A stretch of DNA of 41,533 nucleotides from a virus. The DNA is taken from positions 1 to 41,533 of the IMG/VR virus record IMGVR_UViG_3300033571_015762, one strand, 5' to 3'. The notes beneath the pieces are model-generated. The model ran no database searches, was not told the origin of the DNA, and was given only the letters and a program-made list of their open reading frames with translations. The position numbers and the translations under genes are program-made. Position 1 is the stretch's first letter. Every line of letters begins with the position of its first letter. Positions 1 to 41,533 of the stretch are shown piece after piece.

Positions 1-87
1 ACCGGACTTCCGGCTGACCAACGACGGCACCAACTTGGTGCTGTCTCCTGGTGGCGGCGGCTGGTTCGTCGCCAAGATCACCGGGTC
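1..87. repeat. Terminal direct repeat, left copy (contig circularity)
   Basis: These 87 bases are identical to the last 87 bases of the window (41447-41533). The repeat lies inside a tail gene that reads through in frame when the ends are joined. I read it as the overlap of a circular assembly, not as a biological terminal repeat, because it cuts a gene and has no packaging-site features. Confidence 0.95.
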
Positions 88-427
88 ATTCACCGCAAAC
101 AGTAACACCTATTACACCTGGGCCGAACAGGAGCCCAAGGAAGACGGCACCGGCTACCGGGCCATCCCTAACGGCAAGGTCGGCACCAGCACGGCCAACT
201 GGGCCCGTGAGATCAACGGCGTCACGTCGGTGGCAACCAACACAATCGTGCTGATGCGGCCGGTCATCGTCACCAAGGCCGGCGGGGCGGGCAAGACGCA
301 ATTGCACGAGTTTGCGGTGGCTGGTGCGCCCGTTTCGCAGGCCGTCGTCACCGCGGTCACCTGCTCCAACGGCAACCTGACGGTGACCACTAAAACCATC
401 ACCGTGCCAGGCATGGTGGTGACCTAA
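2..427 (+). CDS. Tail protein downstream of the tail-tip gene (3' part; 5' end at 41427)
   Basis: This is the 3' portion of a gene whose ATG is at 41427. Joining the circle gives a 447-base gene encoding 148 residues. The frame enters at position 2 with no start here; the TTG at 35 is only an internal codon. The protein begins MRFVSASPDFRLTNDG and is rich in Thr, Val, Asn and Gly, like a beta-sheet-rich tail adaptor or baseplate component. No enzymatic motif is visible. It sits between a tail-tip candidate and the giant fibre, and its TAA overlaps the fibre ATG (TAATG). Its exact role is not recognised. Confidence 0.85.
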   Translation, partial: PDFRLTNDGTNLVLSPGGGGWFVAKITGSFTANSNTYYTWAEQEPKEDGTGYRAIPNGKVGTSTANWAREINGVTSVATNTIVLMRPVIVTKAGGAGKTQLHEFAVAGAPVSQAVVTAVTCSNGNLTVTTKTITVPGMVVT

Positions 428-3228
428 TGGCAGGCGGAACGCAAACCGACGCCGACATCATTGACGGTTCGGCGTTCGGCGGCGCAAAGTCTTTAGCAGG
501 ATTTTCGGGCACTGCCACCGGTTCCGCCACGGGCCAACCCAACGGCGCCGAGCTGTCGACTCTGACTGTCGACCCGATCGAGGGCGCCGCGGTCGTTGGC
601 GTGGTCATCATCCCGCCCACCGCTTGGCCAGCTGCCCCGATCACAGCACCTACAGCCATTGGGGGCGGCGGGGCTGTTCCAACCCCGATTTTTTGGAACC
701 CTGCCCTGCTATTCCCACCAGGCGGCAACGTCATTGGTGGCGGCGGTGCTGCTCCCGTTGGCCCCCCGCAGGTGCCAGTTCAGCCACCCGCAGCCGTAGG
801 TGGTGGCGGCGCCATTCCAGCGCCAATTGCGCTAGACCCAGTCGGCATCAATCTTCCTGTTGGCGTCGCCATTGGTGGCGGCGGCGCCGTTCCTATCGGT
901 CCGCCGCAGGTGCCAGTTCAGCCACCAGGCGCCGTAGGCGGCGGCGGGGCTGTTATTTCGCCGATCGCTATCGACCCCGTGCCAGCCTCCCCGCCCACTG
1001 GCGGCGCCATAGGCACCGATCCGACGATCATCCCGCTGCCGATACCGGCCACGCCAGTCTCGCCACCTACGGGCACTGGCGGTGGCGGCGGTACTATCAG
1101 TCCGGTCAGCCCCGCGGGCCCTGTCACGACTGCACCAGGCGGTGGTGCTGTTGGTGGCGGTGGTGCCACGCCAACCGGCCCTGCGCAGGTCCCGGCCACA
1201 GAGCCCACTGGCATCGGCACGGGTACAGTGGTCACGTCGCCGACCCTGCCCCCTGTCCCAGTCACGGCGCCCACTGGCACGGCCGTCGGTGGCAACGCGT
1301 CGACAGGCATCACCGAGCCAATTCAGGCGCCAACCGTGTCGGCGCCGACGGCGACGGTCACGGTTGGTTCAACTGCCACCGGGCCAAGTTTTAACGTGAC
1401 CGGTAGCCAGGTTATAGCAGCGCCGACGGTTTCAACCACAGTCACAAGCAACGGCACAACCACCCAGACCATTGCGTGCAAATGCTGCGGGGCGGCGTCG
1501 GACCCGTGCTGCGGGCCGTTTGATCGGACGGGGCCTTATTTTAATCGATGGTTTACAGGCACAGAATGGCCATCGGCTATCGTTGGTCGCGGAAAAACTA
1601 CGGCACCGGCCAAGTTTCTTTTAACCATATATTTTGAAAACGCTGGCTATTGGAATTCTCCGGGCGACGATAACTCCGACCTGCAGCAATATTTTGACCT
1701 GGAGTTTGAGTATTACGACCCCGGCGAAGCGGTCAGTTTGCCGTATCCGTTTAGTCGGTACGAGGTCGCCAGATGGACTAACACCGGGCCGGTTAAATGC
1801 AGGCTGCAAGGTGACTTTTATTGGTCGGATGGTTCCACCTCGGACCCGTACCGCGGCAAAATCGGCAACGTCTGGCTGAATTTTGAGAGCGAATACATTT
1901 ACCTTCTGACTGGCTACAGGAACGTAAACGATTTTTTTGGTGGTAACTATCAGACTTTTGATCCTAGCGATCTGGCCAACTCTTTTGTGCTGCTGTCGTC
2001 TTTGGAAAACCTTAACACCGACACGTTTTCCTACGTGCAAAACGGTGAAGCGGCTAAGCCGTCGTCGTATAAGGTTTTTTTTCAGCGCTGGAATCCTGCG
2101 ACCGCAAGCGTTTACGGGTATCGCTACCACATGAAAACCGCCCAATGTCTTCAAACAAACCTTGGGCCGACAATTGACCAAATGACCAAGGTTTCCGCAA
2201 TCAACGGGTGTCCACTGCGCATTTTAACCAGAGGTAACCGCCCCACGACCGTTCCCTTTGACAGGGCCATAGTCTTTAGTGTTGAGTCTTGCTCTCTTGG
2301 CAACTGTAACTCGTTTGGTGCCAACCTGTCCTTGCGGCGTGATCAAGACTGCAACTGCCCCAACGGCTACGCCAGGTCTTTGTTTGGGCCGGATGGATTG
2401 TGCCCGAACATAGATTTAAAATTTATTAAGCCCGAAATACAGATTGATTTGACTGCTTACACTCATGTGGCGCCGTATTCGGCGGCCAACACATCCAACC
2501 CAACCATCCCCATGCGGATGGGCTACGCTGGCCTTAACGGCTTCAAATACTGTGATGGCAGCCTAACTAGCTACAACAGCCTAATCGGTCAGCAAGGGAC
2601 AGACCTTACCAAAAAAGCGCTTGTATTTGACAGATTTGCCCCGTGGGTGCAATTTGAACTCCAGCCAACTGGCGACCCGATCAAGATGACGATCGCCAAT
2701 TTTGACACCAACACCGACTTGAAATATGCCCCTAACGCAACTTTTTACACTTGGTCATCCCTCAGCAACTGGGGCTTAAACTATCAGTATGTTATTCTTC
2801 GCGGCCCCAAAACCGGGTCGACCATCCCAGACGGCGTTTTGAAGTACGTCAGTCATTCATGCAGCCCGTTCTCTATGACGTTTGCCGGGTCTCTGTGGAT
2901 GAGCTTCGGGCGCTATTACAACTATTACGACACCCACATTGCTAACGTCGAAATCACCTTTTCCTTGCCATTTAACGGCCTGATTTCAATGGCTGGCCCT
3001 CCCGCGCAAACAATTAACCCGACACCCGCCCAGGAGCTGATCCAGCAATCAAAACAACGCCTCGCCCTGCCCTGCATCCACCGCGGCGAGCCCTTGGAGG
3101 CGTCTGCGTCCTGCGGCTGCGGCGGCGCCGTGCTGACCGAGTGCGCCGTCTACGGCCAGTGTCGCCCCTACGGTACCGCCACCGATGCGCAGATCTGCAC
3201 ACGCTGCCCAGATTACGCAGCCCCGTAA
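427..3228 (+). CDS. Large tail fibre/tip protein with Gly-Pro repeat stalk and Cys-rich C-terminus
   Basis: The 933-residue protein has three visible parts. Residues about 50-300 are a low-complexity stalk built from degenerate units of roughly 20-30 residues around GGGGA, with PxPI and QVPVQPP between them. Residues about 350-360 carry a Cys cluster (CKCCGAASDPCCG), followed by about 500 residues rich in aromatic residues that look globular and beta-rich. The last 55 residues are a Cys-rich module (CIHRGEPL, then CGCGG, CAVYGQC, CTRCPDY), probably metal-binding; I recall similar endings on planctomycete-associated phage tail proteins. It lies in the tail-tip/appendage block, so host recognition is the likely role. 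The start overlaps the upstream stop. The receptor and fold are unknown. Confidence 0.75.
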   Translation: MAGGTQTDADIIDGSAFGGAKSLAGFSGTATGSATGQPNGAELSTLTVDPIEGAAVVGVVIIPPTAWPAAPITAPTAIGGGGAVPTPIFWNPALLFPPGGNVIGGGGAAPVGPPQVPVQPPAAVGGGGAIPAPIALDPVGINLPVGVAIGGGGAVPIGPPQVPVQPPGAVGGGGAVISPIAIDPVPASPPTGGAIGTDPTIIPLPIPATPVSPPTGTGGGGGTISPVSPAGPVTTAPGGGAVGGGGATPTGPAQVPATEPTGIGTGTVVTSPTLPPVPVTAPTGTAVGGNASTGITEPIQAPTVSAPTATVTVGSTATGPSFNVTGSQVIAAPTVSTTVTSNGTTTQTIACKCCGAASDPCCGPFDRTGPYFNRWFTGTEWPSAIVGRGKTTAPAKFLLTIYFENAGYWNSPGDDNSDLQQYFDLEFEYYDPGEAVSLPYPFSRYEVARWTNTGPVKCRLQGDFYWSDGSTSDPYRGKIGNVWLNFESEYIYLLTGYRNVNDFFGGNYQTFDPSDLANSFVLLSSLENLNTDTFSYVQNGEAAKPSSYKVFFQRWNPATASVYGYRYHMKTAQCLQTNLGPTIDQMTKVSAINGCPLRILTRGNRPTTVPFDRAIVFSVESCSLGNCNSFGANLSLRRDQDCNCPNGYARSLFGPDGLCPNIDLKFIKPEIQIDLTAYTHVAPYSAANTSNPTIPMRMGYAGLNGFKYCDGSLTSYNSLIGQQGTDLTKKALVFDRFAPWVQFELQPTGDPIKMTIANFDTNTDLKYAPNATFYTWSSLSNWGLNYQYVILRGPKTGSTIPDGVLKYVSHSCSPFSMTFAGSLWMSFGRYYNYYDTHIANVEITFSLPFNGLISMAGPPAQTINPTPAQELIQQSKQRLALPCIHRGEPLEASASCGCGGAVLTECAVYGQCRPYGTATDAQICTRCPDYAAP

Positions 3229-3255
3229 AGGTCATTTATAAAGCAGGAGGCCCCG

Positions 3256-3960
3256 ATGCTAACCCTGCTGCTGCTCGTCTTCTGCCAAGACATCAAGCTC
3301 CCTGCCGAGGTCACCGCCCAGCCCGGCACCTTTGTGCCCCTGGTCGCCGAGACCAAGGGCGAAACCGTCAAATTCACCGCCATCGACCCCGGCGTCTCCC
3401 TGTTCCCTGCCGAGCTATTGGCCAATAAAAAATCCACCGTGGCCGTCGCCATGGCCGCGGGCCGCTACCGGGTTCTTGCCTGGTCAGCGATTGACGGCAA
3501 GCCCACCGACGCCGTGCAGGTCACCCTGGTGGTCGGCAATGCCCCGGGACCGGTTCCACCATCACCGCCGGCGCCACCACCACCGGCACCACCACCAGTA
3601 CCACCCACGCCACCCGCCCCGGTCGATGACCTGGCGCAAATCCTCGCCGCCCTTTACGGCGCCCTGAACGAGGACGGCAAGGCCGCCCACGTCAAGGCAT
3701 TGGCTGGTGTTTTTCGTGAGGCCGGCGTGGCCTCTAACGACAACCGATACCAGACGGTGGGCCAACTGTTCGGGGCCATTAGGCAGCAGTCTCTGCAGGC
3801 CTTGCCCAACACCGCCCTAACGTCCATGCGTGAGCGCCTTGGCTTGGTTCTCACTCAGGCCCTTGGCAACGACCCCGCGGCCCCGCTGACGCCCAGCAGC
3901 CGGGCCAAGGCCTTCGAGACGTTCAGCCGGATCGCCAGCATTTTGGAGGCCCTGCGATGA
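3256..3960 (+). CDS. Putative secreted or envelope-anchored protein with Pro-rich linker
   Basis: The 234-residue product starts with a very short hydrophobic stretch (MLTLLLLVFCQD), which could be a signal or lipoprotein-like leader but lacks the usual basic N-terminus. An Ig-like beta region (about 15-95) follows, then a dense Pro/Ala linker (about 97-122, repeated PP and APPP), then a helical C-terminal domain (about 123-234). A good ribosome-binding site (AGGAGG) precedes the ATG. Its stop overlaps the start of the papain-like protease (ATGA), so the two are probably co-translated. Context suggests a lysis or envelope accessory role. No family is recognised. Confidence 0.7.
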   Translation: MLTLLLLVFCQDIKLPAEVTAQPGTFVPLVAETKGETVKFTAIDPGVSLFPAELLANKKSTVAVAMAAGRYRVLAWSAIDGKPTDAVQVTLVVGNAPGPVPPSPPAPPPPAPPPVPPTPPAPVDDLAQILAALYGALNEDGKAAHVKALAGVFREAGVASNDNRYQTVGQLFGAIRQQSLQALPNTALTSMRERLGLVLTQALGNDPAAPLTPSSRAKAFETFSRIASILEALR

Positions 3961-4853
3961 GCGAATACGCAGCAGGCTGGATAGATGACCCCGCCGAGGT
4001 CGAGATTGTGGCGGGCCAGCAGCCCTACTACACGTTCAGCGAAACCCCGGCCGGCGCCACAGCGACAGGCACCGATCATGCCTACCTGTGGCAGGCATAC
4101 GAAAAAGCCACCGGCAAAAAATATCCCAACCGTGACCAGGGTAGCTACGGCACCTGTGTTTCGTTCGGGACCGCGGCGGCAGTCGAGGTCAGCCAGGCCT
4201 GCGAGTCTATCGCCGGCGACCCCGAGGAGGTCCGAGACCTCGCCACCGAAGTGATCTACGCAGGCAGCCGGGTCGAAATCGGCGGCGGCCGGTTCCGCTC
4301 CGACGGTTCAATCGGTGCCTGGGCTGCCGACTGGGTCAAAAAATATGGCGTGCTGGACCGGGCCATCTTCGGCAACGGCAAATACGACCTCCGCGTCTAC
4401 TCAGGCGCCAGGGCCCGCCAGTGGGGCGCACCAGGTGCCGGCGTGCCGAATGACCTAGAACCCGAGGCGCGCAAGTTTCCGGTCAAGACGATCACCAAGG
4501 TGACGACGTTTGACGATGCGTGCAAGGCCTTGACGGCCGGCTACGGCATTTCAGTTTCGAGTTCGGTCGGCTACCAAATGGCCCGCGACCAAGACGGATT
4601 TTGCAAGGCCGGCCCAAGGTGGGACCACTGCATGGCCATTCTCGGTTTTCAGCAAGGCAAGCGCCCCGGCGCATTCATCCAGAACAGTTGGGGCCCGAGC
4701 GCCCACACCGGGCCACTGGGCGCAGGCGATCCGCCCGCGGGCGGATTCTGGGCCGACGCTGAAGCGGTCGAAAAAATGCTAAAGGCTGGCGACTCTTGGG
4801 CGTTTTCTAGCGTGGTCGGATTCCCCGCCCGCGTCATTCCCTGGTTCATTTGA
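3957..4853 (+). CDS. Papain-like (C1 family) cysteine peptidase, candidate lysis enzyme
   Basis: The 298-residue protein carries the full papain signature. The oxyanion Gln61 and nucleophile Cys67 lie in DQGSYGTCVSF, His224 in WDHCMAILGF, and Asn243 in FIQNSWG. It has no obvious signal peptide, so it would need holin-dependent export. It overlaps the preceding secreted-protein gene by four bases and is followed by a small hydrophobic-tailed protein and a holin-like gene, the usual place for an endolysin. No lysozyme, amidase or transglycosylase is visible elsewhere. I infer lysis of a protein-rich envelope; a tail-associated or virion-maturation protease is the alternative. The peptidase assignment is much firmer than the role. 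Confidence 0.88.
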   Translation: MSEYAAGWIDDPAEVEIVAGQQPYYTFSETPAGATATGTDHAYLWQAYEKATGKKYPNRDQGSYGTCVSFGTAAAVEVSQACESIAGDPEEVRDLATEVIYAGSRVEIGGGRFRSDGSIGAWAADWVKKYGVLDRAIFGNGKYDLRVYSGARARQWGAPGAGVPNDLEPEARKFPVKTITKVTTFDDACKALTAGYGISVSSSVGYQMARDQDGFCKAGPRWDHCMAILGFQQGKRPGAFIQNSWGPSAHTGPLGAGDPPAGGFWADAEAVEKMLKAGDSWAFSSVVGFPARVIPWFI

Positions 4854-4862
4854 GGGTTTACC

Positions 4863-5180
4863 ATGGCACTGCCTCCCTATCCGACCGACTTCCCCTCCGA
4901 AGCCTTCCTACTGGTCCTCGACAAGGCCCGCGGCCGTAACGACGTCACCGGGGCTGACCTGGCGCACGCTGGCTGGTGCGTCGCAGGCTACGCCCTGCAG
5001 CAAACCCTTGGCGGTGGCCCGACCATCCGCGGGGCCGAAAACCTGGAGCAGGCCGGGTGGAGTGACGAGCAGGTGATTCAGGGCGCCATCGACGCCAATG
5101 ACGGCGCCAAGGGCATGCTGTTCCCCTGGGTGCTCGTGATCCGTGTCGCCGTGAAGCTAATCTTGGAGGCCGTCCTCTAA
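4863..5180 (+). CDS. Small protein with hydrophobic C-terminus, in the lysis cassette
   Basis: The 105-residue product has a soluble, predicted-helical body and a hydrophobic C-terminal end (MLFPWVLVIRVAVKLILEAV) that could enter a membrane. GAGGG precedes the ATG. It follows the papain-like protease and its stop overlaps the ATG of the holin-like gene (TAATG). A holin, antiholin or protease partner is possible from context. No family is recognised. Confidence 0.65.
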   Translation: MALPPYPTDFPSEAFLLVLDKARGRNDVTGADLAHAGWCVAGYALQQTLGGGPTIRGAENLEQAGWSDEQVIQGAIDANDGAKGMLFPWVLVIRVAVKLILEAVL

Positions 5181-5452
5181 TGGACCCGCTACAATTCGCC
5201 CGCGAGTTTGGCCTGCCCACGATGGCCCTCGTCGTCACCGGCTACGGGATCTGGCAGGTCTGCGCATGGATCGCCAAAGAGTTAATCGTGCCCCTGCGGG
5301 ATCGCCATTTTGCGTTTTTGCTGTCCATTGAGCAGACGCTTAAAGCGCTGCAGGAGACGCAGCAAAGCATCGTGAAAACTCAGGAAAACATGGTTTCTGA
5401 AATTGAACGGGTCAGCAGTTTGATCCGTTGCACCGCCACCCCCAAGGAGTAA
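5180..5452 (+). CDS. Holin-like membrane protein
   Basis: The 90-residue product has one membrane-spanning segment near the N-terminus (about residues 10-33, FGLPTMALVVTGYGIWQVC) followed by a basic/aromatic patch and a long coiled-coil tail. A FGLP-type start, one membrane helix and a coiled coil match a common class of small phage holins. Its position directly after the protease cassette supports a role in membrane permeabilisation. A membrane-anchored spanin-like role cannot be excluded. Confidence 0.65.
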   Translation: MDPLQFAREFGLPTMALVVTGYGIWQVCAWIAKELIVPLRDRHFAFLLSIEQTLKALQETQQSIVKTQENMVSEIERVSSLIRCTATPKE

Positions 5453-5458
5453 TGACCA

Positions 5459-5878
5459 ATGCCTTCTATCGTTTACAACTCGTGCATCCGCGACGCCGTC
5501 GTCGGCAATATTGACTTCGACACCGACACCTTCAAAATGCTGTTGGTCACCAGCAGCTACAGCGCGGCCAAGAGCCACGATAAGCGGGACGACGTCACCA
5601 ACGAGGTCAGCGGCACCGGCTACACCGCTGGCGGCAACGCCTGCAGCGTGTCGGTCGCAGCCGTCGATAACACCAACAACGACGTCGAGATCTCGTTCAC
5701 CGTGACGAGCTGGACATCGGCGACCATCACAGCCAGGGCAGGCGTCATCTACAAGTCACGCGGCGGTGCCAGCAGCGCCGACGAGCTGGTCGGCTACGTC
5801 GATTTTGGCTCTGACGTATCAAGTACCAACGGCACGTTTGCGGTGACTGTGAGCAGCCCATTGAAATTCCAAAACTAA
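5459..5878 (+). CDS. Phage tail/appendage beta-rich protein
   Basis: The 139-residue product belongs by eye to a widespread phage structural family, with a start of the type YNSCIRDAV, then FKMLLVTSSY, RDDVTNEV and a GTGYTAGG motif. Members are found among tail-fibre and baseplate genes. There is no catalytic motif. A ribosome-binding site (AAGGAG) lies 9 bases before the ATG. Its place between the holin and fibre genes fits an appendage or assembly component. Confidence 0.72.
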   Translation: MPSIVYNSCIRDAVVGNIDFDTDTFKMLLVTSSYSAAKSHDKRDDVTNEVSGTGYTAGGNACSVSVAAVDNTNNDVEISFTVTSWTSATITARAGVIYKSRGGASSADELVGYVDFGSDVSSTNGTFAVTVSSPLKFQN

Positions 5879-5888
5879 GAGGTGGCGC

Positions 5889-6194
5889 ATGGCTGACATC
5901 CCAGCGACAAACCCGGTCATTCAGCCCGCTGTTCCCGAGGTTGTTTTCGACCTCTGGCGCATCCCTGATTTTCACGTTACCTGGCCCAATGCCCCCGACA
6001 CCATGTCATGCGTGACCATGTTTCAAAGCGCCAGGCGCGGGGAAGACGGCGAGCTGATCGACGGGCCGGTGCGGGAGTGGTATCAGATCCCTGACCTTTG
6101 GGCTGTCGCTGCTGAGGACTCTGAAGTCGCCGCGGCAATGAACGCACTGATTGCCGTGCTGACCAAGAAGGCTAAACAAGCCGGGGTGATCTGA
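5889..6194 (+). CDS. Hypothetical tail-region protein
   Basis: The 101-residue product has no recognised domain. It contains a Trp/Asp/Pro-rich middle (DLWRIPDFHVTWPNAP) and an Ala-rich helical C-terminus. AGAGGTGG precedes the ATG. Its last base is the first base of the next gene's ATG (TGATGG), so it is tightly coupled to the fibre gene. A small fibre-assembly factor or structural connector is plausible from context only. Confidence 0.6.
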   Translation: MADIPATNPVIQPAVPEVVFDLWRIPDFHVTWPNAPDTMSCVTMFQSARRGEDGELIDGPVREWYQIPDLWAVAAEDSEVAAAMNALIAVLTKKAKQAGVI

Positions 6195-7687
6195 TGGCCT
6201 TGATCAAAGCAGACCGCGTCAAGGAAACAAGCACCAGCACCGGCACCGGCACTTTTACTTTGGCTGGTGCTGCTGTTGGATTTCGAGCATTTAGCTCTGT
6301 CTGCTCGGTTGGAGATACTTTTTTCTATGTGATTGATTCGGATTCTGGAAGCGAATGGGAGACTGGCTTAGGTACATATTCAGCAACTAATACGCTGACT
6401 CGAACGACAGTTTACGCCAGCAGCAATAGCGGAAGCATTGTTACCTTTTCGGCTGGTACGAAAAATGTTTACCTATCTCTGACCGGAAGGCAAATTGATA
6501 CGGTATCCGCCTCGCCTCCGGCATCTACTGGTGCGCCTCCTCTGCTTGAAAGTTTAGCTGGTGCAGCGCATACCGCACTAACCGCATCAACAGAATATAG
6601 TGACATTTATTGGAATCTTGCACGAACGGTCCAGTTCTCAACTGGTGCGATTACGACTCAAAGATCAGTAAGGATTGCCGCTCCGACCTATTCATTTGTT
6701 GCTGCAAGTACGATTACGACTGCTGCGACTGTCCAGATAGATGGCGCACCAGTAGCGGGAACAAATGCAACGATTACAAACCGTACTGCATTACGAGTTT
6801 TGGCTGGATCAACAACAGCAAAAGGCATTGTTGTTCAAGGAGCATCTGGTCAAACAGCAAATATTTTTGAGGTGCAAAACTCATCTGGAACTGTACTAGC
6901 ATCTATAAGCTCAACTGGCTCATTTGGAACTATGACTGCCGGAGCCATAACTGCCAGCAAATTAAATGCTAATGGAACATCGTCAACTGTCGAATGTATT
7001 ACAGCAACTTCATTTTCATTAGCTACATCGCAACCATTTGTTATTCAATCTTGGAGGGATAGCGGAAGCACAATTTGCGCCCAGATCACTAACCAAGGAT
7101 GCTTTGGAATAATTGGTCGCCCAAAAGGTGGGGCAACAAAAAGTGATATTTATTTTAATGTAACAGCACCGGCAGATTCATTTTCCTTGATGGGTGGTGA
7201 GCCAGATTATGTTTTCAACTCATCGGCTACAGAAACAGTAACTGGCACTCAAATATGGTCACTCCCGACCACAATGCTAATTAAATGCAGAAGATACGCT
7301 TCTGGAACAGCGTCAACAATAAGCGATGCATACGGTGTTTATATTGAAAATTCGCCTGTCGCTGGGACAAATGTAACAATAACAAGAAGTAATGCCCTCT
7401 TTGTTAACTCAAATCAATCGTATTCAATAGGGCTTACGATCGCGACTATCGCAGCAAACGCAGCTAAGGGAATTCAAATAATCAAGTCAGGCACTAGTAC
7501 TGGGACCAGCTTTGAAGTTGTAAATGGAATCGGAGGATCGACGCTAATGTCGATCAACGCAAATGGCTCTATTACTCCAGCAACTCTTGCCGATTCCGCA
7601 GCAGCAAACAACACAATCTATTACTCATCAACGGCAGGAAAGCTTGTCTACAAAGATTCCGCTGGAACTGTAAACAACCTCTACTAA
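6194..7687 (+). CDS. Tail fibre protein (AT-rich gene)
   Basis: The 497-residue protein starts with a module common at the N-termini of phage fibres (about 1-100: IKADRVKETS, a GTGTFTLAGA motif, then a distal TGRQID). A Ser/Thr/Ala-rich beta-repetitive shaft follows, with repeated APVAGTN/SPVAGTN and NATITNRTALRV-like units. The C-terminal end (TLADSAAANNTIYYSS) resembles a fibre trimerisation tail. From about base 6260 the DNA is far more AT-rich, with A/T-ending codons, unlike the flanking genes; this suggests recent acquisition. Likely role: receptor binding. Confidence 0.75.
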   Translation: MALIKADRVKETSTSTGTGTFTLAGAAVGFRAFSSVCSVGDTFFYVIDSDSGSEWETGLGTYSATNTLTRTTVYASSNSGSIVTFSAGTKNVYLSLTGRQIDTVSASPPASTGAPPLLESLAGAAHTALTASTEYSDIYWNLARTVQFSTGAITTQRSVRIAAPTYSFVAASTITTAATVQIDGAPVAGTNATITNRTALRVLAGSTTAKGIVVQGASGQTANIFEVQNSSGTVLASISSTGSFGTMTAGAITASKLNANGTSSTVECITATSFSLATSQPFVIQSWRDSGSTICAQITNQGCFGIIGRPKGGATKSDIYFNVTAPADSFSLMGGEPDYVFNSSATETVTGTQIWSLPTTMLIKCRRYASGTASTISDAYGVYIENSPVAGTNVTITRSNALFVNSNQSYSIGLTIATIAANAAKGIQIIKSGTSTGTSFEVVNGIGGSTLMSINANGSITPATLADSAAANNTIYYSSTAGKLVYKDSAGTVNNLY

Positions 7688-7697
7688 GGGCTGACCG

Positions 7698-8933
7698 ATG
7701 CTTGGCGGAATAGGACTAGCATCGGCTCCGCTCTCTTCGTCTAGAAGAGATGCATCAGTAAACGCATCGGCCAGCGGTTCGTTTGCAACGATCACAGTCA
7801 CAACGCAATCAGGCAGCGCAACTGGAACGGCATCAGGCTCAGGCCTTGGCTCAACAGTAACAGTTAGCGCACCATCTGCTACTAGTTCAGGTTCGTCTAC
7901 AACTTCTGGCGCATCCAATACAGTTTCCATCTTAACCCAGAGCGGTACAGCTACTGGTGGTGCGTCTACTAGTGCAGTATTCGCAACAGTTCAAGCATCC
8001 ACGCCATCAGGTTCATCTACCGGAACGGCATCGGTAAACAGCGCATTTGCAACCGTATCAATCGTTTCTCTGGCAGGTTCTGCATCGGTCAGCGCTGTAG
8101 CGTCTGGGCTGCTATCGACCGTATCAATCACTTCACCATCGGCAACGGCTACGGGTAGTGCGTCAGCGTCTCCAACATTCGCAACCGTATCCATTTCATC
8201 CCTATCTGGATCGTCCACAGGTACGGCAACTACTAGTGGAATTCTGCAAACTGTAACGATTAGCGCACCTTCAGCCTCTGCCTCTGGATCGGCCAGTTCT
8301 AGCGGTCTATTGGTAAATGTTCAGATAAACACTCCAACTGGATATGCCACAGTAAGCTCAATAGCTTTCGGCGATTTGGCAACTATTGATATTCCAGCAT
8401 CTTGGACTGTTGCCAGCGATTCTGGCACAGTTGGTGGTGGTTCGATTGGTGGTTCGTCTGTTGCCGGCGGATCCTCCAGGACCGTGCTTCTTCTGGCCGG
8501 TTTTGCCGAGGTCCAGACCGTCGCCCTCGGCAACCTGGCCACCGTAGACCTGGTCAGCCAGAATGCCGCGGCCAGCGGTGGCGCAGATTCGTCCGGCGCC
8601 CTGGTCACCGTCACGGCCTCCAGTACGGCCGGCACCGGCTTCGGCTCCGCGGTCGGCCAGGCCGGCCTGCAGACGGTCACCATTCAGCCCCACACCGGGA
8701 CCGCCTACGGCGACGCGGCCATCAATTCTGAGTTCGCCTCAGTGCAGGTCAGGACTTGGGCTGGCGGCGCCATCGCCATCAATCCACCCGGCAAAGCCAT
8801 CGCCTGGACCTCCCGCATCACGCACGCCGGCCCCACCGGCAAGGCCCTCGCCTGGGACGGGCCTCTGACCAGGGCGACAGCCCGCATAGTCAGGACTCGG
8901 GCAGCCGCTAAATACCTTGAACCAGTCGCCTAG
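7698..8933 (+). CDS. Repetitive fibre/adhesin-like protein, compositionally chimeric
   Basis: The 411-residue protein is dominated by tandem degenerate repeats of about 24 residues over residues 20-230, each with a core like FATVSI(T/S)S then SGSATGTAS. The first 250 codons are AT-rich, like the preceding fibre gene. From about base 8460 the codons become strongly GC-ending, and the product changes to a non-Ser-rich C-terminal part (GKAIAWTSRITHAG, then GKALAWDGPLTRA). A Gly/Ser linker (VGGGSIGGSSVAGG) marks the join. This looks like a recombinational exchange of the fibre shaft. Probable tail appendage; the ligand is unknown. Confidence 0.7.
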   Translation: MLGGIGLASAPLSSSRRDASVNASASGSFATITVTTQSGSATGTASGSGLGSTVTVSAPSATSSGSSTTSGASNTVSILTQSGTATGGASTSAVFATVQASTPSGSSTGTASVNSAFATVSIVSLAGSASVSAVASGLLSTVSITSPSATATGSASASPTFATVSISSLSGSSTGTATTSGILQTVTISAPSASASGSASSSGLLVNVQINTPTGYATVSSIAFGDLATIDIPASWTVASDSGTVGGGSIGGSSVAGGSSRTVLLLAGFAEVQTVALGNLATVDLVSQNAAASGGADSSGALVTVTASSTAGTGFGSAVGQAGLQTVTIQPHTGTAYGDAAINSEFASVQVRTWAGGAIAINPPGKAIAWTSRITHAGPTGKALAWDGPLTRATARIVRTRAAAKYLEPVA

Positions 8934-8944
8934 GAGGCAGCGCC

Positions 8945-9226
8945 ATGAAATACGACCTCGGCGACGGCGTCAGGATTTCGGTGGTTTTCACCAACGCCAT
9001 CACCGGCGAGCATACCAACCCAACTACGCTAGCCCTGACCCTGCAGCTACCCGACGGGACCACAAACACCACCATCCCGGTCACGCAGACAGCGACCGGC
9101 AAATACTACGCCGACTACACCACCACCGTTCCGGGCGTCCATGTCTACCGATGGGCAGGCACTGGCGCCTGCCAGGCTGCGGTTGAAGGCGTATTTACCG
9201 TGTCGAGGAGCCTCATCAATGCCTGA
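8945..9226 (+). CDS. Small beta-rich appendage protein
   Basis: The 93-residue product begins MKYDLGDGVRISVVF and has an Ig-like beta pattern (TGKYYADYTT, VPGVHVYRWAGTG). TAGGAGG precedes the ATG. It resembles small phage tail-region proteins, but the family is not recalled precisely. It overlaps the following HNH gene by 8 bases, so the two are probably co-translated. Confidence 0.6.
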   Translation: MKYDLGDGVRISVVFTNAITGEHTNPTTLALTLQLPDGTTNTTIPVTQTATGKYYADYTTTVPGVHVYRWAGTGACQAAVEGVFTVSRSLINA

Positions 9227-9569
9227 CTGGCTGCGTGAGCTGTGGTTTGGCATGACCACCGGCGTCTGGCACGCCTGGGGACAGACCCGCCGGTCTCCCG
9301 CCTGGGGCCCGCTCCGGGACCGGTTCGTTGCCGAGAATCCATTCTGCGCAGGGTGCAGCAAGCAGACCTACTTAGAGGTCCATCACATCCAGCCGTTCCA
9401 CGTGCGGCCTGACCTTGAGTGCGACGAGTTCAATCTGATCGTGCTCTGCCGAGACTGCCACTACACGTTCGGGCATCTGCGAAATTGGCGACTGAGTAAC
9501 ACCCACGTGATCGAGGACGCCGCGGTCTACCGCAGACGGTACACCGAAGCCCGCGCCGACAAGGACTAG
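9219..9569 (+). CDS. HNH endonuclease
   Basis: The 116-residue product has the HNH layout: a first zinc pair (CAGCSKQTY), the catalytic HH pair (LEVHHIQPFH), an Asn (FNLIVLC) and a second zinc pair (CRDCHYTFGH). GAGGAG lies about 9 bases before the chosen ATG. It closes the rightward tail operon and converges on the integrase gene, with ends overlapping by 4 bases. Phage HNH proteins often assist packaging nicking, but this one lies far from the terminase, so a homing-type or host-targeting nuclease is equally possible. Confidence 0.82.
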   Translation: MPDWLRELWFGMTTGVWHAWGQTRRSPAWGPLRDRFVAENPFCAGCSKQTYLEVHHIQPFHVRPDLECDEFNLIVLCRDCHYTFGHLRNWRLSNTHVIEDAAVYRRRYTEARADKD

Positions 9570-10753
9570 CCAAAACGCTCGACGACCTCGTTCACCACCC
9601 GCCTGTGGATCTGCGCATACCGCCCTGTGATCGACCCGGAGCCCGTGCCCAGAGTGGAGCCCCCACCGTGGCCCAGAATCGCCCCGACGATACCCTCGTC
9701 AATCCCATGCGACCTGAGCCAAGTTGCCGCGCTGTGGCGTATCTGCCGCGGGTTGTAGCGGGGCATGACTGGCAGCGGATTTTTCTTGGTCACCTTGCGG
9801 CCCAGCCGGGCCCATTTTTCCGCCAGCACGGCGTCTGCCCTTTTTATCGCAAACTCAAACGCCCGCCGATACCCTGACGTGGTGACAGGTCCAAAGTATG
9901 GCACGCCCTTGATCTGATGCTTACCAGGAAACAGCCAGCCCTTGGGGCGCCGCTTCAGAACCGCAGCCAATGCCTGCCGGGCCAGCGGCCCAACCAGCAC
10001 CGCCAAAGCCTGCCCCCGCCAGGAGCCTTTATGCTGAACTGGCACGTACCGCCAAGGCCGCATGGACTGGTCGATGTCCTCAGCCCGCACCGATAGGGCC
10101 GTCTCGACCCGTTGCCCTGTAAACAAGTGCCACAGGAAAACCGCCCGCCAAGATTTTTTCAGATACCGCCACAGCCGGAACAAGTGCAGCGGCGGGATCG
10201 CCTCGACGACCTTGGACTTTTTAGCCTGGGTCGGTCGCAGCCGTTCCCACCCTTTTAGCGTGGCGAGCTGACCGGCCTGCACCCAGCCCCGGGCCTCCGC
10301 CCAGGTGAACGACCGGACGATGCGGCCCAAGTATTCGTGAATAGTTTTTCGGGCCTTGCCTTCCAGCACCAATTGGTCGCGGACGGCAATCAGGTGCTCG
10401 CGCCCAAACGCAACCAGGTGCAGGTCCTGAAACGGCAGGAACAGTTTCACCGCCTGGTGGCAGACGCCGACCTCGCCTGTCGGTTTTCCGTCGGCCCGTC
10501 TGTACCGTTCATGGCATTGGTCAAGCCACAGGGCCCAGAGGGCCGAGCAGACCAGCGGACGTGACGGCGATTCCAGCCTGCCCGGCTCCGCCTTCTCACG
10601 CAAATAATCAGCCAGCCACTGTCGGTAATTGGCCTCCGCCGCCGGCGTTCCGGCGTGGCCCATCATCTTCTGCTTACCGGTACGCGGGTCCTTCACGTAG
10701 GCCCAGCCGGTCCGCTTATGGCGCAGCAATTTCGGTATGCGCAGCTTTGCCAA
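9566..10753 (-). CDS. int: Tyrosine recombinase/integrase
   Basis: The 395-residue product catalyses site-specific integration. Catalytic residues are visible: Arg215 (FTGQRVETAL), Lys242 (QHKGSW), Arg339 (RQIRHSAATW), His362 (ILGHGG) and Tyr379 (GRYAQIH). The first position of the usual HxxR box is Arg336, not His. The N-terminal HKRTGWAYVKDP pattern and YRRADGKPTGE segment resemble planctomycete integrases as I remember them. The best start is TTG at 10751-10753; no ATG fits and no strong ribosome-binding site is seen. The start abuts an AGTTGTAA arm-site candidate, so integrase binding could repress its own gene. It lies next to attP. Confidence 0.93.
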   Translation of the reverse strand: MAKLRIPKLLRHKRTGWAYVKDPRTGKQKMMGHAGTPAAEANYRQWLADYLREKAEPGRLESPSRPLVCSALWALWLDQCHERYRRADGKPTGEVGVCHQAVKLFLPFQDLHLVAFGREHLIAVRDQLVLEGKARKTIHEYLGRIVRSFTWAEARGWVQAGQLATLKGWERLRPTQAKKSKVVEAIPPLHLFRLWRYLKKSWRAVFLWHLFTGQRVETALSVRAEDIDQSMRPWRYVPVQHKGSWRGQALAVLVGPLARQALAAVLKRRPKGWLFPGKHQIKGVPYFGPVTTSGYRRAFEFAIKRADAVLAEKWARLGRKVTKKNPLPVMPRYNPRQIRHSAATWLRSHGIDEGIVGAILGHGGGSTLGTGSGSITGRYAQIHRRVVNEVVERFG

Positions 10754-10780
10754 AGTTGTAACCCCCGCTAAGAGTTGTAA
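10754..10780. promoter_or_regulatory. Two AGTTGTAA repeats, candidate integrase arm sites
   Basis: The octamer AGTTGTAA occurs at 10754-10761 and 10773-10780 on one side of the attP core, and a third copy lies on the other side at 11010-11017. Directly repeated short sites flanking a tRNA-derived core are typical of integrase arm-type binding sites. The first copy abuts the integrase TTG. Binding is inferred, not shown. Confidence 0.5.
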
Positions 10781-10826
10781 GGAATTGCGGGCTGTTTTTC
10801 TGACGTTTTCCCTTGTTTTTCAGCAT

Positions 10827-10871
10827 TCGGGGCAACAGGATTCGAACCTGCGGCCTCTTGGTCCCGAACCA
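10827..10871 (-). other. attP: attP core: 3' part of a tRNA-Pro(CGG) gene
   Basis: Read on the minus strand, this contains the 3' part of a tRNA: anticodon stem and loop TGG-TTCGGGA-CCA (anticodon CGG, proline), variable loop, T-arm GCAGG-TTCGAAT-CCTGT and acceptor strand TGCCCCG with discriminator A. The 5' half is absent; GGGG replaces the start of the anticodon stem. A tRNA 3' fragment next to an integrase gene is the hallmark of attP, since integration restores the host tRNA. CCA is not encoded. Identity should stop near 10871, but the exact boundary is uncertain. Confidence 0.85.
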
Positions 10872-11033
10872 CCCCGCCAGAAGCGTGAAAAAGCCTTAAA
10901 AACAAGGTAAAAACATAAAAAACAGGCCCGTCCGACCTGTCCATATTGTACAGAACGGTTCGAATAATACGCTGTAAAAACAGCTGATTTTCGCAAGCCA
11001 TTTTTAAAAAGTTGTAAAAAGCGTAAGTTTTAG
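10872..11033. promoter_or_regulatory. AT-rich attP arm/regulatory region
   Basis: No convincing gene is present in these 160 bases. The region is rich in A-tracts (AAGGTAAAAACATAAAAAAC) and holds an imperfect inverted repeat (CTGTAAAAACAG, 10972-10983), the third AGTTGTAA copy (11010-11017) and AGTTTTAG (11026-11033). A-tracts and inverted repeats fit bending and accessory-factor sites of an attachment region and an operator for the rightward HTH gene. Confidence 0.45.
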
Positions 11034-11062
11034 TTGACAGGGGATGTGCATACGCTAAAACT
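11026..11062. promoter_or_regulatory. Inverted repeat with embedded TTGACA, candidate operator/promoter
   Basis: AGTTTTAG (11026-11033) and CTAAAACT (11055-11062) form an 8-bp perfect inverted repeat with arm centres about 29 bases apart. Between them lies a perfect -35-like TTGACA (11034-11039), with a poor -10 candidate TAAAAC 16 bases on. If this promoter is real, the HTH gene must start downstream of the first in-frame TTG. Operator function is inferred. Confidence 0.4.
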
Positions 11063-11489
11063 GTCCGAAGTGAACGACTTGTCCGAATATACTGAACATG
11101 CGTACACTAATGTATCGGGGGGAGTAAAACCGGTCCGGGCTTCAGGATTTAGCCCGCAATTGAAGGATTTTGCTTGCTTAGATTGGCGGCAATATCAGGT
11201 GTTTTCGACAAAGCAAATAGCGCAAAAATACTCTGTCGGTCGTAGCACCGTCTGGGAGTGGATTGTTAACGGCGTCCAACTGGGTGGCTCCCGCCACCGG
11301 CTGCCAGCCGTAAAAATCGGCGGTCAATACCGCGTAGAGCCATCCGCGTTGGATCGGTTTGTCGAGTGCCTTAACGAGCCTTCGGAGAACGTGGTTTCCG
11401 TGGCGCCTTTGCCTTCTTCGGGGCGTCGGCTTGGGCCGGCGCAACGTCGGGGGCGATCGGCTCTGGAACGTGCGCTATCGAAGAAATAA
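11034..11489 (+). CDS. HTH DNA-binding protein (excisionase/regulator-like)
   Basis: The product is at most 151 residues and holds a MerR/excisionase-type winged helix (about residues 50-110): FSTKQIAQKYSVGRSTVWEW for the helix-turn-helix, then AVKIGGQYRVEPSALDRFV for the wing and recognition strand. The N-terminal 45 residues are poorly defined, and the start could be TTG 11034, GTG 11046 or TTG 11160. It lies next to attP, so excisionase or lysogeny regulator is the natural guess. Its 3' end overlaps the convergent ribbon-helix-helix gene by 119 bases, unusually long for this genome. The basic C-terminal tail may therefore be partly a by-product of that gene. Confidence 0.68.
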   Translation: MTGDVHTLKLSEVNDLSEYTEHAYTNVSGGVKPVRASGFSPQLKDFACLDWRQYQVFSTKQIAQKYSVGRSTVWEWIVNGVQLGGSRHRLPAVKIGGQYRVEPSALDRFVECLNEPSENVVSVAPLPSSGRRLGPAQRRGRSALERALSKK

Positions 11490-11649
11490 TGCTGGGGTGA
11501 TTTGCCTGCAGGTACTGATCAAAAGCAAACTCGACCACTTCGATTAGCTGGCGACGTTCCGCTAATGCCGCGGCCTTCAGCCGTGCGTGCATGAGCGGAG
11601 AGACCCTGAGAAGTGGATTCAGTCTGCCTTGCGAGTGTGCCGAAGACAT
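11371..11649 (-). CDS. Ribbon-helix-helix DNA-binding protein, repressor candidate
   Basis: The 92-residue product has an Arc/CopG-like core (about residues 10-50): LLRVSPLMHARLKAAALAE, then RRQLIEVVEFAFDQYL, i.e. a beta strand and two helices. The C-terminal tail is Lys/Pro/Ala-rich (KKAKAPRKPRSPKAR) and probably disordered. A good ribosome-binding site (CTGGAG) precedes the ATG by 9 bases. It is divergent from the early operon and overlaps the HTH gene at its 3' end. It is the best candidate for a lysogeny repressor, since no CI-like protein is visible. Direct repeats upstream suggest autoregulation. Confidence 0.75.
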   Translation of the reverse strand: MSSAHSQGRLNPLLRVSPLMHARLKAAALAERRQLIEVVEFAFDQYLQANHPSIISSIAHVPEPIAPDVAPAQADAPKKAKAPRKPRSPKAR

Positions 11650-11665
11650 TTTTTTTTCTCCAGTT

Positions 11666-11684
11666 AACCAATGTCAACCAATGT
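11666..11684. promoter_or_regulatory. Tandem AACCAATGT repeats, candidate RHH operator
   Basis: AACCAATGT occurs at 11666-11674 and again at 11676-11684, a 10-bp spacing (one helical turn). It lies just upstream of the leftward ribbon-helix-helix gene and overlaps a weak leftward -10 candidate (TACATT on the minus strand). Ribbon-helix-helix proteins typically bind cooperatively to short repeats on one DNA face. Autoregulation is inferred. Confidence 0.5.
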
Positions 11685-11748
11685 ACACGGTTTCTTGTGT
11701 AGTTGGAAACCCACGACGGCCGAATAAACAAATACTGGTTAACACGAC

Positions 11749-11777
11749 TTGACACCAGTAAACAACGGCGGCAGGAT
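11749..11777 (+). promoter_or_regulatory. Candidate rightward early promoter
   Basis: A perfect -35 hexamer TTGACA (11749-11754) is followed, after 17 bases, by CAGGAT (11772-11777), a weak -10 that keeps the second A and the last A and T. The predicted transcript starts near 11784, just ahead of the lipoprotein ribosome-binding site. It would drive the lipoprotein-CsrA-replication operon and could be controlled by the nearby ribbon-helix-helix protein. Confidence 0.42.
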
Positions 11778-11798
11778 TGGCACAGCTGAGGCTTAACC

Positions 11799-11933
11799 AT
11801 GACCCGATACCTACGACTTCTTTTTGTTGTTGGCTGCGGGTCACTGGTTGCAGGCTGTTCAGCGATGCGGACTGAGGTCTCGGTGACCTACCAGTCCGGG
11901 GACTGTTCGATGACCGCAAAGGCATGGAGGTGA
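11799..11933 (+). CDS. Tiny lipoprotein (44 residues)
   Basis: The product has a basic start (MTRYLRLL), a hydrophobic core (FVVGCGSLVAG) and a lipobox LVAG-C with Cys20 as the lipidation site, followed by SAMRTEVSVTYQSG. The mature part is only 25 residues with one more Cys. GAGG lies 7 bases before the ATG. It is the first gene of the rightward early operon, beside the lysogeny switch and away from the lysis genes. Small phage lipoproteins at such positions can block superinfection (for example T5 Llp), a role I infer from position. An Rz1-like spanin subunit is less likely because the lysis cassette is elsewhere. Confidence 0.7.
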   Translation: MTRYLRLLFVVGCGSLVAGCSAMRTEVSVTYQSGDCSMTAKAWR

Positions 11934-11936
11934 GGG

Positions 11937-12155
11937 ATGGGAGTTTTGGCAATCAAGCTAAGGCAAGGCGGCTTTTTCGAGATCGAAACGGGCCTCGGTT
12001 TAGTCCGAGTTCAGGTAGTGGAGTTGAGCAGCAGCGGAGTGAAGCTGGGCGTTGACGCACCGACCAGCATGAACGTGAACAGGGACAAGGTGCTGGCCAA
12101 GCGTGCGCAAATGCGCAGCCAAGTACGCGAGGGCGACACCTATGGCAGCAACTAA
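11937..12155 (+). CDS. csrA: CsrA/RsmA-like translational regulator
   Basis: The 72-residue product follows the CsrA pattern: a VLAIKLRQGGFFEI start where CsrA has a LILTRR-type strand, VRVQVVEL, VKLGVDAP (CsrA: RIGVxAP), and NVNRDKV, where Arg49 matches the RNA-contacting Arg44 of CsrA. CsrA dimers bind GGA motifs near ribosome-binding sites and alter translation or stability of mRNAs. The length (CsrA is about 60-75 residues) and domain fit well. GGAGG lies 6 bases before the ATG. It is second in the early operon, so it would act early. Targets may be host or phage mRNAs. Confidence 0.85.
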   Translation: MGVLAIKLRQGGFFEIETGLGLVRVQVVELSSSGVKLGVDAPTSMNVNRDKVLAKRAQMRSQVREGDTYGSN

Positions 12156-12300
12156 TCCCTACGCCGGCGCCCTGGTCGGCACCCTGTGGGCCGAAGCCCC
12201 AGACGATGACCGCCAAGGGCAAGCCGAACTTGACCGAGTGGTGGCGGATCTTCTGAACGAAGGCAAATGGGAAGGGGTGGACGATGACGGCGCTATGTGA
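12142..12300 (+). CDS. Small acidic early protein
   Basis: The 52-residue product starts MAATNPYAGALVGTLW and ends in an acidic helix (DRVVADLLNEGKWEGVDDDG). GAGGG precedes the ATG by 8 bases, and it overlaps the CsrA-like gene by 14 bases and the next gene by 17. No family is recognised. Tight overlap on both sides supports expression as part of the early operon. Confidence 0.6.
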   Translation: MAATNPYAGALVGTLWAEAPDDDRQGQAELDRVVADLLNEGKWEGVDDDGAM

Positions 12301-12526
12301 CGGCAATGGCTCTCGATTGAGGCTGCCCGACAGCCTCGTGGTGGCGCAGTGCCATCAGTGCTTGCGGTGGTCAGCGGGGCAGAAAGTGCTGGCAGTCCAC
12401 AAAGACCTGGTGCGCAGGTTGATCAAACAAGGTCGCATGGGCCGACTGGTCAAGGTGCCCGCGGGGCAACGCCCAATCTGTACCGAGTGCCGCAGGATTT
12501 TAGCCAGGCTGGAGGTGTTCGCATGA
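12284..12526 (+). CDS. Small zinc-ribbon protein, paralogue of the one at 17901
   Basis: The 80-residue product holds two CxxC pairs, CHQC and CTEC, about 43 residues apart, a likely zinc-binding ribbon, with a basic helix between (VHKDLVRRLIKQGRMG). It aligns end to end with the protein at 17901-18224 (LPxxLVxxxCxxC ... GRPxCxEC against LPDSLVVAQCHQC ... RPICTEC). Overlaps with both neighbours indicate translational coupling. Such small zinc proteins often bind nucleic acid or modulate RNA polymerase; no specific function is recognised. Confidence 0.7.
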   Translation: MTALCDGNGSRLRLPDSLVVAQCHQCLRWSAGQKVLAVHKDLVRRLIKQGRMGRLVKVPAGQRPICTECRRILARLEVFA

Positions 12527-12894
12527 GCAGCATGCTTGAGCTTTACGACGAGTACATGACCGAGTTTGAGCGGGCGACCGTGGCCGCAATACAGGAGTGG
12601 ATAGGCCGGGGCTGCCCGAATACATGGCTGTCAGGTGTATCCAGCTACACCCGGTTTGAGGTGCTTAACGATGAGCAGCTTGGCTGCAGGCTCGAATTCG
12701 ACCACCAACGGTGGAATGCCTATTCGCAGTGCCACAGGTGGCAGGGATTCCGCCACTGGAAAAACAGCCCTACCCCATTACACCCTATGCAAGTAATCGC
12801 CCGCTTGGTGGATGAGCTGGTAGTGCGACGAGAAGAAGCGATCGAAAACGAACTAGAAGAGCTAAAGGAGTTGAATCGTGCCAAGCCTATTTGA
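12523..12894 (+). CDS. Hypothetical early protein
   Basis: The 123-residue product has no recognised domain. It is predicted mostly helical, with an aromatic/His-rich middle (QRWNAYSQCHRWQGFRHW) and a charged coiled-coil end (VRREEAIENELEELKELN). The ATG overlaps the upstream stop (ATGA) and GGAGG lies 7 bases before it. It lies directly upstream of the Gp157-like gene, so a role in DNA metabolism is plausible but not shown. Confidence 0.62.
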   Translation: MSSMLELYDEYMTEFERATVAAIQEWIGRGCPNTWLSGVSSYTRFEVLNDEQLGCRLEFDHQRWNAYSQCHRWQGFRHWKNSPTPLHPMQVIARLVDELVVRREEAIENELEELKELNRAKPI

Positions 12895-13396
12895 CCTGAC
12901 CAACCGTCTGGCGTCGATTGAGGCCCTGCTGGAGGCCGGGCTGCCGGAGAGCCCGGAGGCCGAGGATGAGCTCAATCGTGCGCTAGCGGAAGAATTAGCG
13001 ACCCGGGAGCTCGTGGAAAGTAAGGCCGAAGCCTACTGCGGGCTTATTAGCGAGATGGAGGCCTTAGCCGCGGTGCGGAAAACCGAGGCCGACCGCGTGG
13101 GCAAACTGGCCAAGGCGACGGCGGCCCAAGCCGAGCGCCTGCGGAAGGCCCTGAAGGAAGCGCTAATCCTCCTAGACGTCCGCAAGCTCTCGACCGACCG
13201 CTACCAGATCAGTCTGCGCAAACCAGGTGGCAAGGCGCCTCTGGAGATCGACGAGTTCATGGTGCCGACGGAGTTTGTGACTGTCGAGACCATCACCAAT
13301 CCCAACAAGGACCTCATCCGCCAGCGCTTGGACGCCGGCGAGGTTCTTGACTTCGCCCGCTACCTGGAGCGCCAGGACAGTTTGATCATTCGTTGA
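12878..13396 (+). CDS. Siphovirus Gp157-like protein
   Basis: The 172-residue product matches the Gp157 pattern. A long alpha-helical coiled coil (about residues 1-105, with EADRVGKLAKATAAQAERLR) is followed by a compact end (ISLRKPGGKAPLEIDE, VPTEFVTVETI, PNKDLIRQRLDAGE). Gp157 proteins sit in phage recombination cassettes and have been linked to protection against host nucleases or phage resistance. It precedes the RecA-like ATPase and SSB genes, the standard context. The start is GTG with GGAG upstream, overlapping the preceding gene by 17 bases. Confidence 0.82.
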   Translation: MPSLFDLTNRLASIEALLEAGLPESPEAEDELNRALAEELATRELVESKAEAYCGLISEMEALAAVRKTEADRVGKLAKATAAQAERLRKALKEALILLDVRKLSTDRYQISLRKPGGKAPLEIDEFMVPTEFVTVETITNPNKDLIRQRLDAGEVLDFARYLERQDSLIIR

Positions 13397-13431
13397 TTTT
13401 TTTTCCTACCACACCTAGGAGTTTTGTTCCC

Positions 13432-14391
13432 ATGTTTCAGAAAGCAACACGACAACAGGCCCGCCTCCGGCTGGGCATCACCGGCCCGAGCGGTTCGGGC
13501 AAAACTTACAGCGCCCTGCTGTTGGCCCGCGGCATTGGCGGCAAGATTGCCTGCATCGACACCGAGCAAGGTAGCGCCAGCCTATACGCGCATTTGTGCG
13601 ACTTTGACACCTTGAACCTGGAACCACCATACAGGCCAGAGCGGTTCGTTGAGGCCGTGCGCAGTGCCGAGGCGGCCGGCTACAACGTGCTGGTGATCGA
13701 CAGCATCACCCACGAGTGGAACGGGTCGGGCGGGTGCTTGGAGCTGGTCGACGAGGTGGCCCGGGCCAAGTTTAGGGGCAACAACTGGTCAGCCTGGAGC
13801 GAGGTGACCCCGCGGCATCGGGCGTTTCTCGACGCCGTGCTCCATTCCAAAATGCACGTCATCGTCACCCTGCGGTCGAAAACGGAGACAGCCCAGGTTG
13901 AGGATGGCGGGCGCAAAAAGGTTGTGAAGCTGGGCATGAAAAGCGAGCAGCGCGACGGGTTTGAGTATGAGCTGACCACGGTATTAGACCTTAGCCACGA
14001 CGGCCACTTTGCCACGGCCAGCAAGGACCGTAGCGGCCTGTTCAGCGACAAGGACCCCGAGCGCATCACCACCGAGACCGGCAAGCGCCTGCTCGCCTGG
14101 TTGAATAGCGGCGCGACCGTGGCACCTGAGACCACCCCGGCACCTGCCCCCGTGCAGGTAATCGAGGCCGGGCCGATCAGAGTCAGCGACGCCAGCTTGA
14201 AGGCGATGACCGGCCTGATCGTCCGTGCCAAAAACCTTGGCATCATCGAGAACGCCGAAACCTACCGCCAGCAGCTCCGTAGCACCTATCTGGTGCAGTC
14301 GGCGCGTGACCTGACCCAGGAGCAGGCCGACGAGGTGATCGCAGGCCTGAACGAATCTATCGCAGAGCGGGAGGCCCTCGCAACGGCGTGA
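13432..14391 (+). CDS. RecA-like recombination ATPase (Sak4/AAA_24 type)
   Basis: The 319-residue protein has Walker A GPSGSGKT (residues 18-25), a CIDTEQGSAS segment resembling the RecA-core strand, and Walker B NVLVIDSIT with Asp90. A HVIVTLRSKTE segment (about 145-155) fits the sensor/L2 region, and the C-terminal third is helical. This is the single-domain RecA-like family used by phages for strand annealing. AGGAG lies 10 bases before the chosen ATG. The SSB-like gene directly downstream matches the known Sak4-SSB partnership. Other phage AAA ATPases are the main alternative. Confidence 0.82.
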   Translation: MFQKATRQQARLRLGITGPSGSGKTYSALLLARGIGGKIACIDTEQGSASLYAHLCDFDTLNLEPPYRPERFVEAVRSAEAAGYNVLVIDSITHEWNGSGGCLELVDEVARAKFRGNNWSAWSEVTPRHRAFLDAVLHSKMHVIVTLRSKTETAQVEDGGRKKVVKLGMKSEQRDGFEYELTTVLDLSHDGHFATASKDRSGLFSDKDPERITTETGKRLLAWLNSGATVAPETTPAPAPVQVIEAGPIRVSDASLKAMTGLIVRAKNLGIIENAETYRQQLRSTYLVQSARDLTQEQADEVIAGLNESIAEREALATA

Positions 14392-14414
14392 CGATGCCGG
14401 CCGCGGTGGCGCAT

Positions 14415-14435
14415 GTCCGGGTTCGACTCCCGGAC
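14415..14435 (+). other. Perfect hairpin resembling a tRNA T-arm
   Basis: GTCCGGG and CCCGGAC form a 7-bp perfect stem around the 7-base loop TTCGACT, which fits the T-loop consensus (TTCGA). Flanking CCGGCC (14398-14403) and GGCTGG (14436-14441) could pair to extend it. No anticodon arm is found, so this is not a complete tRNA. It lies in the 89-base gap before the SSB gene. It may be an RNA element, a decayed tRNA, or chance in GC-rich DNA. Confidence 0.35.
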
Positions 14436-14480
14436 GGCTGGATGCCCGAGGTGGGCAGTTTTGCAAACGAGGAGATGGCC

Positions 14481-14927
14481 ATGGATTTTGACTGGACACA
14501 ACAAGACAACAGCAAACCACAACAGCAGCAGCCCGAGCGCAAGGGCTTCGAGCCGTTGCCCCCTGGCGAATATGCGGTCGTGATCAGCGACCAGAAAACC
14601 AAGCCCAACAAGGCGGGCACGGGTGAATACCTGGAGCTGACCTTGGTGATCGAGGATGGCGCCAACCGCGGAAGACGGATCTGGGAACGCCTGAACCTGA
14701 AGAATCCCAGCCAGCGGGCGGTGGAGATCGCGCGAGACACCGTTGAAAAGATCCGCGAGGTCACAGGCATTGCGGCCCGCAGCGCCGACGACCTGGTGGG
14801 TGGCCGTTGTCGGGTGACCACAGCCAACGACGAATACGGCACCAAGGTGAAGAGCTACCTGCCGTTGAAGGCGAAGCCGGCGACGGCCCCGAATCCATCA
14901 AACCCTGATGACGACTTGCCATTCTGA
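14481..14927 (+). CDS. DUF669 single-stranded-DNA-binding-like protein
   Basis: The 148-residue product shows the DUF669 pattern (GFEPLPPGEYAVVISDQ, KAGTGEYLELTLVI, GRRIWERLNLKNPS, ARSADDLVGGRCRV). It ends in an SSB-type acidic tip (DDDLPF), the segment through which SSBs recruit replication and repair partners. It probably coats ssDNA and stimulates the RecA-like ATPase encoded just upstream. GAGGAG is 6 bases before the chosen ATG. An in-frame GTG at 14388 overlapping the previous stop would add 31 residues and cannot be excluded. Confidence 0.82.
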   Translation: MDFDWTQQDNSKPQQQQPERKGFEPLPPGEYAVVISDQKTKPNKAGTGEYLELTLVIEDGANRGRRIWERLNLKNPSQRAVEIARDTVEKIREVTGIAARSADDLVGGRCRVTTANDEYGTKVKSYLPLKAKPATAPNPSNPDDDLPF

Positions 14928-14938
14928 GGAGTTTACCC

Positions 14939-15289
14939 ATGCGACAGGCAGATCTATTTGGTGGCGGTGTGGACGCTTACGGGCACGTCACACCAGCAAC
15001 AGGCAATCAGCGGCGGGACGAGGCGATCACACGGGTGGCCGCCCATGCGCCGGTCGGCTGGATTGAGGACGCAATCAACGCCATACGGCACGTCAGCCTG
15101 AGTCGGCAGACGCTGACTAGCGACGACGTATGGCCCTTGGTGGTGACGCCACCGGAGCCTCGGGCAATGGGCGTGGCGTTTGCCGAGGCAGCCAGGCGGA
15201 AGATTATCCGCAAGACGGACAGGGTGGTGAACAGCACGAGGCCGGAGTGCCACAGCAGGCCGGTTGCAGTTTGGGAGGTGATGGCGTGA
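14939..15289 (+). CDS. Conserved phage replication-region protein of unknown function
   Basis: The 116-residue product has a pattern I associate with a recurring phage protein: a WIEDAINAIRHVS helix, then LTSDDVWPLV, RAMGVAFAEAARRKII, and a final HSRPVAVWEVM. It is probably a small helical or winged-helix fold. GAGGAG precedes the ATG. It lies between the SSB gene and the DnaB N-domain gene and overlaps the latter by four bases, which suggests a replication role. No specific activity can be assigned. Confidence 0.65.
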   Translation: MRQADLFGGGVDAYGHVTPATGNQRRDEAITRVAAHAPVGWIEDAINAIRHVSLSRQTLTSDDVWPLVVTPPEPRAMGVAFAEAARRKIIRKTDRVVNSTRPECHSRPVAVWEVMA

Positions 15290-15534
15290 GTGAACAGGCA
15301 GAGCGGGTGGAGATGGGCGAGGTCGGGCAAATGCTGCTTCGGGGCCACGCCCCGGCCGAGTGGTCTGGTAGTGAGCGCAACCAGCAGATTGTGCAGGCGA
15401 TTAGGGAGGTGTTCGATCGGGGCCGGCCTGTGTGCCTGACCTCGGTGGCGGAACACCTGCGGAAGAAGAGTTTGCTGGAGGCGGTGGGGAGTTATGCGTA
15501 TTTGACGGAGTTATGGGAGTTGGCGGTGGAGTGA
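15286..15534 (+). CDS. Stand-alone DnaB N-terminal-domain-like protein
   Basis: The 82-residue product resembles only the N-terminal domain of DnaB helicase: an AIREVFDRGRPVCLTSVAEH segment, then LLEAVGSYAYLTELWE, matching the DnaB run of a helix, a Val-Asp-Leu-type turn, and the L-E-x-G-G-x-x-Y-L-x-x-L motif. The helicase motor domain is absent, and nothing downstream supplies it. The start is GTG overlapping the upstream TGA. In replicative helicases this domain contacts primase and drives ring assembly, so the protein may bind host DnaB or primase. A relic of a phage DnaB is the alternative. Confidence 0.7.
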   Translation: MSEQAERVEMGEVGQMLLRGHAPAEWSGSERNQQIVQAIREVFDRGRPVCLTSVAEHLRKKSLLEAVGSYAYLTELWELAVE

Positions 15535-15589
15535 CACGGTCAAACACCCTCTGGTATCGGTTATCCATGCCCGCAATTTGATTAGCCAC

Positions 15590-15611
15590 CGTGACGCAAT
15601 CGTGACGCAAT
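15590..15611 (+). repeat. Two tandem 11-bp repeats (CGTGACGCAAT)
   Basis: CGTGACGCAAT occurs twice back to back (15590-15600 and 15601-15611), 13 bases before the ATG of the initiator-like gene. The spacing of one helical turn fits binding of a protein on one DNA face. It could be an operator for the initiator gene or an extra replication site. The same unit is not seen inside the gene, where different iterons occur. Confidence 0.65.
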
Positions 15612-15624
15612 TAGGACTAAAAGC

Positions 15625-16539
15625 ATGAAGCTTAACACCATCCAACACCCGAAAATCCTACGCCTCCGCCGGCGCTTATCCGTGCCCACCTGGGGCGCCG
15701 TTGGCGTGCTGGAAAGTCTCTGGCACCTGACCGCAACCCACGCCAAGGACGGCGCAATCGGTCGCATTTTCACCAATGAGGACATAGCCAACAGCATCGG
15801 CTGGGAGGGCGACCCAGACCACCTAATCGACGCCCTTGTGGCCTCCGGCTGGCTGGATGTTTGCGCTAGCAATCGTCTAATCGTGCATGACTGGAGCGAT
15901 CATTGCCCCGATTTTGTACGGGGAAATTTAGCCCGTCAGAAGGTAGATTTTGCCGTCGCAACCACAAACAGCGCATCAGCAACACCAGTAGCGTACTCCA
16001 GTACCGTACTACAGTACGCTACTCAAGTACCCTACTCCAGTACTGTACATGAGTCGCCGACTCCAAGACCAAGACCTAAACCAATACTAATACCAAGCCA
16101 AGACCAAGAAGAGAAAGACAGTGTCGAGTTGCCCGAAGCGGTCAACCCGCCCCCCGACGCCGTCGCCGAGTTTCCGTGCCAAGGTCTTCGGCAGGTCTGG
16201 CACCTGACCACGGGCCAAGTCGCCGACTGGCAGACCAGCTACCCGGGGCTCGATGTCGAGGCCGAGTGCCGAAAGGCCTTGGCGTGGGTGAAGGCCAACC
16301 CGCGGAAAAAGCGCACCCACGGCGGCATGCCGAAGTTCCTGGTCAACTGGTTCAACCGCGCCACCGACCGACCGGGCCCTGCCCCGCCCCGGTCCTTCTA
16401 CCAACCCCGCAGCGCCACCCCGTCGCCGACGGTGACCGAGCGCATGGGCGCCGACGTGGTCGGCATGCTGTTTGGCCAGCACCAGGCAGCGACCCAGCCG
16501 ATGACCCCGACGTTGGAACTAGAGGTGCGCCATGGGTGA
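15625..16539 (+). CDS. Replication initiator-like protein
   Basis: The 304-residue product has a winged-helix N-terminus (about 1-110: IQHPKILRLRRRLSVPTWGA, FTNEDIANSIGWEGD, LVASGWLDV). A low-complexity linker (about 115-165) is followed by a C-terminal helical domain (about 185-250: AECRKALAWVKANPRKKRTH, GMPKFLVNWFNRA) like the C-terminal region of DnaD/phage replication proteins. The linker DNA contains five 13-bp iterons. DNA-binding domain, iteron linker and helicase-recruiting domain give a layout like lambda O. It probably opens the phage origin and recruits host DnaB. The family link is by eye. Confidence 0.75.
   Translation: MKLNTIQHPKILRLRRRLSVPTWGAVGVLESLWHLTATHAKDGAIGRIFTNEDIANSIGWEGDPDHLIDALVASGWLDVCASNRLIVHDWSDHCPDFVRGNLARQKVDFAVATTNSASATPVAYSSTVLQYATQVPYSSTVHESPTPRPRPKPILIPSQDQEEKDSVELPEAVNPPPDAVAEFPCQGLRQVWHLTTGQVADWQTSYPGLDVEAECRKALAWVKANPRKKRTHGGMPKFLVNWFNRATDRPGPAPPRSFYQPRSATPSPTVTERMGADVVGMLFGQHQAATQPMTPTLELEVRHG
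15985..16049 (+). repeat. ori: Five tandem 13-bp iterons, probable replication origin
   Basis: Five contiguous 13-bp units start at 15985, 15998, 16011, 16024 and 16037: CCAGTAGCGTACT, CCAGTACCGTACT, ACAGTACGCTACT, CAAGTACCCTACT, CCAGTACTGTACA. Thirteen is not a multiple of three, so the repeat rotates through the reading frames; the conservation is at DNA level, not protein level. The array lies in the linker of the initiator-like gene and is followed by a purine-rich, A-rich stretch (about 16062-16122) that could melt. This matches the logic of the lambda origin inside gene O. Confidence 0.8.
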
Positions 16540-17179
16540 GATGCTTCCGGCCCGCTTGGCCTCGGTGCCCTGGGTGAATTTGTTCCAGGCCCTGTTCGGT
16601 GCCAACAGCGCCGACTGGGCAAAAACGCTGGCGACCTGGTCGTTGTTGTTCGACGCCGAGGGCCGAAGTAACTCCGAATTGGTCTCGGCTGTTCAGGCGA
16701 TTAGCCGGCACAGCCCGATTCCGCAATGGCCAACGCAGTTCCTCGACGCTTTGCGCAGCGAGCTCCGGCAGCAAGACCTATCCATGCGCCAGGCAACCGA
16801 GGCCCGACGCCTGGAGGAATCCGAGCGCCCACCCCGTTGCCAGACCTGCAGCGACTTCGGCTGGATCTGCGGCCTACCGCACCTCGAAACCGTCCGCGGC
16901 CCCGAGTGGCTGGAACCTCGATGGACCTGCGCGGTTACCTGCCAGTGCGAAGCCGGCTGCAGGGTTTTTGCTGGCTGGGGCCAGCGACAGCCCGACCCCA
17001 AGCCGGTGATGAGTATTTACACCTACACCAAGCAAAATCCGCACTACCAGGTGCAGATGGAGCTGCGCGCGCTGGAGGTCACAGCAAAGGTGCAGACCTA
17101 CGAGCAGGAGAAGGGCCCGGCCGAATGGCGGGCGACGGTCGAAGGCATCCTAAAACGCTACGGCAACCAGGCCAAATGA
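16532..17179 (+). CDS. Cys-rich replication-region protein, possible helicase loader or partner
   Basis: The 215-residue product has a helical N-terminal part (about 1-95) and a Cys-rich middle (CQTCSDFGWICG, then CAVTCQCEAGC) likely to bind zinc. The C-terminal end is helical. It overlaps the initiator-like gene by 8 bases and closes the replication block. This position is the one held by lambda P (helicase loader) after O, so a DnaB-loading or primosome role is reasonable, but there is no Walker motif and no recognised family. Confidence 0.65.
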   Translation: MGEMLPARLASVPWVNLFQALFGANSADWAKTLATWSLLFDAEGRSNSELVSAVQAISRHSPIPQWPTQFLDALRSELRQQDLSMRQATEARRLEESERPPRCQTCSDFGWICGLPHLETVRGPEWLEPRWTCAVTCQCEAGCRVFAGWGQRQPDPKPVMSIYTYTKQNPHYQVQMELRALEVTAKVQTYEQEKGPAEWRATVEGILKRYGNQAK

Positions 17180-17348
17180 CTATTTTCCGCACTATTTTTG
17201 ATCGCTAAACCAGCTGCCAGCAACGACTTACGCACAATGGCGAATTTTTAATAATTAAATTCTGTTATTTTTTCGCTTATCCGGCGTGGGGTGTTTGATT
17301 GGCCCGAGGTCACGCCACCTTTGGCCCTTGTTCAGGACGAACCTTTGC
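17180..17348. promoter_or_regulatory. AT-rich intergenic region, possible promoter or terminator zone
   Basis: No gene is seen here. About 17240-17275 is AT-rich (TTTTTAATAATTAAATTCTG, then a run of T), the most AT-rich gap outside the attP area. An inverted repeat GGCGTG (17283-17288)/CACGCC (17311-17316) follows. The region separates the replication operon from a secreted protein that probably has its own promoter. No hexamer pair with standard spacing is convincing. Confidence 0.35.
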
Positions 17349-17696
17349 ATGCGTTATTTCATTGTTTTTGCCCTGACCATCGCCGCGGCTACTCTGGCCA
17401 ACGCTGGACCGTTTCACCGTCGTGGTTCTGTCGCCGTTTGCACGACTGGCACCAGCCAGCAGACGACGGCCAAGCCCGCAGGTGACACCAGCACCGCCCA
17501 GGGCGTGGCGATCTTAATCGTGCAGACCGGGCGTTTCCGCCATTTCGGCGGGTACAACGGCTACGAGGGAATCGGCATGGGCGCCACCCAGGCGCAGGCC
17601 GAAGCCAACTGCTGCTACCGCAATCGCCTACTGCCCCGTGAACGAGGCTTCGCACAGATGGCCTCGGGGCTCTGGGTCTGCGTCTGCCGCTACTAA
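17349..17696 (+). CDS. Secreted Cys-rich protein (possible moron)
   Basis: The 115-residue product has a clear Sec signal peptide (MRYFIVFALTIAAATLANA, cleavage near residue 19-20). The mature part is basic and holds QTGRFRHFGGYNGYEGIGMG, then EANCCYRN, with five Cys in all (C35, CC near 87-88, CVC near the end). I recall similar HFGG...GIGMGAT...NCCY proteins from planctomycetes. It has its own upstream AT-rich region and is not tightly coupled to neighbours, which fits a lysogenic-conversion gene. Function unknown. Confidence 0.72.
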   Translation: MRYFIVFALTIAAATLANAGPFHRRGSVAVCTTGTSQQTTAKPAGDTSTAQGVAILIVQTGRFRHFGGYNGYEGIGMGATQAQAEANCCYRNRLLPRERGFAQMASGLWVCVCRY

Positions 17697-17772
17697 GAGC
17701 CACCACCTTCTTCCAATACCCGTGACGCCTTGTTGAAACACCACGGGGCGAAAGCTGGCCAGCCAAAGCAGG

Positions 17773-17904
17773 ATGCCGTTGATCGGCGACGAGGGTGAGG
17801 CGGTACCCCCTCAGGTGGTTTTGAGCGCCAGGAGGGCGGCCCGGTCGGCGTGCTGCGGGTGTGGCAGACGCCGGCCGGATTTTCAGGAGAAACGACCTAA
17901 ATGA
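17773..17904 (+). CDS. Possible 43-residue ORF in the leader of the zinc-ribbon gene
   Basis: An ATG at 17773 opens a 43-codon frame that ends by overlapping the next gene's ATG (ATGA at 17901-17904), a common coupling in this genome. The product is basic with a CCGC cluster (SACCGCGRRRPDF). No well-spaced ribosome-binding site is present, since AGG abuts the ATG. It could be a leader peptide or chance. The rest of the 17697-17900 gap shows nothing else convincing. Confidence 0.3.
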   Translation: MPLIGDEGEAVPPQVVLSARRAARSACCGCGRRRPDFQEKRPK

Positions 17905-18224
17905 TTCAGCGCTGCGAGCCCGAACAAGCCGAGATGGAGCCGATCGTCGACGAGCACGGTCAGGAGCTGTGGCTCCCCGCTGACCTAGTGCTCGTCGTCT
18001 GTTCGCTCTGCAGCCGGTTCTGTACCCGGAACGTGCCCCTGTGGTGCCGGGACGTGGTGCGGATGTACGAACGCCACCGGATGCTGGCCGAGCTGGCAGC
18101 ACGGCCCACCAACGAGGGCCGGCCGCAGTGCCGGGAGTGCCTGGCAGTCAACAGTCTGAAGCCGAGTGTAACGGGTCACCAGAGGCGGGTGACGGTGGCG
18201 GACCATCGGAGGGCGGGCGGTTGA
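17901..18224 (+). CDS. Small zinc-ribbon protein, paralogue of the one at 12284
   Basis: The 107-residue product has CSLC and CREC pairs about 46 residues apart plus extra Cys residues, and aligns with the 80-residue early protein (LPxxLV, CxxC, helix with RM, GRPxCxEC). AGGAG precedes the ATG. The C-terminal 20 residues beyond the second CxxC are basic and absent from the paralogue. Its stop overlaps the start of the methyltransferase remnant (TGATG), so it probably once shared an operon with that enzyme. Confidence 0.68.
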   Translation: MIQRCEPEQAEMEPIVDEHGQELWLPADLVLVVCSLCSRFCTRNVPLWCRDVVRMYERHRMLAELAARPTNEGRPQCRECLAVNSLKPSVTGHQRRVTVADHRRAGG

Positions 18225-18357
18225 TGAAATACGGCTCAGTCTGCTCCGGCATCGAAGCGGCCAGCGCTGCATGGCACTAGGCAACAGCATGGCGGTGCCG
18301 GTAATGGCTTGGATTGGCAGACGAATTCAGATGGTGGAGGACCTGATTCATGACTGA
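18224..18357 (+). pseudogene. Internally deleted C5-cytosine DNA methyltransferase remnant
   Basis: The first 18 codons read MKYGSVCSGIEAASAAWH, the start of phage Dcm-type cytosine methyltransferases including SAM motif I, then hit TAG (18278-18280). In the +1 frame the DNA at once reads LGNSMAVPVMAWIGRRIQ and on to VEDLIHD and TGA (18355-18357), which is motif X and the C-terminus of the same family. Everything between, including catalytic Pro-Cys motif IV and the recognition domain (several hundred residues in intact enzymes), is missing. The sequence is a clean internal deletion with frame loss, so no active enzyme can be made. Confidence 0.82.
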
Positions 18358-18526
18358 AACCAGCGGCTGGAACCGCGCCAGCTACTACACCGAGCATGGC
18401 ACCCTGACCTGGTTCTGGTTTGAGCATCCCTGGACGGCGACCACGACGCCGTGGGTGACCAGCCCAAACGAGCTAATGAATTTTTTGGGAAGGCTAAAAA
18501 CTAGCGGAAAAAATACGGAACGATAG
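18350..18526 (+). CDS. Small Trp-rich hypothetical protein (58 residues)
   Basis: The product begins MTETSGWNRASYYTEHGTLT, continues WFWFEHPW and ends in a basic tail (LKTSGKNTER). A good GGAGG lies about 9 bases before the ATG, inside the methyltransferase remnant, and the start overlaps that remnant's end by 8 bases. The coupled arrangement and ribosome-binding site make it likely real. No family is recognised. It could be a former partner of the methyltransferase, or a regulator upstream of the sigma gene. Confidence 0.6.
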   Translation: MTETSGWNRASYYTEHGTLTWFWFEHPWTATTTPWVTSPNELMNFLGRLKTSGKNTER

Positions 18527-18531
18527 CACCT

Positions 18532-19227
18532 ATGCCCTTGGACCCGATGACCCCGGAGCAGCAGCGCATGGTCGAAAGCAACCTGGCGCTGGCCCACTAC
18601 ACGGCCCGCAAATACAGGGCGCCCTTGAGCATGGATTACGAGGACTGGCTGGGTGAATGCCTGGTGCTGCTGGTGCAGGCCGTGCGCTACTACGACCCGC
18701 AGAAGGGCACGCTGTCGACCCTGATGGACAAACTCGTCTACCTGCGGCGCATGGACCTGAAACGGCAACGGCAAAGCATTAAACGGAAGACGCATTACGA
18801 CGCGGTTTCCCTGGACCAGATGGCCGGCGACAACACCCTAGGCAAGCAGGTGCTGGTCGACCACGACAGGATGCCGCACCTGGTTGAGGTCCGGGAGGTG
18901 GTCGACCTAGTACTGTCTCGAATGTCTTCGCAGGCCGTGCAGATTTTCCGCCTACTGGCAAACGATTCAACCAACCGGGAGGCGGCGAGGACCCTAGGCA
19001 TCTGTCGCAGTCGGGTCTGCGACATCCTGATGCTGGCCCGAGGCATCGCTGCCCAGCAACACCCCGACGAGGTGGTTTATAACACGACGTGCCCCGATTG
19101 CGGCATCCCGCAGACGACATGGGCCGAGGACGACAGGCCGAGACTGTGCAGGCCCTGCGCCGGTCTGCGGGTCCGAGAAATCAAACAGCGCTACTACCAC
19201 CGACGCAAACAGGAGGCCAAGGCGTGA
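18532..19227 (+). CDS. Sigma-70-like factor with C-terminal zinc ribbon
   Basis: The 231-residue product has a sigma region 2-like helix set (about 15-90: NLALAHYTARKYR, MDYEDWLGECLVLLVQAVRY, YDPQKGTLSTLMDKLVYLRR). A region 4-like helix-turn-helix follows (about 130-175: LLANDSTNREAARTLGICRS, RVCDILMLARG). A C-terminal zinc ribbon (CPDCGIPQ and CRPCAG, about 185-215) is unusual for a sigma factor. It probably directs host RNA polymerase to phage promoters, as a middle or late regulator. It overlaps the next gene by four bases. A DNA-binding regulator derived from a sigma factor is the alternative. Confidence 0.75.
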   Translation: MPLDPMTPEQQRMVESNLALAHYTARKYRAPLSMDYEDWLGECLVLLVQAVRYYDPQKGTLSTLMDKLVYLRRMDLKRQRQSIKRKTHYDAVSLDQMAGDNTLGKQVLVDHDRMPHLVEVREVVDLVLSRMSSQAVQIFRLLANDSTNREAARTLGICRSRVCDILMLARGIAAQQHPDEVVYNTTCPDCGIPQTTWAEDDRPRLCRPCAGLRVREIKQRYYHRRKQEAKA

Positions 19228-19478
19228 GGCAAGAACCAGTGATCGAGAAATGGCCGCACCCGCATGGCACCGAGTACGCCTGGGTTCTGGGTGATCGCAT
19301 CCTGGGGAGTGTCGTGCCACACGGGCCGGCACCGGACCAGGCGGAGCGACGGAAGCAGTGGAAGGCGTTGGCCGGGCATAAGACGGTGGGGATATTTACA
19401 GGCAGGAACGGGCGTTTTGCCGCGATGCGGGCAGTGCAGCATCTGACCTGGCCTGCCTGGTGCGGGGTGAAGGCATGA
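19224..19478 (+). CDS. Hypothetical small protein downstream of the sigma gene
   Basis: The 84-residue product starts with GTG overlapping the sigma stop, preceded by AGGAGG. It contains EKWPHPHGTEYAWVLGD and a Trp-rich basic end (GRFAAMRAVQHLTWPAWCG). No domain is recognised. It shares four-base stop/start overlaps with both neighbours, so it belongs to the sigma operon. Confidence 0.58.
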   Translation: MRQEPVIEKWPHPHGTEYAWVLGDRILGSVVPHGPAPDQAERRKQWKALAGHKTVGIFTGRNGRFAAMRAVQHLTWPAWCGVKA

Positions 19479-19681
19479 GCGACCGAGACGCAGACCACAC
19501 ACTGTCGGAGCTGCAGGAGGCGAGGGCGGAGGTTGATCGGTTGCGTTCTGATTTAGCCAGGCTGCGCTGGTTGATCCTTAAGCAGACCAGTGTGACGTGC
19601 AACACGCAAAAGTATTGGCCGGAGTGGGTTAATAAGTATTTTGATTCAATTGGTTCGGCGAAGGAGGTGAGTGATGAGTGA
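19475..19681 (+). CDS. Small coiled-coil protein
   Basis: The 68-residue product has an N-terminal coiled coil (HTLSELQEARAEVDRLRSDL, about residues 8-35) and a Trp/Tyr-rich end. The ATG overlaps the upstream stop (ATGA). Length and composition are typical of phage accessory proteins that modulate host factors, but no family is recognised. Confidence 0.55.
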   Translation: MSDRDADHTLSELQEARAEVDRLRSDLARLRWLILKQTSVTCNTQKYWPEWVNKYFDSIGSAKEVSDE

Positions 19682-19949
19682 GGATGACCCAGCTTTCTAC
19701 TGGGAAATGATGTTCAAAAACCTTACACGGGAAAACTCCAGACTGATGGAGAGACTCGTAAAGCTGGAAGACCTGAATCGCTGGCGGAATGCTCACACCG
19801 AGCCACCCACCATTGAAGGCCGATATATAGTAGCCACCTGTCGAAATAATATTGGATCATGGTCGGATAATTACTGGGAAAATGACCGTTGGGAAATTAA
19901 GCCGGTGGATTACTGGAAACCAATCGGCCCGCTGCCGGGAGGCGAGTGA
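19674..19949 (+). CDS. DUF551-like small phage protein
   Basis: The 91-residue product has a helical N-terminus and a compact C-terminal half that follows the DUF551 pattern (WRNAHTEPPTIEGRYIVATC, then WENDRWEIK and DYWKPIGPLPGGE). DUF551 proteins are common small phage products of unknown role. AAGGAGG is 6 bases before the ATG, which is preferred to the GTG three bases earlier. It overlaps both neighbours. Confidence 0.68.
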   Translation: MSEDDPAFYWEMMFKNLTRENSRLMERLVKLEDLNRWRNAHTEPPTIEGRYIVATCRNNIGSWSDNYWENDRWEIKPVDYWKPIGPLPGGE

Positions 19950-20197
19950 TGGCAGACGTGCCAGAGCACTACAAGGGCCGCAACGGCCGCACCTGTGCCG
20001 ACTACATCCAGGACGCGCTTGACTCCAAGGGCATGTGCGATTTTTGGCGCGGCAATGCGATGAAATATTTGTTTCGAGCAGGCAACAAAGGCGGAAGCCA
20101 GGGCTACGAAAACGACATCCGCAAGGCGGCAGACTGTTTGCGCTACCTGCTGGAACTGTGCGCTGCTGACCCAGAACGTGAGCGGGAGGGCAAGTAG
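19949..20197 (+). CDS. DUF3310 family protein
   Basis: The 82-residue product matches DUF3310 (SaV-like): HYKGRNGRTCADYIQD, then FWRGNAMKYLFRAGNKGG and DIRKAADCLRYLLEL. These proteins are widespread in phages, near nucleotide-metabolism genes, with no settled function. GGAGG lies 7 bases before the ATG. The TAG overlaps the GTG of the following gene. Confidence 0.8.
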   Translation: MADVPEHYKGRNGRTCADYIQDALDSKGMCDFWRGNAMKYLFRAGNKGGSQGYENDIRKAADCLRYLLELCAADPEREREGK

Positions 20198-20433
20198 TGG
20201 GCACGGTTGAAGAAATGTTTCCAGCTTTTACACCAAAAACAATGAAGCAACTTTCAGAGGATTCTGGTGCTTCGGAAAGTATTTTGTGGCAGTTCATCAA
20301 TGACGGCGAATTGTCCTGGCCCATCCAGATTGAGCGGAACAAATGGGTTTATGGCCCAATGACCTACAAGGCTATTTTGGAAATTGCCAAAGAGCTCATA
20401 GACCAGAATCGGTGGAGGCTGGGCGATGGGTGA
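20197..20433 (+). CDS. Putative HTH protein
   Basis: The 78-residue product starts with GTG overlapping the previous stop. Residues about 12-50 (TPKTMKQLSEDSGASESILW, QFINDGELS) fit a winged-helix or MerR-type helix-turn-helix that selects operator DNA, but the match is weak. The C-terminus is helical (ILEIAKELIDQNRWRL). The DNA is somewhat more AT-rich than its neighbours. A small regulator is the best guess. Confidence 0.55.
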   Translation: MGTVEEMFPAFTPKTMKQLSEDSGASESILWQFINDGELSWPIQIERNKWVYGPMTYKAILEIAKELIDQNRWRLGDG

Positions 20434-20887
20434 CATTTCGGGAATTGACCATGAGGCGGAATTTTGCGCTGAGATCAACAACCATGGGATCCCGTACGAC
20501 GAAGAGGACTGGATAGCTAGAGTAGATGGTTTTTGGGTTCCACCTGCTGGGGCGGCTAGGAGCGAAATTGAAATATTTAAGCAAAAACCAAGGCCGCCAA
20601 TCGATACAATAGCCAACATGCAGGCTAGATTAAGGGCTGGATATTGGTGCGAATTGTGTAAGCAGAAATTTTACCAGTTTCAGCTTGAATCGCATCACCT
20701 TCACTATCGAACCATTGGCCATGAGTCGCAGTGGGATCTGCTGATTTTGTGCAGGACCTGCCACAGAGAGCAACACGCGGACGGCGATTCATGGTGGAAC
20801 GACACCGAACAACGCGCCGCATGGCATTGGTTTTTTAATGAAGTGGTGATGCGACCAGAAATTGAGGCGCTTCCGGTGGGTGAGTAA
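20426..20887 (+). CDS. HNH endonuclease
   Basis: The 153-residue product has an unassigned N-terminal 70 residues and an HNH core: CELCKQKF, the catalytic HH in LESHHLHYR, WDLLILCRTCHREQH for the second zinc pair. It is clearly diverged from the HNH protein at 9219. The local AT content is higher than in flanking genes, consistent with mobility. A homing-like endonuclease or a packaging/DNA-processing nuclease is possible. Confidence 0.8.
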   Translation: MGDISGIDHEAEFCAEINNHGIPYDEEDWIARVDGFWVPPAGAARSEIEIFKQKPRPPIDTIANMQARLRAGYWCELCKQKFYQFQLESHHLHYRTIGHESQWDLLILCRTCHREQHADGDSWWNDTEQRAAWHWFFNEVVMRPEIEALPVGE

Positions 20888-20982
20888 TGTGGAACCCGCT
20901 CTGGTGGTTTTTTCTTATCTGTGAAATGATCGACTTTTTCGACGTTTCAATGTCCGAAACCAACAGCAAGCGGGTAAGATGA
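20887..20982 (+). CDS. Possible 31-residue membrane peptide
   Basis: A TAATG overlap starts a 31-codon frame whose product begins MWNPLWWFFLICEMIDFF, hydrophobic enough for a membrane helix, and ends with a short basic tail. GGTGAG lies before the ATG. It exactly fills the gap between two genes, which favours a real small gene. No function can be given. Confidence 0.4.
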   Translation: MWNPLWWFFLICEMIDFFDVSMSETNSKRVR

Positions 20983-20983
20983 A

Positions 20984-21391
20984 ATGGGCGCCGAGCTGAC
21001 CCCGCTGCCAATCCAGCGACCGAGCAACCACCAGGTGCCGACCACCATGACCAGCGATGACAAACAACGCCTCGCCCGTTCCGTGCAGTTTCGCCACCTG
21101 CTGGCCGCCTTGTTTGACGATGATTCACCCTGGGGCGAATCCGTGGCCCTGCAGGTGCTGGCCGACCACCTGGAGCAGGACGGCCGGGCTGACCTAGCCG
21201 ACATCGTCCGAGGCCGGTTTCAGACTGCAGCGTCACAGCTCCAAGTCACCCAGCACCGCACCCACATTGACACTGCCCCGCGGTTTGCGGCGGGTGACCG
21301 TGGTCATTTAACGAACAGCCGGAGCACCCGGGCTATCACCCACGTGATTGAGCTGCAGGGCACCGTGGTCCTATCGGAGGCTAACGCCTGA
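20984..21391 (+). CDS. TIGR02996-like small protein
   Basis: The 135-residue product holds a segment (about 30-70: FRHLLAALFDDDSPWGES, then LQVLADHLEQDGRADLADIV) like the TIGR02996 repeat-companion domain, typically a few acidic residues, then LVxADWLEExGD and AEFIR. That domain is largely known from planctomycetes, which supports the host call. The rest is not recognised. The ribosome-binding site is poor. Its TGA overlaps the proposed CTG start of the next gene. Confidence 0.55.
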   Translation: MGAELTPLPIQRPSNHQVPTTMTSDDKQRLARSVQFRHLLAALFDDDSPWGESVALQVLADHLEQDGRADLADIVRGRFQTAASQLQVTQHRTHIDTAPRFAAGDRGHLTNSRSTRAITHVIELQGTVVLSEANA

Positions 21392-21828
21392 TCGACCTGC
21401 CGGACTGGAGGCAACAGACCTCCTACGACTGCGGCCTGACGGCCACGCGCCTCGTCCTCCGGGGCGTCCGGCGGCGACCACGACCCGACTTGCGGCAGAT
21501 CCTCGGGACCAGCAGCCACGATGGCACCGACCCCCGCCAAATTGAAACCGTTTTACGCCAACACGACCTCGGCGTCGTGGCCGGGGAGATGCACGGCGAC
21601 GACCTCGCCTATCTGACCGGCCGCGGGTGCCCTGTGGCGTGCCTGGTGCAGTTCGATGGCGTCGGGCACTGGGTGGTCGTCTGCCATGCCGATGGCCGAC
21701 AGGTCCGCTACCAAGACCCCGCCACGGGCCCACAGTCAGTCGGCTGGCCGCGATGGCTGGCCGGCTGGCGAGACGTCGATCGGCTGGGAGCGGTCTACCG
21801 CCAGTGGGGGGTCGCCGCATGGAGATGA
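21388..21828 (+). CDS. C39-like cysteine peptidase, proposed CTG start
   Basis: The 146-residue product carries a C39-type (bacteriocin-processing peptidase-like) triad: Gln9 and Cys15 in RQQTSYDCGL, His94 in GHWVVVCH, Asp110 in YQDPATG. The catalytic Cys lies upstream of the first conventional in-frame start (TTG 21490), and TAA at 21382 closes the frame above. Translation must therefore begin at CTG 21388, which overlaps the previous TGA and sits 7 bases after a perfect GGAGG. The product is a free-standing peptidase domain with no transporter. Substrate unknown; context is between early accessory genes and RusA. Confidence 0.75.
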   Translation: MIDLPDWRQQTSYDCGLTATRLVLRGVRRRPRPDLRQILGTSSHDGTDPRQIETVLRQHDLGVVAGEMHGDDLAYLTGRGCPVACLVQFDGVGHWVVVCHADGRQVRYQDPATGPQSVGWPRWLAGWRDVDRLGAVYRQWGVAAWR

Positions 21829-22217
21829 TCCTGCTACCGCTACCGCCATCGGCTAACAACTTGACCCGCAAGGCGCCCAGGCGCAAAGGCAAATATTTTC
21901 CCACCAAGGCCTATACCGACTGGACCATTGAGGCCAACGCCATGGCCATTGAGGCCGGCCTGATCCCGCGGCGGTCGGCACCGTTTGAGCACCCTGTCCA
22001 CGTCACGGTCGAGATTCTGCCGGGCAAGGGCCTGCGACTGGACCGGGACGCCGACAACATGGCCAAGGCCGTGCAGGACTGGCTGGTTAGATGGGGCTTT
22101 TTAATTGACGACAGCCTGCGGCACGTTCACGGGTGCCATGTAGTCTATAGGCCACAAGAGGCCAGCCCGACGGGCCGGGCCGTGGTGCGAGTGTCATTTA
22201 CTGAGGAGGAGACCTAA
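21819..22217 (+). CDS. rusA: RusA-type Holliday junction resolvase
   Basis: The 132-residue product matches RusA: an N-terminal LPLPPSANNLTRK strand motif, the catalytic DRDADNMAKAVQDWL block with Asp, Asp and Lys, and GFLIDDSLRHVHGC. RusA cuts four-way DNA junctions and would resolve replication and recombination intermediates before packaging, working with the RecA-like ATPase and SSB encoded at 13-15 kb. The ATG overlaps the end of the C39-like gene by 10 bases. Length is close to the usual 120 or so residues. Confidence 0.9.
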   Translation: MEMILLPLPPSANNLTRKAPRRKGKYFPTKAYTDWTIEANAMAIEAGLIPRRSAPFEHPVHVTVEILPGKGLRLDRDADNMAKAVQDWLVRWGFLIDDSLRHVHGCHVVYRPQEASPTGRAVVRVSFTEEET

Positions 22218-22219
22218 CC

Positions 22220-22540
22220 ATGCCATATGCCGTGATTTCGACAGCTACTTCCGGCGACAACACCATCGTGGCCGCTGCCACGAACGGGCGCAAAATCCGG
22301 GTGCAGGAGTATTTGGTGGTGCCATCGGCCGCCGTCACCCTGACCTGGAAGTCTGGCAGCACCGCCATCAGTGGCGCCATGGACCTGGCCGCCAAGGCCC
22401 CGCTAGAGGCGTCGACCTTTGGCCAGACCAGCACAGGCATCGACGGCGTGCTCCAGACTGCCGGTGGCGAAGCGCTAGTGCTGAACCTGGGCGGAGCCGT
22501 GCAAGTAAGCGGTCATATCAAATACGAGGTTCTGAGCTGA
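22220..22540 (+). CDS. Virion structural protein (decoration/fibre-like)
   Basis: The 106-residue product follows a common phage structural pattern (NTIVAAATNGRKIRVQEYLV, VTLTWKSGSTAISGAM, GEALVLNLGGAVQVSGHIKY). It is a single small beta-sandwich, with no enzymatic motif. AGGAGG lies about 9 bases before the ATG. It opens the structural region after RusA, upstream of the terminase, so a head decoration or small tail component is likely. Confidence 0.7.
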   Translation: MPYAVISTATSGDNTIVAAATNGRKIRVQEYLVVPSAAVTLTWKSGSTAISGAMDLAAKAPLEASTFGQTSTGIDGVLQTAGGEALVLNLGGAVQVSGHIKYEVLS

Positions 22541-22556
22541 CCCGGGAGGGTAGGCC

Positions 22557-23210
22557 ATGCCTGGACCAACCAAGTCGACATGGGCGGGCCTTTTACGGGG
22601 CGCCTTTAACGTGATCACCGGCGCCGCGCCGCGGGAGCAGGCGGCTACAACAACGGCCGGCTTGGCCGGGCTGTTTGCCCGCCGCATTAGAGGCTTTGGC
22701 GCCGCCGTGCGGGACAAGGCCATGCAGGGCGTCCGAGCGGTGACCCAGGCACTGGGCGCACGCGACTACACCGACGGCGCACCCTACGACCCCGGCAGTT
22801 CGTGGATCAAATCGCTAACCTTCCGGCCCCTGCTGTACCGCACCGAGCAGTACGGCGAGGACGCCCCCGAGGAGCTGCGCGGACGAGGCGTTCCTGGGTT
22901 TGCGGTGCCTGACCGGGAATACGGCAAGCTCCGGCTGCGTCTACTCGACCAGGGCGACCTGATCATGGCGACCGAGCCCAACAGTAAAAACACCTCGGGC
23001 CGTTACACCTACCCAAACGTGCCTCGGTCCCTGATGGACGCATGGACCCGGGCGCCATCCGCGGGCCGGTTCTACCACAGCAAGCGCGGCAACGGGCCGC
23101 AGACCTATTCAAACCGGGCCGCCATCCTGCTGGGCCGCATGAAAAAATACGGCGTCGGTGAGATGGGCATCACGAGCCAGATCAAGCAGTCGAAACCGAG
23201 GAAACGCTGA
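22557..23210 (+). CDS. Putative head-region protein
   Basis: The 217-residue basic product begins with an Ala/Gly-rich helical region (about 1-65), followed by a compact part with TYPNVPRSLMDAWTRAPSAG (about 163-182), reminiscent of the KTSC-type domain found in many phage proteins, and a basic tail ending KPRKR. GGGAGGG precedes the ATG. It is not clearly assignable; a DNA-binding or head-assembly role is possible from its charge and location. Confidence 0.58.
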   Translation: MPGPTKSTWAGLLRGAFNVITGAAPREQAATTTAGLAGLFARRIRGFGAAVRDKAMQGVRAVTQALGARDYTDGAPYDPGSSWIKSLTFRPLLYRTEQYGEDAPEELRGRGVPGFAVPDREYGKLRLRLLDQGDLIMATEPNSKNTSGRYTYPNVPRSLMDAWTRAPSAGRFYHSKRGNGPQTYSNRAAILLGRMKKYGVGEMGITSQIKQSKPRKR

Positions 23211-23425
23211 TGGACGACGCATGGGCCGAGGCCGAGCAGGCCTACCAGCAGGGCAACGACGCACTGCAGGCTGGAGACCACGCCAAGGCTCAGGTGCTGT
23301 ACACCAAGGCGCAAGCGGCGACCTGGTTCTGGATGGGCCAGACGATGGAGGCAGCCAGGCTAGCATTCCTGCAATTTGTCGGTGAGGCGCCGCCACTGCA
23401 GACCGATCAACCCAAAGGCAAATAG
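23210..23425 (+). CDS. Small TPR-like helical protein
   Basis: The 71-residue product has an AEAEQAYQQGNDALQAGDHA segment followed by KAQVLYTKAQAA, matching one tetratricopeptide-like helix pair. Its ATG overlaps the stop of the preceding gene. A small adaptor is a reasonable guess. No specific family is recognised. Confidence 0.58.
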   Translation: MDDAWAEAEQAYQQGNDALQAGDHAKAQVLYTKAQAATWFWMGQTMEAARLAFLQFVGEAPPLQTDQPKGK

Positions 23426-23437
23426 GAGGTCCGCACC

Positions 23438-23641
23438 ATGGCTATCGTCAACGAGTGGGAACTGCGCGGCCACATCACCGCAGCCCTAGACACCCTGCAC
23501 GCTGACCTCGAAAGCGACAACCGCGAGGAGCGCATCACCGGGGCGGTCAACCTGCTGGACAACTGTATCCGGCTGCTGGAGATCATGGTCCAGATTGAGG
23601 AGGCCGACCCGCATGAAGAAGACGACGACGACCACGACTGA
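23438..23641 (+). CDS. Small acidic protein
   Basis: The 67-residue product is helical and very acidic at its end (EEADPHEEDDDDHD). AGGAGG precedes the ATG. It overlaps the following metallophosphoesterase gene by 29 bases; the overlapping DNA encodes its acidic tail in one frame and the Thr-run start of the esterase (MKKTTTTTT) in the other. Function is not recognised. Confidence 0.58.
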   Translation: MAIVNEWELRGHITAALDTLHADLESDNREERITGAVNLLDNCIRLLEIMVQIEEADPHEEDDDDHD

Positions 23642-24521
23642 GTCGCCCGCCTGGTGGGCGATGGCCCAGACTGATACGCACGCCTGGGTGATGGACGTCG
23701 ACTTCAACGGGTCCAACTGCACCCGCAAAATTCTACTGCTGGCCGACATCCACTGGGACAACGCCTACTGCCGCCTTGACCTGCTGAAGGCCACCCTGGA
23801 CGAGGCCAAGGCCATCGGGGCGCCTGTTTTTAGCTTTGGCGACCATTTTTGCGCTATGCAGGGCAAGTGGGATAAGCGGGCCAGCGCCGACGCCCTGCGT
23901 GATGAGCACCGCGGCGGCAACTACCTCGACCTGTTGGTGAACACGTGCGCCGACTGGTTTAAGCCCTACGCCAGCAGCCTGGCGATGATCTCGCCCGGCA
24001 ACCACGAGACCTCCATCCGGCGCCATCATCAGGTCGACCTGACCCAGCAACTGGTCAGCCACCTGCGGCGCGAGGGTTCGCCCGTCGTGGCCGGGCCCTA
24101 CTGGGGCTTTGTTGTGCTGTCGTGCAACTTTAACGGCGACCGGAAAAGGTCATCTGAGGCCATTAAACTCCACTATCACCATGGCTATGGCGGGGGAGGC
24201 CCAATTTCAAGAGGCCTCATCGATCATTCCCGCACCCGCAGCGACTACGACAGCGACGTGCACGTCACAGGTCATATCCATCGACGCAACGCCGACGAAA
24301 ACGTCATCACCCGCGTCAGCAACCGCGGCAAGATATTCCAGCAACCGCAGCTATTTTTGCGCTGCAGCACGTGGAAAGACGAGAGCCAGGACGGTTACCA
24401 CGTTGAGCAGGGGCGGGCCTCGCGACCTATCGGGGGCTGGTGGCTTGAGCTGACCAGTGCCAAGACGCGAGATCACCGGAACAGTACCTATCACGTGCGC
24501 ATGCGAGCGGTTCCCACATGA
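23613..24521 (+). CDS. Calcineurin-like metallophosphoesterase
   Basis: The 302-residue product has the full metal-binding series: LLADIHWDN (Asp and His), FSFGDHF, ISPGNHETS, HYHHGYG and VTGHIHRR. These place two metal ions for hydrolysis of phosphodiester or phosphomonoester bonds. The chosen ATG (MKKTTTTTT) is 9 bases after GAGGAGG. Phages carry such enzymes near the terminase, where roles in DNA processing or nucleotide signalling have been proposed. The substrate cannot be read from sequence. Confidence 0.85.
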   Translation: MKKTTTTTTESPAWWAMAQTDTHAWVMDVDFNGSNCTRKILLLADIHWDNAYCRLDLLKATLDEAKAIGAPVFSFGDHFCAMQGKWDKRASADALRDEHRGGNYLDLLVNTCADWFKPYASSLAMISPGNHETSIRRHHQVDLTQQLVSHLRREGSPVVAGPYWGFVVLSCNFNGDRKRSSEAIKLHYHHGYGGGGPISRGLIDHSRTRSDYDSDVHVTGHIHRRNADENVITRVSNRGKIFQQPQLFLRCSTWKDESQDGYHVEQGRASRPIGGWWLELTSAKTRDHRNSTYHVRMRAVPT

Positions 24522-24540
24522 GGACCAGAGGACCAAGACG

Positions 24541-24981
24541 ATGCCAACGCCAGCCAAGCTAACCCCCGAGCTAATCAAGCGCATGGGCGACCTGTTCCGC
24601 CTAGGCATGTCCCAGGTGCAAACGGCGAAATTCTACGGCGTCGCCCCGCAGACCTTGCGCAAGTGGCTAACCATTGGCCGACGCCAGAAAAAGGGCCTGC
24701 ACGCCGACCTGGTGGCCACCCTGTGGCACGGCGAAGCCGCCGCGGTTCGGGACTGCCTGGTGAACCTGCACCGGGCCCATGTCGACGGTAACAAATGGCA
24801 GGCCGCAGCCTGGTATCTGGAGCGCAAACACCCCGAAGAATGGGCCGACCGTGGCCCCGGCATCAAGGAGATCGACCGACTCTATGCGAAGATGGTCCGA
24901 AATTCCGCCGGAGCGGATGCTGAGGGAGCTGGACCGACGGCGGGCCCGGCTGATCCGGGTGAAAAAGCGGGCCCCCGCTGA
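24541..24981 (+). CDS. terS: Terminase small subunit-like protein
   Basis: The 146-residue product has an N-terminal helix-turn-helix (about 5-45: LTPELIKRMGDLFRLGMSQV, then YGVAPQTLRKWL) and a helical middle with AAAWYLERKHPEEWADRG, a recurring terminase small-subunit ending. It would recognise the packaging site and load the large subunit. The gene ends 98 bases inside the large-subunit gene, in a different frame, with a Gly/Pro/Ala-rich tail. The ribosome-binding site is weak. Confidence 0.78.
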   Translation: MPTPAKLTPELIKRMGDLFRLGMSQVQTAKFYGVAPQTLRKWLTIGRRQKKGLHADLVATLWHGEAAAVRDCLVNLHRAHVDGNKWQAAAWYLERKHPEEWADRGPGIKEIDRLYAKMVRNSAGADAEGAGPTAGPADPGEKAGPR

Positions 24982-26392
24982 CCCGGTTCAATACGCCCAG
25001 TCCCTCGGCCTGTACGTCACCCCGCAGCAGCAGGCCATCCTGCGAGCGCTGATCGAGCCACCCTACTGTGTGATGGTCCGAGCCGCCCACTCGGTGGGCA
25101 AAACATGGACGGCCGCTCTGGTGGCAAGCTGGTTCCATGACCGGTACAACCCCGGACTGTGCCTGACCACGGCGCCCACGCTGGTCTCGGTGCGCGACCT
25201 GCTGTTCCGTGAATTGCGCAAGCTCCGCCCGCGCGATCCCAACTGGCTGCCGAAGGACACCCGCCTGCAGAGCAGCAACGACCACTGGATACACGGTTTC
25301 ACGGCCAACAAGCCCGACGCATTTCAGGGCAGGCACGCCGACAAAATGATGATCATCTTCGACGAGGCGAGCGGCGTCGACGTTCAATTCTGGGAACGGG
25401 CCATGACGATGATCAACCCCGGCCGCCCGGGGCACTATTTCTTCGCCATCTACAACCCGTACGACGTGAGCTGCCCCGCCTACAGCTACGAGCAGTCAGG
25501 CCGGTTCACCGTGCTGGAAATGTCAGCCCTAGACCATCCCAACGTGCTGCATGGCGACGAGGTGGTGCCCGGGGCGATCACCCGCCCTGTGGTAGCCGAA
25601 CGCATCCGCGATGAGTGCCGGGTGCTGGAACCCGAGGAGCAGCGACCCAGCAACGCCTTCGAGTATGCTGACACCGTCTGGGTGCCCGAATCACCGCTGT
25701 TCGAGGTGCAGGTGCTGGGACGGTGGCCGTCGAGGTCGACCAGCTCCGTCTGGTCTGACCTGGCCCTGACCCGAGTCCAAGAGACCGTCGAGGTCGATCC
25801 GAAATGGTTAACCCAAGTCGGCTGCGATCCCGCACGGTTCGGTGATGACCGCACCGCCATCTGCGTCCGCAAAGGCCGGGCCATCGTTCACCTGGAGAGT
25901 CACCGCGGCTGGCCACTACAGCAGACCGCAACCCGCCTAAAAGAGCTGGCCCAGGAATGGCACGCACCAGGACAGAAGGCGACCGAGGTCCCCGTGCTGA
26001 TCGACGCTGCCGGACTGGGCGCCGGACTGGTGGAGATGGCCGGCACCGGGCCGTTCCGGCACCTATTCGTTGAGATCAACAGCGCCTTGCGGTCGAGGTG
26101 GGAGACCGAATGGCCGAACCTGCGCAGCGAGCTGTGGTTCTCCAGCGCCGCCCTGGCGGAAGACGGCCAGATCACCATGGCCCCACTGCCCGACGACCTG
26201 CGCCAGCAATTGATGGCCGAATTACGCCAGCCTGTGTTCACGCTCGATGCAATTCAGCGCCGCGTCGTTGAGGCCAAGCAGTCAACCAAACGCCGGCTGC
26301 GGGCCTCGCCTGACCTGGCCGACGCCTTTAACCTCGCCTGCATGCTGCGTGGCGCCGGCGGCTGGACGGAGCGCGTCGACGGTCGCATCTGA
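24884..26392 (+). CDS. terL: Terminase large subunit
   Basis: The 502-residue product has the packaging ATPase and nuclease. Walker A is AAHSVGKT (Lys73), Walker B MMIIFDEA (Asp160, Glu161). The RNase H-like nuclease Asp residues lie in GCDPARFGDD (Asp315), VLIDAAGLGAG (Asp374) and SPDLADAFNL near the C-terminus. Length is typical. The chosen ATG lies 12 bases after AAGGAG, inside the small-subunit gene. The nuclease class resembles GpA/HK97-type large terminases, but the packaging mode (cos or pac) is not visible. Confidence 0.93.
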   Translation: MRRWSEIPPERMLRELDRRRARLIRVKKRAPADPVQYAQSLGLYVTPQQQAILRALIEPPYCVMVRAAHSVGKTWTAALVASWFHDRYNPGLCLTTAPTLVSVRDLLFRELRKLRPRDPNWLPKDTRLQSSNDHWIHGFTANKPDAFQGRHADKMMIIFDEASGVDVQFWERAMTMINPGRPGHYFFAIYNPYDVSCPAYSYEQSGRFTVLEMSALDHPNVLHGDEVVPGAITRPVVAERIRDECRVLEPEEQRPSNAFEYADTVWVPESPLFEVQVLGRWPSRSTSSVWSDLALTRVQETVEVDPKWLTQVGCDPARFGDDRTAICVRKGRAIVHLESHRGWPLQQTATRLKELAQEWHAPGQKATEVPVLIDAAGLGAGLVEMAGTGPFRHLFVEINSALRSRWETEWPNLRSELWFSSAALAEDGQITMAPLPDDLRQQLMAELRQPVFTLDAIQRRVVEAKQSTKRRLRASPDLADAFNLACMLRGAGGWTERVDGRI

Positions 26393-26437
26393 CAAGCTGG
26401 GCAACCTTGAAACCAAAACCATAAAAATCTGGGTAAA

Positions 26438-26446
26438 GTCATTTAC
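26438..26446 (+). promoter_or_regulatory. GTCATTTAC motif, 5 bases before the portal ATG
   Basis: The 9-mer ends five bases before the portal start, where no Shine-Dalgarno sequence exists. With the preceding GTAAA it forms GTAAA-GTCA-TTTAC, a short inverted repeat. The same motif at the same spacing precedes the protease gene. It could be a -10-like promoter element giving a near-leaderless mRNA, or a translation signal. Confidence 0.45.
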
Positions 26447-26451
26447 AGAGT

Positions 26452-28086
26452 ATGAACACCCCGAGCTGGTGGCAGCGCATTTTTGGCAGTCAAGCCGACA
26501 CCCGCAGACGGGTGCAGCGCGTCCGCGAATCGACCAGGCTAACCGAGGCGAGCGAGCTTTTCGCCAGCATCCCAAACTATCCGTACCTCGATGGCCGGGA
26601 CCTGTACAGCGAGATGGGCCCGTACGGGTTTATGGACGGCGGCCCCACGGCCAGCCTGACCCGCCGCGACAACCGGATGACCGGCGAGATCCTGCCCGCC
26701 GCTATCACCTGGTGGCAGTTAAAAATTATCCGCGACCGGGCCCGCCAGATCGCCCGCGGCAACGAGTACAGTATCGCCGCCATCAACGCTTGCCGGTCGT
26801 ACGTCGTCGGCACCGGGTTTAAATATTCAGTCGTGGCCAAGAAGCGCCAACAGGTGGCCGAGGACCTGCTCGACCGGGCGCAGGACGTCCTTGACCTCTG
26901 GGCCGAGCACAACAACATGCCCGAGATCGAGGCCGAAATCGTCTACCGCATGCACGCCGAAGGCGAGGCGTTCATCCGCACCTTCCGCGGCGAGGACGGT
27001 ATGCTGCGGTTGCGATTCGTCGAGCCCGAGCTGGTCCGACCGCCCGCCGATGACACGACCCCGCAATCGTCATTCGGTATTCAATGCGACGACCAGGACA
27101 TCCACGAGCGCACCGGCTACTGGGTGGTGGAACGCCCTTGGATCGACCCGACGCCCACCCTGGTGCCCGCTGACGAAATCCTGCACCTTCGCAACAACGT
27201 CGAGAGCAACAGCAAACGCGGCTTGCCGACTATTTGGGCCGTCGAGAGCAACCTGCGGGCCGCCGAAGACATCCTGCAGTCGATGGTCTCCCTAGCCAAG
27301 GCCCGGGCCAAGGTGGCGATCATCCGCCGCGTATCCGACACCCCGCCCGAGGCGATTGAGGAGCTGACCCGGACGTCCACCGACTACGCCGTCACCGACC
27401 CGACGACCACCAGCCAGACCACGAACATCAGCCGCCTGGGCTACGGCACCATTTTGACCGCATCGGACAACGTCAGCTACGAGTTCCCCGGGGCCAACCT
27501 GGGCAGCTCCGACATGGTTGAAACCCTCCGAGCCAACCTACGAGCAATCGCCGCCCGCTTTGGACTGTCCGAGGCCATGCTGTCAGCAGACCCGAGCAGC
27601 GCCAACTATGCGTCCGCACTGGTCGCCGAGGCGCCAGCAACCAAGCAGCTCGAACACTTCCAGCACCTGCTGTCCGGCGCCCTCGGCACCCGCCGCACCA
27701 AGCCCAGCCGGTCGTTGGCGTGGCAACAACTCAGCCTGGCCGTCGACGTTGGCCTGCTGCCGCGTGATGTCCTCAAGCAGATCGACGTGCAATGCGACGT
27801 GCCCACGGTCGCAAGCCGAGACAAAGCCGCCGAGGCCAGCCAGCACCAAACCTACGTGCAGATGGGCGTGATGAGCAAAGCACAGGTCAGGGCCGCCATC
27901 GGCCTGGACGAATCCGCGACCAACGAACAGATCGAGCGGGAGCGGCAACACGACGCCGAGACCGCCGCCAAATACGGGCCAGCCAATCCGCCCCAACCGG
28001 GGCAGGCCGACCCGGGGCAACCGGAGCCGCCGAATGGCGCCCCACCTAGTGGCATCCCGACGCCGCCGCAACCAGATCGGCCCTAA
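26452..28086 (+). CDS. Portal protein
   Basis: The 544-residue product has a portal-type core: TWWQLKIIRDRARQIARGNE, AAINACRSYVVGTGFKY, EAEIVYRMHAEGEAFIRTF, LRFVEPELVRPP, HLRNNVESNSKRGLPTIW and a long helical crown-like end rich in Pro/Gln. It forms the dodecameric DNA channel at one head vertex. The terminase-portal-protease-capsid order is standard. The start has no ribosome-binding site but carries the GTCATTTAC motif. The C-terminal end overlaps no other gene. Confidence 0.9.
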   Translation: MNTPSWWQRIFGSQADTRRRVQRVRESTRLTEASELFASIPNYPYLDGRDLYSEMGPYGFMDGGPTASLTRRDNRMTGEILPAAITWWQLKIIRDRARQIARGNEYSIAAINACRSYVVGTGFKYSVVAKKRQQVAEDLLDRAQDVLDLWAEHNNMPEIEAEIVYRMHAEGEAFIRTFRGEDGMLRLRFVEPELVRPPADDTTPQSSFGIQCDDQDIHERTGYWVVERPWIDPTPTLVPADEILHLRNNVESNSKRGLPTIWAVESNLRAAEDILQSMVSLAKARAKVAIIRRVSDTPPEAIEELTRTSTDYAVTDPTTTSQTTNISRLGYGTILTASDNVSYEFPGANLGSSDMVETLRANLRAIAARFGLSEAMLSADPSSANYASALVAEAPATKQLEHFQHLLSGALGTRRTKPSRSLAWQQLSLAVDVGLLPRDVLKQIDVQCDVPTVASRDKAAEASQHQTYVQMGVMSKAQVRAAIGLDESATNEQIERERQHDAETAAKYGPANPPQPGQADPGQPEPPNGAPPSGIPTPPQPDRP

Positions 28087-28099
28087 ACGGGTCGCGTCT

Positions 28100-28609
28100 G
28101 TGACAGACGACCAGATCCTGGCGCATCGCCCGCTGATCAGGCGGATGGCGCATTACTACCGCAAAAAAGCACCCTACCGCATCGACCTCGACGACCTGAT
28201 TCAGGTCGGGTGGTGCGGTTTTTTGGCAGGTATGCAACGGTACGACCCGACCCGCGGCGTCACCCTCGGAGCATTTTGCACCCTGTGGGTGCGGGGTGCC
28301 CTGCACAGGTCCATTTTCAAGCAGCGCAGCCTGTGGGAGGCGACAGTCAGCCACCTGAAACTAGCCAGGCATTCCAACAGCGACGAGGTCGACAATGACC
28401 CCGAGGCAAAGCCGGAGTCGGACAGCCTACGCCTGGTGGTCGACGACCTGCTGGACATGCTGCCCGACCGCGAGCAGATGATCGTCGCCGCCATCCACCG
28501 TGATGGTCAGCAACCCGGGAAGGTCGCCCGCGACTGGGGCATGCTGCTGGCCGACGTGATCAGAATTAGCGACGAGTCTCTGGCGTGGCTGCGCATCGTC
28601 GGTGAGTGA
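28100..28609 (+). CDS. Second sigma-70-like factor, inside the head operon
   Basis: The 169-residue product (from GTG 28100) has sigma region 2 (RPLIRRMAHYYRKKAPYRID, LDDLIQVGWCGFLAGMQRY, DPTRGVTLGAFCTLWVRGAL) and a region 4-like end (LLDMLPDREQMIVAAI, then KVARDWGMLLADVIRISDES). It is nearer to a canonical sigma factor than the one at 18532. A sigma gene between portal and protease is unusual. It may sustain late transcription from within the late operon. The GTG start lacks a good ribosome-binding site; an upstream start inside the portal gene (28034) is possible. Confidence 0.78.
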   Translation: MTDDQILAHRPLIRRMAHYYRKKAPYRIDLDDLIQVGWCGFLAGMQRYDPTRGVTLGAFCTLWVRGALHRSIFKQRSLWEATVSHLKLARHSNSDEVDNDPEAKPESDSLRLVVDDLLDMLPDREQMIVAAIHRDGQQPGKVARDWGMLLADVIRISDESLAWLRIVGE

Positions 28610-28621
28610 TCCGCCCAGCAC

Positions 28622-28630
28622 GTCATTTAC
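28622..28630 (+). promoter_or_regulatory. GTCATTTAC motif, 5 bases before the protease ATG
   Basis: Identical in sequence and spacing to the motif before the portal gene, and again with no Shine-Dalgarno site. It is the second member of the candidate late signal, in the short gap after the sigma gene stop. Confidence 0.45.
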
Positions 28631-28635
28631 TGATT

Positions 28636-29853
28636 ATGCAACCTGAAACCGTGAACCTACGCGAAGACACCTACACCCCGCTGGCAGCCAAAGCCAGCGC
28701 CGCGGGCCCGGTAGTCAAAGGCGTCAAGGTCCTCGGCATGAAGAGCCGCAACGGGCGCGAGTACCCGCTGGCCGTGATGCAAAAGGCGTGCGACCTGTAC
28801 GAGGGCAAGCCGGTCAACCTTGACCATCCAAAGCCCAACCAGGAAATGCGCGAGTTCACCGAGCGCTTCGGGCGTTTGAAAAACGTGCGCATGGGCAACG
28901 ACGGCCTCTACGCCGACATGGCTTACAACCCCGCCCACCCGCTGGCGAAGGCCTTCGACTGGTGGGTGCGAAACGACCCCAACGCCGTCGGCCTGTCTCA
29001 CAACGCCACCGCCCGCATCCAGCGCAACCGCGAGGGCAAGGACGAGGTCACCGAGATCATCGAGGTCGAATCGGTCGACCTCGTGGCCGACCCGGCAACC
29101 ACCAAAGGCCTGCTGGAAAGTCTTCAAAACGTAACCGAGAGGGATTGCGATATGTATGGCAATGACAAGGACAACAAGAAGGTCGACGGCAAGACGGTCC
29201 TCGAAGAGGGCCCCGACGGCATGGCCGACATGCTGGGCGATGGTGGCGACAAGGCCAGCGCCCCCGCGGGTGACGACTGGTCACAACACCTGGGCCAGAT
29301 GATTCTCGGCATCCTGGGCGACAAGTCCATGGACCACGGCGCCAAGAAGAACAAGATCATGCAAGCCCTGAAGCTGGTCGAGGACGAGCCCACCGAGGAG
29401 CCCACGCCCGAGGCCGATGGCGACTACGACAGCGATGACGAAAGCGCCATGGGCGACGATATGGGTGCAGCCGATGAGCCCGAGGAAGATGGCGAGGAAG
29501 CCCCCGCGGACGATGACGAGGCAATGGCCAAAAAAGCCGAGGAAGCGCTAAGGCGCACCGGCGACCGGCACTACCTCGCCCTGCTCCGCCAGCTCGACAC
29601 TTACCGGGTCGCAGAAGGCCGTCGCAAGACCTTCGCCGAAGCCAAGTCGTCCTGCGAAAAGGCCGGCCTACCCACCTACGCCGTCACCGAAACCTTCCTT
29701 AGCACTCTGGCCCACGCCCCCCGCGGTGAATGGGAGCGGGTGCTCGAAGACCGACGTCGCGTGACTACGAAGTTTTCCAAACCCAAGAGCTCCGCGGCCA
29801 ACGTGGCCGACGGTCTCGATGCCCTGCGTAAAGCCCTGCGAGAGGAGATTTAA
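28636..29853 (+). CDS. Prohead protease-scaffold fusion protein
   Basis: The 405-residue product begins with an assemblin/prohead-protease-like domain (about 15-165: VVKGVKVLGMKSRNGREYPL, NLDHPKPN, ADMAYNPAHPLAKAF, AVGLSHNATA, IIEVESVDLVADPATTKGL). His56 and Ser119 are candidate catalytic residues (NLDHPK, GLSHN). The middle and C-terminal part are acidic, Gly/Asp/Glu-rich and helical, as expected of a scaffold. It would organise the procapsid, then cut itself and the capsid N-terminus. It lies before decoration and capsid genes. The ATG lacks a ribosome-binding site. Confidence 0.82.
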   Translation: MQPETVNLREDTYTPLAAKASAAGPVVKGVKVLGMKSRNGREYPLAVMQKACDLYEGKPVNLDHPKPNQEMREFTERFGRLKNVRMGNDGLYADMAYNPAHPLAKAFDWWVRNDPNAVGLSHNATARIQRNREGKDEVTEIIEVESVDLVADPATTKGLLESLQNVTERDCDMYGNDKDNKKVDGKTVLEEGPDGMADMLGDGGDKASAPAGDDWSQHLGQMILGILGDKSMDHGAKKNKIMQALKLVEDEPTEEPTPEADGDYDSDDESAMGDDMGAADEPEEDGEEAPADDDEAMAKKAEEALRRTGDRHYLALLRQLDTYRVAEGRRKTFAEAKSSCEKAGLPTYAVTETFLSTLAHAPRGEWERVLEDRRRVTTKFSKPKSSAANVADGLDALRKALREEI

Positions 29854-29855
29854 CC

Positions 29856-30335
29856 ATGCCCGCCCAGTATCTGTACGGTGAAACAAACCCCATTGACTGC
29901 CCGATTGCGACGGGGCAAGCCGTCGACATTGGCGATCTAGTCGGAATCAGCTCCGGCACCCTGGTGCGCGCAAGCGACACAACCTGGGACACAAACACGG
30001 CGACCACTCAAGTGGCGTTCCGTGCGCTGTTCCTGGGCGTATCCGGCCAGGCGAAGGACAACGCCACGGCGCAAATTCGCGGCAACTCGATTGCCAACCG
30101 CTGCCGCGTCGACAGCGACGGGTTTTATCAGTTTGCCACCGCCAGCGCCAGCTACAACATCGGCGACTTGGTCGGCCCCGCAAAGGCCTCCGGCAACGCC
30201 CTGCTGAACGACACCGTCGCCTCGGTGGCCGCCCTTGACAAGGCCATCGGCTACGTCGTTGAAAAAACCACCAGCGCGACCACCGTTAAGGTCCGTCTGC
30301 TATCCGTAAAAGCCCCTAACGCCGCAAGCGCCTAA
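29856..30335 (+). CDS. Head decoration/fibre-like protein
   Basis: The 159-residue product has a beta-rich pattern (VDIGDLVGISSGTLVRAS, FRALFLGVSGQAKDN, YNIGDLVGPAKASGN, KAIGYVVEKTTSATTVKVR) close to DUF2190-like and other small head proteins encoded before the capsid gene. The two internal DLVG units suggest an intramolecular repeat. AGAGGAG precedes the ATG. Likely a capsid-stabilising surface protein. Confidence 0.75.
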   Translation: MPAQYLYGETNPIDCPIATGQAVDIGDLVGISSGTLVRASDTTWDTNTATTQVAFRALFLGVSGQAKDNATAQIRGNSIANRCRVDSDGFYQFATASASYNIGDLVGPAKASGNALLNDTVASVAALDKAIGYVVEKTTSATTVKVRLLSVKAPNAASA

Positions 30336-30361
30336 CCCAAACCACTGAGGAGACTGTGAAC

Positions 30362-31546
30362 ATGTCAGCGATCTACCGCAAACTGCGCGAAAGCGCCAAG
30401 ACAAACGGATTGGCGACCACCTCAAGGGCCCTGGTCGAGGAGGTCAACGGCGGCGCCGTCAACCCGGCCCGACTGTCGATTCGCAGGCTGGCCGAGGCCT
30501 TCATGGGCGAAGGCTGGGCCGAGCATCTTGACAGATACAACCGCACGGGCCAGGTCCTTGAAAGCGTCGAGGGCGTCGACCCCAGCGCCTTCGCCGCAAT
30601 CACCGGCCAATTGTTGGTAAACGAGGTCCGGCAGAAGTACAAGCTGGCCTCCATGGTGGCCGACAGCCTGTGCACCACCATTGCCGTGACAAACGGCAAC
30701 CTTGGGCCACAACGGGTGCCCTACCTGTCCGACGTGACCAACGACTCGGACATCGTCGAGCCAGGCATGCCCTACTCGCAGACCCGGTTTTCTGGTCAGT
30801 ACATTGACCACCCAGCCGTGGTCAAAAAGGGAAAAATCGTCGCGGTGACCGCCGAGGCGATCTACTCTGACCTGACCAGCCAGATCATTGACTCGGCCCG
30901 CTCCGTCGGTACCCGCGTCGCCCTGGGCCGCGAGGAGGACATCCTCCGAGTTGTGCTCGGCATCACCAACCCACACAGTTGGAACGGTACCGCCTACAGC
31001 ACCTACCTGTCGAGCGGTTCAAACTGGATCAACACCGTGACCGGTTTCACCCTGACAGACTGGACAGGGCTAAACACCCTGGAGCAGTTGTTCGTCAAGA
31101 TGAAAGACCCTGTGACCGGCAAGCCGATCATGATCGAGCCCAAACAGGTCTTCGTGATGCCAGCGCAGAAATACAACCTGCGCAGGATCATCAACGCCAC
31201 CGAGGTCGAAAGCGGCAACTACGCAACCTCGGGTAACCCATCTCGCACGACCGGCGCCAACCCGCTGGATCAAAACTACGAGATCCTGACCAGCCCGCAC
31301 GCATTCAACCTGCTGACCGACGCCGCCATCGGCAACGTCAGCGAGGCCAACGCCAACGCCCGGGTATACCTTGGCGATTTCAAACGTGCGTTTGTCTGGA
31401 GGGAGGCCAAGCCGCTGAGCGTGATCGAGGCGCCACCGCAGAACGCTGCCGAGTTCAACAACGACATCGTGCTGTCGGTGAAGGCCTCCCTGTGGGGCGT
31501 CGCCGGCGTGGCCGAGCCCCGCGCTGTCGCCCTCGGCAAGGAGTAA
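30362..31546 (+). CDS. Major capsid protein (HK97 type)
   Basis: The 394-residue product has a helical N-terminal delta-like region (about 1-65), probably removed by the protease, then an HK97-like body (NEVRQKYKLASMVADSLCT, RFSGQYIDHPAVVKKGKIVA, VTAEAIYSDLTSQIIDSARS, REEDILRVVLGITNPHSWNG, KQVFVMPAQKYNLRRIIN, VYLGDFKRAFVWREAKPLSV). Length and order after protease and decoration genes fit. GAGGAG lies 10 bases before ATG 30362; a GTG six bases earlier is less likely. Confidence 0.88.
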   Translation: MSAIYRKLRESAKTNGLATTSRALVEEVNGGAVNPARLSIRRLAEAFMGEGWAEHLDRYNRTGQVLESVEGVDPSAFAAITGQLLVNEVRQKYKLASMVADSLCTTIAVTNGNLGPQRVPYLSDVTNDSDIVEPGMPYSQTRFSGQYIDHPAVVKKGKIVAVTAEAIYSDLTSQIIDSARSVGTRVALGREEDILRVVLGITNPHSWNGTAYSTYLSSGSNWINTVTGFTLTDWTGLNTLEQLFVKMKDPVTGKPIMIEPKQVFVMPAQKYNLRRIINATEVESGNYATSGNPSRTTGANPLDQNYEILTSPHAFNLLTDAAIGNVSEANANARVYLGDFKRAFVWREAKPLSVIEAPPQNAAEFNNDIVLSVKASLWGVAGVAEPRAVALGKE

Positions 31547-31549
31547 TCC

Positions 31550-31795
31550 ATGGCCAAGAAGCGCCCGCAGGAAGAACCTGCAGCGCAGCCGGCCCAGGAA
31601 CAGGTGCAGCAGCCGGCCCAACAGCCGGCTGTTGGCCCATCCGGCCCTGCTGTTTGCCGCTGGTCGGTTCAACTGCCCGGAGCGGCCGCACTGGCCGTCG
31701 AGGCAACCGACGCGGCCGCCGCCATCGCCCTGCACGACCAGGTCAACGGCGTGATCGGCACCACCCATGCGCACATCGTCACCCACCTGGAATAG
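31550..31795 (+). CDS. Small Gln/Ala/Pro-rich protein after the capsid gene
   Basis: The 81-residue product begins with a basic, Gln/Pro/Ala-rich tail (AAQPAQEQVQQPAQQPA) and ends in a small domain of about 40 residues (VCRWSVQLPGAAALAVEATD, AIALHDQVNGVIGTTHAH). Its position just after the capsid gene suggests a head-associated or head-tail adaptor protein with a flexible anchor. No family is recognised. Confidence 0.62.
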   Translation: MAKKRPQEEPAAQPAQEQVQQPAQQPAVGPSGPAVCRWSVQLPGAAALAVEATDAAAAIALHDQVNGVIGTTHAHIVTHLE

Positions 31796-31801
31796 TCACC
31801 C

Positions 31802-34800
31802 ATGGGCCGCATCCCCGATCACCTTGTCAGCCTCGCCTTCCGTGCCCTGGAAAACCGCTGGGTCACCATCGGCGCCAAGGTCGGAAAAAACACCAATGGT
31901 AAGAAAAAAGGCGGGACGCCGGTCGAGCTGGACGGCGAGGGCAAGATCACTAAAGGCCCCGCGGCCCTGACTGGCAAGCGACCTAGTGAGTTGTCACAAT
32001 CACACCTGTTCACCGGCCAAGACCACAAATCCCAACGCAAGCTATTCGCCGAACCAGGCGACCCACCGCCACCGCCGCCCATCGAGGAGACGCCCAAGGC
32101 GCCACCGGCGGCGGCCAAGAAGGAGCCGAAACCACGGGCAAAAAAACCGCTGAGTATGTCATTGTTGGCGGTGATTCGGCGCGAGGGCGGGATCTCGTCA
32201 GGCGACTTTGAGCACGCTGACTTCAAGGAATTCGGCCTGCTGGGTGCATTGAATAAAAAAGGCCTTAGCCTGGACGACATGGCGGCTACCATGGTGCGCC
32301 AGGGCCATATCACCGTGCCCATGGGCAAATCTTCGCCGAGCGACCACCTGCTGCAGCTACTAAAGAAAAAAACCAACTCATTGTTGGCAGCCGACACCGC
32401 CGAGTATGATAAGGACTACGAGGCCTACATGCAGGCCCGCGAGGAGGCCCACGCCGATGGATACCCAGAAGAACAGCTTGCAGAAGCTTCAGGACGCGGC
32501 ACAGAAGCTGGCGATCAGGAAAGCGCGAATCGAATTTTTGAAGAAATCTTTGGCGGAGATGGAGGCGGAGGAGAAGAAGCGAGCCGGGACGAAGAACCCG
32601 GGGACCTCGCCGGAGACTCCGCGGAGCCCGCAAGCGGATTAGACACCAGCTTCGACTTCGGGCCCGCTGCGGCGCCGAAGGTCGAGGAGAAGCCAAAGGC
32701 GGCCAAGCCAAAGAAGGCGGCCAAGCAGGACAAGCCAGCACCAGCGCCAGCACCGCCCGCCATCGAGCCCCAGGCACCAGCAGCACCACCCGCCATTGAT
32801 CCCAAGCCCGCCAAAAAAGAAGACCACGAAATGACCTCCGCAGAGTACCTGCGGAACGGCCGCCCTAATTTTGGCGACATGGTGCTGACGCCCTACGGCA
32901 AACTCGGGATCATGAGTGGTGGTGGCACCATGGGCTCAAACCGCGTGAAGGTTAAAGGCGTTTGGCATGACCGCGACGACCTAAAGCTAATCAGGCGACC
33001 AGACAAAGACGTCAACCAAAACCTGTCAGGCGAATGGAAGGCCAAGCAAAAGGCTGACCTGGCGCAGATTGACAAAGACCACGGGGTGATCCTGCACAAA
33101 AAAAGCATGGTCGACAGCGCCAAAAAGCGACTGCAGGCCGGCACCATGACGCAGGACCAGTACGACAATTTTGTCGGCACCGGCTTTTACAAGATGACCG
33201 ACGACGAGGTGGCGCAGGCGGAAAAGGCGCAGGCCGAAATCGACGCCATCAAGGACCGCCCGCTGGAGTTCGAGCAGTCGGTTCACTCGTTGCGCGTCGC
33301 CAATGCCTTGGCCTCGGGCAAGGACGTGCCCGCTAACGTGCTGGCCGAGTATCCTGACTTGGCCAAGAAGTACGGCAAGGACAAAGCGCAACCAGCACCA
33401 GCAACCACGCCACCCCCACCGCCACCAGCCACCAACCTCTTCGGCCAACCCGAGCCCACCAAGCCCCAGCCCGCCACCACGCAGGGCCTGTTTGGCACGC
33501 AGGTGCCCGTCGAGGACCCGAAGGTCAAGCCGCGGGAGACGGTCGCCGACCAAGCAGAAAAAGGCCTGGACTGGCTGTATCAAAAGCAGGACCCGAAGAC
33601 CGACGGCACCGGGGAAATGTTCGGGGGGCTGTTTTCGCCTGGGAGGACGTCGGGAGCAACCGAGCCGGAGGCAGGGCCAGTGGCGCCGCCTGCGGTTGAG
33701 CCATCGGCAACGGCAGCCAAGCCCAAGGTGACGCCACCAGCACCCAAAACCCCGTATGCACAGCGCCGCGGGTCAGTTAACTTCTCGCCGGTCACCGGGC
33801 CAACCGGGCATAAGCTGGTCGGCTACAACTGGGAACACGACAAGGTCGACATGGTGGACGATCGGGGCGAGAACCGCACCCGCAAGGTTTCAGCGTGGGA
33901 CCGGTCCACCCAAGCCGACGAGACCAACCGGCCAATCGTCCACAGCTTTACCGTTGAAGCACCAGACGGCACCACCAAGACGGTCAGTCTGGAGACCGCA
34001 GCCCGCATGCTGGGATTTGATTCAAGCGGTGATGAACCCAAGGCCAAATTTCAATCTGCAGTCAGTGCGGCCAAAACTCTGGCAAAAATGCAAATGGATC
34101 GGGCCGATCTGGTGCAAAGGGCTGATCGGTGGCAGAAGGACAAAGCCGACGTCGACCGCCAAGTGGAGGCATTGCCCGACGACCAGATCGAGGAAGTGCC
34201 CGACACGTTTGGCCGGCCAGAGTACCGCGTGTTTCGGTGGAAGAACCAGCCCGAGATCAGCGTCCGCCGCAGGATGAACCAGCCCGAGGCTGACCGGGAA
34301 GAAGGCAAGCGCCAAGTCCGATGGGCACTGGCCGACAGCGAGATGGAGAAGCGCGGCCACAAGGAAAAGAATTTCAAGCCGAACACGGCCAAGATTGACG
34401 GCGACATTAAAAAGGCCCAGGAAAAACTAGACAACCTTACCAAGCAGGCCTCCCAAACCAAGCCCGAAGCAGGCCCTGCAGCTCCGCCGCCCATCGAGCC
34501 ATCGCCACCATCAACCAATCCCAAGGCCACGTCCCTACCTGACCGAATCAAGAACCTAAATGTTTTGCTGAACAAGACACGCAGCAGCGCCAACGCCAAA
34601 GCGCTAAGGACTGCGATTGCCCAGCTAGAACGGGAAGCGGGGCCGGCGGAGCCGCCGAAAATTGAGCCCGCTAGCCCAGCAGCCCCACAAGCTCCAGCCA
34701 ACGCCGAATTTGACCCAGCCTCCCCGCCCGGCGTGTCTGACAAAGACATCCCGCTCGACCTGGCCTACAACGCGCACCGCGGCACTTCTTTTGTTCCTGA

Positions 34801-35773
34801 AAAACGGGCCCAGGCGCGTGTCGAGGAATACGTCAACGACATGAAAGGCATTTGGTCGGACCTGGCGAAGATGGCGACCACGCCCGAGCAGCAGGCAACC
34901 CTCAAGGACGAGTTTGAACGGTTCCGCAAAGGGTACGTCGAGAAAAACAAGGCGATGCTGTCGGCCATGTCGCGCCAGGTCTCCAGCATGATCGCCGGGC
35001 CAGCCCGATTTCCTGTTGATCGCATGCGCAAGCGAGCCAATACCGCTGACAATCGGCGCGAGGAGTTCTTGGAGTTTCGCAAAAAGGCCATAGCCTCCAT
35101 CCAGCGCAAACTGGACCCGTCAACCAACGGCATCCGGCAGGCCGCACCAGATGCAAGCAATCAGCTCAACAGCAAGGCCACTGAGCTGCGCAAAAAACAA
35201 GAAAAAATGAAGGCGGCAAACAACCTTATCCGCAAAGAGCTGAAGACCAACCGCCCGCAAAACGTGACCCCGCAGCAATCGGAAAAACTGAAGGCGGGGC
35301 TAGCGGCTATAGGCTTGGACGCCCGCGAGGTCTCCAGCATTTTGAAACCCGACTATATGGGCCAGATTGGCTACCAGGATTTCATGCTGCGCAACAACTT
35401 GGCCAACATCAAGCGCCAAGAGCAACGGCAGGCCGAGGTGCAACAGTTCCAGCAGTCCGCACCGCAGAGCCCGGAGACGGAATACGACGGTGGCGTGACG
35501 GTGACCGAACACCCTGAAGACCAGCGCATCCGCATCAAGTTTCCTGGCAAACCAAACTCAGAGCAGATCCGGGAGCTAAAGGCCCGCGGGTTTAAGTGGG
35601 CGCCCAGCCAAAAAGCGTGGTCGCGCGTCTTGACCTCTAACGCACGAACGGCTGCGCAATCAATCATGAAGGAACTGGGACTTAACAAAGTGGGCGCAGA
35701 CACCACCACCGAATCCCGCACCCTGTCTACCATTCGCCAGCAGCTCCGGGAGGCCTTCCGCCAATGTCCCTAG
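31802..35773 (+). CDS. Giant polyvalent-type protein, probably packaged/injected
   Basis: The 1,323-residue product is a string of small domains joined by Pro/Ala/Lys linkers with repeated AGPAAPPxIEP-type spacers. Visible parts are a helical domain (about 120-175: LLAVIRREGGISSGDFEHAD), a KOW/Tudor-like beta segment (about 355-390: NFGDMVLTPYGKLGIMSGGG), a second one (about 675-700: TGHKLVGYNWEHDKVDMVDD), long charged helices, and a C-terminal module (about 1245-1300: IKFPGKPNSEQIRELKARGF, KWAPSQKAWSRVL) typical of phage polyvalent proteins. Such proteins are thought to enter the cell with DNA and counter host defences. No toxin or nuclease motif is seen. Residues 214-280 overlap another ORF. 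Confidence 0.75.
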   Translation: MGRIPDHLVSLAFRALENRWVTIGAKVGKNTNGKKKGGTPVELDGEGKITKGPAALTGKRPSELSQSHLFTGQDHKSQRKLFAEPGDPPPPPPIEETPKAPPAAAKKEPKPRAKKPLSMSLLAVIRREGGISSGDFEHADFKEFGLLGALNKKGLSLDDMAATMVRQGHITVPMGKSSPSDHLLQLLKKKTNSLLAADTAEYDKDYEAYMQAREEAHADGYPEEQLAEASGRGTEAGDQESANRIFEEIFGGDGGGGEEASRDEEPGDLAGDSAEPASGLDTSFDFGPAAAPKVEEKPKAAKPKKAAKQDKPAPAPAPPAIEPQAPAAPPAIDPKPAKKEDHEMTSAEYLRNGRPNFGDMVLTPYGKLGIMSGGGTMGSNRVKVKGVWHDRDDLKLIRRPDKDVNQNLSGEWKAKQKADLAQIDKDHGVILHKKSMVDSAKKRLQAGTMTQDQYDNFVGTGFYKMTDDEVAQAEKAQAEIDAIKDRPLEFEQSVHSLRVANALASGKDVPANVLAEYPDLAKKYGKDKAQPAPATTPPPPPPATNLFGQPEPTKPQPATTQGLFGTQVPVEDPKVKPRETVADQAEKGLDWLYQKQDPKTDGTGEMFGGLFSPGRTSGATEPEAGPVAPPAVEPSATAAKPKVTPPAPKTPYAQRRGSVNFSPVTGPTGHKLVGYNWEHDKVDMVDDRGENRTRKVSAWDRSTQADETNRPIVHSFTVEAPDGTTKTVSLETAARMLGFDSSGDEPKAKFQSAVSAAKTLAKMQMDRADLVQRADRWQKDKADVDRQVEALPDDQIEEVPDTFGRPEYRVFRWKNQPEISVRRRMNQPEADREEGKRQVRWALADSEMEKRGHKEKNFKPNTAKIDGDIKKAQEKLDNLTKQASQTKPEAGPAAPPPIEPSPPSTNPKATSLPDRIKNLNVLLNKTRSSANAKALRTAIAQLEREAGPAEPPKIEPASPAAPQAPANAEFDPASPPGVSDKDIPLDLAYNAHRGTSFVPEKRAQARVEEYVNDMKGIWSDLAKMATTPEQQATLKDEFERFRKGYVEKNKAMLSAMSRQVSSMIAGPARFPVDRMRKRANTADNRREEFLEFRKKAIASIQRKLDPSTNGIRQAAPDASNQLNSKATELRKKQEKMKAANNLIRKELKTNRPQNVTPQQSEKLKAGLAAIGLDAREVSSILKPDYMGQIGYQDFMLRNNLANIKRQEQRQAEVQQFQQSAPQSPETEYDGGVTVTEHPEDQRIRIKFPGKPNSEQIRELKARGFKWAPSQKAWSRVLTSNARTAAQSIMKELGLNKVGADTTTESRTLSTIRQQLREAFRQCP
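32457..32642 (+). CDS. Overlapping coiled-coil gene nested in the polyvalent gene (+1 frame)
   Basis: An ATG 9 bases after a perfect GAGGAGG opens a 61-codon frame inside the giant gene. The product is a strong coiled coil (KNSLQKLQDAAQKLAIRKA, EFLKKSLAEMEAEEKKRAG) with a Pro/Thr tail. Third codon positions here are mostly G/C, like real genes in this genome, while the enclosing frame over the same bases uses many A-ending codons and gives low-complexity Gly/Glu/Asp. The nested frame may be the older coding sequence, read as its own protein or by a frameshift. Confidence 0.5.
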   Translation: MDTQKNSLQKLQDAAQKLAIRKARIEFLKKSLAEMEAEEKKRAGTKNPGTSPETPRSPQAD

Positions 35774-35982
35774 CCCAAAACATCCTCGACCTGCAAACCC
35801 AGCGCGACGGCCTGATGGCCGCCCTGCTGGCCGACTCTGCCGACCCGCAGCCCGATTACTCGGTCGGTGGGCAGTCCGTGCAGCGCCAGGCATGGCGCGA
35901 GGGCCTGATGCGCCAGATGGGCGAGATCAACAAAATGCTGGCCCGCCTGCAACCGAGAGAGTTCCGCGGCCAAATCCTGTGA
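35764..35982 (+). CDS. Small helical neck-region protein
   Basis: The 72-residue product is helical (NILDLQTQRDGLMAALLADS, then QRQAWREGLMRQMGEINKML). Its ATG lies inside the end of the giant gene (10-base overlap). Small helical proteins of this type occur just before the neck genes in siphoviruses. A head-tail adaptor or assembly factor is likely; no exact family is recognised. Confidence 0.6.
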   Translation: MSLAQNILDLQTQRDGLMAALLADSADPQPDYSVGGQSVQRQAWREGLMRQMGEINKMLARLQPREFRGQIL

Positions 35983-35990
35983 GGTGACCT

Positions 35991-36341
35991 GTGCCAACCA
36001 TCAACGTCGAGGCCGACTTCCTGGCCGTGGACAACCTGCAGACGGTAACCGTCACCAACCCGGACGGCGCCACCACCAGCACCAGGGCCCTGCAGGAGGG
36101 CGTCGACACCGTGCCCTACGACCTGCCCGGGGGCGCCCTTGGCTACCGCACCTACTGTACCTGGCACCTGTGGCGGGCTGACCTGTCGGGTCTGGTGCCG
36201 CAGTTTTCGACCGCAATAACCGACGGTGACGGCCGCCAATGGTTTGCTGGTGGCATTACGGCAGCCACCTGGGGCACCCGGTACGTGCTGCAGTGCGAGG
36301 CCGAGAGCGGGCAGGCCGTCGAGGAGATCAACCCGATATGA
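35991..36341 (+). CDS. Head-closure/neck-like protein
   Basis: The 116-residue product, from GTG 35991 (GAGGTGACCT upstream), is beta-rich (LAVDNLQTVTVTNPDGATTS, WFAGGITAATWGTRYVLQCE). Position between the internal protein and the tail-terminator candidate fits a head-closure protein. The four-base overlap with the next gene supports co-expression. Assigned by context. Confidence 0.6.
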   Translation: MPTINVEADFLAVDNLQTVTVTNPDGATTSTRALQEGVDTVPYDLPGGALGYRTYCTWHLWRADLSGLVPQFSTAITDGDGRQWFAGGITAATWGTRYVLQCEAESGQAVEEINPI

Positions 36342-36772
36342 GCCAGTACATGACAATTTTGGAGGCCGTGCAGCTACGCGTGGCCGCAGTATCTGGTGGC
36401 GTGCCCGTAGTGATCCGGCGACGGCCGCAGCAACTGAACGTCGACACCCTGCCCACTATCGTGGTCGCACCAGCGCCAGATGGAGAGTCGATTGAGCTGG
36501 AAACATTCAACCGGCACGTCACGTGGGCCTATCCGGTCTACGTCGTAATTTTTGCAAAAGGCAATCGGGAGCTGTCCATCGCCCCCGACGACTTCGACCT
36601 GCGCGAGGCCGTGCGCAACGAGATTTACCAGCCACTGCTGGCCGGCGCCGGGGCGGTCTACGACATCGATCTAACCCTGTCAGGGCCGTTCAGTCTGCGT
36701 GGCCCCGAGAACACGACGGAGACTGACGCGTTTCAGGTCATTTACAAGAGTAGCGAAACGAGGACCGCCTGA
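36338..36772 (+). CDS. Tail terminator/neck-like protein
   Basis: The 144-residue product has a tail-completion pattern: TILEAVQLRVAAVSGGVPVV, PTIVVAPAPDGESIELET, TWAYPVYVVIFAKGN, DDFDLREAVRNEIYQPL. It lies just before the tail-tube genes, where tail terminators sit. GAGGAG is about 12 bases before the ATG. Its last base is the first base of the next ATG. It also contains one GTCATTTAC (36737-36745) within its codons. Confidence 0.65.
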   Translation: MSQYMTILEAVQLRVAAVSGGVPVVIRRRPQQLNVDTLPTIVVAPAPDGESIELETFNRHVTWAYPVYVVIFAKGNRELSIAPDDFDLREAVRNEIYQPLLAGAGAVYDIDLTLSGPFSLRGPENTTETDAFQVIYKSSETRTA

Positions 36773-37248
36773 TGCCGTTGACCCTGTCGAACATCAACGC
36801 CGAAATCGGCTGGACGCAAACAAAGTCCACTACCTACGGCAGCGTGAAGCAGGGCCCGGCGAAATTGTCGGCCAGCCTGGCGCCATCGGTGACCACGTTT
36901 AACGAGCTGCTGGCCGTGCAGGGCACCCTGGCGGCTTCGGCCAATACGACTATCGACCTGTATTCAATCACGAATCTACTCGGCGACGCAAAAACCCTGA
37001 CCAAAGCGATCGCCTTGATGGTCAAGGCGACCACTACCGGCATGAAGATTGAACCAGGCGCGACCAACCCGCTGAGCTGGTTTTTCGGTGGCACCAGCCC
37101 GTCAATCAGCATTCAGGCCGGCGGCTTCATGCTGCTGGGTGACGGCACCACATTTACCCTATCGGCGAGCGTCCGCAACCTAAAAATCACTAATCTGTCA
37201 GGGTCCGTAACGGGGACCTATGACGTAGTCCTGCTGGGAGGCACATAA
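36772..37248 (+). CDS. Tail protein
   Basis: The 158-residue product is beta-rich with a phage virion-protein pattern (TTIDLYSITNLLGDAKTLTK, KIEPGATNPLSWFFGGTS, IQAGGFMLLGDGTTFTLSA). It lies between the terminator and the tail-tube-like genes. It could be a tail-tube-surface or head-tail joining component. It does not align with the two tube paralogues that follow. Confidence 0.65.
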   Translation: MPLTLSNINAEIGWTQTKSTTYGSVKQGPAKLSASLAPSVTTFNELLAVQGTLAASANTTIDLYSITNLLGDAKTLTKAIALMVKATTTGMKIEPGATNPLSWFFGGTSPSISIQAGGFMLLGDGTTFTLSASVRNLKITNLSGSVTGTYDVVLLGGT

Positions 37249-37249
37249 T

Positions 37250-37612
37250 ATGGCGTTTTATTCGGGCAAATCGGGTTCCGTATCGGTGGGTGGCAGCACC
37301 CAGCCGCTAACCGACTGGTCTCTGGAGACATCCAACGAGCCAATCGACGTGACCAACTTCAGCAGCTCGGGCTTCGCCGAGAGCGAGGCCGGCATCACCT
37401 CCGCCAACATCACCTGCTCGGGCCCATACGACGGCACGTCCGGCGCCACTCTGGGAGCATCGGGCTCGTTTGTCCTCAAGTACGACGGCGCCGGCGCCGG
37501 CTTCACGGTGACAGCCAGGGTGACGAACATCACCGTGTCGGTCAACGTCCGGGGCGTCGCCCAGGTCAATATCACCGCGCAGTCCACCGGGTCCTTCTCG
37601 GTCGCACCGTGA
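37250..37612 (+). CDS. Tail tube protein, first paralogue
   Basis: The 120-residue product aligns with the next gene's product along its length: Y-x-G-x-x-G-x-V/A, QPLTDWSLE, IDVTNF, AGITSANITCSGPYDG, GFTVTARVTNITVSVNVRGVA. Such small beta-barrels polymerise into the tail tube around the tape measure. AGGAGGC follows its end, serving the second copy. Either copy could be the main tube protein. Confidence 0.75.
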   Translation: MAFYSGKSGSVSVGGSTQPLTDWSLETSNEPIDVTNFSSSGFAESEAGITSANITCSGPYDGTSGATLGASGSFVLKYDGAGAGFTVTARVTNITVSVNVRGVAQVNITAQSTGSFSVAP

Positions 37613-37628
37613 CCGGAAGGAGGCGTGC

Positions 37629-38036
37629 ATGGCGGTTGATTATTATCGGGGCACCCGCGGGGCCGTAGCCTTTGGCAAACGAAACGCCAACGTGGCCCAG
37701 CCCTTCACGGAGTGGTCCCTGACTGTCACCACGCCCGAGATCGACCAGTCCGACTACGACCAGCCCACCGCCAAACACGCCGCCGGCATTAGCACGGCGG
37801 CTGTTTCGCTTTCCGGGCCCTACCCAGGCGTGCCCCTAGATATTCAATCAGGCGACTCTACCACGGTCACCTTGTACCTCGACCACGAAGACGACATCGG
37901 CTTCACCCTGCCCATCCTGGTCACGTCGCTGGGCCTGCGCATGGGCGCGCGTGGCGTGGCCCAGATGGAGCTGACGGGCCTCTGCCAAGGCAACTTTACC
38001 GACGGCGACACCGACACCGGAGACATCAAACTGTGA
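37629..38036 (+). CDS. Tail tube protein, second paralogue
   Basis: The 135-residue product shares the core of the preceding gene (QPFTEWSLTV, AGISTAAVSLSGPYPG, GFTLPILVTSLGLRMGARGV) plus an acidic C-terminal tail (TDGDTDTGDIKL). AAGGAGG lies about 6 bases before the ATG. The pair arose by tandem duplication and has diverged; one may be the tube and the other a tube-tip or initiator protein. The stop overlaps the chaperone's GTG. Confidence 0.75.
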   Translation: MAVDYYRGTRGAVAFGKRNANVAQPFTEWSLTVTTPEIDQSDYDQPTAKHAAGISTAAVSLSGPYPGVPLDIQSGDSTTVTLYLDHEDDIGFTLPILVTSLGLRMGARGVAQMELTGLCQGNFTDGDTDTGDIKL

Positions 38037-38437
38037 GCATTAGCCAGGCAATGGGAACGCCAATCGAGGCGCAAATCGGCAACACGACCTATCAGGTCAG
38101 CCTGATCACGCAGAAGGTCAAGGGCGGTCTGGAGGCGGCTTGCAAAGCCGAAGTGCGCAACCAGATCATGGCCGACAAGGAACTGATGAGCGGTGACGAG
38201 TTTCGACTAGCCTACGGGGCGTTCCTCGACCGGGTCGGTTCTGGTGAGTTTGGCTTTGGCGGCGAGCTGCACCGCAAATGGATGGCCAGCCCCGCGGGCC
38301 TTGGCGCCGTTGTGCGGCTGTGTTTCGGCCTGAAAGATGTTAACGCCGACGCGCTGATTCAAGAGCACCCAGCCGAGGTGGGCAAGGTCATCGAGCAGGT
38401 GTTCGCAGAGTCTTTCCGTACCGCCCCGGCGCAGTAG
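38033..38437 (+). CDS. Tail assembly chaperone (G-like)
   Basis: The 134-residue product starts with GTG overlapping the tube gene stop. It is helical with VKGGLEAACKAEVRNQIMAD, EFRLAYGAFLDRVGSGEF, LGAVVRLCFGLKDVNADAL. Its place just before the tape measure identifies it as the tail chaperone. The -1 frame is open from 38344 past its stop and joins the next gene, so a G-GT-type frameshift product is possible. Confidence 0.72.
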   Translation: MSISQAMGTPIEAQIGNTTYQVSLITQKVKGGLEAACKAEVRNQIMADKELMSGDEFRLAYGAFLDRVGSGEFGFGGELHRKWMASPAGLGAVVRLCFGLKDVNADALIQEHPAEVGKVIEQVFAESFRTAPAQ

Positions 38438-38484
38438 ACGCGACCGGGGCGGAAAGCGGGACGGGTGGAGGAGGCGGGCCGCCA

Positions 38485-38754
38485 ATGGACCCAGTCACCC
38501 TGTACGCAGCCTTGACCGGCGAGCCGTTCCTGCTGAGTCTGGACGAAATTGGCAAGCTGACCGACTGGCAGATTGAGAAGGTTTACGGGCACGCGCGAGA
38601 CAAGAAGACGGGCCAGGTGCAACAGGTGGAACAGGTGCTAACGAGCCGGATGACTCTGGCGCAACGGAAGGCGCAGTATTTCACGATGGGGCAGGCCCTG
38701 CGGGTGCCATTGCCGGAGCTAGAAAAAACCTGGGCGGAGAAGTATGGCAGCTAG
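38485..38754 (+). CDS. Second tail assembly chaperone (T-like), possibly reached by -1 frameshift
   Basis: The 89-residue product (PVTLYAALTGEPFLLSLDEI, GKLTDWQIEKVYGHARD, LAQRKAQYFTMGQALRVPL) is helical and directly precedes the tape measure, as T-domain proteins do. It can start at ATG 38485 after GGAGGAGG (38467-38474), but its frame is -1 relative to the G-like gene and is open back to 38344. Frameshift would join the parts with a Gly/Thr/Pro linker (DATGAESGTGGGGGPP). No classical slippery heptamer is obvious. Confidence 0.68.
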   Translation: MDPVTLYAALTGEPFLLSLDEIGKLTDWQIEKVYGHARDKKTGQVQQVEQVLTSRMTLAQRKAQYFTMGQALRVPLPELEKTWAEKYGS

Positions 38755-40348
38755 TAACCTTGCCACAATGCCCCTGACCCGGGCGCTTGAAAAGTTTGCG
38801 GGCAGCCTGGCGGCGGTCGGCCGCGGCATGGACAAGGGCCCAGGCGGCGGCGTCGGTTCCGCATTGGGCGGCATGGCTACTCCGGCGATCAACCACGACT
38901 GGGGCGGCGTTTTCAAGAACATCTCGGCCCACCTGGAAGCGGCAAGCAAGAAGTACATGAGCAAGGCCGCGACCTTGGCGGGTGGATCGTCCACATCAGG
39001 CGGGTCATCCATTACCCAGGCAACCGGCGCGGCAGCCGTCGCCATGGGCAAATTCACTGGCATTGCTGCCAAGGCGGCCGGAGCCCTGACTAAATTCAAC
39101 GTCGTCACCGGCACCGCGTCGGCAGTTATTGCGGCCGGCAAAAAGGTTCCCGGCATTGGCGCCGTGGCCAACGTCGGACAGGCCGGATTCGGCATGATCG
39201 GTAAGCGCCTCACAAGCGACTTTGCCGCCCTGTCCCTGCCACTGGCCAAGTTCACGAAGAAGGCCGAGACCCTGACTGTCGGCCTTGAAGAGGCCGGCAA
39301 GGCGGCCCACGCCTACAGCAGCGCCATCAGCAGCAGCACCGCCACTATGGCAGGAGCCGCCCAAGGGTTTATGAAGTCCTTCGGCGAAGCGCTGTCCAAT
39401 CCAATGGCCGGCCTACCCGCCCTGGTTGGCGCCGTGCGGCCGTTTGTTGAGGCCTTTAACCCATACGCCCTGCAGCAATTCGACGACGCCCTGCGGACTG
39501 TCTACGCCGTCATTGGCGAGGCACTGGTGCCAATAGTCAAGGTGGCCGCTGGAGTGCTGCGGGAGTTTGCCGGCTACCTGCGGCCCGTCATGAAACAACT
39601 GGAGCCTGTTTTTGCCGAGCTGGCCCAGATGGCAGGAGGGTTTCTAAAAGACCTGATACCTGAGCTCGCCCGGTTCGCCGCCGAACTGGTGCCGATCTTC
39701 CGGCAGTATCTAGAGCAGATGAAAGAGTCGATCGGCGGGCAGAAAGAGATGATGATTGCCGGCCTGAAATACGCAACGGGCCAGATGAGCCTGCTGGGCG
39801 TGCTTGGCGTCGGCATCAAGGCCTGGCTGTCGAAGCTGCCGCTAATCGGGCGGTTTTTTAAGCAGAGCGACGAAGAAAAGAAAAAGGCGGACGAGGAATT
39901 CAAGGCCGCCAAGGCACTCGTGCCCAAGGAAAATATCTTCAGTTTCGGAGCGCCAACCAACCCGACCTTCAAGAGCGCTGAAACCCTAGGCCGGGACACC
40001 CTGCAGTCCGCCTACGCAGCAATGCCAGGCATGGAAAAGAAGAACGAGGAGCTCGACGCAATGAAACAAATTGCGGACAACACCGCGCAAACTGTCACAG
40101 CCCTGGGGCAAGTCGCCAACATCTTGAGCGGCAAAGAAGCCGGCAAGTTTGCCGGGGACACTGTCAGGGCCGCAACTAGCGTACAGGAAGGTGCCAAGGT
40201 CTACGACGAGCGCGTCAAGGCCGGCGGCATCGTCGGCGGTGCCCAAAAGGCGGCCGGTCAAGTGGCGGAGGGCGTTTACAACTTCGGCGTCGGCGTCAGC
40301 AACCTATTCTCCGGGCGCAAACTCAACGAGGGAATGGTGGACATTTAA
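38744..40348 (+). CDS. Tail tape measure protein
   Basis: The 534-residue product is long, Ala/Lys-rich and helical, with hydrophobic Gly/Ala segments (about 200-270 and 350-380: LGVLGVGIKAWLSKLPLIG) and charged coiled-coil parts. It follows the chaperone pair, the fixed place for tape measures. At about 0.15 nm per residue it predicts a tail near 80 nm. GGAG lies 4-5 bases before the ATG. No lysozyme or peptidase motif is visible in it. Confidence 0.82.
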   Translation: MAASNLATMPLTRALEKFAGSLAAVGRGMDKGPGGGVGSALGGMATPAINHDWGGVFKNISAHLEAASKKYMSKAATLAGGSSTSGGSSITQATGAAAVAMGKFTGIAAKAAGALTKFNVVTGTASAVIAAGKKVPGIGAVANVGQAGFGMIGKRLTSDFAALSLPLAKFTKKAETLTVGLEEAGKAAHAYSSAISSSTATMAGAAQGFMKSFGEALSNPMAGLPALVGAVRPFVEAFNPYALQQFDDALRTVYAVIGEALVPIVKVAAGVLREFAGYLRPVMKQLEPVFAELAQMAGGFLKDLIPELARFAAELVPIFRQYLEQMKESIGGQKEMMIAGLKYATGQMSLLGVLGVGIKAWLSKLPLIGRFFKQSDEEKKKADEEFKAAKALVPKENIFSFGAPTNPTFKSAETLGRDTLQSAYAAMPGMEKKNEELDAMKQIADNTAQTVTALGQVANILSGKEAGKFAGDTVRAATSVQEGAKVYDERVKAGGIVGGAQKAAGQVAEGVYNFGVGVSNLFSGRKLNEGMVDI

Positions 40349-41424
40349 TGGCATTCACCAACCTAAAAAACGCTGTCGAGAGAATTGCCGGGCAGTCCCC
40401 GTCGCAGACCGGCTTCGGCATCGACGGCGGCCGGGCCCAAATGCTGCTGAAGATTCCCGAGGTTTACCTAGAGCCCGCTTTGCGCGAGGCCCTCGGGTAC
40501 TGCACGATTCAGGGCATTGGCCTGCAGCGCGACCTGCCACTGGCCCACCCGCAGTTTCCCTGGCTGTTCTGCGAGCGCATTAGTAACACCCAAGGCGTCA
40601 GTTTTGACAAGAAGCAAGACAGCAACAACACCATTGACGGCGTCGACGTGGAGCTGGAGGCCGAACCATTCCCGTTTTACGCCCGCTACAAGAATTACGA
40701 GATGGCGCTTGAGTTTTTGCCGCGGCCCTACGCCGTTGTGAAGGACACCCAGCTTCAGCGCCAGACTGTCCAGTGGTGGGACATCGACACCGCAGCCGGG
40801 GCCCCGCTATCGTTCGAGGTCCAGAGTGAATGGTGGCGATACGTCGAGCTGGACGTGCAACCCGCCGGCGACTACCTGACCGCGGCACAAGGCGCGTTCC
40901 TTTTCCGAATGAATAACAACCCGTCCGGGTTCACGCTGAAAGACTCGGCCATCCCGTCCGGCGCCCTCAAGCTATACGTGTCGACCAAGTCGATCAAGTT
41001 CCGCTGGTACCAGGTGCCGTTTTCGTTCATCACCTCGGGCAACAGCTATTTTGACAGGTACGCCGGCCGGGTTAATCAATACGAATTTTACGGCTATCCA
41101 AAGGGCACGTTGTTGCTAAACAACGTCGAGGTGATGAAGGTTTACACGCAGCCATTCCCGCAGTTTGTCGAGTACAACGGGGCGTTTTTGCCCACGCAGC
41201 AAAAGCTCTGTGACCTGCAGCTAAATTGCATTTTTCGCGACCCGCCCCTGGCGCAGGCCTACACCCCAGGCGGCGCCGAAAGTTACAACAACATTGTGGC
41301 CGGCCACAACCTTATACCGTGCCACATTGACAACAAATTTTATTACGGCACCAACGAAAACAACAAATTGTCCATTTACCCGTCGGTCCCGTTTGAAATT
41401 TTCTTCCGCAACCCGGACGCCTAA
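40348..41424 (+). CDS. Tail tip/distal tail-like protein
   Basis: The 358-residue product is rich in Tyr, Phe and Trp (ELEAEPFPFYARYKNYEMAL, SEWWRYVELDVQPAGDYLT, KFRWYQVPFSFITSGNSYF) and looks beta-rich. Its ATG overlaps the tape-measure stop (TAATGG). Position right after the tape measure indicates a distal-tail or baseplate hub component. It does not show the usual Dit sequence motifs, so the exact role is uncertain. Confidence 0.68.
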   Translation: MAFTNLKNAVERIAGQSPSQTGFGIDGGRAQMLLKIPEVYLEPALREALGYCTIQGIGLQRDLPLAHPQFPWLFCERISNTQGVSFDKKQDSNNTIDGVDVELEAEPFPFYARYKNYEMALEFLPRPYAVVKDTQLQRQTVQWWDIDTAAGAPLSFEVQSEWWRYVELDVQPAGDYLTAAQGAFLFRMNNNPSGFTLKDSAIPSGALKLYVSTKSIKFRWYQVPFSFITSGNSYFDRYAGRVNQYEFYGYPKGTLLLNNVEVMKVYTQPFPQFVEYNGAFLPTQQKLCDLQLNCIFRDPPLAQAYTPGGAESYNNIVAGHNLIPCHIDNKFYYGTNENNKLSIYPSVPFEIFFRNPDA

Positions 41425-41426
41425 CC

Positions 41427-41533
41427 ATGCGGTTCGTCAGCGCCTCACCGGACTTCCGGCTGACCAACGACGGCACCAACTTGGTGCTGTCTCCTGGTGG
41501 CGGCGGCTGGTTCGTCGCCAAGATCACCGGGTC
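41427..41533 (+). CDS. Tail protein, 5' part (continues at position 2)
   Basis: The ATG at 41427 starts the 148-residue gene that is cut by the ends of the window. The first residues are MRFVSASPDFRLTNDG, and the last 87 bases here equal the first 87 of the window in the same frame. It follows the tail-tip gene by two bases after its stop. See the entry at position 2 for the rest. Confidence 0.85.
   Translation, partial: MRFVSASPDFRLTNDGTNLVLSPGGGGWFVAKITG
41447..41533. repeat. Terminal direct repeat, right copy (contig circularity)
   Basis: Identical to bases 1-87. Collapsing the two copies gives a circle of 41,446 bp in which the interrupted tail gene is whole. Confidence 0.95.

Follow-up and report, generated by a model that had tools for sequence, protein, structure and literature searches.

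The replication initiator gene of this phage carries five tandem 13-bp repeats in the segment coding for its linker, and we read them, with a probability of about 0.85, as the initiator-binding (iteron) array of the phage replication origin. On their 3' side follows a tract of regularly spaced CC pairs, which we read from its sequence as a candidate strand-specific unwinding or loading element (Table 1). The window, meaning the whole stretch of DNA analysed, is the virus record IMGVR_UViG_3300033571_015762 of 41,533 bp. It looks complete, and an 87-bp direct repeat is found at both genome termini, so the assumption of a circle holds. The genome codes for an integrase, a terminase and a portal protein, and the initiator stands in a recombination/replication block together with Gam-like, RecA-like AAA and DUF669 genes. 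Relatives and other loci are given below as L numbers.

Table 1. Features in and around the initiator gene (positions in the window)
Feature	Position	Strand	Basis or remark
Two perfect 11-bp repeats, CGTGACGCAAT	15590..15611	+	TRF; immediately 5' of the gene start; may serve as an operator or as additional initiator sites
Phage replication initiator gene, 304 aa	15625..16539	+	PHROG matches, viral structure library
N-terminal winged-helix domain, aa 1-110, presumed iteron-binding	15625..15954	+	AlphaFold2 pLDDT about 97
Linker-coding segment, aa 111-178, carries both DNA elements	15955..16158	+	pLDDT about 42-78
Iteron array, five 13-bp units	15985..16049	+	TRF, repeat search, dyad counts, recoding
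Degenerate sixth iteron, AGTCGCCGACT	16052..16062	+	AGTCGCCTACT in L001 and L010
CC-repeat tract, candidate unwinding/strand-loading element	16063..16110	+	CC at 5-6-nt intervals on the coding strand
C-terminal folded domain, aa 179-248	16159..16368	+	pLDDT 88-96

The initiator matched the PHROG profile phrog_9474 ('replication initiation protein') over aa 4-94 with an E value of 5e-20, and phrog_13246 ('replisome organizer') with 2e-7, and not the O-like PHROGs; its matches in the viral structure library include 'Replisome organizer' and 'Primosomal protein 1'. The window's initiator gave no match in Pfam, DnaD/DnaB_2 included, and no significant match in the PDB sequence and fold searches. 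The PDB fold matches of the N-terminal domain were weak (none with E <= 0.001); winged-helix regulators are found among the best of them. In an AlphaFold2 model built with 39 relatives this domain consists of helices and a beta hairpin, and it is conserved in the 81 relatives described below. The linker is predicted to be disordered, with no secondary structure, and the C-terminal domain is probably the contact domain for the helicase loader. This role is supported by relative L122, which aligns along most of phrog_9474 and has a DnaD/DnaB_2 domain at the position of the C-terminal domain.

A small ORF upstream, 15130-15534 (its start is likely nearer 15313), matches the N-terminal domain only of DnaB-type replicative helicases (Pfam PF00772, E 1.5e-7; NCBIfam phage_DnaB, 2e-5). 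It is not found at the same place in L001, whose sequence no longer follows that of the window 5' of about 15535. At the site of the upstream 11-bp repeats, L001 has three copies of GACGCAAT in 11-bp steps. The gene after the initiator, 16532-17179, codes for a Cys-rich, possibly zinc-binding protein of 215 aa with no family match, and it occupies the position of the helicase loader in other phages. Among the families searched, no complete loader or helicase gene was found adjoining the initiator.

A reading made earlier from the sequence only had claimed five contiguous 13-bp repeats in the initiator linker, and this was confirmed by TRF and by the repeat spacing. TRF reported 15985-16048 with a period of 13, 4.9 copies and a score of 79, the highest in the window, and the repeat search gave start-to-start distances of 13, 13, 13 and 13 bp. 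In register, the units are AGTAGCGTACTCC, AGTACCGTACTAC, AGTACGCTACTCA, AGTACCCTACTCC and AGTACTGTACATG, followed by a degenerate sixth, AGTCGCCGACTCC (16052-16064). The best description of the unit is a 4-3-4 dyad, AGTAnnnTACT, with 2 further bp, and the dyads start at 15987, 16000, 16013, 16026 and 16039. Four of them are perfect and one has a single mismatch; the exact AGTAnnnTACT occurs four times in the whole window, every time inside the array.

Several comparisons support that selection on the array acts on the DNA, not on the protein. The linker holds five dyads with at most one mismatch, a number reached by none of 10,000 codon shuffles (mean 0.22, maximum 3). In 300 synonymous recodings that kept the same protein, the null maximum was 20 for the tandem score, as compared to 32 in the window, and 3 for the dyads, as compared to five, and none of the 300 reached the array. 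The 13-nt period is not explained by a repeat in the protein, since the phase rotates and a protein repeat would span 13 residues. In L001, with a 96% identical protein, the six units have seven substitutions. The 30 bases of the spacers account for six of these, three of which change the amino acid sequence, and the 48 bases of the arms for one, which lies in the degenerate sixth unit. L010, with a 57% identical protein, has seven AGTAnnnTACT-like dyads (at most one mismatch) at mixed 12- and 13-bp spacing, which implies that the dyad persists when the reading register and the exact period are lost. Codon shuffles, synonymous recodings and the spared dyad arms thus agree with the earlier suggestion that the repeats are held by selection at the DNA level. 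The segment 15971-16130 contains 13 of the 43 differences to L001 and nine of the 13 nonsynonymous ones. It appears that the linker protein is under little constraint, and the DNA within it would therefore be free to be an origin.

For comparison, 81 non-redundant initiator sequences, the window included, were collected from viral contigs, bacterial MAGs (mainly Planctomycetes-type, also Acidobacteria and others) and cultured phages; they are related by descent, and counts among them are not independent events. In the search of genome contigs the single protein gave no match, and the alignment gave 18 loci. A tandem array beyond all 100 codon shuffles (p<=0.01) was found in 74 of the 81 linkers, and 57 of 81 arrays hold at p<=0.01 under synonymous recoding. 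With a common score limit of 16, arrays are present in 74 of 81 initiators as compared to 21 of the 391 other ORFs at these loci, and the period is not a multiple of 3 in 28 of the 74 initiators and in 2 of the 21 neighbouring-gene arrays. The units are usually specific to the lineage and lie in the same linker: CTAAGGAG-type units of 12/24 bp, GACAACGGCG of 10 bp, GCGCACGGCAA of 11 bp, and furthermore GTGCGCAC, TCCGGA and GCTATAGCACC of 13 bp. Many of the periods, at 10-13 or 20-24 bp, approximate one or two turns of the helix. A cultured relative, Paenibacillus phage Harrison, carries ACCGAACCTAACC in its initiator gene.

The linker DNA of related phages had been proposed as a check on the origin, and the array is indeed kept at the same place despite a complete change of sequence. 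Relatives with an intact initiator gene but no iterons had been named as grounds for refuting the origin, and this is partly the case: a few intact relatives among the 81 have no detectable array, which holds outright for L049 and weakly for L056, L081 and L097; their origin may be elsewhere or cryptic. A test for co-evolution of protein and iterons, comparing shared linker 7-mers with winged-helix identity, gave a weak correlation no better than that of control DNA and was set aside. It was also possible to observe an AT-rich non-coding array with the same AGTAnnnTACTnn dyad in L005 (482-518), L006, L007 and L008, followed by a promoter-like sequence. These contigs are unrelated, and we treat the triple dyad, AT-rich and non-coding as it is, as a coincidence or a different system.

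The stretch after the repeats had been described as A/purine-rich. It is A-rich, but with 24 A, 15 C, 5 G and 4 T in 16063-16110 it is A/C-rich and not purine-rich, except for a short part after about 16104. The local AT maximum near the tract is among the top 1-4% of the genome, with 65% AT in 40 bp, a value exceeded by 0.7% of genome windows of that size. In the window the tract is short, with a chain of five steps (p=0.07 as compared to codon shuffles), and it is interrupted once, by TACT; the uninterrupted chains are nine steps in L001 and eight in L010. Examples of tracts directly 3' of arrays are CCTAACCTAACC, CCAAGCCAAGCC and GCCAGAGCCAGAG. Chains of at least five steps are found on the coding strand of 55 of the 81 linkers, on the other strand of 3 of 81, and in none of the 81 winged-helix segments. 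Chains average 6.2 steps, as compared to 2.6 in codon shuffles, and no other dinucleotide comes near CC in its excess. The consensus is CC-[A/T]-A-[A/G] (CCWAR) for the 5-mers and CC-A-[G/T]-A-G (within CCWNAG) for the 6-mers. Among the 54 members with a tract, the array lies 5' of it in 42 and 3' of it in 5.

The pentamers rotate through all frames, and the hexamers read PEPE in frame 0, TETE in frame 1 and SQSQ or SHSQ in frame 2. Under synonymous recoding 27 of 55 tracts were still significant at 0.05, which supports that the tract is constrained as DNA for the pentamers and the off-frame hexamers; the hexamers in the Pro frame (frame 0) lie outside the recoding test because each Pro codon supplies CC. 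A purely AT-rich unwinding element was rejected as the general identity of the tract, hexamer tracts such as GCCAGA being only one-third AT. A G-quadruplex on the opposite strand is conceivable, but L079, L035 and L062, whose period-5 tracts contain few CC pairs, speak against it. The CC tract may be a newly recognised part of initiator-gene origins. A literature search of limited coverage found no description of such a tract in fixed order with iterons, and its novelty is provisional.

To look for the tract independently of protein homology, all viral contigs were scanned for ACCWAACCWAACCWAACCWAACC. Beyond residue 100 of a same-strand ORF of at least 180 aa there were 26 hits (redundant copies included), 22 of which match the winged-helix profile; the other four (the L157 group and L200) are other PHROG replication initiators, and in L200 the tract has ATTCGGGCAA iterons of its own on the 5' side. 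The non-coding hits had no trend towards a 5' array, with arrays upstream of 6 of 48 and downstream of 5 of 47. A second scan, for CCWAG units, turned up nine hits in the middle of ORFs of 250 aa or more. The match to the profile is strong for five of them and weak for L337, L342 and L362; the ninth, L334, is unassigned. L337 and L362 are phrog_2447 initiators with O-like matches in the C-terminal half. A scan for the GCCAGA hexamer was rejected as a specificity test, the matches listed being, besides initiators, mostly short-ORF or microsatellite-like. Leaders of the type ACCAAACCAAACCAAACC were seen shortly 5' of an ATG in L118, L124, L135, L143, L145, L152, L153, L158, L165, L178, L199 and L209, outside initiator genes and with no adjoining iterons; they are possibly translation leaders.

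Arrays of this kind could have other causes than replication. That the repeats are neutral products of slippage, or protein-level repeats tolerated in a disordered linker, is very improbable. Linkers do tolerate repeats, several relatives have in-frame arrays of 6, 12 or 24 bp, and CC is read as Pro codons in 20 of the 27 members with hexamer tracts, resulting in PxPx linkers. However, synonymous recodings do not reproduce the arrays (57/81 at p<=0.01), substitutions spare the dyad arms and, in the spacers, change the protein, and the 12- and 13-bp spacings are mixed in L010. The same hexamer, GCCAGA, codes for PE in L081 and SQ in L098 and L105, and the order and strand are fixed, with such arrays rare in neighbouring genes. 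An autoregulatory operator, or an incompatibility-type titration site, would let the initiator repress or handcuff at the array while replication starts elsewhere. Plasmid iterons serve in both replication and repression or handcuffing, initiator binding to the array would fit all the comparative data, and there are repeats also 5' of the start codon (15590-15611). We nevertheless find this quite unlikely: a location about 360 bp into the coding sequence, where some 80 relatives have arrays too, is unusual for such a site, and the constant order of iterons and then tract matches origins, not operators.

For the CC tract, and not for the iterons, it is also conceivable that the function is carried by the RNA, which might load Rho, for example, or be coupled to transcription in some other way, and so halt or prime transcription at the origin. 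Rho-loading sites are C-rich, G-poor RNA with regularly spaced C pairs, which the tract resembles, and its preference for the coding strand (55/81 as compared to 3/81) is what an RNA element would give, although the strand data cannot separate this role from one in the origin since the orientations of gene and origin are locked together. The tract lies inside a translated gene, where ribosomes shield the RNA from Rho, and many hexamer tracts are not G-poor (GCCAGAG); a role at the RNA level is unlikely.

An origin within the initiator gene is the reading that we prefer, and we infer the following course of events. The winged-helix domain would bind the units cooperatively, probably as a dimer since each unit is a 4-3-4 dyad, and wrap or strain the DNA. 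The strain would open the adjoining CC tract (16063-16110), and one of its strands would be captured by the initiator or a loader; initiators at origins usually capture one strand (PMC5043065, PMC7466680). The C-terminal domain would then recruit the helicase loader and the helicase. Cumulative GC skew of the circle, which the sequence-only reading had named as a check, has no turn at 16 kb (detrended minimum at 10.9 kb, maximum at 23.4 kb) and gives no support for an origin there, the skew being confounded by gene direction.

If the rule of a winged helix, a lineage-specific dyad array, a coding-strand CC tract and a C-terminal domain holds, the initiator gene would be sufficient to locate the origin in many uncultured phages. 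The sequences of the initiator sites turn over, and their position and order persist. Tentatively, and as a possibility more than an expectation, we suggest that the origins used by the winged-helix initiators of tailed phages generally contain the CCWAR/CCWNAG tract 3' of the iterons as an element, and that it is a strand-specific single-strand code of the DnaA-trio kind, read by the initiator or the loader and common to initiator families not obviously related in sequence. If the tract is such a strand-loading code, the choice and holding of a strand by initiators would be open to simple recoding experiments.

Iterons within the initiator gene are already known from lambda and SPP1, and the array fits the layout of lambda O/ori and of SPP1 gene 38/oriL. 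The lambda ori lies inside gene O (PMC6022878, PMC7466680, PMC5043065), where the iterons bind O dimers and a strongly strand-asymmetric tract on their 3' side melts (PMC7466680, PMC5043065). The idea of a lambda-like layout with no sequence relation is well founded: in both phages iterons are placed mid-gene in the initiator coding sequence with a strand-asymmetric tract on the 3' side, as annotated for lambda (PMC5043065), and no lambdoid record is among the 33 phage matches of the initiator. Lambda differs in having four 18-bp iterons at 20-24-bp spacing and a purine/A-rich tract; the window has 11-bp dyads, five to six of them, spaced by 13 bp, and a tract of CC/A repeats. There is no direct match between lambda and the window initiator, but two tract-bearing initiators of another family match 'O-like' PHROGs in their C-terminal half. 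In the Bacillus phage SPP1, oriL lies inside gene 38, and the replisome organizer gp38 binds its direct repeats (PMC6316719). Compared by description, the two systems share direct repeats in the initiator's own gene and, for SPP1, an adjoining AT-rich unwinding element (PMC6316719); SPP1 differs in that it has another origin, oriR, and a loader and helicase of its own.

The rep gene of Lactococcus phage TP901-1 codes for an experimentally named replication protein of about 270 aa, and has a mid-gene TTTTCCAGATGTGG-like repeated unit and an A/C-rich tract. It differs from the window in that only two repeat copies are clear, and that the protein is annotated as DnaD-like and is not among the matches of the window protein. 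In the DnaA-trio and in the unwinding elements of plasmid Rep systems, a short motif repeated on one strand beside the double-strand initiator sites is captured single-stranded (PMC10797057). Their units are 3-nt trios or 13-mers, as compared to the 5-6-nt CC units here, for which a similar capture is conceivable, and what they have in common with the CC tract is a short motif, repeated on one strand, that adjoins the initiator sites.
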